A stretch of DNA of 64,000 nt from a virus (IMGVR_UViG_3300017917_000952:62001-126000); one strand, 5' to 3'; shown: positions 1 through 64,000, numbered from the stretch's first letter. Notes: generated from the sequence alone by a model not told the origin. Translations and numbers: made by a program.

Positions 1-330
1 AATATCAAAATCTACAATCTTATGAGGAATATTGTAGGCCTTACAAAATTCTCTAGCATAAACTATGTCGTGTTCATTAGTTCCAGCATTATGTCTGAGA
101 GTTAATGCTGTAAATTCTATACCTGCTTTAATAAAACTTCTAGCAGCAACTTCACCGTCTATCCCGCCGCTTAGACATAGGAATAAAGGCTTGTCAGTAA
201 GAGCTCTAATATTTTTTGCTGTTTGAATTAATTCACTTTTCCAATCTAACAGCGGGCGGCTTATGGGATTGAAATTTATCTTAAAGGTGCCGTCCTGGTT
301 AAGTAGATAAGTAAAGTTTACATTATTCAT
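1..330 (-). CDS. PP-loop ATP pyrophosphatase-like protein, 3' end cut by the window edge
   Basis: The reading frame opens at ATG 330-328 and is still open at base 1, so only the first 110 residues are present. After about 40 residues it shows a P-loop of the N-type ATP-pyrophosphatase kind (LCLSGGIDGE, residues ~52-61), followed by alternating strands and helices (FTALTLR, YAREFCKAYNIPHKIVDFDI). This layout is seen in the synthetase domain of asparagine synthase and in related adenylating enzymes that release pyrophosphate. The usual SGGxDS is SGGxDG here, so the last motif residue is not canonical. The gene is divergent from panD. The substrate cannot be told from this fragment. QueC is a less likely alternative because QueC starts almost directly with the P-loop and uses SGGxDS. 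Confidence 0.7.
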   Translation of the reverse strand, partial: MNNVNFTYLLNQDGTFKINFNPISRPLLDWKSELIQTAKNIRALTDKPLFLCLSGGIDGEVAARSFIKAGIEFTALTLRHNAGTNEHDIVYAREFCKAYNIPHKIVDFDI

Positions 331-344
331 GGGTAGAGGTATTT

Positions 345-716
345 ATGTTAAATTTAATGGTTAAATCAAAAATTCACAGGGCAACAGTTACAGATGGAAA
401 TCTTGCATACAAGGGAAGTATAACAGTAGATAGGAAGTTAATGAAGGCAGCAAATTTGCGACCTTTTGAATTCGTTCATGTTAACAATCTAAGCAATGCC
501 CAACACTGGGAAACTTATGTAATTCCTGGAAACGACGGAGAGATTATCCTAAACGGGCCACCTGCAAGATTATTTCAAAAGGGCGACAAAGTTGTTATAT
601 TAGGGTTCAGTTATCTATCAAACGACGAATTATCTACATTTGAGCACGTAGATGTAATGGTTACAGAAACTAACGAAATCACTAACGTGATCGTTTCAAA
701 AAGCGATTTTGAATAA
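345..716 (+). CDS. panD: Aspartate 1-decarboxylase (PanD)
   Basis: PanD converts L-aspartate to beta-alanine, the precursor of pantothenate and coenzyme A, using a pyruvoyl group made by self-cleavage. The 123-residue protein aligns without gaps to bacterial PanD through the active-site region: KIHRATVT at 9-16 with Lys9, the self-cleavage pair Gly24-Ser25 in YKGSITVD, Tyr58 in TYVI, and an NGPPARL segment corresponding to the conserved NGAAAH. Length is normal for the family (~117-126). The position of E. coli Arg54, which contacts the substrate carboxylate, is His here, so substrate binding may differ. It starts at the first ATG, 15 bases from the divergent PP-loop gene, and is followed by a lysis-type gene. 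A biosynthetic PanD in a phage suggests an auxiliary metabolic gene that supplies CoA during infection. Confidence 0.9.
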   Translation: MLNLMVKSKIHRATVTDGNLAYKGSITVDRKLMKAANLRPFEFVHVNNLSNAQHWETYVIPGNDGEIILNGPPARLFQKGDKVVILGFSYLSNDELSTFEHVDVMVTETNEITNVIVSKSDFE

Positions 717-748
717 ATAAATTAACACTACACAAAATGGAGCAACAC

Positions 749-1270
749 ATGTCCGAAGAAAAAATGAGCGAAAGCCAAAAGAAAAAAGAAGATTGGATGA
801 ACGCTAAATGGCGTCCTATGATGGGATGGATGTACATGGTCGTCTGTATGATGGACATGGTAATCTTTCCTGTTCTTTGGAGTCTATTGCAAACATTCGC
901 AAAAGTACCTCTAACCCAGTGGAACCCATTAACTCTACAGGGTGCTGGACTATTCCATATCGCTATGGGTGCAGTTCTAGGTATTGCAGCATTTGGAAGA
1001 ACACAAGAAAAATTAAACGGAGCAAACAATGGCGGCGCACAATTACCATCAAGCGGGTTTGCAGCATCTAGCGTACCTGCGTCAGGCGGTTTCGGAACAC
1101 CAGTTGCAGCAAGCGGCTTTGGGGCAGTCGGTAGCACAGTACCCGCGTATGGCGGAGGTGGCTTTGGAAGCGTATCTAGTACACCAACAGCGGACACAGG
1201 CTTCGGACAAGTTACCACAGGTTTCGGAGGAAAGCCTGCACCAATCCAACCTCCACAACCGTTAATTTAA
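749..1270 (+). CDS. Holin-like membrane protein with FG-rich disordered tail
   Basis: Likely inner-membrane holin that controls lysis timing. I chose ATG 749 over ATG 737 because GGAG (739-742) sits at proper Shine-Dalgarno distance only from 749. The 173-residue protein has a short charged N-terminus, a conserved-looking KWRPMMGWMYM start, two hydrophobic segments (about residues 25-50 and 65-82) and ends the membrane part with AAFGRTQEK. This matches the general shape of the 3TM holins of gene-transfer agents and marine T4-like phages. The last ~75 residues are a low-complexity Gly/Ser/Ala tail with five Phe-Gly pairs (GGFGT, SGFGA, GGFGS, TGFGQ, TGFGG). No endolysin is adjacent. A lytic GH19 domain occurs only in the tail protein at 53286-55559. 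Function is inferred from topology. Confidence 0.65.
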   Translation: MSEEKMSESQKKKEDWMNAKWRPMMGWMYMVVCMMDMVIFPVLWSLLQTFAKVPLTQWNPLTLQGAGLFHIAMGAVLGIAAFGRTQEKLNGANNGGAQLPSSGFAASSVPASGGFGTPVAASGFGAVGSTVPAYGGGGFGSVSSTPTADTGFGQVTTGFGGKPAPIQPPQPLI

Positions 1271-1280
1271 GGAAACACTT

Positions 1281-1508
1281 ATGAAGAAAATTATTTTTGT
1301 TGCAGGTCTTGCCCTAAGCCTAGCATTCCCAACATTTGCAGCAGACGAAGGTCCGGGCAAAGGTGAAATGAAAACTGTTTGCCATCCAAAAAAAGATAAG
1401 GCCGGCAAAGAGGTAAAAGGTAAAGACGGAAAAGTTGTAGAAGAATGCAAGCAGATCAAGGTTCGCAAGAAACTAGAAGGAACAGAAATTCCTCCTGCTA
1501 AGAAGTAA
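1281..1508 (+). CDS. Small exported Lys-rich protein with two cysteines
   Basis: 75 codons behind an AAGGAA ribosome site. Residues 1-21 form a clear Sec signal peptide (MKKIIFVAGLALSLAFPTFA) with a likely cut before ADEG. The mature part is about 54 residues, very lysine-rich, with two cysteines (TVCHPKKDK and EECKQIK) that could form one disulfide in the periplasm. It has no lipobox and no transmembrane anchor, so it is not an obvious spanin. It lies 10 bases after the holin gene, so a role at the envelope during lysis or superinfection exclusion is possible but unproven. I do not recognise a named family. Confidence 0.7.
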   Translation: MKKIIFVAGLALSLAFPTFAADEGPGKGEMKTVCHPKKDKAGKEVKGKDGKVVEECKQIKVRKKLEGTEIPPAKK

Positions 1509-1512
1509 CTAC

Positions 1513-1541
1513 TTGACAAATCCAAAAAGGTATAGTAAAAT
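1513..1541 (+). promoter_or_regulatory. Sigma-70 promoter for the DnaJ gene
   Basis: TTGACA at 1513-1518 and TAAAAT at 1536-1541 with a 17-base spacer. The predicted transcript starts near 1548, 14 bases before the DnaJ start codon. The -10 box lies inside the palindrome at 1524-1556, so promoter and hairpin overlap. Confidence 0.6.
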
Positions 1542-1556
1542 TTACTATACCTTTTT
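1524..1556. terminator. Perfect 16-bp palindrome, probable bidirectional terminator
   Basis: A 16-base left arm (1524-1539, begins AAAAAGGTATAG) is perfectly complementary to 1541-1556, which ends CCTTTTT. On either strand the hairpin is followed by a T run. It separates the panD-holin group from the dnaJ-def-clpA group and would stop read-through from the lysis genes. It is A/T-rich, so its strength is uncertain. Confidence 0.55.
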
Positions 1557-1561
1557 CTATT

Positions 1562-2398
1562 ATGGCTGACCATTATCAAACACTCGGCGTAGACCGAACT
1601 GCCTCACAAGATGATATCAAAAAAGCGTTCCGCAAACTTGCGGCACAGCATCATCCTGACCGCGGCGGGGACACGGCCAAATTTCAAGAAATACAGGCTG
1701 CGTATGCTACACTTAGCGATCCAGAAAAACGGGCGCAGTACGACAACCCTACTCCACAATTTGAAGGCTTCCGACAATATGGCGGTATGCCTCCCGGGTT
1801 TGAAGATGTTATAAATCAAATGTTTGGAGGTAATCATCCGTTTAATGATATTTTTGGAAGACCGCATCCGACTCAACCTAAAAACAGAATATTAAACATC
1901 CAGACTACAATTACATTGGAAGAAGCATTCTCTGGTAAGGAGATGGTGGCGAACATCACTCTGCCCAGCGGCCGTGATCAAATTTTACAAATTAAAATTC
2001 CTGCCGGTATACAAGACGGTACCGTTCTACGTCTATCAGGTATGGGGGATGACAGTGTTAAGAATGCCCCACGAGGTGACATACATCTAACTGTTAGCAT
2101 ACAGCCTCATAAAATATTTCATAGAACAGGCGATGATCTAAATTGCACAATGAACTTAAACTGCATCGATGCAATGACTGGTAAAACTATCCAGATAGAA
2201 ACTGTAGATAAGAAAACACTCGAAGTTGCTGTTAAGGCCGGAACACAACACGGACAAATAATGAGTGCTGCCGGCTATGGTATGCCTAAGATGTCGGACA
2301 ATAGATTTCGGGGACGATTACTAATTCATATCAATATCGTAATCCCAGACAATCTGTCAGACGCACAAAAGCAGATACTCAAAGAACATTTTCAGTAA
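1562..2398 (+). CDS. DnaJ/CbpA-type co-chaperone
   Basis: 278-residue J-domain protein that should stimulate ATP hydrolysis by host DnaK. The J-domain spans residues ~1-65, with the diagnostic HPD in QHHPDRGG (~32-34). A Gly/Phe-rich linker follows (~70-110), then two beta-sandwich substrate-binding domains of the DnaJ C-terminal type (~115-275; LEEAFSGKE, LPSGRDQILQIKIPAG, RGDIHLTVSIQPH). The CxxCxGxG zinc domain of true DnaJ is absent, so it is closer to CbpA. It shares its promoter with peptide deformylase (8-base gap) and ClpA, forming a protein-quality-control operon. Confidence 0.9.
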   Translation: MADHYQTLGVDRTASQDDIKKAFRKLAAQHHPDRGGDTAKFQEIQAAYATLSDPEKRAQYDNPTPQFEGFRQYGGMPPGFEDVINQMFGGNHPFNDIFGRPHPTQPKNRILNIQTTITLEEAFSGKEMVANITLPSGRDQILQIKIPAGIQDGTVLRLSGMGDDSVKNAPRGDIHLTVSIQPHKIFHRTGDDLNCTMNLNCIDAMTGKTIQIETVDKKTLEVAVKAGTQHGQIMSAAGYGMPKMSDNRFRGRLLIHINIVIPDNLSDAQKQILKEHFQ

Positions 2399-2406
2399 AT
2401 ACTTTT

Positions 2407-2901
2407 ATGAAGCAAGTTTTAAAATTTCCAAATGAATTACTTAGGGTTCAGGCTCCAGAATGGGATTTTGGTAATCCTCCTGTCGATCCTGCGACCTTAG
2501 AAAAAGAACTAATTGAAACCATGTTAGCCCACGACGGTATCGGGTTGGCAGCAACGCAGGTAGGATTGCTATATCGTGTATTTGTTATGGGATGGAGAGG
2601 CGCACCTGAAGAAGCAAAAGCATTTTTTAACCCCATAGTTGTTGCAACCGTAGACGAGGTTGAAGACCTCGAAGAAGGATGTTTGAGTTTTCCTGGAATA
2701 TATGTTAACATTAAACGTCCTAAAAAAATTCTTGCTAGATGGCAAAACTCAAAAGGAGAATGGGAAGAATCTGAATTCGAAGGATATAACTGTAAGTGCT
2801 TTCTACATGAACTAGATCATCTAGAAGGAATCGTTTTTCAAGACCGCGTAAGTTCCCTAAAGTGGGCCTTGGGCGTTAAAAAATCAAAAAAGAGGAAATA
2901 A
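2407..2901 (+). CDS. def: Peptide deformylase
   Basis: Removes the N-formyl group from new polypeptides. All three metal-site motifs are present in the 164-residue protein: GIGLAATQVG (44-53), EGCLS with the metal ligand Cys92, and HELDH (134-138) with two His ligands and the catalytic Glu. HELDH departs slightly from the usual HExDH only at the variable positions. The C-terminus is short and basic (KKSKKRK), without the long C-terminal helix of E. coli Def. Phage deformylases are known from marine phages. Here it sits between dnaJ and clpA, suggesting help with a burst of viral protein synthesis. Confidence 0.93.
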   Translation: MKQVLKFPNELLRVQAPEWDFGNPPVDPATLEKELIETMLAHDGIGLAATQVGLLYRVFVMGWRGAPEEAKAFFNPIVVATVDEVEDLEEGCLSFPGIYVNIKRPKKILARWQNSKGEWEESEFEGYNCKCFLHELDHLEGIVFQDRVSSLKWALGVKKSKKRK

Positions 2902-2907
2902 AACCAA

Positions 2908-5178
2908 ATGTTGGAACCGGATAAAGACTTAGAGAAAATTTTTGAACATGCTGTTCAACTAGCAAGTATGAACAAACACGAATACGTTACGCTAGAACAT
3001 TTTCTTTTTAGCATGTTAAGTAACGAACCGTTCGTGAAAGTATTAGAGGCATTTGGTACAGATGTAAAAACCTTTAGAGAAGACATCGAAAACTACATTG
3101 TCAACGAACTAAAAGACATTGCTAGTGAAACTGTTACTCGCCCTAAGAAAACAGTAAGTGTAGATCGAATGTTGAATCGTGCATTTACGCAGGTTCTGTT
3201 TAGCGGTCGTCAAATTATTAGCCCTGTTGACTGCTTTATTAGCCTATTCGGCGAAAAGAAAAGCCAGGCAAACTATTTCATAAGGAAAGCCAATATTGAT
3301 AAAGATATTTTCATCGACTTTATCAAGAAAGAAGTCTCTAAGAACGAAGAGGTAGAAGAAACCAAAGGTAGCAATCCTCAGATCGAAAGAATGTTGCTAC
3401 AGTTCTGCACTAACTTGAGCGCAAAGGCTAAGAGTAAAAAAATTGATCCGGTTATCGGTCGTGATAAAGAAATTGAAGAAATTCAATTAGTGCTTGCACG
3501 CCGTACAAAATCAAATGCTATTATGATCGGAGATCCCGGAGTAGGTAAGACCGCTATTGCAGAAGGTCTTGCTCGTAAGATCTACGAAGGCAATGTTCCT
3601 AAGTTTATTCAAGAGCACACAGTTTATAGTCTAGATATCAGCGGTATGCTAGCCGGTAGTAAATACCGCGGTGATTTTGAAGAACGCCTCAAGGCCGTTA
3701 TTAGTGCATTAGAGAAAAAAGGCAAGTGCATCTTGTTTATCGACGAAGCACATATGATGAATGGTGCAGGCGCTGCCGGTAACAGTAGCAATGATATGGC
3801 TAATATGCTCAAGAGCACACTAGGCAAAGGCACAATTAAGGTAATTGCTTCAACTACTTGGGACGAATATCGTAAACACTTCGAAAAAGATCGTGCGCTA
3901 ATGCGCCGATTCCAGCGTGTGGTAATTGACGAGCCCGATGAAGTAACTGCTATTAAGATTATTAAAGGTCTTAAGAAGTATTACGAAAAACATCACAGCG
4001 TTAAGATTACAAATCAAGCAGTTATTGATAGTGTCAAGTATAGTGTTAAGTATCTCAGTGATAAGAAATTACCTGACAAGGCTATCGACCTAATTGATTG
4101 TGCAAGTGCTCGCTTTAAACTTCGCAATGAAGAAGGCGGTATTGTTGACCACGATGAAATTCTATTCGAAGTTAGTCGTATTGCTAACATTCCGATTGAA
4201 GCCATTAACAGCAAAGAAACAAGTAACTTGCCTAATCTTGAAAAGAACATGAAGGCCAAGGTGTTTGGTCAAGAAACTGCTATTGATAATCTGTTAGACA
4301 AAGTGTTTATTGCACAGGCTGGCCTAAAAAATCCCAATAAGCCTGTAGGTAACTTCTTGTTTGTTGGCCCAACTGGTGTCGGTAAAACAGAAGCGGCAAA
4401 ACAACTAGCACAGAACCTAGGTATCAAATTAGTTCGCTTTGATATGAGTGAATATCAAGAACAGCATAGTGTTGCTAAATTCATCGGTGCGCCTCCAGGC
4501 TATGTAGGCTACGAGGATAACGCAGGATTGCTGATCACAAGTCTACAAGAAACACCAAACTGTGTGCTGTTGTTAGACGAAGTTGAAAAAGCACACCCAA
4601 GTGTGTTAACCGTTCTCCTACAAGTTATGGATAACGGCTTTGTTACAGGCAGCAATGGTAAGAAAGCAGATGCTCGCAATGCAATTATCATTATGACTTC
4701 TAACCTTGGTGCTGCCGATGCTGAAAAGAATGCAGTCGGTTTTGGTAGCCTAGAACGTGATAGCGATCCTAAAGATGCAATCAATAGGTTCTTTGCACCG
4801 GAATTCCGAAATCGTTTAGACGGTATCATTAGATTTGGCAAACTCGATCAGCAGACAATGATCAAGGTGGTGAAGAAATTTGTTGATGAACTTAATGCTC
4901 AGATTAAGGACAAAAATATTCATGTCAAACCAACTGTTGAAGCAGTTGAGTACTTGATCGAAAAAGGCTTTGATAGTAAAATGGGAGCTCGTCCGCTACA
5001 GAGATGCATTGATGAGATGATCAAGCGTCCCCTAAGTAAAGAGATTCTGTTTGGTAAACTATCAAATGGAGGCATTGTAGAAATCACAGTTGAAGATAAA
5101 TCTCTTAAACTCAATGTAGTAGACATTATGCCTATTAAAAAGAGCGAAGATGAAATTCAGGAAACTGACAACGCATAA
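2908..5178 (+). CDS. clpA: ClpA-like AAA+ unfoldase
   Basis: 756 residues, the normal length of ClpA. Order: Clp N-domain (~1-145), a linker, the D1 AAA module with Walker A GDPGVGKT (208-215) and Walker B LFIDEAHMM, then the D2 module with Walker A GPTGVGKT (487-494), Walker B LLLDEVEKAHP and an arginine-finger region FAPEFRNRLD. It lacks the long ClpB middle domain. In ClpA, an IGL tripeptide (~617-619) docks on ClpP. The aligned position here reads VGF (610-612), so a ClpP-like loop may be kept. No ClpP or ClpS is encoded in this window, so it may use host ClpP to redirect proteolysis. It starts 6 bases after def. Confidence 0.93.
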   Translation: MLEPDKDLEKIFEHAVQLASMNKHEYVTLEHFLFSMLSNEPFVKVLEAFGTDVKTFREDIENYIVNELKDIASETVTRPKKTVSVDRMLNRAFTQVLFSGRQIISPVDCFISLFGEKKSQANYFIRKANIDKDIFIDFIKKEVSKNEEVEETKGSNPQIERMLLQFCTNLSAKAKSKKIDPVIGRDKEIEEIQLVLARRTKSNAIMIGDPGVGKTAIAEGLARKIYEGNVPKFIQEHTVYSLDISGMLAGSKYRGDFEERLKAVISALEKKGKCILFIDEAHMMNGAGAAGNSSNDMANMLKSTLGKGTIKVIASTTWDEYRKHFEKDRALMRRFQRVVIDEPDEVTAIKIIKGLKKYYEKHHSVKITNQAVIDSVKYSVKYLSDKKLPDKAIDLIDCASARFKLRNEEGGIVDHDEILFEVSRIANIPIEAINSKETSNLPNLEKNMKAKVFGQETAIDNLLDKVFIAQAGLKNPNKPVGNFLFVGPTGVGKTEAAKQLAQNLGIKLVRFDMSEYQEQHSVAKFIGAPPGYVGYEDNAGLLITSLQETPNCVLLLDEVEKAHPSVLTVLLQVMDNGFVTGSNGKKADARNAIIIMTSNLGAADAEKNAVGFGSLERDSDPKDAINRFFAPEFRNRLDGIIRFGKLDQQTMIKVVKKFVDELNAQIKDKNIHVKPTVEAVEYLIEKGFDSKMGARPLQRCIDEMIKRPLSKEILFGKLSNGGIVEITVEDKSLKLNVVDIMPIKKSEDEIQETDNA

Positions 5179-5845
5179 GTTATTCTACGGAAAGTGGACA
5201 TATAAGATTCGATGCTACTGCAAAGGATCTTATATGATCGCACGCCTAGGCATTCCTTATGCTTTAAACGAGTGCATGACGAAAAAAGCAGGCGGAATAT
5301 TTCGTAGAGACTTCGAGCCAGATAAACTTATAGAGTTTATCCAAGACGTAGACCAATTCTTAGATAAAGATATTAAGGTACGAACTGAAGGTGGTATTTT
5401 TACAATCTATTGTAACGACGAAAAGTTGTTTGACAAAATGACTAAGCGTTTAGAACGCTGGATCACTGAAGTACATGTACCCGGAAATGCCGCAGAGCAG
5501 GCATTTATCGAAGAAAACGGTCGTAGAAAGATGATCTGCAATCGACTACCGTTCGAACGCTATCAATACAAAGTCTACATCAAAGAACGACTCGATATTC
5601 AAACTAGAGAACGTCTTTGGTCATGGATGGCAAAGTATGACGGAAAGTTTAGAACTCCGGTTAGGGTAGCCACTTGGCTAATGGGCCAAAAACAATGGGT
5701 AACTTGTCCTAGTATCTACGTAGAAGACGGTCCTAGTTTAAGTATGATGCTGTTATTTTTAGGCGATAGGGTATCTAAAGTAGAAGAATTTGTACCAAGG
5801 TCTGTGATAAATATCATATCAGAGGAACAGCCATGCCCAGTTTAG
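5150..5845 (+). CDS. Conserved phage protein of unknown function
   Basis: 231 residues. The start overlaps the end of clpA by 29 bases, with AGAG just upstream. No motif of known function is visible. The N-terminal third is basic and aromatic (KLFYGKWTYKIR), the middle has a Lys/Glu-rich helix-turn region (DKMTKRLERWITEVHV), and the C-terminal part is mixed alpha/beta ending CPV. There is no signal peptide or membrane segment, so it is probably cytoplasmic or a virion component. Translational coupling with clpA and with the next gene (13-base overlap) indicates one operon. Confidence 0.75.
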   Translation: MKFRKLTTHKLFYGKWTYKIRCYCKGSYMIARLGIPYALNECMTKKAGGIFRRDFEPDKLIEFIQDVDQFLDKDIKVRTEGGIFTIYCNDEKLFDKMTKRLERWITEVHVPGNAAEQAFIEENGRRKMICNRLPFERYQYKVYIKERLDIQTRERLWSWMAKYDGKFRTPVRVATWLMGQKQWVTCPSIYVEDGPSLSMMLLFLGDRVSKVEEFVPRSVINIISEEQPCPV

Positions 5846-6249
5846 CCCAAGGATTAGAATTCGTTACTTATACCAATACAGCAAGTGTACAGGTAACTTA
5901 CCCGCTTTTTACAAGTACCAATGAAACATTGGTCTATAAAAGCATTCCTGCTAAGGGCGATGGCTATTTCGGTAACAGCGACGGCTTGCATACTGTAATG
6001 TACACCTATGATAGCAATTTCATCGGCACTATTACAATGCAGGCTAGCCTGGCAACTAATCCCGTTGAAGCAGATTGGTTTGATGTTGCCGGAACTACCG
6101 AGGAACAAACAGAAACTAGTCCCTTTTATAACGGACTTACTGTTGCAACACAGTCAAAATACTATAACTTTACTGGCAACTTCGTCTGGGTACGAGGTGT
6201 TGTTTCCATCGAAGCAGGCCAAGTAGATAGTATTCTCTACAATCACTAA
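5833..6249 (+). CDS. Beta-rich protein of unknown function, possible virion component
   Basis: 138 residues starting at ATG 5833 with AGAGGA upstream. The sequence is Thr/Ser/Tyr-rich with short alternating hydrophobic strands (SVQVTYPLF, TITMQASL, FVWVRGVVSIEAGQVDSILYNH) and few charged residues, the look of a small all-beta decoration or tail-associated domain. There are no cysteines and no signal peptide. It is the last gene before the structured region at 6252-6313. The role is inferred only from composition. Confidence 0.7.
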   Translation: MPSLAQGLEFVTYTNTASVQVTYPLFTSTNETLVYKSIPAKGDGYFGNSDGLHTVMYTYDSNFIGTITMQASLATNPVEADWFDVAGTTEEQTETSPFYNGLTVATQSKYYNFTGNFVWVRGVVSIEAGQVDSILYNH

Positions 6250-6251
6250 TT

Positions 6252-6313
6252 TTCCAAAAGAATAAAATATAATAAATACTCTATACTTAGAGTATATGTG
6301 TATACTTTTGGAA
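6252..6313 (+). promoter_or_regulatory. Nested inverted repeats in the leader of the 6319 gene
   Basis: Outer arms TTCCAAAAG (6252-6260) and CTTTTGGAA (6305-6313) are perfectly complementary. Inside them ATACTCTA (6276-6283) pairs with TAGAGTAT (6288-6295) around a 4-base loop. The GGA that would serve as ribosome site for ATG 6319 lies in the outer right arm, so the closed form would hide it. Confidence 0.5.
6270..6279 (+). promoter_or_regulatory. Candidate T4-type late promoter
   Basis: TAATAAATAC resembles the T4 late -10 element TATAAATA recognised by gp55, which this phage encodes. It lies about 40 bases before ATG 6319, upstream of genes likely to make packaged proteins. Support is one short A/T-rich motif only. 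Confidence 0.35.
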
Positions 6314-6318
6314 CAATT

Positions 6319-6687
6319 ATGCTACTTAACGAATTCTTCGGAAAAAATATAGACCCTATCAAGAATATGAACAAAGGTCGCGATGATAAAAACATCAGCG
6401 ACGACCTTTTTAACTATATTATTGATCACGATAAACTGCACAAAGATTATTTCTTCCCTATTGCTGCAAAAATTAGTAAGAAAAAGGGAGATGTAGACCG
6501 TAAAGAAATGTGCAAAGAATTCCTGCCTATGGTCTTAAAAGGCTGCAAAGAATATTACGAGCACAAAAAGATGAAGGGCAAATTAGGAACAGTGTTTTCT
6601 AAAGAATTGCGTAGCGATATGTGCGAGCGACTACTAGATCATTATAAAGATGATATTGTTAGAGGCAAATATAAGGTAGGTGCATAA
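6319..6687 (+). CDS. Small protein with capsid-targeting-like N-terminus
   Basis: 122 residues from ATG 6319, preceded by GGA. An in-frame GTG at 6298 has no ribosome site. It begins MLLNEFFGKN, an M-x-x-x-E-F start shared with the proteins at 6689, 11315 and 13116. The rest is helical and lysine-rich (NMNKGRDDKNISDD, KKMKGKLGTVF, HYKDDIVRGKYKVGA). The similarity of the start to T4 internal-protein leaders suggests a proteolysed, virion-packaged product. That is inference. The stop codon is one base from the next ATG. Confidence 0.7.
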   Translation: MLLNEFFGKNIDPIKNMNKGRDDKNISDDLFNYIIDHDKLHKDYFFPIAAKISKKKGDVDRKEMCKEFLPMVLKGCKEYYEHKKMKGKLGTVFSKELRSDMCERLLDHYKDDIVRGKYKVGA

Positions 6688-6688
6688 T

Positions 6689-9600
6689 ATGATCCTGAGA
6701 GAATTTTTTAAACGTACACTGTTAGAAGGTGGTAACTTAGAGATCGATGGCGCACAAGCACAACAGATCGAACTCAAGGTACATAATAGAGCATACATTG
6801 TACCTATCCTAAACACATTGTTAAATGCAATCAACGACGGCTTTCAACAAAGCCAGGGCGGGCCTCTATGGAGTGCAAAGGTATTAAAGAGTCGCAAGTA
6901 TCTTAGCGGGTCTAGCCTACACTTCTTCAATACAGATATCCCTGATGCAGAATTTGAGCGTGTAAAACCTAAAGTAGGTGACATCGACACGCAGATTAAT
7001 AAAGATGCAGAACCTCAATTAGCACAATGGTTGAATAGTGTTAAGGGGCAAGTTGTAGGAAATGCTACATTCCTAGGCTATAGTAGAGGCAACGAGCAAT
7101 ATAGCAGTCTATGGGAACTAACAGATCCTCCTATTAAAGTACAAATCGACTTTGAATTCGTTGACTATACAGAAAAAGATGAACCATCTGACTGGGCAGG
7201 CTTCAGTCACAGCAGTAGTTGGGACGACCTAAGCCAGGGTATCAAGGGTGTATTCCATAAGTTCTTAATTCAGGCATTTACAAAACTAACAACTCAAGAA
7301 TTCTTACTACGTAAAATGGTAGGTCGAGGAAAGGCTCGTGCCGAACAAGATGTTCCTACTACCGATAACATGTTCTCCTTTGCTGTTAGCAGTAAAGAGG
7401 GCGGTGGTCTACGTCCAAAATATGAGCCAGTAACAGACGAAAAAGGAAGGCCCCTTGTAGTTGACGGGCTTCCGGTCATGCGAGCACTTCCTGCAAGTGG
7501 ATACGAAAAAGATATTGGAAAAATTTTCCAAAGCGTATTTGGTAATAAAGTAAACGGCGCTGCACTAAAGAAGGTTCTTCCGAAGACATGGAGTTTCACC
7601 GGGCTATTAGATATCATGAACATGGTATTATCTCCCGAAGAGAAAGAACAAGTGTTCGACGGATTTATCGATAAACTGTTTGCTCCAGGCGCCCAGGGCC
7701 TATACAAAGGCGACCCTCAAAGAGATATGACTGAAAAGAATGCCGCAGTCAACTATGCACTTAAGGTATTAGGTATAACTCCTCCTAAGAACCTTGAGCA
7801 GATGCGTCAAGAGTATCTTAAAAATTATAAAGTAGCATCTGAAGGTGCTATGGGATTAGACCGCCCAGTTACAGAAGCAGACGAACCAGCAGTCAAGGCG
7901 CAACTGCGTAAAGGTATGCCTCACCTTCGTGATCTTAAACCTGCAGACTTCTTAGATTTAGTAGACGAACTACGTTCAGAAGGCGGTCGCTTTAAGTTAC
8001 AGAACATCCCTCTTAATGTTAAAGTCGACGGCTTTGGTGGAAGATTTGGTAAGGATTCGCAGGGTAGACCTTTTATGGGAACCAGCAGAACTGAACCAAA
8101 ATACAAAGCAGGGTTCTTAGATTATCATAAAGAAAAGGGAACTACTGATCCCGAAATCTTAGGTCGTGCGGCTAATTTCGACAAGTTATTTGAAGAAATG
8201 ATGAATGCGATTAAGATCGTAGACAGTAAATTAGGCCCAGACTTTTTGACAGACAAACAAGTAACCTGTGAAGTGTTGTTCTTGCCGTTCGCTACCCAAA
8301 CTGAAGAAGGCAAATTAAAATTTGTAGGTATCGAATACGATCAATTACCACAGGGTGTTGATCTTGTGCTAGTACCATATCGTATTGTAGAAGCAAGCAC
8401 TGGTAAAGATTTACCCGACGAGGCTGCACAACAACTTGCCAATCTTGGACAGCACGGTAGTGTTATGTTCATGAGCAATAGACTTATTCAGAAAGACGGG
8501 TTAGATGTTACTGAAATTATCAACCCGTTAGACAATTTAGAAGAACTAAAGAAAATTGTTAGCGACACTGCCGGCAAGAGAGACCGAGCTAGTTTAGAAC
8601 TTCGTAGGGAAGTTGAAGCAAAATTAAAACCAGTGCAGATCGCTCTAGAAAAAGCAATCGATGAAGATCCTAACATCATTGGCAAGGACAAACTAGGACA
8701 AGATTACGAAGGCATTGTTATTAACAGTCGACTAGGTCCTATCAAGGTCACCAGTCAACGACAAAAAGATATTATTGCACAGAAAAATGCTGCCAAGGCC
8801 GCAGCTCGTGCAGACGCCGGAAGAACTAACACCAACAAAACTGCTGTGGTTGCCATTGGAAGTTTCGTAGGCCACAAAGGTCACGAAGAACTCTGGGATT
8901 ATACTGTAAAGAAAGCGGCCGAATTGGGCGGAGATCCATATTTGTTTATGGGCAATGCTGTCGGCAAAGATGATCCTATTCCAGTTGATGTTAAACTACA
9001 GACCTGGCATAAGATGTATCCCAAGTATGCTAAAAACATTAGTGGCACAATGGCAGGTGGTACACTGATGCAAAAGATCAAACACGAGTTGATCAATCCG
9101 TTACCAGGTAAGCCTCCTCGCTATGATAATATTGTTATCATGGTTGGCGAGGATCAGGCCGGTATGAATATTGCACAAGCACTGATGAAGGCCGTTAATA
9201 AGTTTCCGGGCTATGAGCATGTTAAAGTTAGCCTAGAGCCAACACCTCGTGGTACAGGTATGAGCTTTACCAAACTACGCAACGTGTTAAAAGATCCAAA
9301 CGCTACGCCAGAACAGCAATATGCCTTATGGAGCCAAGGGTTCGACGAAGCAAAATTAGGCAAAGACTGGATTTTACACTTAATGGACATTACGAGAAAA
9401 GGTATGGGTATTACACAAAAACCAACACAGCCAGCGGCGCCTGTTCCGGTAGCAGAAACAAGACTATTCAATGCACTAGTTCGACCTTCGTTGAATGAAG
9501 ACCACAGTACAGTCGGTGGATGGGGTAAGGGTGCATACGATACCTACTCGGGCACCAGACACGGTAGGGGTGTAGCAGAAATGGACAAGAGTCAACCCAG

Positions 9601-10630
9601 CCACGGTCGTGATGGCAAGATTAGCCACAGCACCTACGGTTCAAGAGACAAAGGCGGTTCTACAGGACCTGATCGAACCGCTAAAGCAACTACGGCTGAC
9701 AAGATGATGAAACACGCTCATGACGTTATGATGAAGTCGATGAGCGATGCTGACAAGGTGAAAAAGGGATGGCGCAATCCTAACATGAAAGAGCAAGGTA
9801 TCGAAGAATACGGTGATACTGCCAAGGGTCAGAAGATGTTGACTAAAGTCCAGAAACGTGCTGTAGATAGAGTAGTATCTAAGAAAGCAGATACTGATCC
9901 AGCATACGCAAAAAAGAATAAAGCCACTGCTGACCGTGCTTGGGATAGAATGAAAGACAAGGATCTGGCAGAAGGCTGGAAAGAAAAAGTCGGAGCCGCC
10001 GCATTAGCAGGAGCAGTGGCTACAGGTGCCGGTGCTAATACTCCAAAGGTTCCACTCGACAAGGCAATTCAACAGGCAACTGCGGTATATAACATAAACA
10101 AGGCTGTTAAAAAACATAAAGAAAAAGAAGCCGAGAAGCGTAAGGCGGGCGAGAAAGAAGTTAAAGAGTCCGATAGTCCAGCAATGGCACAAACTGCTCG
10201 TCGCTTAACAGATCCTAAAGACGGTGCTGTTGCAAAACTACGTGCTGCTGGAGATAAGCGTAGAGAAGATCAATTAAAGAGTAGAGATATTGCCAAGAAG
10301 AACGAAGCAATGCTACCTAAGAGTGCTTTTTCTGGCAGCGACAAAAACAAATTAGGTTCAGCAGGACAATGGAAGAACACAGGCCCTAGTAAGAACCGCC
10401 CAGCAAGAGCAGGCGACCTAGTAGGTGGTGCTGAAGAAAGTATTGAGAAAGAAGAAAAGCAACGCCTAGATCCTAAGTGCTGGAAAGGCTATCGTAAAGC
10501 AGGCACTAAGATGAAGGGCGGTGTTCGAGTAAACAACTGCGTTCCAGTTAGCGAAGATGTTGAAAACATTTTTGCCGCTCTTATCGATAAGATTATCGTA
10601 AATGAAGCAATACAAAATAACAAGCGCTGA
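6689..10630 (+). CDS. Giant fusion: ligase-like nucleotidyltransferase plus HxGH nucleotidylyltransferase, probably virion-packaged
   Basis: 1313 residues from ATG 6689 (AGGTAGG upstream). Residues 1-14, MILREFFKRTLLEG, resemble a T4 capsid-targeting leader ending in a gp21-type cut site (LLE/G). A region around 440-700 has the order of covalent nucleotidyltransferase (ATP-dependent ligase/capping) motifs: KVDG with Lys445, Arg450 in GGRFG, Glu528 in TCEVLF, EGIV at 674-677 and Lys686 in IKVTS. Residues ~720-880 form a second enzyme domain of the HxGH nucleotidylyltransferase superfamily (NMNAT/cytidylyltransferase-like): IGSFVGHKGHEEL (HxGH at 729-732) and FTKLR at 860-864 in place of ISxTxxR. 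The last ~400 residues are a basic, low-complexity tail with GVAE and LAEG sites and a CWKGY...KMKGG...NNCVP module near the end. Substrates are unknown. It may be injected with DNA and act on host NAD or RNA ends. Confidence 0.75.
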   Translation: MILREFFKRTLLEGGNLEIDGAQAQQIELKVHNRAYIVPILNTLLNAINDGFQQSQGGPLWSAKVLKSRKYLSGSSLHFFNTDIPDAEFERVKPKVGDIDTQINKDAEPQLAQWLNSVKGQVVGNATFLGYSRGNEQYSSLWELTDPPIKVQIDFEFVDYTEKDEPSDWAGFSHSSSWDDLSQGIKGVFHKFLIQAFTKLTTQEFLLRKMVGRGKARAEQDVPTTDNMFSFAVSSKEGGGLRPKYEPVTDEKGRPLVVDGLPVMRALPASGYEKDIGKIFQSVFGNKVNGAALKKVLPKTWSFTGLLDIMNMVLSPEEKEQVFDGFIDKLFAPGAQGLYKGDPQRDMTEKNAAVNYALKVLGITPPKNLEQMRQEYLKNYKVASEGAMGLDRPVTEADEPAVKAQLRKGMPHLRDLKPADFLDLVDELRSEGGRFKLQNIPLNVKVDGFGGRFGKDSQGRPFMGTSRTEPKYKAGFLDYHKEKGTTDPEILGRAANFDKLFEEMMNAIKIVDSKLGPDFLTDKQVTCEVLFLPFATQTEEGKLKFVGIEYDQLPQGVDLVLVPYRIVEASTGKDLPDEAAQQLANLGQHGSVMFMSNRLIQKDGLDVTEIINPLDNLEELKKIVSDTAGKRDRASLELRREVEAKLKPVQIALEKAIDEDPNIIGKDKLGQDYEGIVINSRLGPIKVTSQRQKDIIAQKNAAKAAARADAGRTNTNKTAVVAIGSFVGHKGHEELWDYTVKKAAELGGDPYLFMGNAVGKDDPIPVDVKLQTWHKMYPKYAKNISGTMAGGTLMQKIKHELINPLPGKPPRYDNIVIMVGEDQAGMNIAQALMKAVNKFPGYEHVKVSLEPTPRGTGMSFTKLRNVLKDPNATPEQQYALWSQGFDEAKLGKDWILHLMDITRKGMGITQKPTQPAAPVPVAETRLFNALVRPSLNEDHSTVGGWGKGAYDTYSGTRHGRGVAEMDKSQPSHGRDGKISHSTYGSRDKGGSTGPDRTAKATTADKMMKHAHDVMMKSMSDADKVKKGWRNPNMKEQGIEEYGDTAKGQKMLTKVQKRAVDRVVSKKADTDPAYAKKNKATADRAWDRMKDKDLAEGWKEKVGAAALAGAVATGAGANTPKVPLDKAIQQATAVYNINKAVKKHKEKEAEKRKAGEKEVKESDSPAMAQTARRLTDPKDGAVAKLRAAGDKRREDQLKSRDIAKKNEAMLPKSAFSGSDKNKLGSAGQWKNTGPSKNRPARAGDLVGGAEESIEKEEKQRLDPKCWKGYRKAGTKMKGGVRVNNCVPVSEDVENIFAALIDKIIVNEAIQNNKR
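9569..9580 (+). repeat. GVAE-coding repeat copy in the giant fusion gene
   Basis: GGTGTAGCAGAA, identical to 12 bases inside the two longer copies at 12373 and 12595. It encodes Gly-Val-Ala-Glu, compatible with a prohead-protease site (hydrophobic-x-Glu). Confidence 0.5.
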
Positions 10631-10865
10631 TCTAAATCCAAAGCAAGATGACGATTGTTATCTTGCACCGGATGACCCTATACACGATCTAATGCCTGCT
10701 AGTATGATGGGCGGGCTAGGCAGTATGGAAGCACTTGCTAATTATAAAGCAACTATGCGACAGCCTAATTTAGGTAGCAACAAGGGACAAATACAGCGAG
10801 AACAGGGCATAAAGCCCGGAACCGAAGCGTGGTTTAAACTTTGGTTTGGAAAAGATAATAAATAA
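10602..10865 (+). CDS. Small unknown protein
   Basis: 87 residues starting inside the end of the giant fusion gene (29-base overlap, different frame), so translation is probably coupled. The N-terminus is acidic (PKQDDDCYLAPDDPIHDLMP), followed by a Gly/Met-rich stretch (ASMMGGLGSMEALANYKA) and a C-terminal KPGTEAWFKLWFGKDNK with three aromatic residues that could be an interaction peptide. There is no recognised domain, membrane segment or signal. It lies 6 bases before dps. Confidence 0.7.
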   Translation: MKQYKITSADLNPKQDDDCYLAPDDPIHDLMPASMMGGLGSMEALANYKATMRQPNLGSNKGQIQREQGIKPGTEAWFKLWFGKDNK

Positions 10866-10871
10866 CGTATC

Positions 10872-11318
10872 ATGGAACAGTTACAACAACTTGCTAAGAT
10901 TGCATTTGCTAGTGAATTTAGTTTTGCACTAAAGGCACAGAATTTTCATTGGAACGTAGAAGGTAGCGATTTCTTCGAGTACCACGCACTATTTGAAAAA
11001 ATTTATGACGAAGTTTATGGAGTTATCGACGACTTTGCAGAAAACATTCGTAAATTAAAGACCTATACACCCGCAAGTCTAAGTCGATTCAGTATGCTAT
11101 CAAGGATTGACGATGAAACTGAAATCATTCCACTTGAAGCGATGGTAAAAGAATTACTTGTAGATAACGAGCGTATGATTGTTATCTTAAAGAAAACCTA
11201 CGATGCTGCTGAGGCTGCTGGCAAGCACGGATTTAGCAATTTCTTAGCAGAGCGCATGGATGCACACGAAAAACACGGTTGGATGTTACGTGCAAGTAGC
11301 AAGGGCGGAATACAATGA
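10872..11318 (+). CDS. dps: Dps-family ferritin-like DNA-protection protein
   Basis: 148-residue four-helix ferritin-like protein. The Dps ferroxidase ligands are all present with family spacing: His26 (NFHWNVEG), His38, Asp53 and Glu57 (IDDFAENIR), matching H31, H43, D58, E62 of Listeria Dps. Such proteins oxidise and store Fe(II) in a 12-mer, removing the peroxide that would damage DNA; some also bind DNA. The long basic N-terminal tail used by E. coli Dps for DNA binding is missing. It sits among putative packaged proteins, so it may protect phage DNA in the cell or travel in the virion. The last 4 bases overlap the next gene (ATGA). Confidence 0.9.
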   Translation: MEQLQQLAKIAFASEFSFALKAQNFHWNVEGSDFFEYHALFEKIYDEVYGVIDDFAENIRKLKTYTPASLSRFSMLSRIDDETEIIPLEAMVKELLVDNERMIVILKKTYDAAEAAGKHGFSNFLAERMDAHEKHGWMLRASSKGGIQ

Positions 11319-11692
11319 GAGCAACTGAGTTTGTTACAGAATCACATCGTGTAATCGGCGGCGTCAAAAAACGTCAAGCGGCCGTTCAGAAAAGTGTTCA
11401 AAAGTCAAGAGATAAAGGCGGTTATGATAGAACTGCACATATGAATAGACTATGGATGGCTACTGCCATGGCCGACGGCAAGAGTCAAAAACCCGTAGAC
11501 ATGGACGCCTACAGTTGGATCGAAAAATATAATACGCAACATCCGTATACCGAAGAAGAATACAATATGTTCCGTCAGGCAGAAGCAACAGTTCCTACAG
11601 ATAGCAAAAATGTTATTTCTTGGAGTAAAAGCGAAGAGCCAAAAGATACTTATACAACAAGTCCTGTAAGTAATTGGATGAACAAAAAATGA
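11315..11692 (+). CDS. Putative packaged protein with T4-like capsid-targeting leader
   Basis: 125 residues, start overlapping dps by ATGA. The N-terminus MRATEFVTESH matches the pattern of T4 internal-protein leaders (x-x-E-F-hydrophobic-x-E then a small residue), where VTE/S would be the prohead-protease cut. Basic stretches follow (VKKRQAAVQKSVQKSRDKGG), then a mixed region (HMNRLWMATAMADG, YSWIEKYNTQHPYTEEEYNMFRQA) and a Ser/Thr-rich end. No enzymatic motif is visible. A role as a DNA-associated internal head protein is inferred. Confidence 0.7.
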   Translation: MRATEFVTESHRVIGGVKKRQAAVQKSVQKSRDKGGYDRTAHMNRLWMATAMADGKSQKPVDMDAYSWIEKYNTQHPYTEEEYNMFRQAEATVPTDSKNVISWSKSEEPKDTYTTSPVSNWMNKK

Positions 11693-13119
11693 CAAACGAA
11701 TTCAAAGTAAAAAAATATAAAGACGCAACTGTCTATACTTTAGAAAGTGCATCTGCTGGTGCTACTGGTGCAGGCGCAATTGCAACAGCATCGAGCAGTA
11801 TCGGAGGCGTTCGTCGTAGAGATAATCTAATTGCCCAAGAGAGCGATACTATTAAAGTACCAGTTACACAAAAGCCTCGCCAAGGACCTTTGCGTCCTCA
11901 AACTGGTGCTGGACAACATCGTGACAAAAAGAAAGAACAAAAGCAAGGCAAAGAAAAGCATCGTAAACCATACATGGAAGAATTAAAAACTCGCCTAGCC
12001 GCTTTAAAAAATAAACTAGGCGAAAACAGCGAGCTTGCACAACAGATGATGGCTCTTGCAAGGTCTAGAGGAATGAATCCTCGAATTGCCGGTACTCCGG
12101 AACAAGAGCGCGAACGCACACAACAAATGATGGCGCAACGTGCAAAAGATAGAGAAGAAAAAGATCGACAATCTGCAAGCGATGATGCTGCTAAATTACC
12201 AGAACTAAAAGCAGAATACGATGCACTGTTTAAAAAGTATAATAGTCTAGGTGGCAGAAACTGGCAGTATGCCGACCGTGAGCAGAATTTGTCAGATAGC
12301 GAACGTGAAGCACGTAGCATAGAGCCAAAATTAAATCAATTGGCTGGTAGAATTGCTCGTGCAGAAAAATCACAAGGTGTAGCAGAAGGCGCAGAGTTCG
12401 GTGCTTACTATAGCGAACAAGTTGCACAACAAATTTTTAACAAGCGTCAGGATATCACATCTGAAGACGAAGTATTGAATCAAGCATACCACATTGTGGC
12501 CGACGAGCAAGGACAAAGACGTGCTCGTTATATGTTTAACTACGATGAAGACTTCCCAAGTGATGTTGTATCTAATTACTTCCATTTACAGAAGCAAGGT
12601 GTAGCAGAAGGTGATGCATATTTTACACATTTAGAAAACATGCTCAACGAAGATTGGCAAAAAGTTAATCGTCGAGATAAGACAGATGGCATGAGCCGAA
12701 AGGCAGTTAAGGCCTACCGTCGAGAGAATCCCGGTAGCAAATTAAAGACCGCTGTAACTACAAAGCCTAGCAAACTAAAGAAAGGAGGCAAGGCTGCAAA
12801 GCGCCGCAAGAGTTTCTGTGCTCGCATGAAGGGCATGAAGAAAGCCCATGCCAGTGCTAAGACTAAGCGCAACCCGGATAGTCCAATTAATAAGGCCTTA
12901 CGCCGTTGGAACTGCGAGGAAGATGCATACATGAACAGTCTAAACCAACAGGTCCTTGAGAAATTAAATCCTCAAGCAGATGTAGACGTATGGGTGCAGG
13001 ATTTTCAAAAAGCAGATCCTAACAAGTACAAACAATTTAAAAATAAAACTCCTCAGAAAAAAGCGCAGATGGCGGTAGCAGCACACTATGCCGCTAACGA
13101 ACCAAGTAAGAAAAAATGA
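11689..13119 (+). CDS. Lysine-rich modular protein, probable processed internal head protein
   Basis: 476 residues from ATG 11689 (ATGA overlap with the gene before). The N-terminal part contains TLESASAGATGAGAIATASS, then a strongly basic, coiled-coil-prone region (KKKEQKQGKEKHRK; repeated Glu/Lys/Arg helices to ~residue 225). Two QGVAEG elements follow (residues ~229 and ~303), each ending in a possible V-A-E/G prohead-protease cut, separating a ~70-residue module. The C-terminal third has a Cys/Lys-rich module (KSFCARMKGMKKAH ... PINKALRRWNC) and a DVWVQDFQKADPNKYKQF helix. Composition and cut sites suggest cleavage into several DNA-binding peptides during head maturation. No enzyme motif is seen. 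Confidence 0.7.
   Translation: MTNEFKVKKYKDATVYTLESASAGATGAGAIATASSSIGGVRRRDNLIAQESDTIKVPVTQKPRQGPLRPQTGAGQHRDKKKEQKQGKEKHRKPYMEELKTRLAALKNKLGENSELAQQMMALARSRGMNPRIAGTPEQERERTQQMMAQRAKDREEKDRQSASDDAAKLPELKAEYDALFKKYNSLGGRNWQYADREQNLSDSEREARSIEPKLNQLAGRIARAEKSQGVAEGAEFGAYYSEQVAQQIFNKRQDITSEDEVLNQAYHIVADEQGQRRARYMFNYDEDFPSDVVSNYFHLQKQGVAEGDAYFTHLENMLNEDWQKVNRRDKTDGMSRKAVKAYRRENPGSKLKTAVTTKPSKLKKGGKAAKRRKSFCARMKGMKKAHASAKTKRNPDSPINKALRRWNCEEDAYMNSLNQQVLEKLNPQADVDVWVQDFQKADPNKYKQFKNKTPQKKAQMAVAAHYAANEPSKKK
12373..12390 (+). repeat. QGVAEG-coding repeat, copy 1
   Basis: CAAGGTGTAGCAGAAGGC. The first 17 bases are identical to the copy at 12595-12612, 222 bases downstream in the same frame. The two copies flank a ~68-residue module of the same protein. 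Confidence 0.65.
12595..12612 (+). repeat. QGVAEG-coding repeat, copy 2
   Basis: CAAGGTGTAGCAGAAGGT. It differs from copy 1 only at the last, synonymous base. Confidence 0.65.
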
Positions 13120-13622
13120 GATTCGTTGAGTTCAAAGCAAGCGATTATGAAATACATGATCGTCCGAAACTGGATAAGATCTTGCTAGAACTCTGTCACC
13201 ATATTTTGGAAGGTCAGCGTATTGATTCAAACAAATACGGGATGGTTGCGGCCTGTGTCTTAGACCCCGAAAACCGCAAAGTCTACGGTGTTAACGAGGC
13301 GGCCGGAGACAATAAAAGACGCCACGCAGAACGTGTGGCCATAGATAGATATGAGGAAAACTATGGCCAAGTACCAAAAGGCAGTATTATCATTACAACC
13401 CTAAGTCCTTGTAATGAAGACCATACTGAAATGGCCGATGGTAGATACGGTGAGAGTTGTACAGATCTAGTAAACTCGTCAAACTGTCGCAAGGTCTATT
13501 GCGGATATATAGATCCAACGCAGCACAACGACCACGAAGAATATACCTTAGAAGAAACACAAGAAGGTAAAATCAAAGAACTCTGCAAACGATTCGCAGA
13601 CACTTTTCTGAACGCAAAATAA
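13116..13622 (+). CDS. Cytidine/deoxycytidylate deaminase-fold protein
   Basis: 168 residues, starting in an ATGA overlap. The zinc-deaminase signature is present: HAER (His ligand plus catalytic Glu) in RRHAERVAIDRYEE around residue 69, and LSPC followed 15 residues later by Cys (SPCNEDHTEMADGRYGESC). The PC-x15-C spacing is wider than the usual PCxxC, so a RibD-like or specialised substrate cannot be excluded. Deamination of dCMP would feed dUMP to thymidylate synthase, which this phage also encodes. The start MRFVEFKASDY resembles the packaged-protein leaders of its neighbours. Confidence 0.8.
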   Translation: MRFVEFKASDYEIHDRPKLDKILLELCHHILEGQRIDSNKYGMVAACVLDPENRKVYGVNEAAGDNKRRHAERVAIDRYEENYGQVPKGSIIITTLSPCNEDHTEMADGRYGESCTDLVNSSNCRKVYCGYIDPTQHNDHEEYTLEETQEGKIKELCKRFADTFLNAK

Positions 13623-13623
13623 T

Positions 13624-13652
13624 TTGACTTCAACACTTGCGTACTATATACT
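13624..13652 (+). promoter_or_regulatory. Sigma-70 promoter for the DsbA-like gene
   Basis: TTGACT at 13624-13629 and TATACT at 13647-13652, with a 17-base spacer. The transcript would start near 13659, just before the AAGGAG ribosome site of the gene at 13673. Confidence 0.7.
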
Positions 13653-13672
13653 ATAGGACAAGGAGAATTACT

Positions 13673-13942
13673 ATGGGTAAAGCATTTGGTGCTCCAGAGC
13701 AAGCCAAAATTAAACAAATCGTAGCCGAAGGCTGCACAGTTATGCAAGAGATTCAAGATCTAACAGAAGGTCTAAATGAAACTATCAAAGCCGTGGCAGA
13801 AGAACTAGAAGTAAAACCTAGTATCATCAAAAAAGCAATTCGTATTGCAATGAAAGATCAATGGGATCAAGTGTTCCGTGAGTTCGACGATCTTGAAACT
13901 ATCGTTGACATCAGTGGTCATGCAAATCGTCGTGAAGACTAA
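13673..13942 (+). CDS. dsbA: DsbA-like double-stranded DNA-binding protein
   Basis: 89 residues from ATG 13673 with a perfect AAGGAG seven bases upstream. The protein is helical, with KQIVAEGCTVMQEIQDLTEGLNE followed by VAEELEVKPSIIKKAIRIAMK, a helix-turn-helix-like block that I associate with the DsbA family of T4-like phages. T4 DsbA binds double-stranded DNA near late promoters and modulates late transcription. The assignment rests on this C-terminal motif and on size (T4 DsbA is also ~89 residues). It opens the replication gene group with its own promoter. Confidence 0.6.
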   Translation: MGKAFGAPEQAKIKQIVAEGCTVMQEIQDLTEGLNETIKAVAEELEVKPSIIKKAIRIAMKDQWDQVFREFDDLETIVDISGHANRRED

Positions 13943-14241
13943 TGGACCAAATTACTAATACAATCTCTAACATTTATAATTGGGCAAAAGGCGATTATAA
14001 AGAGTGGCCTGCTCGATTTGTGTTAGAGATTACAGCGTGGTTGATGAGCCTAGGCTGCTCAATAGTTTTAGCAACTAGTGCCACCGATCCGCTGTTCTAT
14101 TGGTTGTATCCTATTTTTATTACCCAATGCGCTATCTTCGGGTGGGCGTCTTGGACTCGTAAAAGTACGGGCATGGTAGCAAATTATATTTTGTTAGTCA
14201 CAATAGATCTTGTTGGTTATATTAGACTACTAAGTAGTTAA
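13942..14241 (+). CDS. Small multi-pass membrane protein
   Basis: 99 residues. ATG shares its A with the stop of the DsbA-like gene. After an amphipathic start (NIYNWAKGDYKEWPARF) there are three hydrophobic segments at about residues 27-48 (ITAWLMSLGCSIVLATSA), 51-68 (FYWLYPIFITQCAIFGWA) and 77-97 (VANYILLVTIDLVGYIRLL). It is probably an inner-membrane protein with a cytoplasmic N-terminus. No family is recognised. It is tightly linked to the DNA polymerase transcript. Confidence 0.7.
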   Translation: MDQITNTISNIYNWAKGDYKEWPARFVLEITAWLMSLGCSIVLATSATDPLFYWLYPIFITQCAIFGWASWTRKSTGMVANYILLVTIDLVGYIRLLSS

Positions 14242-14252
14242 GAGTAAGGTTA

Positions 14253-14270
14253 GATCAGCCACAAATGATC
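14253..14270 (+). promoter_or_regulatory. RNA hairpin 1, probable DNA-polymerase translational operator
   Basis: GATCA (14253-14257) pairs with TGATC (14266-14270) around the 8-base loop GCCACAAA. The geometry, a 5-bp stem with an 8-nt loop, is that of the T4 gene 43 mRNA operator bound by the polymerase itself. Confidence 0.6.
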
Positions 14271-14279
14271 ATGTTGGTA

Positions 14280-14301
14280 TGTGTCAGCCTCAAATGACAT
14301 A
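14280..14301 (+). promoter_or_regulatory. RNA hairpin 2 abutting the polymerase Shine-Dalgarno, probable gp43 operator
   Basis: A 7-bp stem (14280-14286 with 14295-14301, one G-U pair) closes the 8-base loop GCCTCAAA (14287-14294), which differs from hairpin 1 in one base. Its last paired base is the first A of AGGAG (14301-14305), the ribosome site of ATG 14313. Binding of gp43 here would block initiation. Confidence 0.7.
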
Positions 14302-14312
14302 GGAGAAAATTA

Positions 14313-16985
14313 ATGAGTTACGTTGATGCCATATGGGATCGCGAGAAAGACATCATTCATGCTGTCGAGCGAGATCTTAAAAAGGGTAGACTTTATCAAA
14401 CATTCCCAGCCCGCTATCTGTTTTACTATCCAGATGCTAAGGGCAAATATAAATCAATCCACGGCGAAAGCCTATCAAAAGTTACTGCAAAGAATTGGAA
14501 AGAGTTCATTAAAGAACAAAAGATCCATAGCGGTTACAAACTATACGAAAGCGACATCAACCCTGTATTTCGCTGTCTCGAAGAAAACTATCTAGGTAAG
14601 GAACCTCCAAAACTGAATGTAGCGTTTTGGGATATTGAGGTGGACTTCGATCCAGAGCGCGGCTATGCATCGCCCGATGATGCATTTATGCCAATCACTG
14701 CGATTGCCGTTCACCTACAATGGTTAGATACATTAGTCTGTCTTGCTATTCCTCCAAAGACTCTAACAATGGAGCAGGCACAAGAACAGGTTAAAGACTT
14801 TCCTAACACGTTTCTGTTCGAAACAGAATACGAAATGTTAGACACTTTTCTTAACCTAATTGAGGATGCCGACATTCTAAGCGGCTGGAACAGTGAAGGT
14901 TTCGATATGCCGTACACGGTAAATAGAATTATAAAGGTTCTAAGTAAAGAAGATACACGCAGACTGTGCCTTTGGAACCAAATGCCCAAGAAGCGGGAGT
15001 ACGAAAAATATGGAAAAGCGGCTGTTACTTATGACCTGGTTGGTCGTGTTCATTTGGACAGTCTCGAGCTGTACCGCAAATACACATATGAAGAGCGTCA
15101 CACCTACAGACTGGACGCAATTGGGGAAATGGAGATAGGTGAATCAAAGACTGTCTATGAAGGCACACTTGATCAACTATACAATAATGATTTCCGCAAG
15201 TTTATTGAATACAACAGGCAAGACTGTGCGCTGTTAAACAAACTTGATAAGAAATTAAAATTCATTGACCTTGCAAACACCATTGCACATGAAAACACTG
15301 TGTTGCTACAGACTACAATGGGCGCTGTTGCTGTTACGGAACAGGCTATTGTAAATGAAGCACATCACAGAGGACTAATCGTTCCAAGTCGTCCACGTAG
15401 AGATGATACAGTTAATAGTGCGGCTGCTGGTGCGTATGTTGCATATCCTAAAAAAGGACTTCACGACTGGATTGGCTCTATGGACATTAACAGTCTGTAT
15501 CCATCTGTCATTCGTGCATTGAACATGGGTCCAGAAACTATTGTCGGACAGTTAAGGCCAGATTATACTAAAGCAGAAATTGAAGAAAAAACAACTGCTA
15601 AGGGATTAAGTTTTGCCGGCTCATGGGAAGGCAAGTTCGGTAGTAACGAATATGAATTTGTTATGGCACAGGACAAAGCCCACGATATTATCATTGACTG
15701 GGAGAATGGTAGCACTGATGTAATGAGTGGTGCCGAAATTTATAAACTAATATTCGAAAGCGGCAAGCCTTGGATGATAAGTGCGAACGGCACAATCTTT
15801 ACACATGAGCACGAAGGAGTTATTCCCGGATTGCTAAAGCGTTGGTACGCTGAACGTAAAGAAATGCAGGCCAAACTTAAAGAGGCAATTAAGGCCGAAA
15901 ATAAAATCGAAGAAGAATATTGGGACAAGCGTCAGTTGGTTAAAAAGATTAACTTAAACAGTCTGTACGGCGCTATTCTTAATGTGGGCTGTAGATTCTT
16001 TGATGATAGAATCGGACAATCAACTACATTAACAGGACGACAAATTGCACGTCATATGGCTGCAAAAATTAATGAAGTTGTAACAGGCGAGTATGATCAC
16101 GTAGGTAAAGCAATTATCTACGGTGATACAGACTCTGCTTATTTCAGCGCCTATAGCAGTCTTAAAAATGAAATTGCAAAAGGACAAATCCCTTGGGACA
16201 AAGATACCGTTATACAACTATATGACACTGTAGCCAACGAAGTTAACAGCACATTCCCGCAGTTCATGCTCGATGCTTTCCACTGCCCAAAGAGCCGTGG
16301 CGAAGTTATCAAAGCAGGTCGAGAAATTGTTGCTATCAAGGGTCTGTTTATTACTAAGAAACGTTATGCAGTTCTTGTATATGACAAAGAAGGTAAGCGT
16401 AAAGATAAAGACGGCAAGCCGGGAGAAATCAAGGCTATGGGTCTAGATCTGAAGCGTAGCGACACACCTGAATTTATGCAGGAATTCCTAACTGAGATCC
16501 TAACAAAGGTCCTAAATGGCAGCGAAGAAAAAGAAATTCTAGATAGAATTGTCGAGTTCAGAACCGAATTTAAGGCTCGACCTGGTTGGGAGAAAGGTAG
16601 TCCAAAACGTGCAAACAATATTACAGACTACGAGGAAAAAGAAAAGAAAGCAGGCAAGGCAAATATGCCCGGTCATGTCCGAGCAAGTATTAATTGGAAT
16701 ACTCTCCGCAGAATGAACGGTGACAAATACAGTATGCAAATTGTCGACGGTATGAAGGTTATCGTCTGCAAGTTAAAGTCCAATCCTCTAGGATTTACCA
16801 GTGTTGCATATCCTGTAGATGAACTACGTTTACCTAAGTGGTTTATGGAACTGCCGTTTGATCACGGAGAAATGGAAGCCACCATTATTAACAACAAGGT
16901 TGAAAACCTTATTGGTGTACTGGAATGGGATTTGAACAGTACACAAGAAACAAACACATTTGGTAGTTTATTCAGTTTTGAATAA
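14313..16985 (+). CDS. 43: Replicative DNA polymerase, family B (T4 gp43-like)
   Basis: 890 residues, close to T4 gp43 (898). The 3'-5' exonuclease motifs are DIE (Asp107, Glu109), NSEGFD and YNRQD. The polymerase motifs are A, DINSLYPS (Asp391), B, KKINLNSLYG, and C, YGDTDS (Asp605, Asp607). All catalytic aspartates are present, so it should be a proofreading replicase. The C-terminus NTFGSLFSFE is placed like the clamp-binding tail of T4/RB69 polymerase, and a nearly identical peptide recurs in the DpdA-like protein at 18119. The leader carries two operator-like hairpins, suggesting autogenous control. The sliding-clamp gene follows behind its own promoter. Confidence 0.97.
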   Translation: MSYVDAIWDREKDIIHAVERDLKKGRLYQTFPARYLFYYPDAKGKYKSIHGESLSKVTAKNWKEFIKEQKIHSGYKLYESDINPVFRCLEENYLGKEPPKLNVAFWDIEVDFDPERGYASPDDAFMPITAIAVHLQWLDTLVCLAIPPKTLTMEQAQEQVKDFPNTFLFETEYEMLDTFLNLIEDADILSGWNSEGFDMPYTVNRIIKVLSKEDTRRLCLWNQMPKKREYEKYGKAAVTYDLVGRVHLDSLELYRKYTYEERHTYRLDAIGEMEIGESKTVYEGTLDQLYNNDFRKFIEYNRQDCALLNKLDKKLKFIDLANTIAHENTVLLQTTMGAVAVTEQAIVNEAHHRGLIVPSRPRRDDTVNSAAAGAYVAYPKKGLHDWIGSMDINSLYPSVIRALNMGPETIVGQLRPDYTKAEIEEKTTAKGLSFAGSWEGKFGSNEYEFVMAQDKAHDIIIDWENGSTDVMSGAEIYKLIFESGKPWMISANGTIFTHEHEGVIPGLLKRWYAERKEMQAKLKEAIKAENKIEEEYWDKRQLVKKINLNSLYGAILNVGCRFFDDRIGQSTTLTGRQIARHMAAKINEVVTGEYDHVGKAIIYGDTDSAYFSAYSSLKNEIAKGQIPWDKDTVIQLYDTVANEVNSTFPQFMLDAFHCPKSRGEVIKAGREIVAIKGLFITKKRYAVLVYDKEGKRKDKDGKPGEIKAMGLDLKRSDTPEFMQEFLTEILTKVLNGSEEKEILDRIVEFRTEFKARPGWEKGSPKRANNITDYEEKEKKAGKANMPGHVRASINWNTLRRMNGDKYSMQIVDGMKVIVCKLKSNPLGFTSVAYPVDELRLPKWFMELPFDHGEMEATIINNKVENLIGVLEWDLNSTQETNTFGSLFSFE

Positions 16986-16993
16986 AAAATCTG

Positions 16994-17022
16994 TTGACTT
17001 TTTACTACCGCCTAAATAAAAT
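16994..17022 (+). promoter_or_regulatory. Sigma-70 promoter for the sliding clamp
   Basis: TTGACT at 16994-16999 and TAAAAT at 17017-17022, 17-base spacer, starting 8 bases after the polymerase stop. The predicted start site near 17029 leaves a short leader with AAGGA before ATG 17042. Confidence 0.7.
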
Positions 17023-17041
17023 TAACAAAAGGATTATAATC

Positions 17042-17776
17042 ATGAAAGCAATCTTACAAGACATCGTCGCACATACAAACAAACTAGGGTTTTTAAATAT
17101 CGTTAAAGTAACAGGTACTAAAGATAAAACTCTAGTCGACAGTATGGCTGATGACCGTAGCGTTATTATGTACGCAGAAACAAAGGACCCACAGCCAAGT
17201 ATGCAGGGTGTGTTCGGTATGCCTCAACTCGAAAAACTTCGTTATCTTGTTGACGGTAAAGAATACCAAGACGATGCCAAGATCGAAGTTGTTACAGCAG
17301 ATCGAAACGGTGAGACTATTCCTGTAGGCTTACACTTTGAAAACAAAGACGGTGACTTCAAGAACGACTATCGTTTTATGAACACTGAGATTATTAACGA
17401 GAAACTTAAGACTGTTAAGTTCCGTGGTGTTAACTGGCATGTTGAAGTTGAACCTACGGTTAGTGCTATCCAGCGTTTCCAATTCCAAGCAGGTGCAAAT
17501 ACAGAACATACAACGTTCCTTGCAAAGACTGACGGAGATAAACTTGTGTTTGTTTTTGGTGATCAAAGCACTCACGGTGGCGAGTTTGTTTTTGCATCTG
17601 GCATTACTGGAAAGATCACAAAGGCATGGACATGGCCTGTTAACAGCGTTCTAAGTATTCTTAAGATCGCAGACGGTAACAATACTAAAATGAGTTTTAG
17701 TAACGACGGTGCTATGCAGATCGAATTAGACAGTGGCATTGCTACTTACAAATATATCATTCCTGCACAAGCATGA
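17042..17776 (+). CDS. 45: DNA polymerase sliding clamp (gp45-like)
   Basis: 244 residues from ATG 17042 behind AAGGA. The overall size and pattern of two PCNA-like subdomains fit T4 gp45 (228 residues), a trimeric ring. The C-terminal half (TWPVNSVLSILKIADG, KMSFSNDGAMQIELDSG, ATYKYIIPAQA) is the clearest match. The N-terminus is diverged but reads as in aquatic T4-like phages (HTNKLGFLNIVKVTG, ESMADDRS-like region, QGVFGMPQLEKL). The clamp tethers gp43 and, in T4, activates gp55-dependent late transcription. Loader genes 44/62 are not in this window. The stop overlaps the next start as ATGA. Confidence 0.82.
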   Translation: MKAILQDIVAHTNKLGFLNIVKVTGTKDKTLVDSMADDRSVIMYAETKDPQPSMQGVFGMPQLEKLRYLVDGKEYQDDAKIEVVTADRNGETIPVGLHFENKDGDFKNDYRFMNTEIINEKLKTVKFRGVNWHVEVEPTVSAIQRFQFQAGANTEHTTFLAKTDGDKLVFVFGDQSTHGGEFVFASGITGKITKAWTWPVNSVLSILKIADGNNTKMSFSNDGAMQIELDSGIATYKYIIPAQA

Positions 17777-18126
17777 TCAATAACATATCAGGCATGAATA
17801 ATGTTGTCGTTATGAACGGCAACTCGTTCATGCCGTATGTAAACATGTCAAACCCTAGTGCTGGCATAGTCCGATACAATGGTAGTAACCAAAGTATGGA
17901 AGTGTATGACGGAAATAGTTGGTTGACTATGAATAATAATCATGTTAATATCGATCTGTCTGGTGCTGCTAATGCCGCCATTGCTTGGGCTATGAATAAG
18001 ATGGCAGAAGAAGCACAGTTAGAAAAGATGGCGGCAGAGCACCCTGCTGTAAAGGCAGCATATGAAAATATGAAACGTGCCGCAGAACAATTAAAAGCAA
18101 CAATAATATTGAGTAAAGATGAGTAA
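17773..18126 (+). CDS. Unknown protein with fibre-like N-terminus
   Basis: 117 residues, coupled to gp45 (ATGA) and to the DpdA-like gene (8-base overlap). Residues ~1-60 are Asn/Met/Val-rich with a GIVRYNGSNQSMEVYDGNSWLTM segment, a small beta pattern frequent in phage fibre and virion proteins. Residues ~65-112 are an Ala/Glu/Lys-rich amphipathic helix, probably a coiled coil. Its place between clamp and modification gene argues for a non-structural job, but none can be named. Confidence 0.65.
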   Translation: MINNISGMNNVVVMNGNSFMPYVNMSNPSAGIVRYNGSNQSMEVYDGNSWLTMNNNHVNIDLSGAANAAIAWAMNKMAEEAQLEKMAAEHPAVKAAYENMKRAAEQLKATIILSKDE

Positions 18127-19675
18127 CCCACCACGCAACCTAACACCGTTGCAGAAAGATTATGCTGTATATCTTCCTGCCATTAGTAGTTTCTACAGCA
18201 CCTATGTCGCAAAACAACGTCTAGAAGAATTTGTACCCAAGGATCGTATCCCTGCAGGATTTGATCGAGGAATTGAGGGTATGAACTTTCTTAACCCCGA
18301 ACAGGGCTACTTTACCTACAAGTATGCTCTATATTCTGCAGGTCACGCACAGTTAGATATTGTTAAGGCACAAACGCAAGAGTCAATGATCCAACAACGC
18401 GATAGAGGTAACTCTTTAATCTTAGGTGACTCCGGTGGGTATCAGATCGGTAAAGGCGTTCTTAAATTTGACTGGCTTAACTTTGAAGGCAAGGAAGCAA
18501 ACAAAACACGTCAACAGATTTTAGAATGGCTAGAAGCAACCGCCGATTGGTCAATGATGCTCGACGTTCCTACATGGGCCTGCGATCACATCCATAGTCC
18601 AAAGACTGGACTAAAAACATTTGACGATTGTCTAGACAAGACACGCTTCAATAACGATTACTTCCTTAAGAACCGCCTAGGTGCTACTAAGTGGCTTAAT
18701 GTTCTACAAGGCAGTGATTGGGATACTGCCGAAAAATGGTATAACGGTGTAAAAGAATTCAGCGATCCTAAAGGCAAGTATGCCGGTAAGGAAGCCGAAG
18801 GGTGGGCCTTCGGTGGTGCTAACATGTGTAAAATGGATATTACACTCAAGCGTCTAATGACCTTGCGTGAAGATGGTTTGCTGAAAGGCAAAAACTGGAT
18901 CCACTTCCTGGGTACAGCACAGTTAGATTGGTCGTGCTATCTAACGCAAATTCAACGTCAAATTAGGAAACACATCAATGAAGAAATTACCATATCTTTT
19001 GACTGCGCCTCACCGTTCATCGCAACAGCACACGGACTCGTCTACACAAACGCAGTCCACACGCCCAAAAGGTGGAGTGTTATTATGGACAAAGCCCCAG
19101 ATAACAAAGCACTTTCAGGAAGCGACATCCCGTTCCCATTCGAAAGCGAATTCGGTCGCAGGTTAACATTAGGTGATATCTGTTACTATGCTCCAGGTAT
19201 GCTTAACAAGATTGGCAAAGAAGGTAAAACTTCTTGGGATAGTTTTGCTTATGCACTTATGATGGGTCATAATGTCGAGTGTCATATTATTGCTGTACAA
19301 CGAGCACAGCAGTTAATGGACATTGAAGTTGCAAAGACCAAGGGTAAGATCAACTGGAAACACTGGAAGAAAGTAAAGTCCGGAGACATGAGTGACGAAT
19401 ACAGTGATTGGGTTCCTCGCAATATCCTATACTTCTCGAACTTTATCGAAGACCTGTTCAACACCAAAACAAAAGCAGAAGCATTTGAAATGATCGAGCA
19501 AGCAGGTCCTTTCTTACGCAGTCTAGAAGGTGCCCGACTGCAAGGTGGTCCTGCACAGAATACATTCGGTAACTTGTTTGAAATTGAAACGGTTACAGAT
19601 CAAAACGAAATCGATCTTGCTAACCCAGACGACGACGATCTAAGAGCGCTTGAAGAAGGTATTACAGGAGAATAA
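18119..19675 (+). CDS. dpdA: DpdA-like DNA guanine transglycosylase (TGT superfamily)
   Basis: 518 residues. The fold is that of tRNA-guanine transglycosylase: the substrate-pocket motif GDSGGYQIG with Asp104 (Asp102 in Zymomonas TGT), LDVPTWA, a Gly-rich FGGANMC, and FDCASPF with Asp295 in the place of the nucleophile Asp280. The tRNA-type zinc signature (CxCxxC...H) is absent. DpdA proteins of phages and bacteria exchange guanine in DNA for a 7-deazaguanine such as preQ0 or its derivatives, which protects DNA from restriction. A QueE-like gene at 24625 supports the pathway. Near the C-terminus (19559-19588) lies NTFGNLFEIE, matching the polymerase tail NTFGSLFSFE, followed by an acidic end. 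It is co-transcribed with the clamp. A tRNA substrate is less likely but not excluded. Confidence 0.85.
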   Translation: MSNPPRNLTPLQKDYAVYLPAISSFYSTYVAKQRLEEFVPKDRIPAGFDRGIEGMNFLNPEQGYFTYKYALYSAGHAQLDIVKAQTQESMIQQRDRGNSLILGDSGGYQIGKGVLKFDWLNFEGKEANKTRQQILEWLEATADWSMMLDVPTWACDHIHSPKTGLKTFDDCLDKTRFNNDYFLKNRLGATKWLNVLQGSDWDTAEKWYNGVKEFSDPKGKYAGKEAEGWAFGGANMCKMDITLKRLMTLREDGLLKGKNWIHFLGTAQLDWSCYLTQIQRQIRKHINEEITISFDCASPFIATAHGLVYTNAVHTPKRWSVIMDKAPDNKALSGSDIPFPFESEFGRRLTLGDICYYAPGMLNKIGKEGKTSWDSFAYALMMGHNVECHIIAVQRAQQLMDIEVAKTKGKINWKHWKKVKSGDMSDEYSDWVPRNILYFSNFIEDLFNTKTKAEAFEMIEQAGPFLRSLEGARLQGGPAQNTFGNLFEIETVTDQNEIDLANPDDDDLRALEEGITGE

Positions 19676-19676
19676 C

Positions 19677-20087
19677 ATGGCAACGTGGAAAATTTCTAAT
19701 AGAGACAAAAAGAATTGTGAAGAAAGACAATTCTGGGTCAAGGACGGACAGACTATTACTAGAATTGAAGGATTCCGTTGGGGATCATTTACTGTAGAAA
19801 CGTCCGACGATGAACCGCCTGAGGGAATTACTGAAGAAAACGAAGACGGTATCGACATGTACAGTTATTTCGGCGACAACGCAGAAGACGGTGCTGAACT
19901 AGATATGATGGATGACGGCTGCTACGGCGACTGGGAGTTTCCGGAGGGCATGGACGAGGAAGAACAAGAACGTATCATCGAAGGATGGGACGAAGATAGT
20001 TATGAATTTATGGAAGGCGACGGTTGGGTCAATGACGAAACCGAGGCGTGGTTATTTGGACCCCTTAATATTGAAAAGGTAAACTAA
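19677..20087 (+). CDS. Highly acidic protein of unknown function
   Basis: 136 residues from ATG 19677 with AGGAG upstream. By my count about 41 residues are Asp/Glu against about 10 Lys/Arg. It opens with a basic Trp-containing segment (ATWKISNRDKKN), then FWVKDGQTITRIEGFRWGSFTVE, after which acidic clusters with aromatics dominate (MMDDGCYGDWEFPEGMDEEE, WDEDSYEFMEGDGW). The charge would allow DNA mimicry, but this is inference. It directly follows the DpdA-like gene in the same operon. Confidence 0.75.
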   Translation: MATWKISNRDKKNCEERQFWVKDGQTITRIEGFRWGSFTVETSDDEPPEGITEENEDGIDMYSYFGDNAEDGAELDMMDDGCYGDWEFPEGMDEEEQERIIEGWDEDSYEFMEGDGWVNDETEAWLFGPLNIEKVN

Positions 20088-20088
20088 A

Positions 20089-20385
20089 ATGGCACGGAAA
20101 AAGAAAACTGAAGAGCAAGTTATTGCCGAAGTATCTAAACTAATTGCAGAAGAAACACTTCAGGCTACTGAACCAAAAAAGAAGAAAGTAAAAGAAGTAT
20201 GGCCAAAAGTGATCCAAGGCAGTCATAGCACTAGAACCGAATACGAAGATGGTCGCGTAGACTTTGTTACAGATTGGGATGCTCTGCAAAGAGATGTAAG
20301 AGAAGCACTAGCCGCATACGAACTTAGCCAAAAGAAGCCTGCGGTGAAAGCCAAAATGGTTCGTAAAAAGAAAGTTTCTGAGTAA
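20089..20385 (+). CDS. Small basic/acidic protein of unknown function
   Basis: 98 residues starting one base after the previous stop. Both termini are lysine-rich (MARKKKTEEQ; KAKMVRKKKVSE) around a helical core (EEQVIAEVSKLIAEETLQA) and a short central strand region (TRTEYEDGRVDFVTDWDALQRD). It could be a nucleic-acid-associated adaptor. No domain is recognised. It ends 17 bases before a new promoter, so it closes the clamp-dpdA operon. Confidence 0.7.
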   Translation: MARKKKTEEQVIAEVSKLIAEETLQATEPKKKKVKEVWPKVIQGSHSTRTEYEDGRVDFVTDWDALQRDVREALAAYELSQKKPAVKAKMVRKKKVSE

Positions 20386-20402
20386 TTTGGTAAAATTAGT
20401 AG

Positions 20403-20431
20403 TTGACTATTATCCAAAGTTTTGCTATATT
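20403..20431 (+). promoter_or_regulatory. Sigma-70 promoter giving a nearly leaderless mRNA
   Basis: TTGACT at 20403-20408 and TATATT at 20426-20431, spacer 17. Initiation about 7 bases downstream would fall on ATG 20438 itself. Confidence 0.65.
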
Positions 20432-20437
20432 AATAAT

Positions 20438-20962
20438 ATGAAACGTGATTACACTGATGGTAATTTAGATGATGTAAACTTCTTCTTTGGAGAAGAAGTT
20501 GAACACACACCGGCATATGGTATGGACACTCTATTCGTAGTCGGCGTCCAACCAATTGAAACTATTGAACATTACCTATCAGGTACTACATACCAAACAA
20601 AGCATATTTTCTTCGGGGCCAATCATAGTTTTAATCCAAAAGATAATCTCGATTGGCAACGTTGGGAATCTATGATTCAGCACTTTTTAGATAAAGATTA
20701 TCTATGCAGTCTCGACATTCCGATGAGTGCTGTTGAAGAATTTCACGAAGGTGGCCTTTGTGAATCGGATAACTTTATTCCCCAAATTCGTGTTCCTATT
20801 CCGTACATTCGTCTCTGGAATTATAACACAATGATTAAAATCGACGACAAAGACTTCAAAGCCACTAATCCCGGTGTATGGAGTCATAGTCTGCATAAAT
20901 TAATGGACCGAGAGTGCTTTACTGACTGGTCTAAATATAAAAACGATAAGGTAATGAAATGA
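20438..20962 (+). CDS. Conserved phage protein of unknown function
   Basis: 174 residues from ATG 20438, chosen because upstream in-frame starts lie before the -10 box. The sequence is acidic and aromatic with a strong N-terminal block (DDVNFFFGEEVEHTPAYG, TLFVVGVQPIETIE) and a central HIFFGANHSFNPKDN, then repeated strands and a C-terminal helix (SHSLHKLMDRECFTDWSKYK). Several conserved-looking His, Asp and Glu residues could bind metal, but no catalytic motif is recognised. It leads an operon of small genes running to the glycosyltransferase. Confidence 0.75.
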   Translation: MKRDYTDGNLDDVNFFFGEEVEHTPAYGMDTLFVVGVQPIETIEHYLSGTTYQTKHIFFGANHSFNPKDNLDWQRWESMIQHFLDKDYLCSLDIPMSAVEEFHEGGLCESDNFIPQIRVPIPYIRLWNYNTMIKIDDKDFKATNPGVWSHSLHKLMDRECFTDWSKYKNDKVMK

Positions 20963-21135
20963 TTAATTCAAAAATTGTCAAGGGTGTTCCTAAAGAAGAT
21001 GCCCAAGAAAAACTGTTTAAGTTGCTCGAAAGTATTGACTGGAAGTTGTGGGAAATGTATAATATGATGAAAGACAATCTTCCTGCAAAAAACGAAACTG
21101 CTTCTAAAACAAAAAAGAAGGCCGAAAATGAGTGA
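20959..21135 (+). CDS. 58-residue unknown protein
   Basis: Short gene ATG 20959 to TGA 21135, overlapping the previous gene as ATGA and the next by 8 bases. The product is a helical, Lys/Glu-rich peptide (KEDAQEKLFKLLESIDWKLW, EMYNMMKDN) with a very basic end (SKTKKKAENE). The tight overlaps on both sides support it as real. No function is evident. Confidence 0.65.
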   Translation: MINSKIVKGVPKEDAQEKLFKLLESIDWKLWEMYNMMKDNLPAKNETASKTKKKAENE

Positions 21136-21511
21136 ACGCAATATGATCTGGGTTACTTTTCGCAAGGAAGGTATTCACATGTACCCAGCGGCTGCAACAG
21201 ATCCTAATCTTAAAACAGGTGACGAATATGACGTTAGTTTCCTCGGTACTCCACATCGTCATATCTTCCATTTCAAAGTCTATATTCAAGTATTTCACGA
21301 TGATCGTGATATTGAGTTTATTCAGTTTAAGCGTTGGCTAGAGAAGTGCTATAGCGACGGCACACTCGAGCTCAACCACAAATCCTGCGAGATGATTGCA
21401 CGAGAACTTCATGCAACTATCAAGGCAAGATATCCAGGTCGTAAGATTTGGATTGACGTAAGTGAAGACGGCGAAAATGGCTGCTTCATTAAATTTCCAT
21501 CAACCCTTTAA
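21128..21511 (+). CDS. Conserved phage protein, possible T-fold (QueD/QueF-like) domain
   Basis: 127 residues. It has a compact alpha/beta pattern: WVTFRKEGIHMYP, then PHRHIFHFKVYIQVFHDD, IEFIQFKRWLEK, a helix starting SCEMIARELHATI, and a final strand KIWIDVSEDGENGCFIKF. This order (HxH-containing strand, strand plus long helix, helix starting near a conserved Glu, edge strand) resembles the T-fold of QueD and QueF, enzymes of 7-deazaguanine synthesis, but key residues are not clearly conserved. The neighbouring DpdA- and QueE-like genes make the idea attractive. The alternative is an unrelated small phage protein. Confidence 0.7.
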   Translation: MSERNMIWVTFRKEGIHMYPAAATDPNLKTGDEYDVSFLGTPHRHIFHFKVYIQVFHDDRDIEFIQFKRWLEKCYSDGTLELNHKSCEMIARELHATIKARYPGRKIWIDVSEDGENGCFIKFPSTL

Positions 21512-21525
21512 TTAGGAAACACAAC

Positions 21526-21777
21526 ATGTCGATTCCGGCATACATTCAAAAAACTCTCGTTATGAAGCCCGAAGTTACCAAGATCTTTGATGACCTCGAA
21601 AAATGGCACGATCACTGCCGCTTTGAATTGATCAACTTTGATCCTAAGGACCTGTACCGGTCCAAGGAATATAAGGATTGGTCTCGAGGCTTTGAAAAGA
21701 AGCCATGGAATGGCGAGCGTAAGCCATACCAAGGTAAGAATCCGAGATATTCGAATGGCGAACGTTTTTCTCGTTGA
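21526..21777 (+). CDS. Small conserved phage protein of unknown function
   Basis: 83 residues behind an AGGAAA ribosome site, 14 bases after the previous stop and overlapping the glycosyltransferase start by 23 bases. The N-terminal half is an ordered helix-rich segment (IPAYIQKTLVMKPEVTKIFD, LEKWHDHCRFELINFDP). The C-terminal half is basic and disordered, rich in Arg, Lys, Trp and Asn (GFEKKPWNGERKPYQGKNPR). RNA or DNA binding would suit the tail, but nothing specific can be assigned. Confidence 0.7.
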   Translation: MSIPAYIQKTLVMKPEVTKIFDDLEKWHDHCRFELINFDPKDLYRSKEYKDWSRGFEKKPWNGERKPYQGKNPRYSNGERFSR

Positions 21778-22819
21778 TCTAGAAAGCGTAGAAACAAGGT
21801 ACACGGGTCAATGGAAGGCCCATGTACCTTCCTTACTACGAAAGGCAGGACATAATGTTCAAGTTATTTCGGGACCTACTGATATTCCTGCATCAACTAC
21901 CCCAGGCGCTTTTCTTAACTTTGGCGGAACGAATATCTACAAAGCATCCCAAGTGGAGCAGATGGGTCGTTTATTCTGCGCCGGAACTGTCAGCCCTGGC
22001 GATCATTTTCTTTTTACTGATGCTTGGCATCCTGGTATCATTAATCTTCGATATATGAGCGAGCTTCTTAACATTCCTGTTAAGATTCACGCATTATGGC
22101 ATGCTGGTAGTTACGACCCCCAAGACTTCTTAGGACGTCTTATCGGAGATGCTCCGTGGGTTAGACACGCTGAGAAAAGTTTTTATCATGCGATTGACCA
22201 TAACTATTTTGCTACGCAGTTTCATATAAAACTATTCTGCGAAACTCTATTAGGTTTTACTCCTGCTGAAAAACTGTACGACACTAAAATTGTACGCACA
22301 GGCTGGCCAATGGAATATATGGTTGATACTCTTACTCCATATAAAGGTATGGACAAGAGAAATCTTATTTTGTTTCCGCATAGACTGGCTCCAGAGAAGC
22401 AGGTGGAAATTTTTAGAGATTTGAAAGAACACTTACCTCAATATGAATTTGTTATTTGTCAAGAACAAGAATTGACAAAGAATGAATATCATAATTTGCT
22501 AGGAGAAGCAAAGATGGTGTTTAGCGCCAACTTACAAGAGACACTTGGTATTAGTTGGTATGAAGGCGCTATCGTTGATGCTATTCCTATGATGCCAGAC
22601 AGACTAAGTTACAGTGAAATGGCCTATGCTACATTTAAGTATCCTAGTGAATGGACTGAGTCATACACAGCGTACACAGAGCACCGTCAAGAGTTATGTG
22701 CTAAAATAATTCAATACATGGACAATTACGAAAAGTTCTTGCCTACGTTGAGAAAACAGACACAAGACTTAACAACAAACTTTTTTAGTGCAAATGGTTT
22801 ACTGGAGAACATTAAATGA
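21755..22819 (+). CDS. GT-B fold glycosyltransferase
   Basis: 354 residues from ATG 21755. The N-terminal Rossmann-like half starts NVFLVDLESVETRYTGQW and binds an unknown acceptor. The C-terminal half shows family GT1/GT4 features: LFPHRLAPEKQ (donor phosphate loop), VICQEQELTKNEYHNLLGEAKM, and ETLGISWYEGAIVDAIPMM, corresponding to the nucleotide-sugar-binding E-x7-E region. It should transfer a sugar from a nucleotide donor. In T4 such enzymes glucosylate modified cytosine in DNA. Here the acceptor could be a modified base, a tail protein or a host surface component. It overlaps the cupin gene (ATGA) and lies inside the accessory/modification block. Confidence 0.75.
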   Translation: MANVFLVDLESVETRYTGQWKAHVPSLLRKAGHNVQVISGPTDIPASTTPGAFLNFGGTNIYKASQVEQMGRLFCAGTVSPGDHFLFTDAWHPGIINLRYMSELLNIPVKIHALWHAGSYDPQDFLGRLIGDAPWVRHAEKSFYHAIDHNYFATQFHIKLFCETLLGFTPAEKLYDTKIVRTGWPMEYMVDTLTPYKGMDKRNLILFPHRLAPEKQVEIFRDLKEHLPQYEFVICQEQELTKNEYHNLLGEAKMVFSANLQETLGISWYEGAIVDAIPMMPDRLSYSEMAYATFKYPSEWTESYTAYTEHRQELCAKIIQYMDNYEKFLPTLRKQTQDLTTNFFSANGLLENIK

Positions 22820-23280
22820 AATGGTTTCTTAAAATTCTAGAACGACTAGGTCGTAAACGTATTGTAATGGACAGGATTAACAATGAGCCTTATCTCGAAC
22901 GCTACTACCTCTTTCTTAAAGATAGAAAGCATTTCCCCTTCAATGTGTTTCTTCACCGTTTCCTTAAATCAGATCCCGATGATGTGCATGATCATCCATG
23001 GGGTTACGCAACGCTTATCTTAAAAGGCGGCTACTATGAATGGGTGGGCAAGTTTAACTCCAACGGCGAAAAGATTGGTGAAGTTAGAATGTGGCGTGGC
23101 CCTGGCCATTTCCGTGTATGTAGTGCTACTTCTTACCATCGTATTGAACTTGACCCAGGGGTAGACTGCTGGACTTTGTTCATGCCCGGTCCTCAGAAGA
23201 GAGAATGGGGATTCTGGTATAAGGGTGCTTGGATGCACAATGACCAATACCTTAAAGGTCGGTCAGAGGGAACTTTGTAA
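22816..23280 (+). CDS. Cupin-fold protein
   Basis: 154 residues. A basic, helical N-terminus (MKWFLKILERLGRKR) is followed by a double-stranded beta-helix domain with a metal-type motif DVHDHPWGYATLILKGGYYE (residues ~57-76), then RVCSATSYHRIE, and a final WTLFMPGPQKREWGFWY. The two H-x-H-like clusters could bind Fe or Zn. Cupins include isomerases, dioxygenases and sugar-binding proteins. Coupling to the glycosyltransferase suggests sugar or base chemistry. Its last 29 bases overlap the convergent radical-SAM gene. Confidence 0.75.
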   Translation: MKWFLKILERLGRKRIVMDRINNEPYLERYYLFLKDRKHFPFNVFLHRFLKSDPDDVHDHPWGYATLILKGGYYEWVGKFNSNGEKIGEVRMWRGPGHFRVCSATSYHRIELDPGVDCWTLFMPGPQKREWGFWYKGAWMHNDQYLKGRSEGTL

Positions 23281-24289
23281 TTTTTTGATCGTCCTCATCA
23301 ATGCAAGACCTCATTCCGCACTTTTGAGGTCCTTGCGGAGGCATCCACCCGGGGTGCCAAATATTGCCTAGTGCAATGTTGTTACAGTTACTTCCGCTTA
23401 CCCATCCCTGAGCACCTATAACTAGTTTCTCAACTCCTGCGTTACACAACTGCCCGGTGAAACTAGGATGCTTGTTATACGTTTCCTCATATCGTTCTTG
23501 CCATGTAGTCTCTTGAAAATATATTTTTTCTTCGACTAGAGGACTTTTTTCAATTATAGGCGGTGGAGGGGGCGGGGGTGGCGGAGCAACTACTGGAGGT
23601 GCTTCAGCAAGGCGGCGGCGCATTTCTTCTTCTCTGCGTTTCTGTTCTTCTAAGCGTCTTGCTCTTTCTATTAAAACTTGTTCCCTATGCTCTTTGGTAA
23701 GATTAAAAAAATCAATCTTTTGCAGTTCTTCAAAAGAATACTTTAACATTCCTGCGGACGGATCTGCATTAAAATATAATTGTGTTTTAGTTATAACTAT
23801 ACCAAGTTCTTCTTCTAGTTCAAGAACTCTATTAATATCTTCTTCAACGTGTGTGTTTCTTATCGGTGCAGTAATTGAAATCTTTTTGTTTTTTGATTTA
23901 AAAGTATCAAATATATATTTGATTAAAGAGGGGCTTTGCCAAAAATGAAATGTTAGAATTAGATTATCAACATGAGGTTCTATAGCCCACCAATCCATCC
24001 ATAATCTGCCGCCGCTAGTATGTAAGGTAATGCTATCACTATTTGCTCTGCATAGTTTGAGTAATTGGGGCATATAGTCCATATCCAGTGGCTCGCCTCC
24101 ATTAAATATCCAATCAATGCTTCTGTTTTGCTTTATCTTGTAAGAATCGATTAGCAGTTGGGCAATTCTAAGATACTCGTTTATGTCTTGAGGAACTGGA
24201 CCCCCTCGAGAGCTCGTTGGACAATATTCACATTGGGCCTTACAATAGTCGTTTAAGGTCCAGGAAATAATGGTTTTTAAATTATCCAT
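23252..24289 (-). CDS. Radical SAM protein with coiled-coil/polyproline insert
   Basis: 345 residues on the minus strand amid plus-strand genes. The 4Fe-4S/SAM motif CKAQCEYC (Cx3Cx2C, Cys16, 20, 23) opens a partial TIM barrel (IFNGGEPLDMDYMPQLLKLC with the GGEP motif). After ~residue 205 comes an Arg/Glu coiled coil and a run of nine prolines (~245-253), unusual in this fold. The C-terminal ~75 residues contain several further cysteines (LCNAG, GSNCNN, KCGMRSC) in a SPASM/twitch-like arrangement that could hold a second cluster. The substrate is unknown. SPASM enzymes often modify peptides. It is convergent with the cupin gene (29-base overlap) and divergent from the MazG/QueE operon. I see no Shine-Dalgarno. 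Confidence 0.8.
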   Translation of the reverse strand: MDNLKTIISWTLNDYCKAQCEYCPTSSRGGPVPQDINEYLRIAQLLIDSYKIKQNRSIDWIFNGGEPLDMDYMPQLLKLCRANSDSITLHTSGGRLWMDWWAIEPHVDNLILTFHFWQSPSLIKYIFDTFKSKNKKISITAPIRNTHVEEDINRVLELEEELGIVITKTQLYFNADPSAGMLKYSFEELQKIDFFNLTKEHREQVLIERARRLEEQKRREEEMRRRLAEAPPVVAPPPPPPPPPIIEKSPLVEEKIYFQETTWQERYEETYNKHPSFTGQLCNAGVEKLVIGAQGWVSGSNCNNIALGNIWHPGWMPPQGPQKCGMRSCIDEDDQKITKFPLTDL

Positions 24290-24296
24290 AATATAG

Positions 24297-24325
24297 TTGA
24301 CAGGTCTAAATACACTCTGTATAAT
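24297..24325 (+). promoter_or_regulatory. Consensus sigma-70 promoter for the MazG-QueE operon
   Basis: TTGACA at 24297-24302 and TATAAT at 24320-24325 with a 17-base spacer, a perfect match to the sigma-70 consensus at both boxes. Confidence 0.85.
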
Positions 24326-24350
24326 GTACTTATCTTATCAAGGCTATAAA

Positions 24351-24638
24351 ATGCAGGCTAACCCAAATAGATACCAAGAAGCATTAGACATTCTGCAGGA
24401 AGAATGCGGAGAAGTAATTGTAGAAGTTAGCAAGTGTCGCAGGTTTGGTCTAAATACAACACATTACAAAACAGGCCTAGAGCATAACAAAATGCTCGAA
24501 ATTGAAATAGGTGATGTGTTAGCAATGATTGATATCTTAGAAGAACAGGGTATCATAGACCACACTGCGTTAATGCACGCCAAGTCAAAGAAAAAAGAAA
24601 AACTTAAACAATGGTCAAAAATATATGAGCAAAATTAA
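24351..24638 (+). CDS. MazG-like nucleotide pyrophosphohydrolase
   Basis: 95 residues from ATG 24351. The earlier in-frame ATG (24324) lies inside the -10 box. The EExxE...ExxD metal motif of all-alpha NTP pyrophosphatases is present: LQEECGEVIVEVSK and, after ~30 residues, EIEIGDVLAMIDIL. Members of this family hydrolyse NTPs or dNTPs to monophosphates; phage MazG proteins can alter host nucleotide or (p)ppGpp pools. In a base-modification block it might also remove a competing normal nucleotide. The end overlaps the QueE-like gene by 14 bases. Confidence 0.8.
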   Translation: MQANPNRYQEALDILQEECGEVIVEVSKCRRFGLNTTHYKTGLEHNKMLEIEIGDVLAMIDILEEQGIIDHTALMHAKSKKKEKLKQWSKIYEQN

Positions 24639-25479
24639 AGTCGCAGAATTATTCTATTCTATTCAAGGCGAAGGACGCTATATGGGTGTTCCTTCTGTCT
24701 TTCTTCGCACCTTTGGGTGTAATTTTAAATGCCAAGGGTTTGGCATGCCACGAGGAGAACTAAGCAATGAGGCAGAAAATATTGACGCTACTAAGTACAC
24801 CGAGTACAAATCGCTTCCTTTGGTTTCTACAGGTTGTGACAGTTACGCTAGTTGGGATCCTCGCTTTAAGCATCTATCCCCTCTTCTGGATACTTCTGCG
24901 ATTGCCGACGCTATTGTGGATACGTTACCGCACAAGGAATGGCGGGACGAACATCTCGTAATTACAGGTGGTGAGCCTTTGCTAGGTTGGCAGAAGCAGT
25001 ATCCTGATTTACTCGATCATCCTAAGATGCGTAGTTTGAGAGAAATTACATTTGAGACAAACGGTACAATGCGCCTAACGCCTGCATTCACAGAATATCT
25101 AAAAAACTGGCAATGGAGTCACGAAAAGAACCTTACAAGAGAAATTACATTTAGTGTCAGTGCTAAACTTCCTGTAAGTGGCGAACCGTGGAAGGATGCT
25201 ATCAAACCGGCCGTGGTTAAATCTTATCAAGACATTGGTGCCAACGTCTATCTTAAGTTTGTGATTACCAACGAAGAAGATTTAAAGGACGCTGAACGAG
25301 CAGTCGAAGAATTTAGGGCAGGTGGGTTTACTGGACACGTATACCTTATGCCTGTTGGCGGTGTAGAGTCTGTGTATGCACTAAACAATAGGAACGTAGC
25401 AGACATTGCCATGCGTAAAGGTTGGAGATATTCAGATCGACTTCAAGTGCCACTGTTTAAAAACGAGTGGGGCACCTAA
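24625..25479 (+). CDS. queE: QueE-like 7-carboxy-7-deazaguanine synthase with split cluster motif
   Basis: 284-residue radical SAM enzyme. It starts as QueE does (ELFYSIQGEGRYMGVPSVFLR), which is diagnostic, and has VITGGEPLLGW and EITFETNGT. QueE converts carboxy-tetrahydropterin to 7-carboxy-7-deazaguanine on the way to preQ0. The cluster motif is unusual: GCNFKC gives Cys32 and Cys36, but the third cysteine is Cys71 in GCDSYASWD, separated by 34 residues instead of 2. The CD(S/T) context matches the canonical third cysteine, so the insert has been placed inside the loop. With the DpdA-like gene it points to 7-deazaguanine DNA modification. QueC, QueD and FolE are not evident here and may lie elsewhere or in the host. 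Confidence 0.85.
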   Translation: MSKIKVAELFYSIQGEGRYMGVPSVFLRTFGCNFKCQGFGMPRGELSNEAENIDATKYTEYKSLPLVSTGCDSYASWDPRFKHLSPLLDTSAIADAIVDTLPHKEWRDEHLVITGGEPLLGWQKQYPDLLDHPKMRSLREITFETNGTMRLTPAFTEYLKNWQWSHEKNLTREITFSVSAKLPVSGEPWKDAIKPAVVKSYQDIGANVYLKFVITNEEDLKDAERAVEEFRAGGFTGHVYLMPVGGVESVYALNNRNVADIAMRKGWRYSDRLQVPLFKNEWGT

Positions 25480-25694
25480 TGGAAACTCGAACTCGAACAA
25501 TAGCAAGGATGGTAAGTTATAGAATAACTGCCTGGCTGTTCACTATTCTTTGGACGTATCTCTTTACAGGCGACATTGGAAGTGCAACAGGATTTGCTAC
25601 TGCATTACATATTCTTTTGAGTATTGATTACTACATACACGAAAGACTATGGCTTAAAATTAAATGGGGTAGGATTGATGAAAAAAATAGTTGA
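25479..25694 (+). CDS. DUF2061-type small membrane protein
   Basis: 71 residues. The start shares an A with the QueE stop (TAATG). ARMVSYRITAWLFTILWTYLFTGD, then a second hydrophobic segment (TGFATALHILLSIDYYIHERLW) and a basic end match the pattern of the two-helix DUF2061 family, whose function is unknown. It should sit in the inner membrane. It overlaps the next gene by 17 bases. Confidence 0.75.
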   Translation: METRTRTIARMVSYRITAWLFTILWTYLFTGDIGSATGFATALHILLSIDYYIHERLWLKIKWGRIDEKNS

Positions 25695-26124
25695 GAAAAT
25701 TTTCGGTATTGATAAAATAAAGGCACAGACCGAAGCAAGTATTAAGGCAGCAGAAGAAGCCAAACGTATTGCAGAAGAAGCCACTGCGGCTGCTGAACGT
25801 GCTAAAGAAGCAGAACGTTTGGCAAAATTAAGTCCAAAAGAATTGGCTACAGAAAAGAAAGAGCCGTGGATCGCTGTTTTGGAAACTCATGTAAACAAAG
25901 AAAATGTTCGTAATGGTTTTTTCGAACTTGACTGGAATGAGTATTTTGTGTTACAATTACGTAGTGCTGGATATACTGGCGCTACAGATGAAGAAATTGT
26001 TGATCAATGGTTCAATGAACTTTGTCGTAACGTTGGTGCCGACGAGGGCATTGATATGAGCCGACGCGGCGCAGGCTATGTAAATCGCGCCCTACGTGAT
26101 GATGGACGAACTGAGGTCAGTTAA
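25678..26124 (+). CDS. Conserved phage protein with coiled-coil N-terminus
   Basis: 148 residues from ATG 25678 (GGGGTAGGA upstream). Residues ~8-55 are an Ala/Glu/Lys heptad-rich coiled coil (KAAEEAKRIAEEATAAAERA). The C-terminal domain (~60-145) is conserved-looking, with EPWIAVLETHVNKENVRNGF, FELDWNEYFVLQLRSAGYTG and IVDQWFNELCRNV. There is no catalytic motif. It ends in a TAATG junction with the FEN-like nuclease, so a replication-associated role is possible. Confidence 0.75.
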   Translation: MKKIVEKIFGIDKIKAQTEASIKAAEEAKRIAEEATAAAERAKEAERLAKLSPKELATEKKEPWIAVLETHVNKENVRNGFFELDWNEYFVLQLRSAGYTGATDEEIVDQWFNELCRNVGADEGIDMSRRGAGYVNRALRDDGRTEVS

Positions 26125-27116
26125 TGAACAAAACTTATATTCTGGTAGATACCGCTAATACTTTTTTCCGTGCTCGACACGTTATCCGTGGTTCACTAGA
26201 AGATAAAGTTGGTATGAGCATTCATACCACTTTGGGCAGTATTCGCAAGGCATGGCGTGACTTTAACGGCGATCACATTGTATTCTGCCTCGAAGGTCGC
26301 AGTTGGCGCAAGGATCATTACGCTCCGTACAAGCGCAACCGCTCCGACGCTCGGGCCGCGCTCAGCCCTCGCGAGGCTGAAGAAGATCGTGTGTTTTGGG
26401 AAACATTCGATCAGTTTAAAGACTTCATAATCAATAAGACAAACTGCACAGTTCTGCATCATCAACAACTAGAAGCAGACGACCTTATTGCAGGGTTTAT
26501 TCAAAGTCATCCTAATGATAATCATGTCATCATTAGTACAGATGGAGACTTTGCACAACTGATTGCACCCAATGTCAAACAGTACAACGGTGTAATGGAA
26601 GTCACAACTACTCACGAAGGATACTTTGATGCCAAAGGTAAACCTGTTGTTGATAAGAAAACTGGTGAAGCAAAAGGCGCACCGGACCCAAAATGGCTAC
26701 TCTTTGAGAAGTGTATGCGTGGCGACACCTCCGACAACATCTTTAGTGCATATCCGGGAGTACGTGAGAAAGGCACAAAGAATAAGGTTGGTCTCCGTGA
26801 AGCGTTTGCAGATCGCGATAGTAAAGGTTGGGCGTGGAACAATCTGATGCTTCAGCGTTGGATGGATCACGAAGGTGTCGAACATCGTGTGCTTGACGAT
26901 TATAACCGTAATGTTACTCTTTGTGACCTGACTGCACAACCCGAAGAGATTAAATACATTATTAAAGAAACAATTGAAAAAGCAACAACAGCAGAAAAGA
27001 ATATTCCGCAAGTTGGAATCAGACTTATGAAATTCTGCGCGGAATACGATCTGCAGAAAATTAGCGAACAGGTACAGAGCTATGCAGAACCACTCAATGC
27101 AAGGTACACGGCATAA
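26124..27116 (+). CDS. rnh: FEN/5'-3' exonuclease (T4 RNase H-like)
   Basis: 330 residues. The PIN/FEN fold is shown by the N-terminal YILVDTANTFFRARH, the metal-site acidic motifs LEADDLIAG, STDGDFAQL and RGDTSDNI, and a FKG-like basic helix (YAPYKRNRSDARAALSPREAEEDRVFW). All expected aspartates are present. In T4, the rnh product removes RNA primers from Okazaki fragments. The C-terminal part (~200-330) is the helix-hairpin-helix/arch region that binds DNA. The gene is coupled to the previous one and overlaps the out-of-frame 5' extension of the next. Confidence 0.88.
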   Translation: MNKTYILVDTANTFFRARHVIRGSLEDKVGMSIHTTLGSIRKAWRDFNGDHIVFCLEGRSWRKDHYAPYKRNRSDARAALSPREAEEDRVFWETFDQFKDFIINKTNCTVLHHQQLEADDLIAGFIQSHPNDNHVIISTDGDFAQLIAPNVKQYNGVMEVTTTHEGYFDAKGKPVVDKKTGEAKGAPDPKWLLFEKCMRGDTSDNIFSAYPGVREKGTKNKVGLREAFADRDSKGWAWNNLMLQRWMDHEGVEHRVLDDYNRNVTLCDLTAQPEEIKYIIKETIEKATTAEKNIPQVGIRLMKFCAEYDLQKISEQVQSYAEPLNARYTA

Positions 27117-27174
27117 AATATGTCCGTATGAAACTTCTTGCCAACATAAAACAGACAGATGCAGGGTTGACCAA

Positions 27175-27654
27175 ATGAATACAGCAAAAGTTCTTATTCC
27201 AAATAAAGAATGGGTAGTTACTGAAGATCATAAAAAGATCGGCGCAATTACTAAGGACAAAAAAGGCTATCAGTTTATCCACAAGGGCAAGACTGTTGGA
27301 TTTAAAAATCTAGCAGAACTTAAAGCTCAATTGGGTATTGAACTTTTTGAAGAAAGCATTAAAAAGAAATCGCAAGAAACAGATAGCAAGAATTATGTTA
27401 TCTATGACTTCCCTTGCAGTTCTAAGCCCTACGAATCTGTTTACAGTGTAAAAGAAAAACTTCCGTTATTTGCCAAAAGTGCAAAGAGCAAGAGTAGGTA
27501 CTGTGCTGGTTATTATGTAATTAAATTCCGTAAAGGTTGGGTTAAAAGTTTTTGTCCAAAACTAATCACACTACAGCGATATCCATATTACGGTCCGTTC
27601 AAAACTGAAGCAGAAATGAAACTGACTCTAAATAGTGTAAATAGATCAGTATGA
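27175..27654 (+). CDS. Conserved phage protein of unknown function
   Basis: 159 residues from ATG 27175. The frame is open further upstream to 27082 and that stretch encodes three cysteines (CPYETSC...C), so a longer form starting within the nuclease gene is possible. The body is lysine-rich: KGYQFIHKGKTVGFKNLAEL, then YVIYDFPCSSKPYESVYSV, CAGYYVIKFRKGWVKSFCPK and a terminal YPYYGPFKTEAEM. This pattern is seen in T4-like aquatic phages without known role. No domain can be named. The stop overlaps the next start (ATGA). Confidence 0.75.
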   Translation: MNTAKVLIPNKEWVVTEDHKKIGAITKDKKGYQFIHKGKTVGFKNLAELKAQLGIELFEESIKKKSQETDSKNYVIYDFPCSSKPYESVYSVKEKLPLFAKSAKSKSRYCAGYYVIKFRKGWVKSFCPKLITLQRYPYYGPFKTEAEMKLTLNSVNRSV

Positions 27655-27857
27655 GCGACCTTAACACATTCCCTATTGAAGACTTCCTAAATAAGGCTCG
27701 ATTGGCTATCAAAACCAATCAAAAGAGCCTTACTCTGACTATAAAAGAAGCAACTGATCTTCAAAATAGTCTTAGTGTTGTTATGACTCGTCTTGCAGGT
27801 GAAGCACAGTCTAAACAAGAAGACATTACCATTAAACTCAACGGCGGAACTTTTTAA
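27651..27857 (+). CDS. 68-residue unknown protein
   Basis: Starts in an ATGA overlap. It is a helical protein with a heptad pattern (IEDFLNKARLAIKTNQKSL, LTIKEATDLQNSLSVVMTRL) and a short C-terminal strand (EDITIKLNGGTF). It could dimerise through the helix. No family is recognised. Confidence 0.65.
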   Translation: MSDLNTFPIEDFLNKARLAIKTNQKSLTLTIKEATDLQNSLSVVMTRLAGEAQSKQEDITIKLNGGTF

Positions 27858-27871
27858 ATTTTTGGTAAATA

Positions 27872-27899
27872 TATACGCACTTATCGGAGCAAGCGTATA
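27872..27899 (+). promoter_or_regulatory. Hairpin with the ribosome site in its loop
   Basis: TATACGC (27872-27878) pairs with GCGTATA (27893-27899). The 14-base loop contains GGAG (27886-27889), and ATG 27902 follows 2 bases after the stem. The structure would bring a distant Shine-Dalgarno next to the start or hide it from ribosomes. Confidence 0.4.
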
Positions 27900-27901
27900 C
27901 T

Positions 27902-28201
27902 ATGAGCAGACCAAAACCGACCGTTTTATTAGAGATAACTAATAAAAAGACATATAAAACAGAGCAAGTTTTAGATGCCGAGGCCATTTGGGCTGTTTTT
28001 TACAAAGACAAGCCCATCAATTTAAAAACTAACAGTATTATAGCACAACAGGTTGGGCCAAAATACAAGAAGGTTAGTTTTTCAAATAGTGGCCACGCAT
28101 TTAATCTAGCCGAAAAATTGAACAAAATGTTCAATAGTCAGGACTTCTCTGTTTATAAACTAACCACAGGCGAGAAGTTCCTTGAAGAACCAAAAGATTG
28201 A
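27902..28201 (+). CDS. Small unknown protein
   Basis: 99 residues. The N-terminus is Lys/Thr-rich (SRPKPTVLLEITNKKTYKTE), followed by DAEAIWAVFYKDKPINLKT and a KYKKVSFSNSGHAFNLAEKL helix. The composition suggests a small soluble alpha/beta protein. The start is 44 bases after the previous gene, behind a hairpin that carries GGAG in its loop. No domain is recognised. Confidence 0.65.
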   Translation: MSRPKPTVLLEITNKKTYKTEQVLDAEAIWAVFYKDKPINLKTNSIIAQQVGPKYKKVSFSNSGHAFNLAEKLNKMFNSQDFSVYKLTTGEKFLEEPKD

Positions 28202-28574
28202 AATAACAAACTATCTGGCTACAGCAGAAGGACTTTCCCTTGAAGATCCGTATCCAAGGAAGTGGTTGTCTGCATGGTGGCAGAATCCTCGTCTAAAAGA
28301 AAACGGTGGGCTTAGATTAACCGAATCTGGTTTCGAAGTGATGTCCAAACACTTCACACCACACATGGTCAAATTTGAAGATGCGCTAAAAATGAAATTT
28401 AGCAATCAATTAATTCTGCGTTTGGATAACTTCATTACCTGCCCATGGTATATTACTCATAGAGCCGTTTGGGTTTTTGATGATAAAATGGCTGTCCAAT
28501 TAGTGTTGTTTTCTGGCAACATTGAAAAATTTACCACTGCAAAAGCAAGATCTATTGACAAAACACTTAATTAA
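28182..28574 (+). CDS. Conserved phage protein, probable TTG start
   Basis: 130 residues if TTG 28182 is used, which overlaps the previous gene by 20 bases. No in-frame ATG occurs before residue 54, and the sequence upstream of that point looks conserved (GLSLEDPYPRKWLSAWWQNP, GGLRLTESGFEVM). The C-terminal part is beta-rich (LILRLDNFITCPWYITHRAV, VFDDKMAVQLVLFSGNI), reminiscent of a small virion or DNA-binding fold. Function unknown. A promoter for moxR overlaps its 3' end. Confidence 0.65.
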   Translation: MKNQKIEITNYLATAEGLSLEDPYPRKWLSAWWQNPRLKENGGLRLTESGFEVMSKHFTPHMVKFEDALKMKFSNQLILRLDNFITCPWYITHRAVWVFDDKMAVQLVLFSGNIEKFTTAKARSIDKTLN

Positions 28575-28583
28575 GCGTATAAT
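28555..28583 (+). promoter_or_regulatory. Consensus sigma-70 promoter for moxR
   Basis: TTGACA at 28555-28560 and TATAAT at 28578-28583 with a 17-base spacer, a perfect consensus that begins inside the end of the previous gene. Confidence 0.85.
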
Positions 28584-28647
28584 AGTGACATACTGATGCA
28601 AAAGGCACAGTACTTTCACCCAAACTTAATTTTTTTGAAAGTGTAAA

Positions 28648-29730
28648 ATGGCAGAGCAAATTTCCACCAGCCGAACTGTTACTCCTAACGAAGCAAAGCG
28701 AGCTCTTCGTAAGTGTATCAAAATTCAACGCCCTGTGTTTATGTGGGGTCCTCCGGGTATTGGTAAGTCCGATATCGTCAAGCAAATCGGCGAAGAATAC
28801 GAACGCGAAGTTGTCGACGTTCGACTCAGTCTTTGGGAACCTACTGATATCAAAGGTATCCCTTATTACAACGGCCAGGCCAATACTATGAGCTGGGCTC
28901 CTCCTGCAGAACTGCCTACCGACGAAGACAGCACTGCTATTCTGTTCCTTGACGAACTGAATTCTGCGGCTCCTGCTACTCAAGCGGCTGCTTATCAACT
29001 TATCCTGAATCGCCGTGTTGGTACTTATGTACTGCCCAAAGGTGTTTCAATTGTTGCCGCCGGTAACCGTGAAACTGACAAGGGTGTTACTTATCGTATG
29101 CCTGCTCCGCTGGCTAACCGTTTTGTTCACATTGAACTTAAAACGGATTACGAAGACTGGCTCCAATGGGCTACTATCAATCGTGTTCACGAACAAGTGG
29201 TTGGTTACGTTGGCTTTGCCAAGCAAGACCTTTACGACTTCGATCCTAAGTCTGCAAGCCGGGCATTCGCTACTCCTCGTTCTTGGTCCTTTGTTAGCGA
29301 ACTTCTGCAAGACGACGACCTGCCCGAGAACACTCTGACTGATCTAGTCGCTGGTGCTATCGGCGAAGGTCTTGCTGTTAAGTTCATGGCTCACCGTAAG
29401 GTTGCCAAGCAGATGCCTAAGCCCGAAGACATTCTGGCAGGCAAGGTCAAGAAGTGTGACATCAAAGAAATCTCTGCGATGTATTCGCTAACTGTTTCTA
29501 TGTGCTACGAACTCCAAACTGCACATGAGAAGAAAGTAAAAGACTGGGATTCGATGGCAGACAACTTCTTCGGCTTCATGATGGATAACTTCCCGACTGA
29601 ATTGGTTGTTATGGGTGCAAAGGTTGCGTTGACTAACTATCAACTGCCGTTTGATGCTTCCAAACTGACAAACTTCGATCGCTTCCACGACAAGTACGGT
29701 AAGTTCATTATCACTGCAATGGAAGGTTAA
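28648..29730 (+). CDS. MoxR-type AAA+ ATPase
   Basis: 360 residues. Walker A GPPGIGKS (34-41), Walker B FLDELNSAAPATQAAAYQLI, sensor 1 AAGNRETDKG and an arginine-finger region PLANRFVHIEL identify the MoxR branch of AAA+ proteins, which act as chaperones with VWA-domain partners. The partner gene follows at 29819 behind its own promoter. The leader (28584-28647) lacks a good Shine-Dalgarno and contains ACTTTCA (28612-28618) complementary to TGAAAGT (28636-28642), ending 5 bases before the start codon, which may modulate translation. A phage MoxR could assemble or activate a metal enzyme, or remodel a virion or host complex. Confidence 0.9.
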   Translation: MAEQISTSRTVTPNEAKRALRKCIKIQRPVFMWGPPGIGKSDIVKQIGEEYEREVVDVRLSLWEPTDIKGIPYYNGQANTMSWAPPAELPTDEDSTAILFLDELNSAAPATQAAAYQLILNRRVGTYVLPKGVSIVAAGNRETDKGVTYRMPAPLANRFVHIELKTDYEDWLQWATINRVHEQVVGYVGFAKQDLYDFDPKSASRAFATPRSWSFVSELLQDDDLPENTLTDLVAGAIGEGLAVKFMAHRKVAKQMPKPEDILAGKVKKCDIKEISAMYSLTVSMCYELQTAHEKKVKDWDSMADNFFGFMMDNFPTELVVMGAKVALTNYQLPFDASKLTNFDRFHDKYGKFIITAMEG

Positions 29731-29734
29731 AATT

Positions 29735-29756
29735 GGGCCCTCCGGGGCCCTTTTTT
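29735..29756 (+). terminator. Rho-independent terminator after moxR
   Basis: GGGCCC (29735-29740) pairs with GGGCCC (29745-29750) around TCCG, followed by six T. It is the strongest GC stem in the window. Confidence 0.85.
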
Positions 29757-29758
29757 AC

Positions 29759-29787
29759 TTGCATTTTTTCTTTTTTGAGTGTATAAT
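29759..29787 (+). promoter_or_regulatory. Sigma-70 promoter for the VWA gene
   Basis: TTGCAT at 29759-29764 and TATAAT at 29782-29787, 17-base spacer, starting 3 bases after the terminator T tract. AGGAG precedes ATG 29819. Confidence 0.75.
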
Positions 29788-29818
29788 AGATATATACAGT
29801 TAAACACAGGAGCACTTA

Positions 29819-31087
29819 ATGTCTGCAAAAAACTCCACTGCCAGCAAACAAAAGCCTATCCAAAAGCAAGAATTTACACAGGATCAAAAAAACAAAATTG
29901 TTGAAAAACTGATCACTGCTCGTATCGGTCTTCTGCTTCGTCATCCGTTTTTCGGTAACTTGGCTACACGACTCAAACTTGTAGATGCTACCGATTGGTG
30001 TGGTACTTTGGCTACCGACGGTCGCCATTTCTATTACAATAATGACTTCGTTAACGCACTGACTCCAAAAGAATGTGAGTTTGGTTTTGCACACGAAGTT
30101 CTACATAATGTGTTCGATCACATGGGTCGGCGCGAAAGTCGAGATCCTCAATTGAGTAACATTGCCGCTGACTATGCGGCTAACCAAATCCTCAAAGATG
30201 AACGCATTGGTGAGGTTCCTAGTTTCATTAAGATCTTCCAAGATAACAAATATCGCGGTTGGTCTTATGAACAGATCTACGAAGAAATTGAAAAGAACGC
30301 AATCAAAATTGATCTTAGCCAACTCGGCGAACTGCTTGACGAACACCTCGACGGCGATGAAGGCGAAGGTGACGGTGACGGTGACGAGGACGGTAAAGAA
30401 GGTAAGGGCAAGCGTCCTAAGTTGACTCCCGAAGAGAAGAAACAGATTCGCGACGAGATTAAGGAAGCGATGGTTGCGGCGGCCCAAAGTGCTGGTGCAG
30501 GTAAGGTGCCTGCAGGTATTCAACGTATGATCCAATCCTTTACTGAGCCTAAAATGGATTGGCGCCAAATGTTGCGTATGAACATCCAAAGTATCTTCAA
30601 GAGCAACTTTAGTTTCAGTCGTCCTAACCGTAAGAGCCAACACTGCGGCGCTATTCTTCCTGGTATGATGAACGAAGAAACTATCGATGTTAGTGTTTGT
30701 ATTGACATGAGCGGTTCTATCAGCGACACAATGGCCCGTGACTTCTTGAGCGAAGTTAAAGGTATCATGGAAGAATACAAAGACTTTAAACTAGATCTGT
30801 GGTGCTTTGATACTGACATCTATAACTATCAGAAGTTCACTGGCGACACTGCCGACGACATTAATCAATATGAGTGCCAAGGCGGTGGCGGAACTGACTT
30901 CGATGTTAACTTCCAGTTCATGAAAGACAACGATATTCAGCCCAAGAAGTTTATCATGTTTACAGACGGCTACCCTTGCGGTAGTTGGGGTGACGAAGAT
31001 TACTGCGACACGCTGTTCATCGTCCACGGCAACAAAGAAATCGTTGCACCGTTTGGTCAGACAGCATACTACGAACTCGGAAAATGA
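29819..31087 (+). CDS. VWA-like metallopeptidase-type protein (DUF2201-like), MoxR partner
   Basis: 422 residues. The N-terminal domain (~20-160) is zincin-like: FGFAHEVLHNVFDHMGRR carries HExxH-type ligands (HEVLH at 92-96, another His four residues on). A very acidic linker follows (EHLDGDEGEGDGDGDEDGKE, ~175-200). The C-terminal domain (~285-420) is a von Willebrand A-like fold with the MIDAS DMSGS (Asp296), and GGGGTDFDV and MFTDGYP loops. This architecture pairs with MoxR ATPases in bacteria. The target is unknown. The stop overlaps the next start. Confidence 0.85.
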   Translation: MSAKNSTASKQKPIQKQEFTQDQKNKIVEKLITARIGLLLRHPFFGNLATRLKLVDATDWCGTLATDGRHFYYNNDFVNALTPKECEFGFAHEVLHNVFDHMGRRESRDPQLSNIAADYAANQILKDERIGEVPSFIKIFQDNKYRGWSYEQIYEEIEKNAIKIDLSQLGELLDEHLDGDEGEGDGDGDEDGKEGKGKRPKLTPEEKKQIRDEIKEAMVAAAQSAGAGKVPAGIQRMIQSFTEPKMDWRQMLRMNIQSIFKSNFSFSRPNRKSQHCGAILPGMMNEETIDVSVCIDMSGSISDTMARDFLSEVKGIMEEYKDFKLDLWCFDTDIYNYQKFTGDTADDINQYECQGGGGTDFDVNFQFMKDNDIQPKKFIMFTDGYPCGSWGDEDYCDTLFIVHGNKEIVAPFGQTAYYELGK

Positions 31088-31365
31088 GCCTAAGTAGAAA
31101 CGAAGTCAATCCGTTAAGTGTATTGGGGGTAAGGAAACTTTCCTTTATCCCTAATCACTTTACCAAAATATCGATAGCCAGCCAGGGCGATATCAGAAAT
31201 TTAGACCACTGGATCAACTACAACTTAAATAGTAGGTATGCGATCCGCAAAACTTTATCCCTAGACCAAAATAATAAAATGGTAGAGATGATAGAGGTAG
31301 GCTTAGAAGATCCAAGAGAGATTACTATGCTTACATTGGGTTGCCCTTATGTACATAAAAAATAA
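31084..31365 (+). CDS. Small unknown protein
   Basis: 93 residues, ATGA-coupled to the VWA gene. The N-terminus is NEVNPLSVLGVRKLSFIPNH, the middle is helical (NLDHWINYNLNSRYAIRKTL) and the C-terminus ends in TMLTLGCPYVHKK. No domain, signal peptide or membrane span is visible. Coupling suggests an accessory role in the MoxR-VWA module. Confidence 0.65.
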   Translation: MSLSRNEVNPLSVLGVRKLSFIPNHFTKISIASQGDIRNLDHWINYNLNSRYAIRKTLSLDQNNKMVEMIEVGLEDPREITMLTLGCPYVHKK

Positions 31366-31379
31366 AAAGGATATCAAAC

Positions 31380-31634
31380 ATGGAAAACCAAGAACAAGCT
31401 CAAACTGTTAGCCAAGACGTTGGCGCACAGAACGAGGCTGCACAGGCTCCCCAACCAGAACTAAACATTGTTGACTTACAAAACATTCGTGCTATTATTG
31501 ACACGGCTGCTCGTAGGGGTGCATTCAGCGCTCAAGAAATGAGTAGCGTGGGAGGAGTCTTTGACAAACTAAATGCATTCGTTAATGCTGTTACACCACC
31601 ACCTGCTCCTCAAGAACCAGAAACCCAAGAATAA
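31380..31634 (+). CDS. Small phage protein with conserved helical core
   Basis: 84 residues behind AAGGA. Disordered Gln/Ala/Pro-rich ends flank a conserved-looking core LNIVDLQNIRAIIDTAARRG and AQEMSSVGGVFDKLNAFVNA (~28-68), an all-helical segment frequent in T4-like aquatic phages. The role is unknown. It is followed by AGGAGG and the next gene. Confidence 0.7.
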   Translation: MENQEQAQTVSQDVGAQNEAAQAPQPELNIVDLQNIRAIIDTAARRGAFSAQEMSSVGGVFDKLNAFVNAVTPPPAPQEPETQE

Positions 31635-31643
31635 GGAGGGGAT

Positions 31644-32297
31644 ATGAAACACGTTGGTAAAATGAAAAATAACGGCGCAAGAGTTGCCGTTGCATATCGC
31701 ACGTTGCCCGGCGATTCAGGTAGTGCCCTGGTTATCGGCACAGGCAACTTGCCAGATGCTTGGCACGATACTCTAATGAGTGTTATTCAAGATCCGAGCG
31801 GTCAACAGGCTAACGAACTTGCAGACATTTTAAGTGTTCGTAAGTTCCCTGATGGACGTAACATTCTAGAAGCACTACACGTAGGTGGCTTCTTGAAAAA
31901 AGTACCAACTAGTTTAGTTCTTATGACTCCTACTGGTAACCCAAATGTTACTGTACCATTGAGCGAACTGAATCAACTTATTGCCGAACAAAAGGGCATT
32001 AGTGTTGATGACTTGGCTGTCAAGGACGGCAACCTAAATGCGTCTCCAAAGACCAACAAGCAAGTTGAAGAAGCATTAGAATCAAAAGATCCTGTAGTTT
32101 CTACAAGAGACGATGCAACCAGAACAACTTCGAGTTCGGTTAACTATGAAGAGCCAGTTAGCCAGGCCAACTTGAGTCCTGCAGAACTTCGTAGTAAAGC
32201 AGATGCACTATATAAAGAGGCTGCACGCCTTCGTAAAGAAGCCGATGCAATGGATCCTCCTAAAAGCAAGAAGAAAGATACTGTTGCAGTAGAATGA
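31644..32297 (+). CDS. Conserved T4-like phage protein of unknown function
   Basis: 217 residues with a strong AGGAGGG site. Residues ~1-125 form a conserved globular region (KHVGKMKNNGARVAVAYRTL, PDAWHDTLMSVIQDPSGQQA, NILEALHVGGFLKKVPTSLV). The remainder is a low-complexity Ser/Thr/Asn region and a Glu/Lys/Ala helix with a basic end (PPKSKKKDTVAVE). I recall the N-terminal block from aquatic T4-like phages as an uncharacterised protein. It is ATGA-coupled to frd. Confidence 0.75.
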   Translation: MKHVGKMKNNGARVAVAYRTLPGDSGSALVIGTGNLPDAWHDTLMSVIQDPSGQQANELADILSVRKFPDGRNILEALHVGGFLKKVPTSLVLMTPTGNPNVTVPLSELNQLIAEQKGISVDDLAVKDGNLNASPKTNKQVEEALESKDPVVSTRDDATRTTSSSVNYEEPVSQANLSPAELRSKADALYKEAARLRKEADAMDPPKSKKKDTVAVE

Positions 32298-32770
32298 TCA
32301 ACTGTATTGTTGCAGTAGAAAAGAACCAGGGCATTGGATTTGAAGGTCAGATGCCCTGGCCTCACCTTAAAGGTGATATGTCTTGGTTCAAAAGGATGAC
32401 GACTGGACAGGTTGTTATAATGGGTGCAACAACTTTTGATAGTTTAGGGAAACCCCTACCTAACAGAATAAATGTAGTCATTAGTAGAAAACGCCTATTA
32501 GGGGATCATACATTTGATGATTGTGGTGCGGCATTAGATTATTGTTCTGTAGAATATCCTGATAAAGAAATTTTTATTATCGGCGGAAGTGCCATTTATC
32601 AACATTACTTACATATTGTTGATAGATTTTACGTAACCGAAATAGATGCAGATTTTAAATGCGATAAATTCTTTGATCTAGATTACGTTCGAGAAAACTT
32701 TACAAAAGTTACAGAACATGCTAAATTTACAGACCCGATACCCTATGTAATAAAGGAATATAATATATGA
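32294..32770 (+). CDS. frd: Dihydrofolate reductase
   Basis: 158 residues, the usual DHFR length. IVAVEKNQGIGFEGQMPWPHLKGDMSWFKRMT carries the Met20 loop and the catalytic acidic residue (Asp in KGDMSWF). VVIMGATTFDSL, VISRK and FIIGGSAIY complete the NADPH site. It regenerates tetrahydrofolate used up by thymidylate synthase, whose gene follows in an ATGA overlap exactly as frd-td in T4. Confidence 0.95.
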   Translation: MINCIVAVEKNQGIGFEGQMPWPHLKGDMSWFKRMTTGQVVIMGATTFDSLGKPLPNRINVVISRKRLLGDHTFDDCGAALDYCSVEYPDKEIFIIGGSAIYQHYLHIVDRFYVTEIDADFKCDKFFDLDYVRENFTKVTEHAKFTDPIPYVIKEYNI

Positions 32771-33651
32771 CACACCCAGATAGAGTTTACCTAGATGCTC
32801 TACAAAATATTTTAGACAACGGCGAAGACCGGCCAGACAGAACAGGAGTAGGGACTAAAGGAATCTTTGGTATGCAAATGCGATTCAATTTGCAAGACGG
32901 GTTCCCTGCTCTTACAACTAAAAAATTAGCATGGAAGGCTGTGGTCAGTGAACTGCTTTGGTTTATTGAAGGCAGCGGTGACGAACGTAGACTAGCAGAA
33001 ATTTTACACGGCTCAAGGACTACTGATAAGACAACCATATGGACTGCGAATGCCAGTGCTGACTATTGGGCAAACAAAAGGTTGCGTAGACATCCTGCAG
33101 ACCTCGGTAGAGTATACGGTGTACAATGGAGGCGTTGGCGTAAACCTTTAATTCGAATTAACAAAGTTGTTCTACAAAATCACGATCAGTTAATGGAATT
33201 AATCAGCGGTATCAAAGCAGATCCATATAGCCGTAGACATATTATTACTGCATGGAATCCCGGAGAACTAGAGCTCATGGCCTTGCCTCCTTGCCATATG
33301 ATGGCACAGTTCTATGTTAATAATGGAAAGTTAAGTTGCCAGATGTATCAGCGTAGTGCCGATATGTTCTTAGGAGTACCATTTAATATTGCATCGTATG
33401 CCTTGTTTACACATATGATTGCACAGGTCTGTGATCTAGATGTGGGCGAATTAATTATCACTATTGGTGATGCTCACATTTACCAAAATCACTTTGATCA
33501 AGTACGTGAGCAATTAGGAAGGGAGCCATTACAGTTGCCTACACTTAAACTAAATCCCTCTATTAAGGACATTACAAAGTTCACAATGGAAGATATCGAG
33601 CTAGTCGGTTATACAAGCCACGATGCAATTAAAGCACCGATGGCTGTTTAA
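32767..33651 (+). CDS. td: Thymidylate synthase
   Basis: 294 residues of ThyA type. The catalytic Cys is in LPPCHMMAQFYV. RTGVGTKGIFGMQMRF binds the dUMP phosphate, with further phosphate-site arginines in PYSRRHI, and YQRSADMFLGVPFNIASYA is the folate/dUMP region. It methylates dUMP to dTMP. The deaminase at 13116 and the frd gene belong to the same route. No intron is present, unlike T4 td. The stop codon overlaps the stop of the convergent fibre gene (4 bases). Confidence 0.96.
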   Translation: MTHPDRVYLDALQNILDNGEDRPDRTGVGTKGIFGMQMRFNLQDGFPALTTKKLAWKAVVSELLWFIEGSGDERRLAEILHGSRTTDKTTIWTANASADYWANKRLRRHPADLGRVYGVQWRRWRKPLIRINKVVLQNHDQLMELISGIKADPYSRRHIITAWNPGELELMALPPCHMMAQFYVNNGKLSCQMYQRSADMFLGVPFNIASYALFTHMIAQVCDLDVGELIITIGDAHIYQNHFDQVREQLGREPLQLPTLKLNPSIKDITKFTMEDIELVGYTSHDAIKAPMAV

Positions 33652-34847
33652 ACTTTAACTTCGATTATACCAAAAGGCCCTGCAAAATCTTGTAGGGCTT
33701 TTCCTATTACGGCATTAGGACTGTCATCATCTTGCATCTTAGATGCGTAGCCGGGCTTATAACCACTCGACACCAATAGATCGCCCTTTTTAATAACACC
33801 GCAAACCTTGCAAGGAACTCGACCTTTTAAGGCAATATAGGGGTGAGTTTCGTCGGTTCCTGCCTCAGAATTTAACATATATGCCGGTTTTGTACTCACT
33901 ATGCCTGCAACAGACGTAGTAGCACGGAAACGGGCTAATGTAACCTCTTTTTCTCCGCCCAACATAAGAACAGTCCCCGGTTCATATACGGCATCTGCTT
34001 CGTATCTTTCTGCAATGTCAGCGTAAAGGGCGCTGGCTGCTGTAACGTTTAATACATCGTCAACAGGGTTGTAACTTAAATTTGTTTTGGTATGAACTGT
34101 TTGTGTTCCGGATGCAGAAGTTACCAATGAAAGATAATGCGTTGCAGTCGACGTCGAAACAGATACATCTACCTTTTGTGCTTTTAGGGCATCAGAACTA
34201 GTACCCCATAGCAGGTGTCCAGATGTAGTGTTTACTGCACTTACTCCAGTAACTGGGTTCGTTCCGGGTAAATTAATTCCCTTCTTTACAATTGGAAACT
34301 GACTAAAATTAGGAACTGAACTATCAGGAGTAAAGTTTGTATTCGAAATTGTTAAAGTGGCTGTTCCAAGAAACACAGCCTTAATTGTATTCTGTTCAAC
34401 TAGGTTAGTATCTAATATTCTGCCAAAGTCCCAAGCACTACCAGAACCACCGTTTGGAGAACTAGCCGTCCATGTATCTAACACACTATTATAAACTTTT
34501 AATTGACTATTAATGCTGTCCCACCATAGATCTCCAGTAGTTGCATTTTTCGGTGCGGTATTAGAATAAGGGACATTTACTACATCTCTAAAATTTGTAC
34601 CGTCATAAGAAACTAACAGTCTTCTAGAGTTAGGTGTGTTATTAAACCATAGTTGTCCTTGTACAGGTTTCAAAGGTGCAGTGGTATTTGCAAAATTTTC
34701 AAGCAGTCTTACAAGGTTTTCTTCAATAGGTTGGCCATAACCAGAATAATTTCTACCAACAAATGTCAAACTTGTTGATTTATCTATGCTGGCGTCTTGT
34801 ACAGTTGTCAGCGTTGTTCCGTTTGTTCTCTTTAAAATGTATGGCAT
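33648..34847 (-). CDS. Tail fibre/baseplate-type structural protein
   Basis: 399 residues from ATG 34847 (MPYILKRTNG). Residues ~1-60 repeat the N-terminal module of the next upstream gene (SLTFVGRNYSGYGQPIEENL, PVQGQLWFN), pointing to a shared attachment domain. Residues ~60-250 have beta-rich segments (GDLWWDSINSQLKVYN). The C-terminal ~130 residues (SALYADIAERYEADAVYEPG, VLMLGGEKEVTLARF, GIIEVKV) form a conserved end domain also found in other phage virion proteins. It is the last gene of the late operon. Confidence 0.75.
   Translation of the reverse strand: MPYILKRTNGTTLTTVQDASIDKSTSLTFVGRNYSGYGQPIEENLVRLLENFANTTAPLKPVQGQLWFNNTPNSRRLLVSYDGTNFRDVVNVPYSNTAPKNATTGDLWWDSINSQLKVYNSVLDTWTASSPNGGSGSAWDFGRILDTNLVEQNTIKAVFLGTATLTISNTNFTPDSSVPNFSQFPIVKKGINLPGTNPVTGVSAVNTTSGHLLWGTSSDALKAQKVDVSVSTSTATHYLSLVTSASGTQTVHTKTNLSYNPVDDVLNVTAASALYADIAERYEADAVYEPGTVLMLGGEKEVTLARFRATTSVAGIVSTKPAYMLNSEAGTDETHPYIALKGRVPCKVCGVIKKGDLLVSSGYKPGYASKMQDDDSPNAVIGKALQDFAGPFGIIEVKV
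33673..33702 (+). terminator. Terminator hairpin at the frd-td operon end, inside the convergent gene
   Basis: A 13-bp stem (33673-33685 with 33690-33702, two G-U pairs) with a 4-base loop ends in TTTT on the plus strand, 20-50 bases after the td stop. It sits within the coding end of the minus-strand fibre gene. Confidence 0.7.
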
Positions 34848-34860
34848 GGTTCTCGATTCT

Positions 34861-35598
34861 TTATAAAGCAGCAATCCTTGTTTGGAAATCTGCAAAACTT
34901 GTACTTGCGGCTACAACCGACTTCAGAGTATCCAACGAAACTAACGAACTTGTGTTTTCGTAGACAGTTCCTGTTACTTTCACATCGCCGATAATTGTTA
35001 GACCGCTAACTACTTCAAAGGCTGTTTCGCCGGCCCTAGAAAATGCGCCAGTGCTATCTTCAAAACTTGCAACAAAGGAGGCAGTAGTTAGAGCACCAAC
35101 AACACTTCCCTTGCTCTTTAATAGAGTAACCTGTACTGTATTTGTATTTTGATCTAAAATTTCAAAGTGCGGATTTGACCAACCGCTAAGTTCGTTCTTA
35201 GGGAACATAAACGAACTTACATACTGTCCGTTTGCATCTAAAAAATTAATACTTTCTTCCGTAGGGTCGTACCAAAACTCTCCCGGAACTTGGCCAACTG
35301 GTTGTACATCAGAAATCACTGCTGCATTTACAAGATTAAAACCGGCTGCATCGTCATAAACTTTTAACTTTCCTACCGTAGTATCATACCATAGTTGTCC
35401 TTCGATCGGATGCTGAGGTGGTAAGTATGCAGGACTTGCAAAACTTGTTAATAGATCTACAAAATTTTGATTAAAAAACTGTCCGTAGTTGTTAACATTT
35501 CGCCCAACTAAGGTAAGACTAACGGTGTTAGTGTTTAATTTTCCTGTCGGTACTGTAGTAAGTACCGTTCCGCTGTTAGTATAGATTATGTATGACAT
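34861..35598 (-). CDS. Tail fibre/baseplate-type structural protein, paralogue of the neighbour
   Basis: 245 residues with GGGAA ahead of the ATG. The N-terminal ~65 residues (SLTLVGRNVNNYGQFFNQNF, PIEGQLWYD) are homologous to the start of the protein at 33648-34847, evidence for duplication of an attachment module. The remaining ~170 residues are beta-rich (GEFWYDPTEESINFLDANGQ) with a short helical end (SLVSLDTLKSVVAASTSF). It lacks the C-terminal conserved domain of its paralogue. Likely a virion protein at the baseplate or fibre base. Confidence 0.75.
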   Translation of the reverse strand: MSYIIYTNSGTVLTTVPTGKLNTNTVSLTLVGRNVNNYGQFFNQNFVDLLTSFASPAYLPPQHPIEGQLWYDTTVGKLKVYDDAAGFNLVNAAVISDVQPVGQVPGEFWYDPTEESINFLDANGQYVSSFMFPKNELSGWSNPHFEILDQNTNTVQVTLLKSKGSVVGALTTASFVASFEDSTGAFSRAGETAFEVVSGLTIIGDVKVTGTVYENTSSLVSLDTLKSVVAASTSFADFQTRIAAL

Positions 35599-35609
35599 TC
35601 TCTATTCCC

Positions 35610-36227
35610 TTAACTAGTTAAACTCTGTACTCGAACAGTATAATCAATTTGAATTAATCTATTCAAACTCTTTTGAACAGGATGGAATATTACGTGAGTT
35701 AGTAATAAGCCTTCACCCGGACCATCTGGGCTGTATCCTCTAAGACCAATTTCATCAAATACGTAAGATCCATTAGAGTTTGCTGCGGTATCAAATGCAT
35801 CTTGCCCTGCTGGTTCTCCAAGATCAAGTAAACAACTTACTAAAATATCAGTGTAGAAAGATCCTGCAACGTGGCGGATTTCCATATAATTTCTAGAAGG
35901 ACTTAATGCACCGGGTCTGTTTGCATCGACACTTTTAATGTATGTTTGATTATATAAACTTGCAGAACTATCAATTACGTTAGGAGTTAGGTATGTAATA
36001 ATACCCGTATCATCGATTCGTGTACCGCCATTTCCGAAACACATTTCGGAAATCATGCTATGTCCTTGATTACTAACGCTTGATGCTAGTGCAATGCTAA
36101 AATTTTCATAGTGAATAGCATTTGGCTTGTCTCTAAAGACTTCACCGGTCAGGGGGTCATATATTTTAATATGGCCTTTTACTGAAAAAGTACCATGATC
36201 TTTAGGTTCTGTAAAACTTTGACTCAT
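35610..36227 (-). CDS. Conserved virion structural protein
   Basis: 205 residues from ATG 36227 with GGAACA upstream. The first part (DHGTFSVKGHIKIYDPLTGE, PNAIHYENFSIALASSV) and a central MISEMCFGNGGTRIDDTG are characteristic of a conserved baseplate-associated protein of aquatic T4-like phages. The rest is beta-rich (YVFDEIGLRGYSPDG, LIQIDYTVRV). Its place between two fibre-like genes supports a structural role. The exact T4 counterpart is unclear. Confidence 0.75.
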   Translation of the reverse strand: MSQSFTEPKDHGTFSVKGHIKIYDPLTGEVFRDKPNAIHYENFSIALASSVSNQGHSMISEMCFGNGGTRIDDTGIITYLTPNVIDSSASLYNQTYIKSVDANRPGALSPSRNYMEIRHVAGSFYTDILVSCLLDLGEPAGQDAFDTAANSNGSYVFDEIGLRGYSPDGPGEGLLLTHVIFHPVQKSLNRLIQIDYTVRVQSLTS

Positions 36228-36246
36228 TTTTTTATGTTCCAATATG

Positions 36247-36255
36247 CTATTTATG
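36247..36255 (-). promoter_or_regulatory. Candidate late promoter
   Basis: On the minus strand CATAAATAG, close to the T4 late element TATAAATA, lies 20 bases before ATG 36227 and upstream of the GGAACA ribosome site. It is inside the intergenic gap. Confidence 0.4.
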
Positions 36256-36258
36256 CCA

Positions 36259-37491
36259 TTAAAAATCTGCTGCTAGAATCCGTTTCCAGGTATTTGGAGC
36301 AACACAGATGTAGAAATAAGTGGCATCAAACGCCATTTGTCCGGTTACACCAGTTGATGTAGAGCTCGGAGGAACGGAGGTGAACCCTTGATATGCTGTA
36401 GTTTGCACAGTACTATCCACAAAAGATATTCTGCCATTACTAATTGTTACAGGGTTTGCAAAATTAGAATCGTTGAATATGTGAACATCACTAGAATATC
36501 TGCTAAACTCGGGGCTAGATACAAAGGATCTAATAGGAATTGCATCTGTTGCAGTCGAACAGGTTCTTACATAGAACATAGAACCGTGAACTGGAGGGGT
36601 ATAATCCGATGTTGCGTCAAAGCCCATTCCACCAACTTCTTCACCGAAGTTAATAGTGTTAGGTGCAGTTGTGGCTCTTACTGTGAATACTGCGATATCG
36701 TCGCCGTTTTTAAGAGGTTGACGGAGACCCGGTGCGGGGCTATACCTAGAAGTAATGAACATAAAAGCATTAGTTCCAGTTACAGTACTGTTTATAGGAG
36801 CGGTGTCTTTACTAGTTATACCAGGTTGGTGCAATCTAGTAGTCGAGAAAAACAAGTCTGCTCTGCCAGGGCCAACAAAGGATGCTAAACCATTGGTGCT
36901 TGTGGTAACTACAAGAGGATTAGAGTTTGCTGCTCCTAACCTAATTACAGTAACTGCCTGAGATGACGAAGATGTAGCAGTACTTAAAACTGTAAAAGCA
37001 TTAATTCTTGTAGAATTTGATAATTGTGTGTTGATAGGTTGATGGAATATAGTAACACCAGCGCCTGCGGCTGTAGTTCTATTTCCACTAAACTTCCAAT
37101 CTTCATTAGCAATAGCAGTAATACCAACAGAAGCAAGACCGTTTCCAATTAAGGTATTGTTGTTACCGTCATACCCGCCAAATCTAACAGACCCAATAAA
37201 ATCGCCCGAACGGATCGCTCCGCCGTCAGTATTTCGGTAATTACTTTGCAGGCCATGAAGTGGTTCAGTATCTCCCGTACTTGAAGCGCTGTCTTGCAGA
37301 GTTACGCTTTGAAATGTAACATTGGAATAACTATACAGATCTTGATTAGTTCTGCCAAAATTTGATTTTTTAAGTTGTTCTACAAGATCATTGTATTGAA
37401 ATCTACGTGCGAGACCATTATCAGTCATGATAAAGTATCCATTAGTCTCGCTAGATGTTGTAATTGTCTGCAATAAATTTATATTTGGCAT
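36259..37491 (-). CDS. Tail fibre-like structural protein
   Basis: 410 residues. The N-terminus reads NLLQTITTSSETNGYFIMTD, followed by a long Ser/Thr/Gly/Asn-rich beta region with low charge, typical of trimeric fibres. It ends in ISFVDSTVQTTAYQG and GQMAFDATYFYICVAPNTWK, a terminal module common in receptor-binding fibre proteins. Its ATG overlaps the stop of the giant gene by one base. Probably a host-recognition fibre, and fibre genes are usually the fastest-changing part of such genomes. Confidence 0.75.
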   Translation of the reverse strand: MPNINLLQTITTSSETNGYFIMTDNGLARRFQYNDLVEQLKKSNFGRTNQDLYSYSNVTFQSVTLQDSASSTGDTEPLHGLQSNYRNTDGGAIRSGDFIGSVRFGGYDGNNNTLIGNGLASVGITAIANEDWKFSGNRTTAAGAGVTIFHQPINTQLSNSTRINAFTVLSTATSSSSQAVTVIRLGAANSNPLVVTTSTNGLASFVGPGRADLFFSTTRLHQPGITSKDTAPINSTVTGTNAFMFITSRYSPAPGLRQPLKNGDDIAVFTVRATTAPNTINFGEEVGGMGFDATSDYTPPVHGSMFYVRTCSTATDAIPIRSFVSSPEFSRYSSDVHIFNDSNFANPVTISNGRISFVDSTVQTTAYQGFTSVPPSSTSTGVTGQMAFDATYFYICVAPNTWKRILAADF

Positions 37492-40400
37492 TATGTATTT
37501 CCTGTCAATGTTACGCCGTTTTCATCAGTTAAAGGTCGAGCTCTTTCATCTAATAGAACTTCTTCGTTATTAGCATAAAGTTCAACAGGAAGTACAGTCT
37601 TCGATTCTTTTAAGAAATTAGAAATCGCTGTTGTACTATCCCACAGCGATAGTGTAGTTCCTGTTCCCACAACTGTATTAAAGTCATCACTTCTGCTAAA
37701 CTTTTTAACGATCGTAAGTTCTATATTGTCTTCAACTTCTATATTTAAGTAAATTTTCTGTATAGAACCATCAATAACAATAGAATAATCAGGTACAAGT
37801 CTAGTTAATCCGGAGTAAACCCAACCAGGTACTGTTAAATTATCGGTTCTAGTTCTCGTAAATGTCCATACTTTGCCAGAAGAATTATCTATATACGAGT
37901 CTCCTTTACTTGCATTGATGCTGTTTAGATCCGATATTTGCTCTACTGTGCCTTTTATCGAATCAATTGAAACTTGATCTAACATCACTGAAGTGTCATG
38001 ACTAAATTGAAGAGCCTTTCTTAACTGATGTCCACCTAGGTATACTTCGACTTGGTCGTTTAGACTAATAGATTCATCAAGTACTATTCCCTGAGAACTA
38101 ACTGTTGCGGTAGTATTTGGAATAGAAACATCGTGGTCAAACTTCTTAATTTCGTAGAAGACAGAACCGTCTGTATAATTTAATTGTATATCAGTTCTTT
38201 CGGAAGTTTCAAACTCTTGTTCATACCCTTGATCTATTACTTTAACACCGGCATCTAACGCAGGGTTAATGCCTGTTCCCAAAGTTCCCCTTGTAAGTTG
38301 TCCTAATGTGTTTCCGTTCATTTGGTAGAACTCAATTCTTTCGTAATTAATTAAAATTACGCCCGGTTTGTTCTCGTCCACAATAGGTGCTGTTAATACA
38401 GATGCATCGTTGACATGAATCTCTGTATCAGTCGGTAATAGAGGTTGTGTAAGGTATGTTGAATGTTCTTCACTTATTCTAGTAAAGGTAGTATTTCCTA
38501 ATATATCCTTAAACATTCTATATCCAAGAACATTGCCCGAGTACATAGGATCTGTAAAACTAATAACTTCAATTGTATCAGTAGTATTAATTGTCCATTC
38601 GTCACTAATTTGTATTGTTAGATTATCTTCTAAGATGATAAAGTCTTGTCCGTTAGTCAATGTCTTAGTAGTTCCGTCTGGGCCAATAATAGAGACCCAC
38701 ATGTAATTGACATTGCTTACTGGTTGTGTCATTACAAAACGTCTATCGGGGTTGCCCGTAAACTCTTCTTCTGTAACTCCAAGAGATCCGGTATTATCAA
38801 CAAAGGTAATTACACGAACTGCGTCGCCTACGTTTAAAATACCAGGATTGATAGTTACTGTGGTTCCGATAATTGTATATTGACCGTCAATAAGGCGCTC
38901 AGTTCTACCACCTTGTAGCAATTCAACAATATGAACTCCTACTGCATTTAACGTAAAGGTTGATGTTGTACTGATCTGTTCTACAATTTTATTAAAATTA
39001 GAACTAGGTTCTGTGAAGAACCATACCTGAATTGTGTTAAACTGATTCTCATCTAGATCAGTAACGGTAACTAGTGCATAACCAGATGCGCCTGCTGACA
39101 CATCGAGGCTAATATTATCTGTATACTCGCCGTTAACTGTTACATAAACATCTTGCACAACGCCGGCAAGAATTTCACTCTGAATAGTTGCACTGGTACA
39201 ACTGTTAACTACGTTTACTACATGATCAATTGCACCAACATCTGCAGATCCCCCACCGACTCCTATTAGACTATATTCTAATAATCCAGATTCAGTTTGT
39301 GGAGGAATCAACAACTTAGAGTTAATCCAGTCTATACCAAACTCGTATTCGAATAATTCTAATGTAGAGGTGGTATACTGTAGTATGTTATTGTTTAAAA
39401 TAACAGATATGCTATCGTTTGACGCCGGCAGCATTGGTAAACTATATGCTTGAACTGCACTTGATGTCGATACTTCAAAATTACCATTGATAATTGTAGG
39501 AGATAACGATGGTCCTACAGTGTAGACATTTACACCTAGTGCATCAATAATAAATCCAGGTAACATTTCTGAAGGAGCATGGCCCGAGAAGGTATTAATA
39601 AATCCTACCTCACCAGTAATAATGATGTCTTCTGGGTTTAGTCCTAGTGCTGTATTCTTTTCTCCGTTTAACCATGTGCCGCCAGACAGATATGTGTCAG
39701 GAGTTAGACCACCATACGGATTAGAGAATCCGGGTCCTTCGTATGCTCCGCCAACGGTTAGGCCAGGGAACTCAATCCCTTCGACTAATGCATTTAGATC
39801 TAGTCCTACTACACCGTAAGTAGATGTATAGTATGCAAGAACTCTTTCGGTGCCATTAAGAACATTAGCATTCTTTCTATACTTGACGGTTACGACATTG
39901 CCTGCGGGCATCGGCTCTTGATCAAAGAAGTTTAATGTAGCAAACTTTTTATGGAATCCGTTGTATATTCTTTCTGTATATTCAACATTCCACTCACTGC
40001 CCAAGGCAATAATTCCGTTTACTTTTACAACAATGCCTGTTTTATCAAACGCAGGAACCCAACTTAGGTCAAAAGTTCGCTCGATACCGTCTGTTACAAA
40101 AGTATCTAACACTTCAAAGTCTCCTACCTGATTGTTGAAACTTGTTCTATCAAATTTTAATTCAATAGATGCAGTTCTATCAAGTTCAGACACATCACTG
40201 TTAGAATAACTCATTACGCCCGAATCAACGCTAAAGGAGTTAAACAACGGAGTAGGAACCGGAGTAACTGGTTGTTGTTCGATTTCGGTAACGGTATACT
40301 TTGTAATAAAGTTTCTAATTTGCGTGTGATAAGGCTTGACTTCCTTTACATAGTCTTCGTAGTAAGAACTGTCCTGCATCTTATAAACAGGCGGCTGATC

Positions 40401-43400
40401 TAGTTCACCTAATGTATGTGTTAGGCTAATAAACGATGTCTTGAATGCCCAGTCTAGGATCTTTTGCTCAGACATTGCATATTTGACTGCCTTGAAGAAC
40501 ATTAGATTCCAGTTTGACTTTAGTTCATAGATGAATAAGTCATTTTTTAGTGCAGCAAATATGTACTCTAGTTCAATATCAGGACGCTGATCCCACAATG
40601 TTTGATCCCATGTGTTCTTAAAGTCCCAGTTTAGAGGGTTGTCTTTAATTCTCCATAGACTATCCTTGAATTGAATAGTACCGTTTTGTTTGTAAACAAG
40701 GTCATACCCATCACCGTATGTACCGTACACGCCAGGGGCAGTCTTCTTTAATACAATAAAGTTTCCATCACCACCGTTGTTAACTTTTACATATTGATCC
40801 TGTTGTAACTCAAGGCCTTCTAATTCATAAGGACTTCCTACAACGGACGAATAGATCTGGAATTGATTATACTCGGAACTTGCATAGTCAACATAATCCC
40901 AGTACAGAGATGTGTTAAAGCTCTGTGTCTTTGCCCTGTTCCAGATACCTAAGACATAATCCCATTCGTAACGAGTCCATTTTCCATTATAGGTATCGTC
41001 ACTTTGTACAATAACAGTCTGTGGTCTTGCAATTAATCTAAAGTTTGCGCCGAATCTCTTACCAGCATTTACAATAGTTGCTTGAACAATGCTTCCAGTT
41101 TCATCAACACGGGTTGTAATTTTTAATCCTTCTGCAAAGGTATTAGGCTCATCTCGTGTAATAAATCTAGTTCTGTTGCCGTCAAAGGTAGTTGCGTTAC
41201 TATCAAAAGTTGTAATGTATTTTGCATCATCAACAGTGAAGGTAGGCCCTTCGTAGCCGATAACAGTACCTGTAGAGTTGTATACTGGGTTTAATTTTCC
41301 GTAACCAAATCCAGGATTAGCAATAACGATGTTATCAACTTCGCCATTATTGTTAATTGAGCAATTTAAAATTGCTCTTTCAAATCCAGTTGTATCAATA
41401 GATTCTAATGTAGTGTTATCTTCAACTAGGAAGTCGTATGTATTTTCGAACTGGCTAGGAATTTCTTCTTGAGCGTTCAAGTTCTTGAAACTATAATACC
41501 CGTTAACTGGTTGAGAAATTAATACTTCATTTGCAAATTCGATAATATTTCTAAGTGCAGAGAACCTATCAGCAAACATTGTCTGTTGAGGTCTTACTCC
41601 AATACCGTAACGAGTCCTTAACGACAGGCTAGGATCAGGAACTAGATTACCTAGTTTATCTCTACCTAACAGGCTGTCAATCATCTTTTTCTCTAACTGT
41701 GCAGGAGGCATCTTAGTAGAACTGCCCTCTTCTAAGATGTACCATTGGGTATGACGAGGTGTCTGTACTACTTCAGTAGAATTATTTTGTGCAATATTGA
41801 TACTAATCTTGCTATCAACTGGTAGGTTGCCTAGATTGCTCAACATTACTGCATGAGAATCAATTATTGCAGCAAAAGAAAGTCCATATGCTTTTGGATC
41901 AGCAATAACAGTTGCAATATCATAACTACTTAATCTTCTATTTTTTGTATTTGGCTTAACTGTTTTGTTCTTAACCCAGTAGTAATAGATATTTGTGAAA
42001 CTGTTTGTCACAGGATCATATACCTGTTTAACACTGATAACACTGTTATCAACAAATCTAGGTTGACCGCTAATGCCCTTTGCAAGGCCTGCGGCTGTAT
42101 CGGCTTCAATCGCCCACTCGCTTGGTAGTAAAGGTGTGCTTACCCATTCGTAAACATCAATAGTTGCGCCCGGGAATAGTTTACCCCAATTGTTCTTCCT
42201 ATATTCTAATTCGCCTTGTTCATACCATTGGTACTTAGCGGTGCTTAGATCCCACCATAGTTCGCCAACATGCTCGTCTAACCAGTTCTTATTGGTGTCA
42301 ACGTTCACACCTTGAACACCGATGCTATAGATAGCAGGATCGCTCATTAATTTGTAAGATAATTCCTGCTCTGCAATTCCTGGAATTCTACCCTTCAAAG
42401 GATCAAAAATATCAAGATAGTTGATAACCTGATCTTTTTCGGTGTCAATTAATGCAATTCTGTTAATTGTGCTAATGTCAACAAAGGTATCTTGTTTAAC
42501 AATTTGTTTAAGACTATTAACAGTTTCATCTTTCTTCTTGAATTCAATAAATCCAGGCTTTAGTGAAACGTTGTCTTCGCAAGGAACGCCGACAAAGATC
42601 GACGGTCCGTCGATCAACGCCACTTTACCAAAGTTGTTTCCAGGATTTCTTGCAACAAAGGTGTTAAGTAGTTCTTGTGTGAACACAAATCTCGATGTCT
42701 TTCTAAAGTAGACATAGACTGCACCAGTGCCCGCTTCAGTACTCTTAATAGTTGTAATGCCGCCGTCTAAAGTAAACAGACCTTTATCAAATGTGGTTGC
42801 TAAAGTAGAGTTAATACCTGTTGCAGAAATTACTACTGTCTTATTGTCAGTGTCAATATCGACAGAAGTTCCGAACTTTAGTACAGATCCAGGAACTGGG
42901 TTTTCAACTATTTGATCCATTACGAATGAACCATTTAGATTCCTGTATACTATAACTTTTCCGAAAGATCCGTTTTCATTTTCAATCTGAGAATTTGAAA
43001 CAAGAATATAGTTGCCGTCGGCACTGACCTTAACAGAAGTATTTTCAAGACGCAACGTCTGTGTTTTTACAAGAGACTTGTTGTAGATCTCTACTACATT
43101 ACCTGCACCGATAGCAATAACTGAAGCGTCATCGGAACCAGAAATGCCTGTTATAGTATTAGCAGAAGTAACTTTAATCTTAAAGGCTGTTGCAATATTG
43201 CCAGCATTTTCTTTAACTTCGTATGCATATACCGCAGTATCGGCACCGATTAAAGTTAATTTATTTGTTGCATTTCTTTCAACAAATAAATGCTTACCGA
43301 AGTTAGTTACTGTACCGATATCCGGATTTGTAATAAATGTCGATACTCCCTCAATTAGATATTGAGAATTAATCGAACTTACTTTTACTACACCAACATT

Positions 43401-46400
43401 AGGAGCGCCAGCAAATACTAAACCAAACTTAGATTCAGCAAAGGGCTTATCATCATAGAAAACTGCTGCGCCAAAGTTAGCGCCAACTTGGTTATAACTT
43501 CCGCCGATTCTCCATCTTAATAAGTTCTTGTAGACACCGTCTTGATCTTTTTCATAGAAAGAAACGCCACCTGTTTGGAAGAATCCGTTCGGTAAGCCAA
43601 CAACTAATACATTAGAATTCTTTGGCTTACTAATCGACGATCCTAATTTAACATTAGGGAATAAGGAAAAATATGTCTTAGATGAATAGTTGTCAATCTT
43701 TTCATAAACTTCCCATCCTTCTGCTTCAGTATTGTCGATCCAATACTTTGAACCGTAAGGAGCTCTGTACAAAATTTCATCAGAAGGTAATGCATCAAAC
43801 GAACTAGTTCTTACACTCTTAAACACATATAATTGTCCAGGAGTCGGTAACGGTGCGTTTTCAATAGACGCTAGCTCACTAGCAACAGTGAATTGTTTAG
43901 AATTGTTTATTGCAGTAACTTTATAGATACCGTTAACTTGATCATTTAGTTGGTTGATACCGATTAGTTGTCCAACTGATAGACCGTGTGGGAATTTAGT
44001 AGTAAATGTAATAGCAGACAGTGGAGAGCTTACAAATACTCCGACTACTTCTGCCGGAACATATGAATACTTGTAGACGTCCCAATCACCGTCTGGTTTA
44101 AATCCTAACCAAATTGTATCACCGTCTTTCAACTGACCCGAGTTCGCAATATCAAGTAGACTATTTTCATTGTATGCTGTTGCAGTAACATCGCCTAACC
44201 TGACATAACCGGAATGTTGTAAAAGAAGTGCGTCAGTAGATGTGGTAGATTTAAATGTACTACCTGGAATATAATTTTCAGGCGATACTGTTAAATCCGC
44301 AGGAGTGACATAGTGAACTAAGTCTTTTGAATTCTGCGGTGGGACTTGATCTACAAAACTAAAAATTTGAGGATTTTCTAAGAAGGTTCCTTCAACTAGA
44401 GGTGTCTCTAATTCGTCGTATGTTCTAAATGAACCAAAGTTACCTACCCTAAACGCCCATTCTTCTTTATAGTCAAGCGCACCTTTGTTAGTTAACTCAC
44501 TAACCTTTGCAAGTTTGTTAACTGCGTTCTTTGTTCCTTTTTCTCTTATAAATCCTTGATAGAATTTATATTGAGCAATAGGATCGGGGAATATATTGTT
44601 TAGATATACTCTAGGTGTGTAACCGATTAAATGTTGGGCCAACGTTTGTTGGTCTTCATCAAAGTTGTCACTATCTAAACTATAAAAATCCTCAAATTGA
44701 CTAATCTTATAATCAAAGTTAGGTAGTAATGCAGGAACTGGCTTCTCTCTTAGCGCATCCCATTTAGAAAATTCAAATGTCTGAGAGCGTTCTACATTTT
44801 GATTTGCAGAATAATATTTTCCATTAAATCTAACAGTATCGCCAATAGTGTACGGAGTATTAGGTGCCCAGTCACTGCTCTCTGCTTTATCGTAGACAAA
44901 GCCGGGGCTAGTTAGGCCGCCATCCCAGTTTGCTGTTTTGAATCCGACTAACTTAACTCGACGCTGTCTATTGCCGGTCTCGATATCGTAGATAACGTCA
45001 TTAAAGATTGTCGAGTTATCAAAAATAATTGCATGTTCTTTTTGTACTAGATTCAATCTTGCAAAATAAATGCCGTCTGTATTTGGCGCTGTTTCAATAA
45101 AACAGGTTCCGTCTACTCTAGATACAGATAGATCGCTCTTTGGATAGGCCGTACCGTCAGCGCCTAAAATGCTGTATTCATAGAAACTATCAAACAGGTT
45201 ATTCACAACAGTCTGATTAGATACATGTGTTAGACTGTCTGCAAACGGACTCAATGTAATAATGCTGCCAACATCCCAATTTTGTGTTGACCAGAATAAG
45301 AACTCTTCGGCTGTTAGGTTCCAGTCAAGAGTCTTATTAAGTTCTTCGCTGAATGTATCGAACTTAAACCCTTGGCTTTCTAGCCAACGGCCGTAGCCAA
45401 TGATGATGTCGTATACTTCCTGGATGTTAGTACAGAAAACGCCGTACGGAACTCGAGTGATAGTCTGCTCAAAAGTAGAAGCAACTTGAACTGCTGCGCC
45501 GCCCTTTGTAGGAAGTTGACCCACCCTTTGGAAGTATTCTTGATTAAATGTACCAGTGGCACGATGTGCTACAATAGTTCTGTAATAGGCGCCGTTGTGC
45601 TGAACATATTGACCTTTCTGGTAGAAAGATCCAGTAGGTGCAGGCGATGCACTAGTTGTATCAGCAGCCGATAATCCTGTGCCGCCGCCTGTACCAGAAG
45701 GTTGCCATACTACATATTTTTCAGAGACGCCGCCAACATTAATAGATGGAGTTCCTAGATTACGAATCGGTTTGAATACGTTGAAGAATGCATCTTGCTT
45801 GTCGTATCCTCTTATAGAATATCCGCCAACAACCTTTTGAACAATCATGCCCGAAATAGCAAGGCTAATTAAAGGATTACTGGTATTGAACCATAGTTTG
45901 TAGTTTTGTGCAGGTAGTATTGACCCAGGAGCAGAGCTTGTAGGATCATACGCATCAACTACTATTCTTAAAGTGTCTTGGTCTGCGTATCCGTTAAGTT
46001 TGCAGAAGAGTCTGTAGGTCGCATAACTTAGATCTTGTCTTAGTTTTTCAATATAATTTTTATCGCGAGCCTTACCAATCTCAGAAATGAATGCGCTGAA
46101 GCCGCTGGTCAACGTATTGTTTTCTCCGTAGATTGCAAGATCTTTTAAAGTAAAGAAATAGTTGTTATTGGTGTAGACCCATTGCCCAGAAATATTCTTT
46201 TCTACTCTACTAACATCATAGAAGTGTGTCAAATATTCAGTAGGCTTTGTCAGCGCCAGTAATCGTTGAACTGCAAAAGGATAATAACTACTTCTTCTCC
46301 AAGCGTGTTCTGCTGGGCCCAAGTCGCCGACTGTCCAAGATTTCTTCTTATTAGATTCTGCAACATCTGGTATAATCGTTGTAGGGACTACAAGATTTCC

Positions 46401-49352
46401 TAATTCATCAACTGGCAGAATACCCAATAAGCCGGGGCGAGTATACAGAGTGTTTACTACTCCGTTGATTCGTCCAGCCTCAATGTCGTCCCATAGAATT
46501 AAGTTACCGCTTGTGTATGGAGCAGGGCCGTAAGCATTTTCCCACCAGATAGGCTTTTGAGACAGGCCTAACATTTCCCAAGGATGGATATGCGGACGGT
46601 CTGTTCCATATAACCAGAATAGTAAGGCTTTGTACGATCCGGAAAACTCCTGATCTAATTCAGCGATATAGGTTTCGCTAAAGTTCCAAGTCTTAGAATT
46701 AGAAGGATCAAATGTGCTGTTAGAGACATAGTCAATGCCAAACCTAGTTGCCCATCTTACAAAGTCACCTTCGAGTATCTGCGACACTTCTTCTTTAGAA
46801 TAGTCAGTATCTCTAAATGCTCCCGGCATTAAAGAATTAATGTCAAGCAATTCAGAATTGTAAGTCGACTTTATGTTGTTATAAATTCTTTTCTCAAATT
46901 CTAAAATAATTGCATCTCTGTAATCGCCATAGGCGATTGTGATACTTCCGTCGTGTCCTTGAATTACCTGTTGAGGTGTTGTGTAACTTGTATCTTCAAA
47001 GATAGATGGAGCAAACTTTGGATAAAGACCTAACTTACTTGGTGTTAATGGAATATAACTAGCAGTAGTGTCTTTGTAATCGTTAATAACGATAACGTCA
47101 CCGACTTCTAATTCAGAATGAATGTCTACTGTAGTAGTATCAGTGTTGAATGTATAATCAACTCCGTGAACTAATTGTTCGCCGTTTCTATAAACATATA
47201 CTGCTCGTAGACTTAACTTGTCAAGGTTAAAATCTTCTTGTAGTGGGAATGACGGGTTATTAATTGTTAGATTGTTAACGGTCCAAGAACGTGTAACTTC
47301 GGGTACGCCGAAGCCGACCATATCAGATAGATAGTAGTCGTTTTCATAAACTTTACTTTCATTTAGTGCGGTAAGAACAGCATCAACAGCCTCAACTGGT
47401 GTTAGTTGTTCAGTTACGGAAAGTAATTTATTTAAAAATGCTAACTTAAAGTTTCCGTAGTTTTCTGCAGACTTCTGAAGTGCATTAATTACATCGTGCT
47501 CCTTTTGTCCTAAGAACATCTGTGCAAAGGCAATAGGATTGTCACTAGAAATTAATCTAGTTCCAAGGTGTGTTACATCAGGAAGGTCTCTTAATTCTAA
47601 TCCAGGAACAGTTACAATTCGTTCAACCATCGATGTTACATGTTGTCCTAACTCACTAATTGTAAATTGAGAAATGTTTCCGTTCAACGGATTGTTGGTT
47701 AAACTTAGCGGCTCTTCGTAATAACTTAAAATACCAGTAGCAGGAGAAGATAATAACGGAATAGGATATTCCTCTCCGTCAGTCCATGCGTTTTTAAATT
47801 CGGTTCCTATTCTAATATAAGTAGCATTGGTTGAAATTTCTTTTGTTGGTTCACCCAATTGGCTTATTACGAGTGTTTCAGAACATAGATTGTTATCAAA
47901 CAGAATGCTACCAATAGTATTAACATTTCTGTAGGCTAAAGAAAATCCTAGGTAAGGATCTACTGGGTTATTGCCAGTAGCATAACTAAAAATCTTGTTA
48001 CCTGTAAAGTCGCTTAGATAGAAATTCTTGTCGGAATAACTATTTCCTTCTTGGTCAAAAAGATCAAACAAAGGTGCTTGGTTTAGTGTTTCTTTCTGCT
48101 GTGCAAATACCCAAACTTCACCGTTATACCACCATTCAGTGGCATTGTTTTCTTCGCCTAGCATAATTGTTATAGAATCTTCTAGGCTAGGTTCATAGGT
48201 CTGTTGTAGTGTAAGTGTAGGAACCCCCTGCTGAATAATGTAGACAACTTCGTAGACTTTACCACGAATGCCTGGTAATTCGGCGGCATTAAAAATAACA
48301 CGATGGCCGTTTTCTAATAGGACGCCGTCGATATAAACTGGGGTTGTAGAACCTTCGACAGTACTAAAAGGATCTGTGTTTACGTTGTCTACAAGATCAA
48401 CAGGCAAAATACCCTTCGAACCAAAATTGAATAATTTAATGTCCGGTTTGAATTCAATAATAGGTCGTTGTGCTCTGCCAGTAGCAAGATCCGGAGTAAC
48501 TCCGTTGATCATAGCACTTAGTTTTATAACATCTTTATGAACCCAACGATTGTATCTGCTCCATGGGTTTAAGTCAGAGCTTGCTCTGTTAATAGTAACA
48601 TATTCTACTTTTAAGTTAGGTAGTTCACGATCATTGTCATAAGGAATATCGTCAAACTTGTTAGAATCAAATCCGTCAGGATAAGGAGATAGGAAACTTT
48701 CAGAAACAATTAAACTATCGTAAGGAACTAATTTAATAGATGTGCCTACTCCTTCAACAAAGAAATACTTGTTATGATATTTTTGAGGAATTTCTAATCC
48801 GCCAAATGATATCAACATGCCGTTAGACAAGTTAATAGTTTCAGTTTCTCCAGTTGATGTTAAAACTTCAATGGTAGCAGTTGCCTTACCTACGATTTCA
48901 TAATCAATATCTAGGTTAGAAGTAGGTACTTCTAACACTTCTGGGCCGAACGGCATCCAGAAATAATTTTGATAGTTTACAAGTTTATCCCAATCTACAT
49001 GAGGATTGTAAGAATAGTATTTTGTTCTTAGCAGTCTGTCAAGGTTGTTTGTGAACCCGCCCTTGATAGCAACTTCATTCACAAAATCATCGTATCCTTG
49101 TGTATCAACTACATTACCTAACTTGTCTTGGATAATTAGCGCAGGGTCGAGTTGATAAGGATTACCATTAGAAATATAGACATCCGTGGCTTTATAAGTA
49201 GGTGTTCGTTCGCTACCTACATAACCGTCAATACTTTCTAACTGAGGTTTTTGTATTAGTTGGTCAATAGTACTGCTAAGAAATTTTGTATTCTTAACAG
49301 TTTTAAAATACTCAGGTAAAAAATTAACCGAACTAACTTTTTTATTTGCCAT
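37491..49352 (-). CDS. Giant baseplate/fibre structural protein with beta-propeller-like region
   Basis: 3953 residues, by far the largest gene here. The N-terminus (VSSVNFLPEYFKTVKNTKFL, FVNEVAIKGGFTNNLDRLLR, VDWDKLVNYQNYFW) is a conserved start seen in large virion proteins of aquatic T4-like phages. Residues ~1900-2230 contain repeated hydrophobic-Gly blades with FG-GAP-like loops (NVLVVGLPNGFF, GANFGAAVF, GLVFAGAPN, VISATG), suggesting a beta-propeller. The region after ~2750 is beta-rich with Ig-like repeats and ends near the fibre genes. It follows gp6, where T4 has genes 7 and 8, so it may combine wedge and adhesin functions. I see no transmembrane segments and no frameshift. Confidence 0.85.
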   Translation of the reverse strand: MANKKVSSVNFLPEYFKTVKNTKFLSSTIDQLIQKPQLESIDGYVGSERTPTYKATDVYISNGNPYQLDPALIIQDKLGNVVDTQGYDDFVNEVAIKGGFTNNLDRLLRTKYYSYNPHVDWDKLVNYQNYFWMPFGPEVLEVPTSNLDIDYEIVGKATATIEVLTSTGETETINLSNGMLISFGGLEIPQKYHNKYFFVEGVGTSIKLVPYDSLIVSESFLSPYPDGFDSNKFDDIPYDNDRELPNLKVEYVTINRASSDLNPWSRYNRWVHKDVIKLSAMINGVTPDLATGRAQRPIIEFKPDIKLFNFGSKGILPVDLVDNVNTDPFSTVEGSTTPVYIDGVLLENGHRVIFNAAELPGIRGKVYEVVYIIQQGVPTLTLQQTYEPSLEDSITIMLGEENNATEWWYNGEVWVFAQQKETLNQAPLFDLFDQEGNSYSDKNFYLSDFTGNKIFSYATGNNPVDPYLGFSLAYRNVNTIGSILFDNNLCSETLVISQLGEPTKEISTNATYIRIGTEFKNAWTDGEEYPIPLLSSPATGILSYYEEPLSLTNNPLNGNISQFTISELGQHVTSMVERIVTVPGLELRDLPDVTHLGTRLISSDNPIAFAQMFLGQKEHDVINALQKSAENYGNFKLAFLNKLLSVTEQLTPVEAVDAVLTALNESKVYENDYYLSDMVGFGVPEVTRSWTVNNLTINNPSFPLQEDFNLDKLSLRAVYVYRNGEQLVHGVDYTFNTDTTTVDIHSELEVGDVIVINDYKDTTASYIPLTPSKLGLYPKFAPSIFEDTSYTTPQQVIQGHDGSITIAYGDYRDAIILEFEKRIYNNIKSTYNSELLDINSLMPGAFRDTDYSKEEVSQILEGDFVRWATRFGIDYVSNSTFDPSNSKTWNFSETYIAELDQEFSGSYKALLFWLYGTDRPHIHPWEMLGLSQKPIWWENAYGPAPYTSGNLILWDDIEAGRINGVVNTLYTRPGLLGILPVDELGNLVVPTTIIPDVAESNKKKSWTVGDLGPAEHAWRRSSYYPFAVQRLLALTKPTEYLTHFYDVSRVEKNISGQWVYTNNNYFFTLKDLAIYGENNTLTSGFSAFISEIGKARDKNYIEKLRQDLSYATYRLFCKLNGYADQDTLRIVVDAYDPTSSAPGSILPAQNYKLWFNTSNPLISLAISGMIVQKVVGGYSIRGYDKQDAFFNVFKPIRNLGTPSINVGGVSEKYVVWQPSGTGGGTGLSAADTTSASPAPTGSFYQKGQYVQHNGAYYRTIVAHRATGTFNQEYFQRVGQLPTKGGAAVQVASTFEQTITRVPYGVFCTNIQEVYDIIIGYGRWLESQGFKFDTFSEELNKTLDWNLTAEEFLFWSTQNWDVGSIITLSPFADSLTHVSNQTVVNNLFDSFYEYSILGADGTAYPKSDLSVSRVDGTCFIETAPNTDGIYFARLNLVQKEHAIIFDNSTIFNDVIYDIETGNRQRRVKLVGFKTANWDGGLTSPGFVYDKAESSDWAPNTPYTIGDTVRFNGKYYSANQNVERSQTFEFSKWDALREKPVPALLPNFDYKISQFEDFYSLDSDNFDEDQQTLAQHLIGYTPRVYLNNIFPDPIAQYKFYQGFIREKGTKNAVNKLAKVSELTNKGALDYKEEWAFRVGNFGSFRTYDELETPLVEGTFLENPQIFSFVDQVPPQNSKDLVHYVTPADLTVSPENYIPGSTFKSTTSTDALLLQHSGYVRLGDVTATAYNENSLLDIANSGQLKDGDTIWLGFKPDGDWDVYKYSYVPAEVVGVFVSSPLSAITFTTKFPHGLSVGQLIGINQLNDQVNGIYKVTAINNSKQFTVASELASIENAPLPTPGQLYVFKSVRTSSFDALPSDEILYRAPYGSKYWIDNTEAEGWEVYEKIDNYSSKTYFSLFPNVKLGSSISKPKNSNVLVVGLPNGFFQTGGVSFYEKDQDGVYKNLLRWRIGGSYNQVGANFGAAVFYDDKPFAESKFGLVFAGAPNVGVVKVSSINSQYLIEGVSTFITNPDIGTVTNFGKHLFVERNATNKLTLIGADTAVYAYEVKENAGNIATAFKIKVTSANTITGISGSDDASVIAIGAGNVVEIYNKSLVKTQTLRLENTSVKVSADGNYILVSNSQIENENGSFGKVIVYRNLNGSFVMDQIVENPVPGSVLKFGTSVDIDTDNKTVVISATGINSTLATTFDKGLFTLDGGITTIKSTEAGTGAVYVYFRKTSRFVFTQELLNTFVARNPGNNFGKVALIDGPSIFVGVPCEDNVSLKPGFIEFKKKDETVNSLKQIVKQDTFVDISTINRIALIDTEKDQVINYLDIFDPLKGRIPGIAEQELSYKLMSDPAIYSIGVQGVNVDTNKNWLDEHVGELWWDLSTAKYQWYEQGELEYRKNNWGKLFPGATIDVYEWVSTPLLPSEWAIEADTAAGLAKGISGQPRFVDNSVISVKQVYDPVTNSFTNIYYYWVKNKTVKPNTKNRRLSSYDIATVIADPKAYGLSFAAIIDSHAVMLSNLGNLPVDSKISINIAQNNSTEVVQTPRHTQWYILEEGSSTKMPPAQLEKKMIDSLLGRDKLGNLVPDPSLSLRTRYGIGVRPQQTMFADRFSALRNIIEFANEVLISQPVNGYYSFKNLNAQEEIPSQFENTYDFLVEDNTTLESIDTTGFERAILNCSINNNGEVDNIVIANPGFGYGKLNPVYNSTGTVIGYEGPTFTVDDAKYITTFDSNATTFDGNRTRFITRDEPNTFAEGLKITTRVDETGSIVQATIVNAGKRFGANFRLIARPQTVIVQSDDTYNGKWTRYEWDYVLGIWNRAKTQSFNTSLYWDYVDYASSEYNQFQIYSSVVGSPYELEGLELQQDQYVKVNNGGDGNFIVLKKTAPGVYGTYGDGYDLVYKQNGTIQFKDSLWRIKDNPLNWDFKNTWDQTLWDQRPDIELEYIFAALKNDLFIYELKSNWNLMFFKAVKYAMSEQKILDWAFKTSFISLTHTLGELDQPPVYKMQDSSYYEDYVKEVKPYHTQIRNFITKYTVTEIEQQPVTPVPTPLFNSFSVDSGVMSYSNSDVSELDRTASIELKFDRTSFNNQVGDFEVLDTFVTDGIERTFDLSWVPAFDKTGIVVKVNGIIALGSEWNVEYTERIYNGFHKKFATLNFFDQEPMPAGNVVTVKYRKNANVLNGTERVLAYYTSTYGVVGLDLNALVEGIEFPGLTVGGAYEGPGFSNPYGGLTPDTYLSGGTWLNGEKNTALGLNPEDIIITGEVGFINTFSGHAPSEMLPGFIIDALGVNVYTVGPSLSPTIINGNFEVSTSSAVQAYSLPMLPASNDSISVILNNNILQYTTSTLELFEYEFGIDWINSKLLIPPQTESGLLEYSLIGVGGGSADVGAIDHVVNVVNSCTSATIQSEILAGVVQDVYVTVNGEYTDNISLDVSAGASGYALVTVTDLDENQFNTIQVWFFTEPSSNFNKIVEQISTTSTFTLNAVGVHIVELLQGGRTERLIDGQYTIIGTTVTINPGILNVGDAVRVITFVDNTGSLGVTEEEFTGNPDRRFVMTQPVSNVNYMWVSIIGPDGTTKTLTNGQDFIILEDNLTIQISDEWTINTTDTIEVISFTDPMYSGNVLGYRMFKDILGNTTFTRISEEHSTYLTQPLLPTDTEIHVNDASVLTAPIVDENKPGVILINYERIEFYQMNGNTLGQLTRGTLGTGINPALDAGVKVIDQGYEQEFETSERTDIQLNYTDGSVFYEIKKFDHDVSIPNTTATVSSQGIVLDESISLNDQVEVYLGGHQLRKALQFSHDTSVMLDQVSIDSIKGTVEQISDLNSINASKGDSYIDNSSGKVWTFTRTRTDNLTVPGWVYSGLTRLVPDYSIVIDGSIQKIYLNIEVEDNIELTIVKKFSRSDDFNTVVGTGTTLSLWDSTTAISNFLKESKTVLPVELYANNEEVLLDERARPLTDENGVTLTGNT

Positions 49353-49355
49353 AAC

Positions 49356-52300
49356 TTATCCAGCGTTAATCAATGTTGTATTCAACTGTGTTGCAGTAAT
49401 AGCATCTATCACTGCGATGTCTGATGCTCTAGCACCACTAATAAAAATCTCGTTGCTTTGACATGCAACTTCATATAGACTACCAAAATTATTAATTGTA
49501 GGAACAATTACAAAGTTAGTTATGTCTGGAGTTAAGAGGTTCATGATATAAGTTGATAATTCACTGAAGTGAAAACTCTTACCAAAGTCCCAATTCTCTA
49601 ACGAGAAGAAATTATTAATTCCGCTTAGGATATTTGATATAATCTCATTATCACTTAATGTACTCGACGGACTCTTTACTGCTTTAAATTTTGCCTGTAG
49701 GTTAATATTTGCTGCTTCACCGAACAGAACTTTATACTTGACTGGTTGATAGATCAGCTCGTCGCTGATTGTTTTAATAGGTTCTAACACTTCAGCATAA
49801 TTGCTTTCTAGTGTGTAACTAGAAGGAGGTAGTGGCTCAGATCCTGATCCAGTTAGTAACCAATTTCTAAACTCAGTATCATATTCTTTGGTTAGCATGT
49901 AAACATCAACAAGATTACTCTTGCTAGGATCTATTCTAAATTCTTCGCCACTATTATGTTGATAGTGGAAACTAATTTCACTTCGGCCTTGATAAGCAAT
50001 GTACTCACTTTCGAATACAAACTCGTTAAACTTATTCACAGACTTAACAGTATCAGTATCAACAAAATAATATAGATACTCCGAATCTAACTCGTTGTTA
50101 AAATATTGTCTTGCAGCGTTCTCAGTTCCAAAAACCAAATAAGTCATAGGATCTACTAAATTAAAATCCATACCATCGGGTGTGAACTTGAACAATACAT
50201 ATCCGTCACTAGTTCCGTTAGTATAAGATCCAACAACATCATTAAAGATATCTGGATTAATAATTTGACCGATTCTGCCGCTGTCTTGATGATTATAGAA
50301 ACTAACTTCAACTCTTGCAGGATTAATATATCCGTCTACCTCAACAATGGGTCCGTCGATTTGCCAAACATGATCAACTCCTAAAGGAGAATTTGTTCCG
50401 GTCTTTTCATTGATAGACAATACTGTAATTTTATCTCTAACTACAGAATTATTAACATAATCGAAGTTTACATCATTCTTATCAGTATAGAATCCTGTTT
50501 GCTTATTGCTCTGGAAGATGTAACTTGTATTTCTGTATCGAACCTTGTATTGAGTGCCCGCCCATGTAAATGCAATTATCCAACTAGAGTCTTTATTTGT
50601 ATTTGTAATATCGGCTTCGTAGTCAAGGCTGAAAGGACTGACTAAGTCAAGGTTTGTATCTTCAATAATTTTCCAAATTCTGTCAACGGAGTCAAATCTT
50701 AGACCAAAGTTTCTTTGGCTTAGACATAATGTTACTAGATCATTTTCAAATGTATAATTTAGACTGTTGTCAAATGTAGGAATAATCTCTACAGGGATAG
50801 CACCTTGTCCGGGTCTGTTTCCTAAAATAATAGGACCTGTACCGTCACTTAAATTGCCGAGGCCGACGTTTGATCCGTCTCCGACAACTTGCATAACTGT
50901 ACTCCATACATAATCAACTGTCTTATTTGTTTTCTGAGAAACAATCTTTCCATTAGGTAAGAAATATTGATCTGCTCCTAGGTTTGTTTTAGGTGGAACA
51001 AACTTGATTAGAGCACCAGGAGTAATATATCTTAAAACTCCGCTAGTAAAATCTCCCACGCTTAGAGGAGCGTTGACATTTAATTGTCTGTTCTTAGAAT
51101 AAAAGAAGCCCCGTCCTTGACCTGTAACAATGTTCGAACTGTTCCATTCAATCGTTGGAACACTAATATTAGGATTTAAGGTAATAGGAGCAAGAGTTCT
51201 ATACTTGTCATGATAGAATGTTAGTAAAGAATTTGAACCTATAACAGAAGACAGTGTTGTTCTAAACACTGAAAAGATTTCATTTCTAGAGTTAAAAGAG
51301 AATACAAAATTCTTTTCGTTCTCATCTTTATATACAATACCGTCTGTTCCAAAGATATTAGCAGAGCTATACTTGGCGCTTACATCGCTTAGATCAAAAT
51401 ACTTGCTCACTCCGCTGACTGTTCTTGCCATGCTCTTAACTTTTAAGACCCCGCTGGTCAATGTTAGCGGTGCAATGTTATAGTCCTCGCCTGTTACCAT
51501 TCTGTTTTGTAGGTAGTAGGTTTGGGGAGCATTTTGTTGAATGCTTGTAGTAGACTCTGTACCTGCACTATTGCTAATAGTGTATTGTAAAGATAATGTT
51601 AGAGTTAATGTATGATTCTGTCCAGACTTGCTTAGGTAAGGAATTCTAACAATAATACCTGCCATCTGTTGTGGACGGATAGTATATGTTAGACCGTTGC
51701 TCTGTCTATAGAATAACTGGAAGGAGCCTTTTGGTAAGTTACCAAAATTACCGTCTGTAAAGTTAATATCAATCTGATCGTTATCTCTAGTAGTGATGCT
51801 ATAAAGATTTTTATTGTCAAAAGATACGCTGTTATAGATAACGTTATTTCCAACAACAGAAGGCACCTTAGTCCAGGGTGCATCAGGATAATTTCCGCTA
51901 GGTTCTAACTGCCATAGCCATACGTCAGTATCGTTAATGTCATTAACATTAATACCAATAATTTCATTAGGTACAGGATTAGAAATAGTAAAGTTACTTA
52001 AAGAAAGTGTTCCTTGCTTAAACATTGCAAAGAAACCAGAATTACTGCTGCCAGATCCTTGATTATCGTTTTGATAGAGAACGCTAAACGGTGCCGCTGG
52101 CTTAGGAGTTGCTTCGTAGATAAAAGATTTTCCGCTAAAGGATGCAGGTACAACTTCAAACGTCATACCTGTTCCGTTAATGTTTTTGCTAAAACTGAAT
52201 ACAGGAACGTCTTGGTTAGTGGTATTCAGTTGATATTGTTCTGTAAGAATGCCGTTTAAAGTAGCACGATCGTTTGGCTTGCCAAAGACTGTTTGACCTG

Positions 52301-52793
52301 GCATAGCAGAGTTAAGGATAGTTGTGAACTGCTCATACCATAAATTGTTTGTCGGATCACTCCATTCAACAGTGGTATTTGCAAGGTTAACTCCCGTGCT
52401 ATCACTAATGTTTTCAGTCGTGCTGATTGCTGTGATCTTTAGCAGCCCAGAAGCAGGTCTGTTACGTTTTGGTGCGTAACTGATTAATTGGGCTAGTCTT
52501 AAGACACTCTCGCGACGCTGTGCAGTTTCTAAAAAGTTTTCGCGAGCATTTAGGTCAATGCGGAAACTTAGATTTTGACCTAGAAAGGAAATTACATCAA
52601 TTAGTGCAATGAATTCACTGCTGTCGATATAGTCGTTGAAATCTTCAGGAAAGTTTTCTTGAAGATAGGAAATTAAAACACGACGAATAGTTTCGAAATC
52701 ATAACTTTGAAAGTCAGCATTTTTCAAAGACTGATAGATTTTTGTCCAGTCCTCTGTTACTAAAAGTTTTGTGTTTGTTGATGGAATAGTCAT
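49356..52793 (-). CDS. 6: Baseplate wedge protein gp6-like
   Basis: 1145 residues. The N-terminal part is unmistakable: LISYLQENFPEDFNDYIDSS, FIALIDVISFLGQNLSFRID, LNARENFLETAQRRESVLRL. This is the gp6/baseplate-J-like core that forms the iris ring of the contractile-tail baseplate. T4 gp6 is 660 residues. The extra ~480 residues are beta-rich insertions in the middle and C-terminal portion, a feature of large aquatic myophages. The end (NINLQAKFKAVKSPSSTL ... FSLENWDFGKSFHFSELSTY) is the conserved C-terminal domain. A late promoter candidate lies just upstream. Confidence 0.92.
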   Translation of the reverse strand: MTIPSTNTKLLVTEDWTKIYQSLKNADFQSYDFETIRRVLISYLQENFPEDFNDYIDSSEFIALIDVISFLGQNLSFRIDLNARENFLETAQRRESVLRLAQLISYAPKRNRPASGLLKITAISTTENISDSTGVNLANTTVEWSDPTNNLWYEQFTTILNSAMPGQTVFGKPNDRATLNGILTEQYQLNTTNQDVPVFSFSKNINGTGMTFEVVPASFSGKSFIYEATPKPAAPFSVLYQNDNQGSGSSNSGFFAMFKQGTLSLSNFTISNPVPNEIIGINVNDINDTDVWLWQLEPSGNYPDAPWTKVPSVVGNNVIYNSVSFDNKNLYSITTRDNDQIDINFTDGNFGNLPKGSFQLFYRQSNGLTYTIRPQQMAGIIVRIPYLSKSGQNHTLTLTLSLQYTISNSAGTESTTSIQQNAPQTYYLQNRMVTGEDYNIAPLTLTSGVLKVKSMARTVSGVSKYFDLSDVSAKYSSANIFGTDGIVYKDENEKNFVFSFNSRNEIFSVFRTTLSSVIGSNSLLTFYHDKYRTLAPITLNPNISVPTIEWNSSNIVTGQGRGFFYSKNRQLNVNAPLSVGDFTSGVLRYITPGALIKFVPPKTNLGADQYFLPNGKIVSQKTNKTVDYVWSTVMQVVGDGSNVGLGNLSDGTGPIILGNRPGQGAIPVEIIPTFDNSLNYTFENDLVTLCLSQRNFGLRFDSVDRIWKIIEDTNLDLVSPFSLDYEADITNTNKDSSWIIAFTWAGTQYKVRYRNTSYIFQSNKQTGFYTDKNDVNFDYVNNSVVRDKITVLSINEKTGTNSPLGVDHVWQIDGPIVEVDGYINPARVEVSFYNHQDSGRIGQIINPDIFNDVVGSYTNGTSDGYVLFKFTPDGMDFNLVDPMTYLVFGTENAARQYFNNELDSEYLYYFVDTDTVKSVNKFNEFVFESEYIAYQGRSEISFHYQHNSGEEFRIDPSKSNLVDVYMLTKEYDTEFRNWLLTGSGSEPLPPSSYTLESNYAEVLEPIKTISDELIYQPVKYKVLFGEAANINLQAKFKAVKSPSSTLSDNEIISNILSGINNFFSLENWDFGKSFHFSELSTYIMNLLTPDITNFVIVPTINNFGSLYEVACQSNEIFISGARASDIAVIDAITATQLNTTLINAG

Positions 52794-52809
52794 AATTTCT
52801 TTCTATATC

Positions 52810-52818
52810 GTATTTATT
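52810..52818 (-). promoter_or_regulatory. Candidate late promoter for gp6
   Basis: On the minus strand AATAAATAC in a T/A-rich context, 17 bases before ATG 52793, in a 44-base gap between gp25 and gp6. It matches the T4 late -10 element TATAAATA except at the first base. Confidence 0.45.
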
Positions 52819-52837
52819 TTTCATATAAACCGAGTAC

Positions 52838-53275
52838 TTATTGAACTGTTAATCCGATGTTCTGATCAAAGCTCAACCTCATAGCACTGGTTTGATCTGT
52901 GCCTTTTAGTTTCATTGTTACTTCGACAATGTATCCTGTAGGGTACTCAGTTAGATTCATAGAGACTGGAATTGCCCTAGGATCGCTTTCACATATTCTT
53001 TTAATGTCCTGTGTTAGTGCATCGCGGATATCAGGAGTCATTGGCTCCATTAACACATCCCAAATTATTGTTCCAAAATTAGGATTCATTACACGCTCGC
53101 CGCGCCTTGTGTTAAATGTATTAATAATGTTTTGCTTGACTAGTTCAAGATCAAAAATTTTAACAGATGCGTTAGCAGGAGTTCGACTACTGTATCCTTT
53201 ATAAAACTGAACCTTCTTTGTAGAAGGCTCAGAAACCAAGGATGCATTTGTAATTTCAAGTGATTTGTATGGCAT
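52838..53275 (-). CDS. 25: Baseplate wedge protein gp25-like
   Basis: 145 residues. The gpW/gp25 fold shows DLELVKQNIINTFNTRRGER, VMNPNFGTIIWDVLMEPM and IRDALTQDIKRICESDPR with an ITEYPTGY-like turn. gp25 is a core wedge component that initiates sheath assembly. Size is close to T4 gp25 (132). It lies between gp5 and gp6, as in many T4-like phages. No Shine-Dalgarno is obvious, but GAAATAAATATT (minus strand, 53281-53292) sits just before the start. Confidence 0.93.
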   Translation of the reverse strand: MPYKSLEITNASLVSEPSTKKVQFYKGYSSRTPANASVKIFDLELVKQNIINTFNTRRGERVMNPNFGTIIWDVLMEPMTPDIRDALTQDIKRICESDPRAIPVSMNLTEYPTGYIVEVTMKLKGTDQTSAMRLSFDQNIGLTVQ

Positions 53276-53285
53276 AGTCTAATAT

Positions 53286-55559
53286 TTATTTCCCTGTTTT
53301 GATAGGGTTACCTTGACTATCTGTTACAAATCCGTTAGTAGAAGTGCTGACCAATGCGCCCTGTAATTGACCTAAGAAGCACTCATAGTAGCCGCGCTTT
53401 CTTGCTTTGATATCTGGTGTATTAAACCCAACAGCAGAGCAGGCTGCTTCAAAGTATCCAGGACTATTTGGATCTGCTTTGCATCTACGTAACAGATACT
53501 TAACACTAACTTCTGCTGCGATTGCAGGATCGTTTAACAGTGTAGGTTTATTAATAAGGTCATAACCAGTTAAATCAGTATAGGCTTGATAATTTGCCCT
53601 ACCCGTAATTTGAATATAGCCACGACCGATATATTTTCCGCCATCTCCGGGCTGAGTATTACCCAGGCCTCTGCCTTTAGATGTTTGGTATCCGTATAAG
53701 AATTCAGGAAGGCTATTATTAGGATTGCCTGCATACTGCTGTGCTAGAGCTCTATCGCCCTTAAAGACACTAGGAAATACCTGCAATAATCTATCTGCAC
53801 TGTAGTTAAAGTTTTCTTCAACAGTTTTCCAACGAGTTTCACCACCAGCAATACCTAATAGCGCAGCGATAGCATAAGGACTGGTTAGCCCGTACTTGGT
53901 GCAGGCCGCCTTAATTGCAGAAATTCCTGCCTGGGAAGACGCGGCATTAATATCCTTAGCATATTGCGGATCGCAGGTACCTGGTTGAACTTCTGGTTGG
54001 TTAGCGGGTTCTTGAACTCCTTGGTTAGGACTATCAGGAACTCCTTCAGCAGCACGACTAGGTCCTAAAGTAACGTCTGTTGCTGTAGAACTAAACTTAG
54101 TAGGATTAACGTTTTCGTGCTGATCCCACGGTTCGTGTGTAGGCACACGCTGCATTATCGATCTAATATTTTCTGCTTTATATTTTTCATTAGCCCAGCC
54201 TACACCTGTCTGTCTGTTAGGCAAGGTAAAAATATTCAATAAAGGAGGAGTAGATGCTGTTTCTGCAGGTGACGGAGTTGGACCAGCAGGTCCATTTAGG
54301 TGGATGTTAGATCCTCTCATTCTAATCTCGCCATTAGAATCAACAGTTAACATACCACCGTTGCCGATTTTAAAATCGCCGCCTGCAATCAAATTAGCAT
54401 CCTTGCCCGCTGTTTGAAAAATATTGTTTCCAACGTTTAGGTGTGCATCTGTGCCTACAGTTGTTTTTAATACTTCTCCGACTGTTAAGTCGGCATTTGT
54501 TCTTACAGAAATTTTTGCATAATCGTCGATAGCAAGGTTATAGAAACCTGCAACGTTGGTTTCCATATTCTTGATAGCCCGCATGTTAATGTTTCTGCCT
54601 GCTTCGATATTAAAATCTCTGTCGGCTCTTAGATTAAAGTCTGCTTCGGTATGAATACTAACGCTGTCAGACGCAAAGACATCTAGTTTACCATTACTGG
54701 TTAATTCTATCCATGCAGTTCCTTTTGCATTTCCAATATAGATTAAATCATGACTGTTATGCAGCAAAATCTGGTGACCTGTTCTAGTCCTAATTCTAAC
54801 TAATTCATTTTCGCCATTGATGTCACCGTCGTCCATAACAAAGGTAGTACCGCCTAGTCGAGAAACAGGAACTGTTTGTTTTGAACTGTAGCCCACTTCT
54901 CCTTTTTTACCCTTAGTATCAACTGGCCCAGGGGTACTTATACCAAATACTTGACTCGGTGCTTCTCTCCTTGACGAACTTGATGTAACTCCTCTAATGG
55001 TATCTAACAATAGCCCCTGTTCTAAAAGCCTATCTGCGAACGGATGCACTGGCTTTGTAACTGCACTAGGGTTTGTTGCACCTTTAGAGTGTCCGCTCTT
55101 TAAAAACTCTGCTACTGGAAGATATTTTGTACCGTAACGTTTTATTTGTTCTGCGGTCATTGCTGTATCTTGAGACGCAGCAATACCAGGAACCATGTGA
55201 TTTTGATACAGGTCAGGAATACAGCCCATCCAGTACCCTTGGTTAGGATCACCGTCGATAAAAATAACCATAACCACTGTTCCAACATCGGGAGGAACAA
55301 ACCACATACCATAACTTTTTTGTACGTCCTGGAAATTTTGGCTGTTATTTCCTTGGTAACGAATAGATGTTACGCCATAGAATGGATTTAGATAACGTAC
55401 AATAAATGTATCTTCTTGTAGGTCGGTAGAGTTTTGTACTGTCTTTATTAAGGAAACCTCTAGGTTACCCATGTAAGTAGGATCGAGGTGGTTAGTCACT
55501 TCGGCCAGGAACGGGCCTGGGGAAGGAAGTTTACTAAGCGTTCTTTGTTCAACAGCCAT
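53286..55559 (-). CDS. 5: gp5-like baseplate hub spike with C-terminal GH19 lytic domain
   Basis: 757 residues. N-terminal OB-fold (~1-130; [40 protein letters not shown]) as in T4 gp5/VgrG. A beta-helix spike follows (~270-430) with regular 8-residue repeats of asparagine/aspartate-rich rungs ([20 protein letters not shown]). A Pro-rich linker (~440-540) leads to a C-terminal domain of glycoside hydrolase family 19 type: [20 protein letters not shown] with the two expected catalytic Glu, and [21 protein letters not shown]4 gp5 instead carries a T4-lysozyme domain between OB-fold and spike. The hydrolase should cut peptidoglycan during DNA entry. Confidence 0.9.
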
Positions 55560-55562
55560 GTT

Positions 55563-58500
55563 TTACCTTATCATTATTTTATCTAAAGGACTTGATTTAG
55601 AAGATTTACTTCCGAATACACTAGGTGCAGACTTACCTAAATCGCCTACAATATTAACAGGCCCTAACTGATTCTTAACTCCTATAAAGTTACCTTCTAG
55701 AGATCCAGGTATTCCTGTTGGGCCCATAAGCGACTGTCTACTACCGTATAATTTTAATCCAAGAACGGCAGCATCTTGCACTGATCTAACATTGTCAATT
55801 CCCAATCTACTCTTATATTTGTCAATAATAGTAGGACTGTTGTCGCTCACTTGTTTTGCTGCATCAGGAGGTAACTGAGATTGAGAAACTTCGTTAATTG
55901 AGTTAACTCCGAACGCTTTTGCAACTGCGGATTGGCCTCCGGCAGTTGCCAATCTGTTTAAGAAAGATTGGTCAGGAGCAGCATCAGGGGCCCTTGCAAA
56001 TGGAGGTGTTGGAGGTAATGCTCCTAATTCGTTTTGTGTTAATCCGTTTAAGTTTACACCGTTCTTAACAGCAGTATTTAAGTCAGTATCCGCAGGCACC
56101 TTTTTAGTTAGATTGCCTAACTGATTTATTAAATTGCTAGTAATGTTCGGACTTAGACCAGACAATTGTGCCTGGCTTATTCCATAGGCTGCGGCAATTG
56201 CCAGGGGATCGGCTGTATTGCCCTGTGTTGCTGCCTGTACTCGAAGCGCGGCATTGTTTGTAATTCCCGGAATCGCGGTTAAATTATTTCCTAATATACC
56301 TAGCGCAGTTCCGCTGATACCAGGAACATTAGGAACAGCAGAAGGAGGTTCTGCTAATTGCTGATTGTTAAGGTCGCTAACTGTCTGCGGTGCTGGGTTA
56401 TTTTTAAGAATATTGATAGACGCACCTATGCCGATGCCTGATCCTAGCACGGGCAAACTGTTAATTTTTCTACCAACTTGTTTTAGATACTGGCCAGCAA
56501 GTTGAGCCGCAGGGCCAGAAACTCCGAAAGATTTTAAGAGGTTCATACCTGCTTGTTCAACAAAGCCGCCCGGACTATATACACGCTGTTGTAATCCAAC
56601 GGCTGCTCTTGCAGGTAATGGCATACCAAATGCAGGTTGGTCCTGTGTTTTTAACGGACTGATCATTCTTGACACGCCTGGTAAATTCGGATCGACACCG
56701 CCGACCGGAGTAACTGGTACTGTGCTTCCGGCACCGCCAATGGCCGCAGTAAAGTTGCTAAGTTGGCCCGGAAGACCGGGGCTAGGTATAGAACGATTTA
56801 ACTGCGACAGAAGATTTAGCGTACCAGGTCTAAAGCCAGACTGCTCTGCCGTAGGAGGACCCGAGTCCTCAGTTGCAACATCTTCCGGATTTGGCTTTTG
56901 TGCCTGCGTCTTAGACGGATCTGTGATCGGTGTCTTTTGACTCTGGGGTGTCGTTTGAGGGTTATCGACAGGAACTGCCTGTCCAGGCATACGCATAATT
57001 TCTAGAGACTGCTTAAACATTCCGTCTTTAAACATACTCTTGCATTTTAGAACTTGATATACTCCACTAAAGGGAATTAGGTTCGAGTCGAATTGATAAA
57101 AACCGTCAGCACCGATGTCGACTGGATTCTTAAAGTTGATATTAATTAAAACATCTCCGTAAGTAAATTGTGCTTCACCGTCTTCTGACACCCTAGGTGA
57201 TCCTTCAACTGGTTTAGGGTTGTTATTGCCTAAGCCACCCGTTACTAAAAAGATAGGATCTCCTAAAATATCAATATTTCCGCCGATCATGCTAACCTGA
57301 GAATTAACAATAGCGTTATGCATAGCCTGAGCCATTGCATAGTAAGGGCTTTGCTGCGGTTGTCCTCCGCCTCGGGCCATTGTATTTGTTAGAGTTGCAT
57401 CAGACTGCTGGCCTGTTGCAGGTAGTCCCTTGTCTCCGGAATTACCGCTCTGTTCTGATCGTGTTGCATCTGTGCCGTCTGTTTTAGAAACTGCATCACG
57501 GCCTGGTTGACCTTGGACATTACCTAGGCCAGAAGGAATTGCTTCGAAGAATAAATTGTTAAAGTTTAACTTGAAGTTTGTAATATCCAAGTTCTTTCCT
57601 GTATAGATATAATCATACTTTCTAACACAGGACTGATATAATAACGACTGGTCAACTGTTTGATTTGCAAATCCAGGAACCTTAGTATATAAAATCTTGT
57701 AAGGAGTTACTACATAGGTGTATATGTAATAATGTTTATTTTTAAGTTTATCAATCTTAGGCTTTTCTGTAACTTCTAATTTTATCAAGAAGTAGTCAAA
57801 CATATTATCTTTTACAACTTCTTTCCAATTACTGCCCATTAATTTTTCAAGGCGGCTTCGTAGATAGTGACTGTCTCTAATGATTGCCTCAATACATTCT
57901 TGAATACTACGCCCTTCGTTAAACTGAATAACAGGATCGCGAGGTTCTAATGCAACGACTCTGCTGGCTCCGGCAGGTGCATTTGAAGCAGACGAAGGGG
58001 CAAGGTATACAACATTGCCCTGCGGGTCTCTATATTTCTGTTGAGTATTGCCAGGATCGGGCATTGTAAAAAGATTCTTATCTTCTGTAATTTCAGTTAC
58101 TTTCGATAAAGATATCTCATTAGGTGTATCAACCCATCCTTTGCTATTATCCCAAGAAGGAAACTTAACTTTGTACTCGTCATAGTCGAGCGGTTTCTCT
58201 TTAGCATCGTCTGCTTCTTTTTTAATTTGCTCAGAAACAGACCTAACTAAATCTTCCACGATGTCTTTAACAGTCGCTCCTTTAATTTTCACTGACTTTT
58301 TAATAGTGCTAGGATTACCAAAGTGTACTTCGTTAAGTGGGACGGCTTTAATTTGATACTTTGTTCCCTTTTCGTCGAGGTTAACTTCAACGTTAGTAAT
58401 TTGGATAGGAAAATATCGTGTACCAAATTGTTCTATTACAGGATCGGGCATATCACTCGTGTCGGGATAACCAATGAACTCCATTTTTAGTACAAAAGCC

Positions 58501-58973
58501 GCATTTGCATACGTTGGGTGTCCTGCGGCTTGAGCCGCTACCTGTAATGCTTCAATAAATCCATTTATGCTAAAGGGCTCGTATACGTCGAACGAAATAT
58601 TCGTAGGCTGTGTTGATGCAGAGTTTTTATCACGCTGCATGATTGTTTCGATTTCGAGATTGTCAATGAACATATCAAATCGGCCGGGACTATTTTCATT
58701 AAATCCATCTACCAGTGCCTGATTTGCCGACGTTGTTGCAGACTTCATGCCTTGAGGGCCTTTGCCGCCGGAACGTAAAATTACATAGTTTAATTCTCTA
58801 GACCTGTAAGTATTAGGATCATTTACTTCCTCGCTAGATAACGCCGCTAGAGTAAACAAATATGTAAAACTTCTATATTTGTGCAACACATTTAATTCTG
58901 GTGGTTTATTTCCAGACGGTGCTGGTGCTGCGGACGAGCCTACGTTTACGGTCTTTCTATCTACCTCACTCAT
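55563..58973 (-). CDS. Large baseplate hub-like structural protein
   Basis: 1136 residues. The N-terminal ~450 residues look globular and conserved in T4-like aquatic phages (RSFTYLFTLAALSSEEVNDP, FDMFIDNLEIETIM, YFPIQITNVEVNLDEKGTKY). A gp27-like hub role is inferred from position directly upstream of gp5. The middle and C-terminal ~500 residues are low-complexity Pro/Gly/Ala/Gln/Asn (for example PGRDAVSKTDGTDATRSEQS) with helical repeats of the type AAAYGISQAQLSGLSP, KAFGVNSINEVSQSQLPP, probably an extended or tape-like part. It ends 4 bases before the gp5 start. Exact function unproven. Confidence 0.75.
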   Translation of the reverse strand: MSEVDRKTVNVGSSAAPAPSGNKPPELNVLHKYRSFTYLFTLAALSSEEVNDPNTYRSRELNYVILRSGGKGPQGMKSATTSANQALVDGFNENSPGRFDMFIDNLEIETIMQRDKNSASTQPTNISFDVYEPFSINGFIEALQVAAQAAGHPTYANAAFVLKMEFIGYPDTSDMPDPVIEQFGTRYFPIQITNVEVNLDEKGTKYQIKAVPLNEVHFGNPSTIKKSVKIKGATVKDIVEDLVRSVSEQIKKEADDAKEKPLDYDEYKVKFPSWDNSKGWVDTPNEISLSKVTEITEDKNLFTMPDPGNTQQKYRDPQGNVVYLAPSSASNAPAGASRVVALEPRDPVIQFNEGRSIQECIEAIIRDSHYLRSRLEKLMGSNWKEVVKDNMFDYFLIKLEVTEKPKIDKLKNKHYYIYTYVVTPYKILYTKVPGFANQTVDQSLLYQSCVRKYDYIYTGKNLDITNFKLNFNNLFFEAIPSGLGNVQGQPGRDAVSKTDGTDATRSEQSGNSGDKGLPATGQQSDATLTNTMARGGGQPQQSPYYAMAQAMHNAIVNSQVSMIGGNIDILGDPIFLVTGGLGNNNPKPVEGSPRVSEDGEAQFTYGDVLININFKNPVDIGADGFYQFDSNLIPFSGVYQVLKCKSMFKDGMFKQSLEIMRMPGQAVPVDNPQTTPQSQKTPITDPSKTQAQKPNPEDVATEDSGPPTAEQSGFRPGTLNLLSQLNRSIPSPGLPGQLSNFTAAIGGAGSTVPVTPVGGVDPNLPGVSRMISPLKTQDQPAFGMPLPARAAVGLQQRVYSPGGFVEQAGMNLLKSFGVSGPAAQLAGQYLKQVGRKINSLPVLGSGIGIGASINILKNNPAPQTVSDLNNQQLAEPPSAVPNVPGISGTALGILGNNLTAIPGITNNAALRVQAATQGNTADPLAIAAAYGISQAQLSGLSPNITSNLINQLGNLTKKVPADTDLNTAVKNGVNLNGLTQNELGALPPTPPFARAPDAAPDQSFLNRLATAGGQSAVAKAFGVNSINEVSQSQLPPDAAKQVSDNSPTIIDKYKSRLGIDNVRSVQDAAVLGLKLYGSRQSLMGPTGIPGSLEGNFIGVKNQLGPVNIVGDLGKSAPSVFGSKSSKSSPLDKIMIR

Positions 58974-58974
58974 A

Positions 58975-59274
58975 TTAAATTCCTAATGTTTGTTTCATTG
59001 AGCTTTGTTTAGGAAGAAATATTTTAACTCCCGGCTCTAGATCAAAAACAGGATCTTTAAGAACCGATGGATTTCTAGCAGCAAATACCCACCATAACTT
59101 ACTATCGCTATAAAGGTCATAGGCTAATAAATCAGGCCTATGCGTATAACTGGCTGTTACTGTGAACAAGATATCGTCGGGTTCGGCAGGAATTTGTCTC
59201 CATACCATAACATCAAGGTAACCGTTCTCCTGACCTGTGCTAGCATACGGACTAGTATTACTGTAATTTGCCAT
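58975..59274 (-). CDS. 53: Baseplate wedge protein gp53-like
   Basis: 99 residues. YTHRPDLLAYDLYSDSKLWW and VFAARNPSVLKDPVFDLEPG are the typical gp53/LysM-like core that clamps baseplate wedges together. T4 gp53 is longer (196), so this is a minimal version lacking the extra domain. The gene ends 2 bases before the hub gene and its ATG touches the stop of the previous gene, so it is translationally coupled in the late operon. Confidence 0.88.
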   Translation of the reverse strand: MANYSNTSPYASTGQENGYLDVMVWRQIPAEPDDILFTVTASYTHRPDLLAYDLYSDSKLWWVFAARNPSVLKDPVFDLEPGVKIFLPKQSSMKQTLGI

Positions 59275-60146
59275 TATAGATATCCTTTTCCAACTAATGA
59301 GTTCTTAATATAAGAATCAACTGTTGCTACCGACATTTCTCTTCTACTGTATGTTGGCTTGCATGTGACAGTAACTGACGCCTTTGTAGGAACGCTAACA
59401 CGTTGACCTCGAACCCAGCAGGTATAAAAATCAACATCGTCGGGCAAATCGTGTCTTACACTTGTAACAACAACCGGTACATTCTTTAGTACCCATTCAC
59501 CGTAGGAAAACAATCTGCAGATAGGTGGGGGACTTCCTGCCTTGCTGTCGTTACCAAATTGCATTTTTGTTAAAGAAGATAAAATTCTAATAGCACCGAT
59601 GTAATAGTATGCATCGTCTTCGTTTTGAACTGTAAAAGTTGATGTAATAGTAATGTCGCTTACACCACTATTTTTATAAAAATTAATTGCATAGTTAGAA
59701 TGCAAAGGAGTATTCGAGCTGTATTCTGCTCTGCTTTCTAATGTAATCTGAGGTGTATATGGAAACAAGACGCCGCCAAATCTAGCGAAATCTCTTGCAA
59801 AATCTCCCTGAATATAACTGCCAGGAACTTTAATAATAGTCCTTAACTCGTCTTGGCCGCCGGCATCTACAGCGGAATTATCAGAATTAACTTTTTGAAC
59901 TGTAACCTCAGGCGCGACTTCGACGGGTTTTTCTGCACCCTGTGTTGCATTGCCAGTATCTCTAATAGGACCAGATGCTGGAGCAGGATACCTATTTGCT
60001 AGACGAGCAGTCTCATCTCCTGTATCAGTTGCAGTACCACGTCTCCTAGGGTTCCTATAAACTACAGTACCACCGGCTGAATTATTAACGCCCGTGAAGC
60101 CATTTTGTGAATAAATACCTGGTTCGCCTAAAATATTCCCTGCCAT
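59274..60146 (-). CDS. Baseplate-tail tube junction protein, gp48-like
   Basis: 290 residues, first gene of the late operon. The N-terminal ~90 residues are disordered and Pro/Gly-rich. The conserved part (~100-290) reads FARDFARFGGVLFPYTPQIT, HSNYAINFYKNSGVSDITIT, STFTVQNEDDAYYYIGAIRI and VLKNVPVVVTSVRHDLPDDV, the pattern of a tube-associated baseplate protein in T4-like aquatic phages. I equate it with gp48/gp54 by place next to gp53. AAGGAAA precedes the ATG. Confidence 0.6.
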   Translation of the reverse strand: MAGNILGEPGIYSQNGFTGVNNSAGGTVVYRNPRRRGTATDTGDETARLANRYPAPASGPIRDTGNATQGAEKPVEVAPEVTVQKVNSDNSAVDAGGQDELRTIIKVPGSYIQGDFARDFARFGGVLFPYTPQITLESRAEYSSNTPLHSNYAINFYKNSGVSDITITSTFTVQNEDDAYYYIGAIRILSSLTKMQFGNDSKAGSPPPICRLFSYGEWVLKNVPVVVTSVRHDLPDDVDFYTCWVRGQRVSVPTKASVTVTCKPTYSRREMSVATVDSYIKNSLVGKGYL

Positions 60147-60165
60147 AATCGTTTCCTTATAATTA

Positions 60166-60173
60166 CTATTTAA
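60166..60173 (-). promoter_or_regulatory. Weak candidate late promoter of the structural operon
   Basis: On the minus strand TTAAATAG, 19 bases before ATG 60146 and ahead of AAGGAAA. It diverges from the T4 consensus at two positions but has the right spacing. Confidence 0.3.
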
Positions 60174-60201
60174 CCATTAGATAAAGTGCCAATATTATTG
60201 G

Positions 60202-60229
60202 TTGACAGGTAGTAATTTTGTGCTATACT
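60202..60229 (+). promoter_or_regulatory. Sigma-70 promoter for gp55
   Basis: TTGACA at 60202-60207 and TATACT at 60224-60229 with a 16-base spacer, divergent from the late operon. The shared 108-base gap is the only control region between the two programmes. Confidence 0.75.
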
Positions 60230-60254
60230 TTCTAAAAAGGACTACAACATTACC

Positions 60255-61172
60255 ATGACTTTAGGAACTACAATAAGAAAAGCCAAATACCTAAACAACA
60301 GAGACCTGCTAGCAGAAATTCATAGGAGCAAATGCTCCTTTTCAAGTTTTACTAAGCCAGAATACAGTACATACGATATTATTCTACCAAGCACAGATAA
60401 AGTTAATCAACGCACTCTTGCCGATGCCAGAAGAAATAAAGCAAAACGTATAGGCTTGCAAGCATTTACTGAAGCAAGACTCTCAGGCGATAAAAAGGTA
60501 AAACTAGCAGACTTAACTCCGGATTATAAGTCTATACCTAAGACAGATGTTATTATCAGAATAATGACATTTGATCATATTCCCCTTGCTCCGGGCCGTA
60601 AAAAGACTACCAAGACTACAGCAGATAGTCACGAAAAGGTAAATTTTCCTCCTTTCCAACACTGGAAACTAGACGAAGAAACTGAAGAACTAGTCTGTGT
60701 AGGTAAAAGTCATTGGAAGGGCCCTGTTGATAAAGGACAGTTCAGCAAAGACCACGGACGCATTACTGAAAACTTAGGTAAGATGTTTATCAAACTAAGT
60801 GAACGCTATGCACAGAGAAGCAACTGGCGTGGATACACCTATGTAGATGAGATGAAGGGACAGGCTATTTTACAGTTAAGTCAGATCGGTCTTCAATTTG
60901 ACGAGTCTAAATCAGAGAATCCATTTGCTTATTACACAGCCGCAGTCACTAATAGTTTTACTAGGATTCTAAATCTAGAGAAGAAAAATCAAAACATTCG
61001 TGACGATTTACTCGAAGAAAACGGCCTAACTCCAAGTCTTACTAGACAAAACCAGCACGAATACGCCGAAGAAACAGCACGCCAGGCAGAACTATACAAG
61101 AACATGCGTATGCCAAAAAGCGAAGAAGTTGATATTGAAGAAGAGTTTGAGGATGAAGGAACTGAGGCTTGA
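60255..61172 (+). CDS. 55: Late sigma factor gp55-like
   Basis: 305 residues, longer than T4 gp55 (185). The conserved part is in the C-terminal half: NWRGYTYVDEMKGQAILQLS, QIGLQFDESKSENPFAYYTA and AVTNSFTRILNLEKKNQNIR, corresponding to sigma region 2 (core binding and -10 recognition). The N-terminal ~150 residues are basic and of unclear role. The end is very acidic (EEVDIEEEFEDEG), comparable to the clamp-binding tail of T4 gp55. With gp45 it should direct host RNA polymerase to TATAAATA-type promoters. Transcribed from its own sigma-70 promoter. Confidence 0.9.
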   Translation: MTLGTTIRKAKYLNNRDLLAEIHRSKCSFSSFTKPEYSTYDIILPSTDKVNQRTLADARRNKAKRIGLQAFTEARLSGDKKVKLADLTPDYKSIPKTDVIIRIMTFDHIPLAPGRKKTTKTTADSHEKVNFPPFQHWKLDEETEELVCVGKSHWKGPVDKGQFSKDHGRITENLGKMFIKLSERYAQRSNWRGYTYVDEMKGQAILQLSQIGLQFDESKSENPFAYYTAAVTNSFTRILNLEKKNQNIRDDLLEENGLTPSLTRQNQHEYAEETARQAELYKNMRMPKSEEVDIEEEFEDEGTEA

Positions 61173-61197
61173 CTTTGCCCGTTCTGATCGCTACACT
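61169..61197 (+). promoter_or_regulatory. Sigma-70 promoter for gp47/gp46
   Basis: TTGACT at 61169-61174 and TACACT at 61192-61197, 17-base spacer. It begins at the stop codon of gp55, and AGGAG precedes ATG 61222. Confidence 0.65.
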
Positions 61198-61221
61198 GTT
61201 TAAGTTAGGAGAATTATAATA

Positions 61222-62235
61222 ATGCCTATGTTTAAAAAGGTAGCATGTTTTACAGACATACACTTTGGGCTCAAATCAAACAGTTCAACTCATCTAAGGG
61301 ACTGCGAAGAATTTGTAGATTGGTTTATTGATACAGCCAAAAAAGAAGGTTGCGAAACTGCAATCTTCTTAGGCGACTGGAGTCACAATCGAAACAGTCT
61401 CAATTTGATGACCCTTGATACTAGTATTAGGTGTCTAGAAAAGTTAGGTGCTGCATTTGATAAGTTTTACTGGTTTCCTGGAAACCACGACTTGTTCTAT
61501 AAAGACAAGCGAGATGTACACAGTTCTGCATTTGGCAGGCACATTCCCGGCGTCACTGTGGTTGAAAAAATTGAAGTCATAGACGATGTAGCCTTAGTAC
61601 CGTGGTTGGTAGGTGACGAATGGAAGAAGATGCCCGAATTAGAGTGCAAATATGTATTTGGACATTTTGAACTTCCTAAGTTCTTTATGAACGCAATGGT
61701 ACAAATGCCAGATCACGGGGAACTGAGAGCAGAAGACTTTCAGAAGCCCGACTACATCTTTTCTGGGCACTTCCACAAACGCCAGACCAATAACAAAGTT
61801 ATCTATATAGGTAACGCCTTCCCACATAACTTTGCAGATGCATGGGATGACGAACGGGGTATGATGACCTTAGAGTGGGGCGGTGAGCCTAAGTTTATTA
61901 ACTGGGAAAACTGCCCTAAGTTCCGTGTTATCAAACTGTCAGATTTAATTGACAAAGAAGACAGCATCATGAAAAGCAAGATGCATCTTAAAGTTCACCT
62001 CGATATTGATATTAGTTTCGAAGAAGCAAACTTTATTAAAGAAACGTTTACAGAAAAACACGACATTCGAGAGATTAGTCTAATCCAAGATAAAACTAAT
62101 TTAGACGGTACTGTTGACGATAACCCTGATGCTAAGTTTGAAAGTGTTGACCAGATTGTAACAGAACAACTAGTTAATATCGACAGCAAAGAATTTGATA
62201 AGAACACCCTGCTAGAAATCTATAATAATCTATGA
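61222..62235 (+). CDS. 47: Recombination endonuclease subunit gp47 (SbcD/Mre11-like)
   Basis: 337 residues, equal in size to T4 gp47 (339). The calcineurin-like phosphoesterase motifs are DIHFG, LGDWSHNR, FPGNHD, FGHFELPK and SGHFHKR, covering both metal sites. The partner gp46 gene overlaps its stop by 4 bases. Mre11-Rad50 type complexes resect DNA ends and, in T4-like phages, drive recombination-dependent replication and host DNA breakdown. It has its own promoter and AGGAG site. Confidence 0.95.
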   Translation: MPMFKKVACFTDIHFGLKSNSSTHLRDCEEFVDWFIDTAKKEGCETAIFLGDWSHNRNSLNLMTLDTSIRCLEKLGAAFDKFYWFPGNHDLFYKDKRDVHSSAFGRHIPGVTVVEKIEVIDDVALVPWLVGDEWKKMPELECKYVFGHFELPKFFMNAMVQMPDHGELRAEDFQKPDYIFSGHFHKRQTNNKVIYIGNAFPHNFADAWDDERGMMTLEWGGEPKFINWENCPKFRVIKLSDLIDKEDSIMKSKMHLKVHLDIDISFEEANFIKETFTEKHDIREISLIQDKTNLDGTVDDNPDAKFESVDQIVTEQLVNIDSKEFDKNTLLEIYNNL

Positions 62236-64000
62236 GTTTTAAATTAAAAAATCTTACCGTTAAAAATTTCATGAGCGTGGGCAACCAGACCCAGGCTGTA
62301 GATTTTGATAAAGAACACCTAACTCTTGTATTAGGTGCTAACCTCGACCTCGGTGGAGACGACACAGGTAGTCGTAATGGCACGGGTAAGACTACAATTA
62401 TCAATGCATTAAGTTATGCACTCTACGGACAGGCGCTGACTAACATTCGTAAAGAAAATCTTATCAATAAAATTAACGGTAAGAACATGTTAGTCACTGT
62501 TGAGTTTGAAAAAGGCGGCAACAAATATAAGATCGAACGAGGCCGTAAGCCCAATGTACTTAAACTCTACGTCAATGATCAGGCTGTAGAAAGTAAAGAC
62601 GAAGACGAAAGTCAAGGCGACAGTAGAGAAACACAAAAATCAATTGAAGAAATGCTTGAAATGAGTCATACCATGTTCAAGCATCTTGTTGCACTTAACA
62701 CTTACACAGAACCGTTCCTGAGTATGAGGGCGGCAGATCAGCGCGAAGTAATCGAACAACTGTTAGGCATCACCTTACTGAGCGTAAAAGCAGAAGCACT
62801 CAAGCAGGCTGTTAAAGAAACTAAAGATGCTATACAAGCAGAAGAAGTTAAAATTACAGCCATTAAAACTGCAAATGAAAATGTGCAAAAGAGCATTGAC
62901 AGTCTACAACTTAAAAGCAGTGCGTGGGATAATAAACATCAACAAGAGTTAGAAAATCTCGGGCGGGCTATTCTTAATTTAGAAGCAGTAGACATCGAAG
63001 CGGAACTAACTGCTCATACAAATTTAAAAGCATGGGAAGAACTCGATACTAAACTTAGAAGTCTGAATAAACAACGGGCTACTCTAGAATCTGCTGTTAC
63101 TCAGGCCCAAAAGACACTGGATAAGTATGCTCGCGAAGTAGAAACACTGTCTAATAAGACATGCCCTGCTTGTGAACAAGAACTTCATGACCATAAACAC
63201 GAAGAAATGACTGCTGCCGCTGCATTACATCTTGCAGAAGCTCAGACTTACTTTGACAAAGTATCAGGCGATCTTAAAAAGATCTTGCTAGAAATAGGCA
63301 CAGGCGATATGCCTCGCAAGCCTACGACTTTCTATGAAACCGAAGCAGAAGCATTAGGTCATAAAAATAATCTAGATAATTTAGAAAAGTCCTTGATGGG
63401 TAAAGCAGAAGAAAAGAATCCCTATGCTGAACAGATTGAAGATTTAAAGAAAACTGCCATTCAAGAAATTGATTGGACTATTATCAATACTCTAACAAAG
63501 TATCGAGACCATCAAGAATTCTTACTGAAGTTGTTAACAAACAAAGATAGTTTTATCCGTAAGAAGATCATTGACCAAAACTTAACTTACCTAAACAAGC
63601 GACTAACTTATTATATCGATAAATTGGGTCTACCACACACTGTTGTTTTCCAAAACGATTTGTCAGTTCAAATCACTCAATTAGGACAAGACTTAGACTT
63701 TGATAACTTATCGCGTGGTGAACGTAACCGACTAATCTTGAGCATGAGCTTTGCTTTCCGCGATGTATGGGAAGGCCTATATCAAAGCATTAACCTGCTG
63801 TTCATCGATGAACTTGTAGATGCTGGTATGGATAGTGCAGGTGTTGAAGCGGCATTAGCAGTACTAAAGAAGATGGCTCGTGAACGCAACAAGAACATTT
63901 ATCTGATCAGTCACAAGGACGAACTTGTAGGCCGCGTTAACAATGTGCTACGAGTAGTCAAAGAAAACGGTTTTACCAGTTATTCAAACGATGTAGACTA
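62232..64000 (+). CDS. 46: Recombination endonuclease subunit gp46 (SbcC/Rad50-like), reaching the window edge
   Basis: Opens at ATG 62232 (ATGA overlap with gp47) and stays open for 589 codons, ending with the first two bases (TA) of the next codon. T4 gp46 has 560 residues, so that codon may be the stop. The SMC-like ATPase parts are complete: N-terminal Walker A NGTGKTT inside a lengthened loop (GANLDLGGDDTGSRNGTGK), two coiled-coil arms around a zinc-hook CPAC (~310), the signature LSRGERNRL, Walker B LLFIDELVD and a D/H-loop LISHKDE. Functions with gp47. Confidence 0.93.
   Translation, partial: MSFKLKNLTVKNFMSVGNQTQAVDFDKEHLTLVLGANLDLGGDDTGSRNGTGKTTIINALSYALYGQALTNIRKENLINKINGKNMLVTVEFEKGGNKYKIERGRKPNVLKLYVNDQAVESKDEDESQGDSRETQKSIEEMLEMSHTMFKHLVALNTYTEPFLSMRAADQREVIEQLLGITLLSVKAEALKQAVKETKDAIQAEEVKITAIKTANENVQKSIDSLQLKSSAWDNKHQQELENLGRAILNLEAVDIEAELTAHTNLKAWEELDTKLRSLNKQRATLESAVTQAQKTLDKYAREVETLSNKTCPACEQELHDHKHEEMTAAAALHLAEAQTYFDKVSGDLKKILLEIGTGDMPRKPTTFYETEAEALGHKNNLDNLEKSLMGKAEEKNPYAEQIEDLKKTAIQEIDWTIINTLTKYRDHQEFLLKLLTNKDSFIRKKIIDQNLTYLNKRLTYYIDKLGLPHTVVFQNDLSVQITQLGQDLDFDNLSRGERNRLILSMSFAFRDVWEGLYQSINLLFIDELVDAGMDSAGVEAALAVLKKMARERNKNIYLISHKDELVGRVNNVLRVVKENGFTSYSNDVD

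Follow-up and report, generated by a model that had tools for sequence, protein, structure and literature searches.

The closest described case of a phage DNA-modifying enzyme on a phage sliding clamp is the T4 alpha-glucosyltransferase. It binds the clamp gp45 (Sommer 2004), which was confirmed by pull-down (PMC13216743), and a 2026 study found that the share of modification by this enzyme is mostly set by its expression and not by clamp binding (PMC13216743). The T4 proteins gp43, gp55 and gp33 contact the clamp with hydrophobic and acidic tails. One tail can replace another, and in a fusion the copy also functions from an internal position (PMC2988020). With the DNA ligase included, such short peptides are found on flexible tails of unrelated proteins of one phage (PMC2988020, PMC7892883). 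For the beta-type clamps, the consensus is Q-L-x-L-F, mostly at the C-terminus (PMC4549789). DpdA proteins such as 9g DpdA and nt-1 DpdA2 have a TGT fold, and their genes are associated with those for FolE, QueD and QueE (PMC6884629).

Here we analysed a 64,000-nucleotide stretch of viral DNA, called the window, that encodes a DpdA-like protein with the same predicted fold and, in part, the same gene association. The protein was not found by sequence from either the 9g or the nt-1 family, and its tail carries a putative clamp-docking peptide, whereas nt-1 DpdA2 has no such tail. Compared with the alpha-glucosyltransferase, the enzyme is unrelated and would exchange a base instead of transferring a sugar, and clamp binding was shown for the T4 enzyme whereas we infer it here. 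The T4 clients are a polymerase, transcription factors and a ligase, whereas here the client would be a DNA transglycosylase with a mostly internal peptide. The T4 enzyme, already known as clamp-bound, is the precedent. In the literature accessible without subscription, we found no paper describing clamp binding by DpdA. The main study on DpdA does not contain the word clamp, and in one paper examined that mentions both DpdA and a sliding clamp, the two are unrelated.

The polymerase, clamp and DpdA-like genes of the window

The window comes from a virus record of 206,751 bp, and the features of the locus are collected in Table 1. The polymerase ends in NTFGSLFSFE and the DpdA-like protein carries NTFGNLFEIE in its tail, with 7 of the 10 residues identical. 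Both peptides had been described in an earlier note on this DNA, and their coordinates and identity were verified. The note placed the second peptide 29 residues before the end of the protein, but 28 residues follow it. At four of the seven shared positions (N, F, L and F) the codons differ between the two genes. This indicates that the likeness does not come from a recent DNA copy and was kept at the protein level.

Table 1. Features of the window discussed in the text (aa, amino acid residues).
Feature	Position	Strand	Basis
Family B DNA polymerase, 890 aa	14313..16985	+	DNA_pol_B 1e-37, exonuclease domain 9e-18, phrog_262 6e-197
Polymerase C-terminal peptide NTFGSLFSFE, putative clamp dock	16953..16982	+	Sequence, directly before the stop
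PCNA/gp45-type sliding clamp, 244 aa	17042..17776	+	phrog_12062; fold of the L048 homologue; public phage homologues annotated as clamp
Small ORF between clamp and DpdA-like gene, 117 aa	17773..18126	+	Weak PHROG matches of unknown function
DpdA-like (TGT-fold) DNA transglycosylase, 518 aa	18119..19675	+	Predicted fold of the L048 homologue; DSGG[YF]Q
DpdA tail peptide NTFGNLFEIE, putative clamp dock	19559..19588	+	Sequence; conservation; joint change with the polymerase tail
Conserved acidic helix DDDDLRALE, 3' of the DpdA peptide	19628..19654	+	Conservation; C-terminal helix in the L048 prediction
QueE-like radical SAM enzyme (7-deazaguanine precursor pathway)	24625..25479	+	NCBIfam QueE models, 2e-16 and weaker

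No third copy of TFGxLF was found among the window ORFs of at least 30 aa. A pattern of 24 bases that encodes F-x-x-[LF]-F-x-h-[DE] was run against the entire virus record. Among the real ORFs, the polymerase and the DpdA-like protein were the only ones to match. Three further matches in the record are all on the reverse strand and fall into short ORFs of 11-64 aa.

The window clamp had no match in Pfam and its PHROG match is unnamed. However, the clamp part of the predicted structure of the homologue L048, a monomer, matched PCNA with an E value of 1.8e-11, which gives a predicted two-domain PCNA fold. For the window DpdA-like protein no sequence match was obtained in Pfam, PHROGs, NCBIfam or the PDB, and a profile built from the DpdA alignment also had no match in the PDB. 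When the family was compared to nt-1 DpdA2 by hhalign, the probability was 5%, which is no convincing sequence match despite the matching folds: the predicted fold of the L048 DpdA matched a phage tRNA-guanine transglycosylase (3.1e-12) and nt-1 DpdA2 (1.2e-8). The motif DSGG[YF]Q is invariant in 8 divergent members of the family. In TGT, this motif contains the catalytic aspartate of the active site. Since the label DpdA rests on fold and context and not on sequence, we call the window protein DpdA-like. The assignments as a clamp and as a DpdA-like enzyme, both made in the earlier note, hold up in the predicted structures with their PCNA and TGT folds; the insertion of 7-deazaguanine is putative.

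Of the precursor pathway, FolE and QueD are present in the virus record with matches over the cut-off. The QueE-like gene scored below the curated NCBIfam cut-offs, and for QueC two weak PP-loop paralogues and nothing stronger were found in the record.

Tail peptides in related phages

The 80 close relatives from IMG/VR keep the polymerase tail as NTFGxLFxF[ED] and the DpdA tail, with drift, as QNxFxxLFxhE. The L and the F of the LF pair in the polymerase tail are invariant in 37 aligned relatives. More divergent phages were reached by scanning the collection with an alignment and then by a second scan that followed it up; single-sequence scans of the collection from the PA5oct and Vibrio 2.275.O DpdAs gave no matches. 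The comparison set consisted of 105 non-redundant polymerase/DpdA pairs, and the remaining ORFs of these loci, 1310 in number, served as the background. F..[LF]F was present within the last 62 aa of 65 of the 105 DpdA relatives, compared to 11 of the 1310 other ORFs (0.8%). At least [LFIM]F was retained in 98 of 105, which alone is weak evidence because it is also present in 35% of the other ORFs.

F487, which is the second Phe of the DpdA peptide, is conserved in 99 of 104 relatives (4.0 bits), on par with core residues of the enzyme, and the residues flanking it vary. In L048 the DpdA tail is predicted to be disordered, with a pLDDT below 50 over the residues 746-778. A near-invariant aromatic residue inside a disordered tail would be typical of a docking peptide. 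In the acidic helix that follows, D504-D506, L508, L511 and E512 are conserved in the relatives that have the helix.

The polymerase and DpdA tails differ between lineages and form the pairs LFSFE/LFEIE, FFEF/FFEF and DLFDW/DLFGW. The polymerases with FF for LF make up a clade of 12 tips (support 0.999), and in 11 of these 12 the DpdA also has FF. In L123 and L124, FFEF terminates both proteins and is absent elsewhere on their contigs, and in two other members of this clade, L122 and L155, the FF is internal in DpdA. Since the switch from L to F is confined to this clade it counts as one event, and the Fisher p of 1e-10 was not taken as a probability. In Vibrio phage 2.275.O, the polymerase ends in DLFDW and the DpdA in DLFGW. 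The joint change also holds where the DpdA peptide has shifted to the extreme C-terminus. PA5oct, previously listed with a system for deazaguanine synthesis and incorporation (PMC7824862), encodes a protein adjoining its clamp that is 41% identical to the window DpdA-like protein; here the polymerase ends in DSLFGW and the DpdA-like protein has NSLFDVD. The joint changes are few independent events, each matching two unrelated proteins to one lineage-specific peptide, whose place within DpdA differs.

The co-variation in related phages that had been put forward as a check was found, with a minority of exceptions. In L157, L163, L235, L236, L237 and L239 the polymerase tail is kept and the DpdA peptide is weak or lost. 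In Phosso, dpdA and the clamp gene are about 174 kb apart, and the DpdA has no clear peptide, which makes it a probable exception. The T4-like phages nt-1 and KVP40, which have gp45, encode a DpdA2 without such a peptide, and the peptide is also lacking in DpdA2 of pf16. A DpdA without the peptide next to a polymerase that kept its tail had been named beforehand as evidence against docking; this combination occurs in a minority of the relatives and not in most of them.

DpdA tails next to beta-type clamps

A counterpart was found outside the window in the 9g-type DpdAs, which are unrelated to the window family. In phage 9g, the genes for DpdA, a bacterial beta-type clamp and the polymerase are adjacent, and the DpdA ends in RLQDLFDE. 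Eleven further 9g-type phages share the gene order FolE-dpdA-clamp-polymerase, interrupted by small insertions. In most of them the clamp is named; in the rest it was assigned from its position and C-terminal likeness. Their DpdAs end in LF, once in LFV: RVQELF, RIQELF (twice), RAQELF, MIQGLF, MTQGLF, TIMELF, EQMELF, EQQGLFV, REQRLF and DQPGLF. Among 29 IMG/VR relatives of the 9g type, 27 have an LF end and 25 a Q-x(1-2)-LF end, compared to 0 of 202 other ORFs. The distant DpdA of Dp-1 (28%), with a DnaN gene near, ends in QRRLF. The Rosebush-type and Typha DpdAs are without an LF-type tail.

Many of the 9g-type tails have the Q at position 2 (xQELF) and not at position 1, so the beta-clamp consensus is matched loosely. 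Similar convergent tails on unrelated DNA-acting enzymes are known from transposases, which carry a beta-clamp motif at the C-terminus (PMC4549789). The transposases bind the clamp of the host, whereas the clamp of the 9g-type phages is phage-encoded and its gene adjoins dpdA.

From these tails, the docking of DpdA looks convergent, with two peptide types for two clamp systems. It is somewhat more likely than not that DpdA became tethered to clamps on more than one occasion. A dpdA gene adjacent to a clamp gene would then encode a tail matched to the clamp type, gp43-like for the PCNA type and QxxLF-like for the beta type, whereas DpdAs not encoded at a clamp gene would have no such tail, and DpdA would be coupled to the replisome in many phages. 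The relation between a docking tail and the adjacency of the dpdA and clamp genes is a pattern seen in a modest sample.

Probable docking on the clamp and its alternatives

The DpdA peptide is short, hydrophobic and acidic and lies on a tail predicted to be disordered, as do the peptides that bind gp45-type clamps (T4 SCBM). Probably, the DpdA-like enzyme is a client of the clamp through its tail peptide F-x-x-[LF]-F-x-h-[DE], and the modification would be coupled to replication. In this mechanism, the disordered C-terminal tail would present the hydrophobic and acidic peptide, which would dock on the phage PCNA-type clamp at the site of the polymerase C-terminus. The tethered TGT-fold catalytic domain could then swap guanine for 7-deazaguanine in the DNA close to the clamp, and the tether would couple the base exchange to replication. 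The physical binding, the site in common with the polymerase, the effect on newly made DNA and the identity of the modified base are inferred. At the sequence level, the docking on the clamp is strongly supported by the conservation, the joint change, the predicted disorder, the neighbouring gene for a PCNA fold and the 9g-type counterpart. The earlier proposal that the transglycosylase rides on the clamp and modifies new DNA at the fork is partly supported. The conservation and the joint change favour the docking, except in the minority of relatives that are without the peptide, and for the fork the T4 alpha-glucosyltransferase, whose share of modification is mostly set by expression, calls for caution. 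When the L048 clamp and DpdA were modelled as a read-through chain with AlphaFold2, the DpdA tail was undocked. Since the tail of the polymerase also stayed free in the positive control with its clamp (L034), this result is uninformative on the docking of DpdA.

The peptide might dock on the clamp for another purpose, such as the storage of DpdA on loaded clamps, competition with the polymerase or a post-replicative patrol. This is possible but the less likely course, and it draws on the T4 alpha-glucosyltransferase, where expression mainly sets the glucosylation share although the enzyme binds gp45 (PMC13216743). However, the long-term conservation in two clamp systems points to a benefit that is tied to clamp-bearing DNA, of a kind that it does not specify.

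It is improbable that the common peptide docks on another replication protein, for example the clamp loader or the single-strand binding protein. The polymerase and DpdA would both act on replicating DNA, which fits such a partner, and the partnership with the clamp is read from sequences. Against this, the polymerase C-terminus of T4 and RB69 binds the clamp (PMC2988020), a clamp gene was near dpdA in all 196 of the 196 complete loci examined, at a distance of 0-1404 nt, and the 9g-type tails resemble the known beta-clamp motif.

It is very unlikely that the stretch in DpdA serves the structure of the enzyme and is only incidentally like the polymerase tail. SLEGARLQGGP, directly upstream, is also conserved in close relatives, but the region of the peptide is predicted to be disordered, lies at different places in different lineages and changes along with the polymerase tail, and we rejected this explanation on the conservation and the joint change. 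Two ten-residue peptides from one genome are weak evidence alone, yet a chance likeness is refuted by the frequency of F..[LF]F in the DpdA tails over the background and by the joint lineage-specific change, and its probability is negligible.

On the timing of phage DNA modification relative to the access of host restriction enzymes there is little direct data. If DpdA docks on the clamp, the insertion of 7-deazaguanine would be coupled to DNA synthesis, and DpdA would be the second clamp-bound phage DNA-modifying enzyme after the T4 alpha-glucosyltransferase. The tail peptides would then provide a sequence rule to predict which phage DpdAs are coupled to the replisome.

Tail and reading frame of DpdA

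In the DpdA-like transglycosylase, the clamp-like peptide is followed by a second conserved tail element, the acidic helix DDxxLxxLE (table). This helix was retained by most of the relatives with an LF-type peptide; the relatives that carry the peptide at the extreme C-terminus of DpdA were without it. In the related phage locus L050 (6966-9005), the DpdA reading frame comprises 680 aa and extends into the sequence downstream, apparently by loss of the stop codon or a frameshift.

Features in the window and at its start
Feature	Position	Strand	Remark
Two tandem PP-loop ATPase-like paralogues	window's own record (L265), about 61.0-62.9 kb	minus	~290 aa each
Radical SAM protein with proline-rich insert	window 23252-24289	minus	STM4011 family, weak match
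Acidic helix DDxxLxxLE in DpdA	window 19628-19654		3' of clamp-like peptide

PP-loop genes and a radical SAM gene

The PP-loop ATPase-like genes occupy the beginning of the window and the sequence immediately ahead of it, and both matched QueC only weakly. The radical SAM gene adjoins the QueE-like gene.

Split polymerases and a possible further clamp client

The polymerase gene is in two parts in PA5oct (L082:1623-6849) and in two other related loci, L004 and L047. The N part has an intein-like end, TEDHSxMV, and the C part an intein-like start up to VHN, after which the polymerase resumes. This arrangement looks like a split intein. In PA5oct, a homing endonuclease gene lies between the parts.

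In Vibrio phage 2.275.O, ORF 204 (L116:6714-6938) encodes 74 aa with a zinc-finger-like Cys/His pattern and the C-terminus SLFEW. A pattern search of the annotated genes of this phage gave SLFEW as the sole other LFxW terminus. ORF 204 is possibly an additional clamp client.
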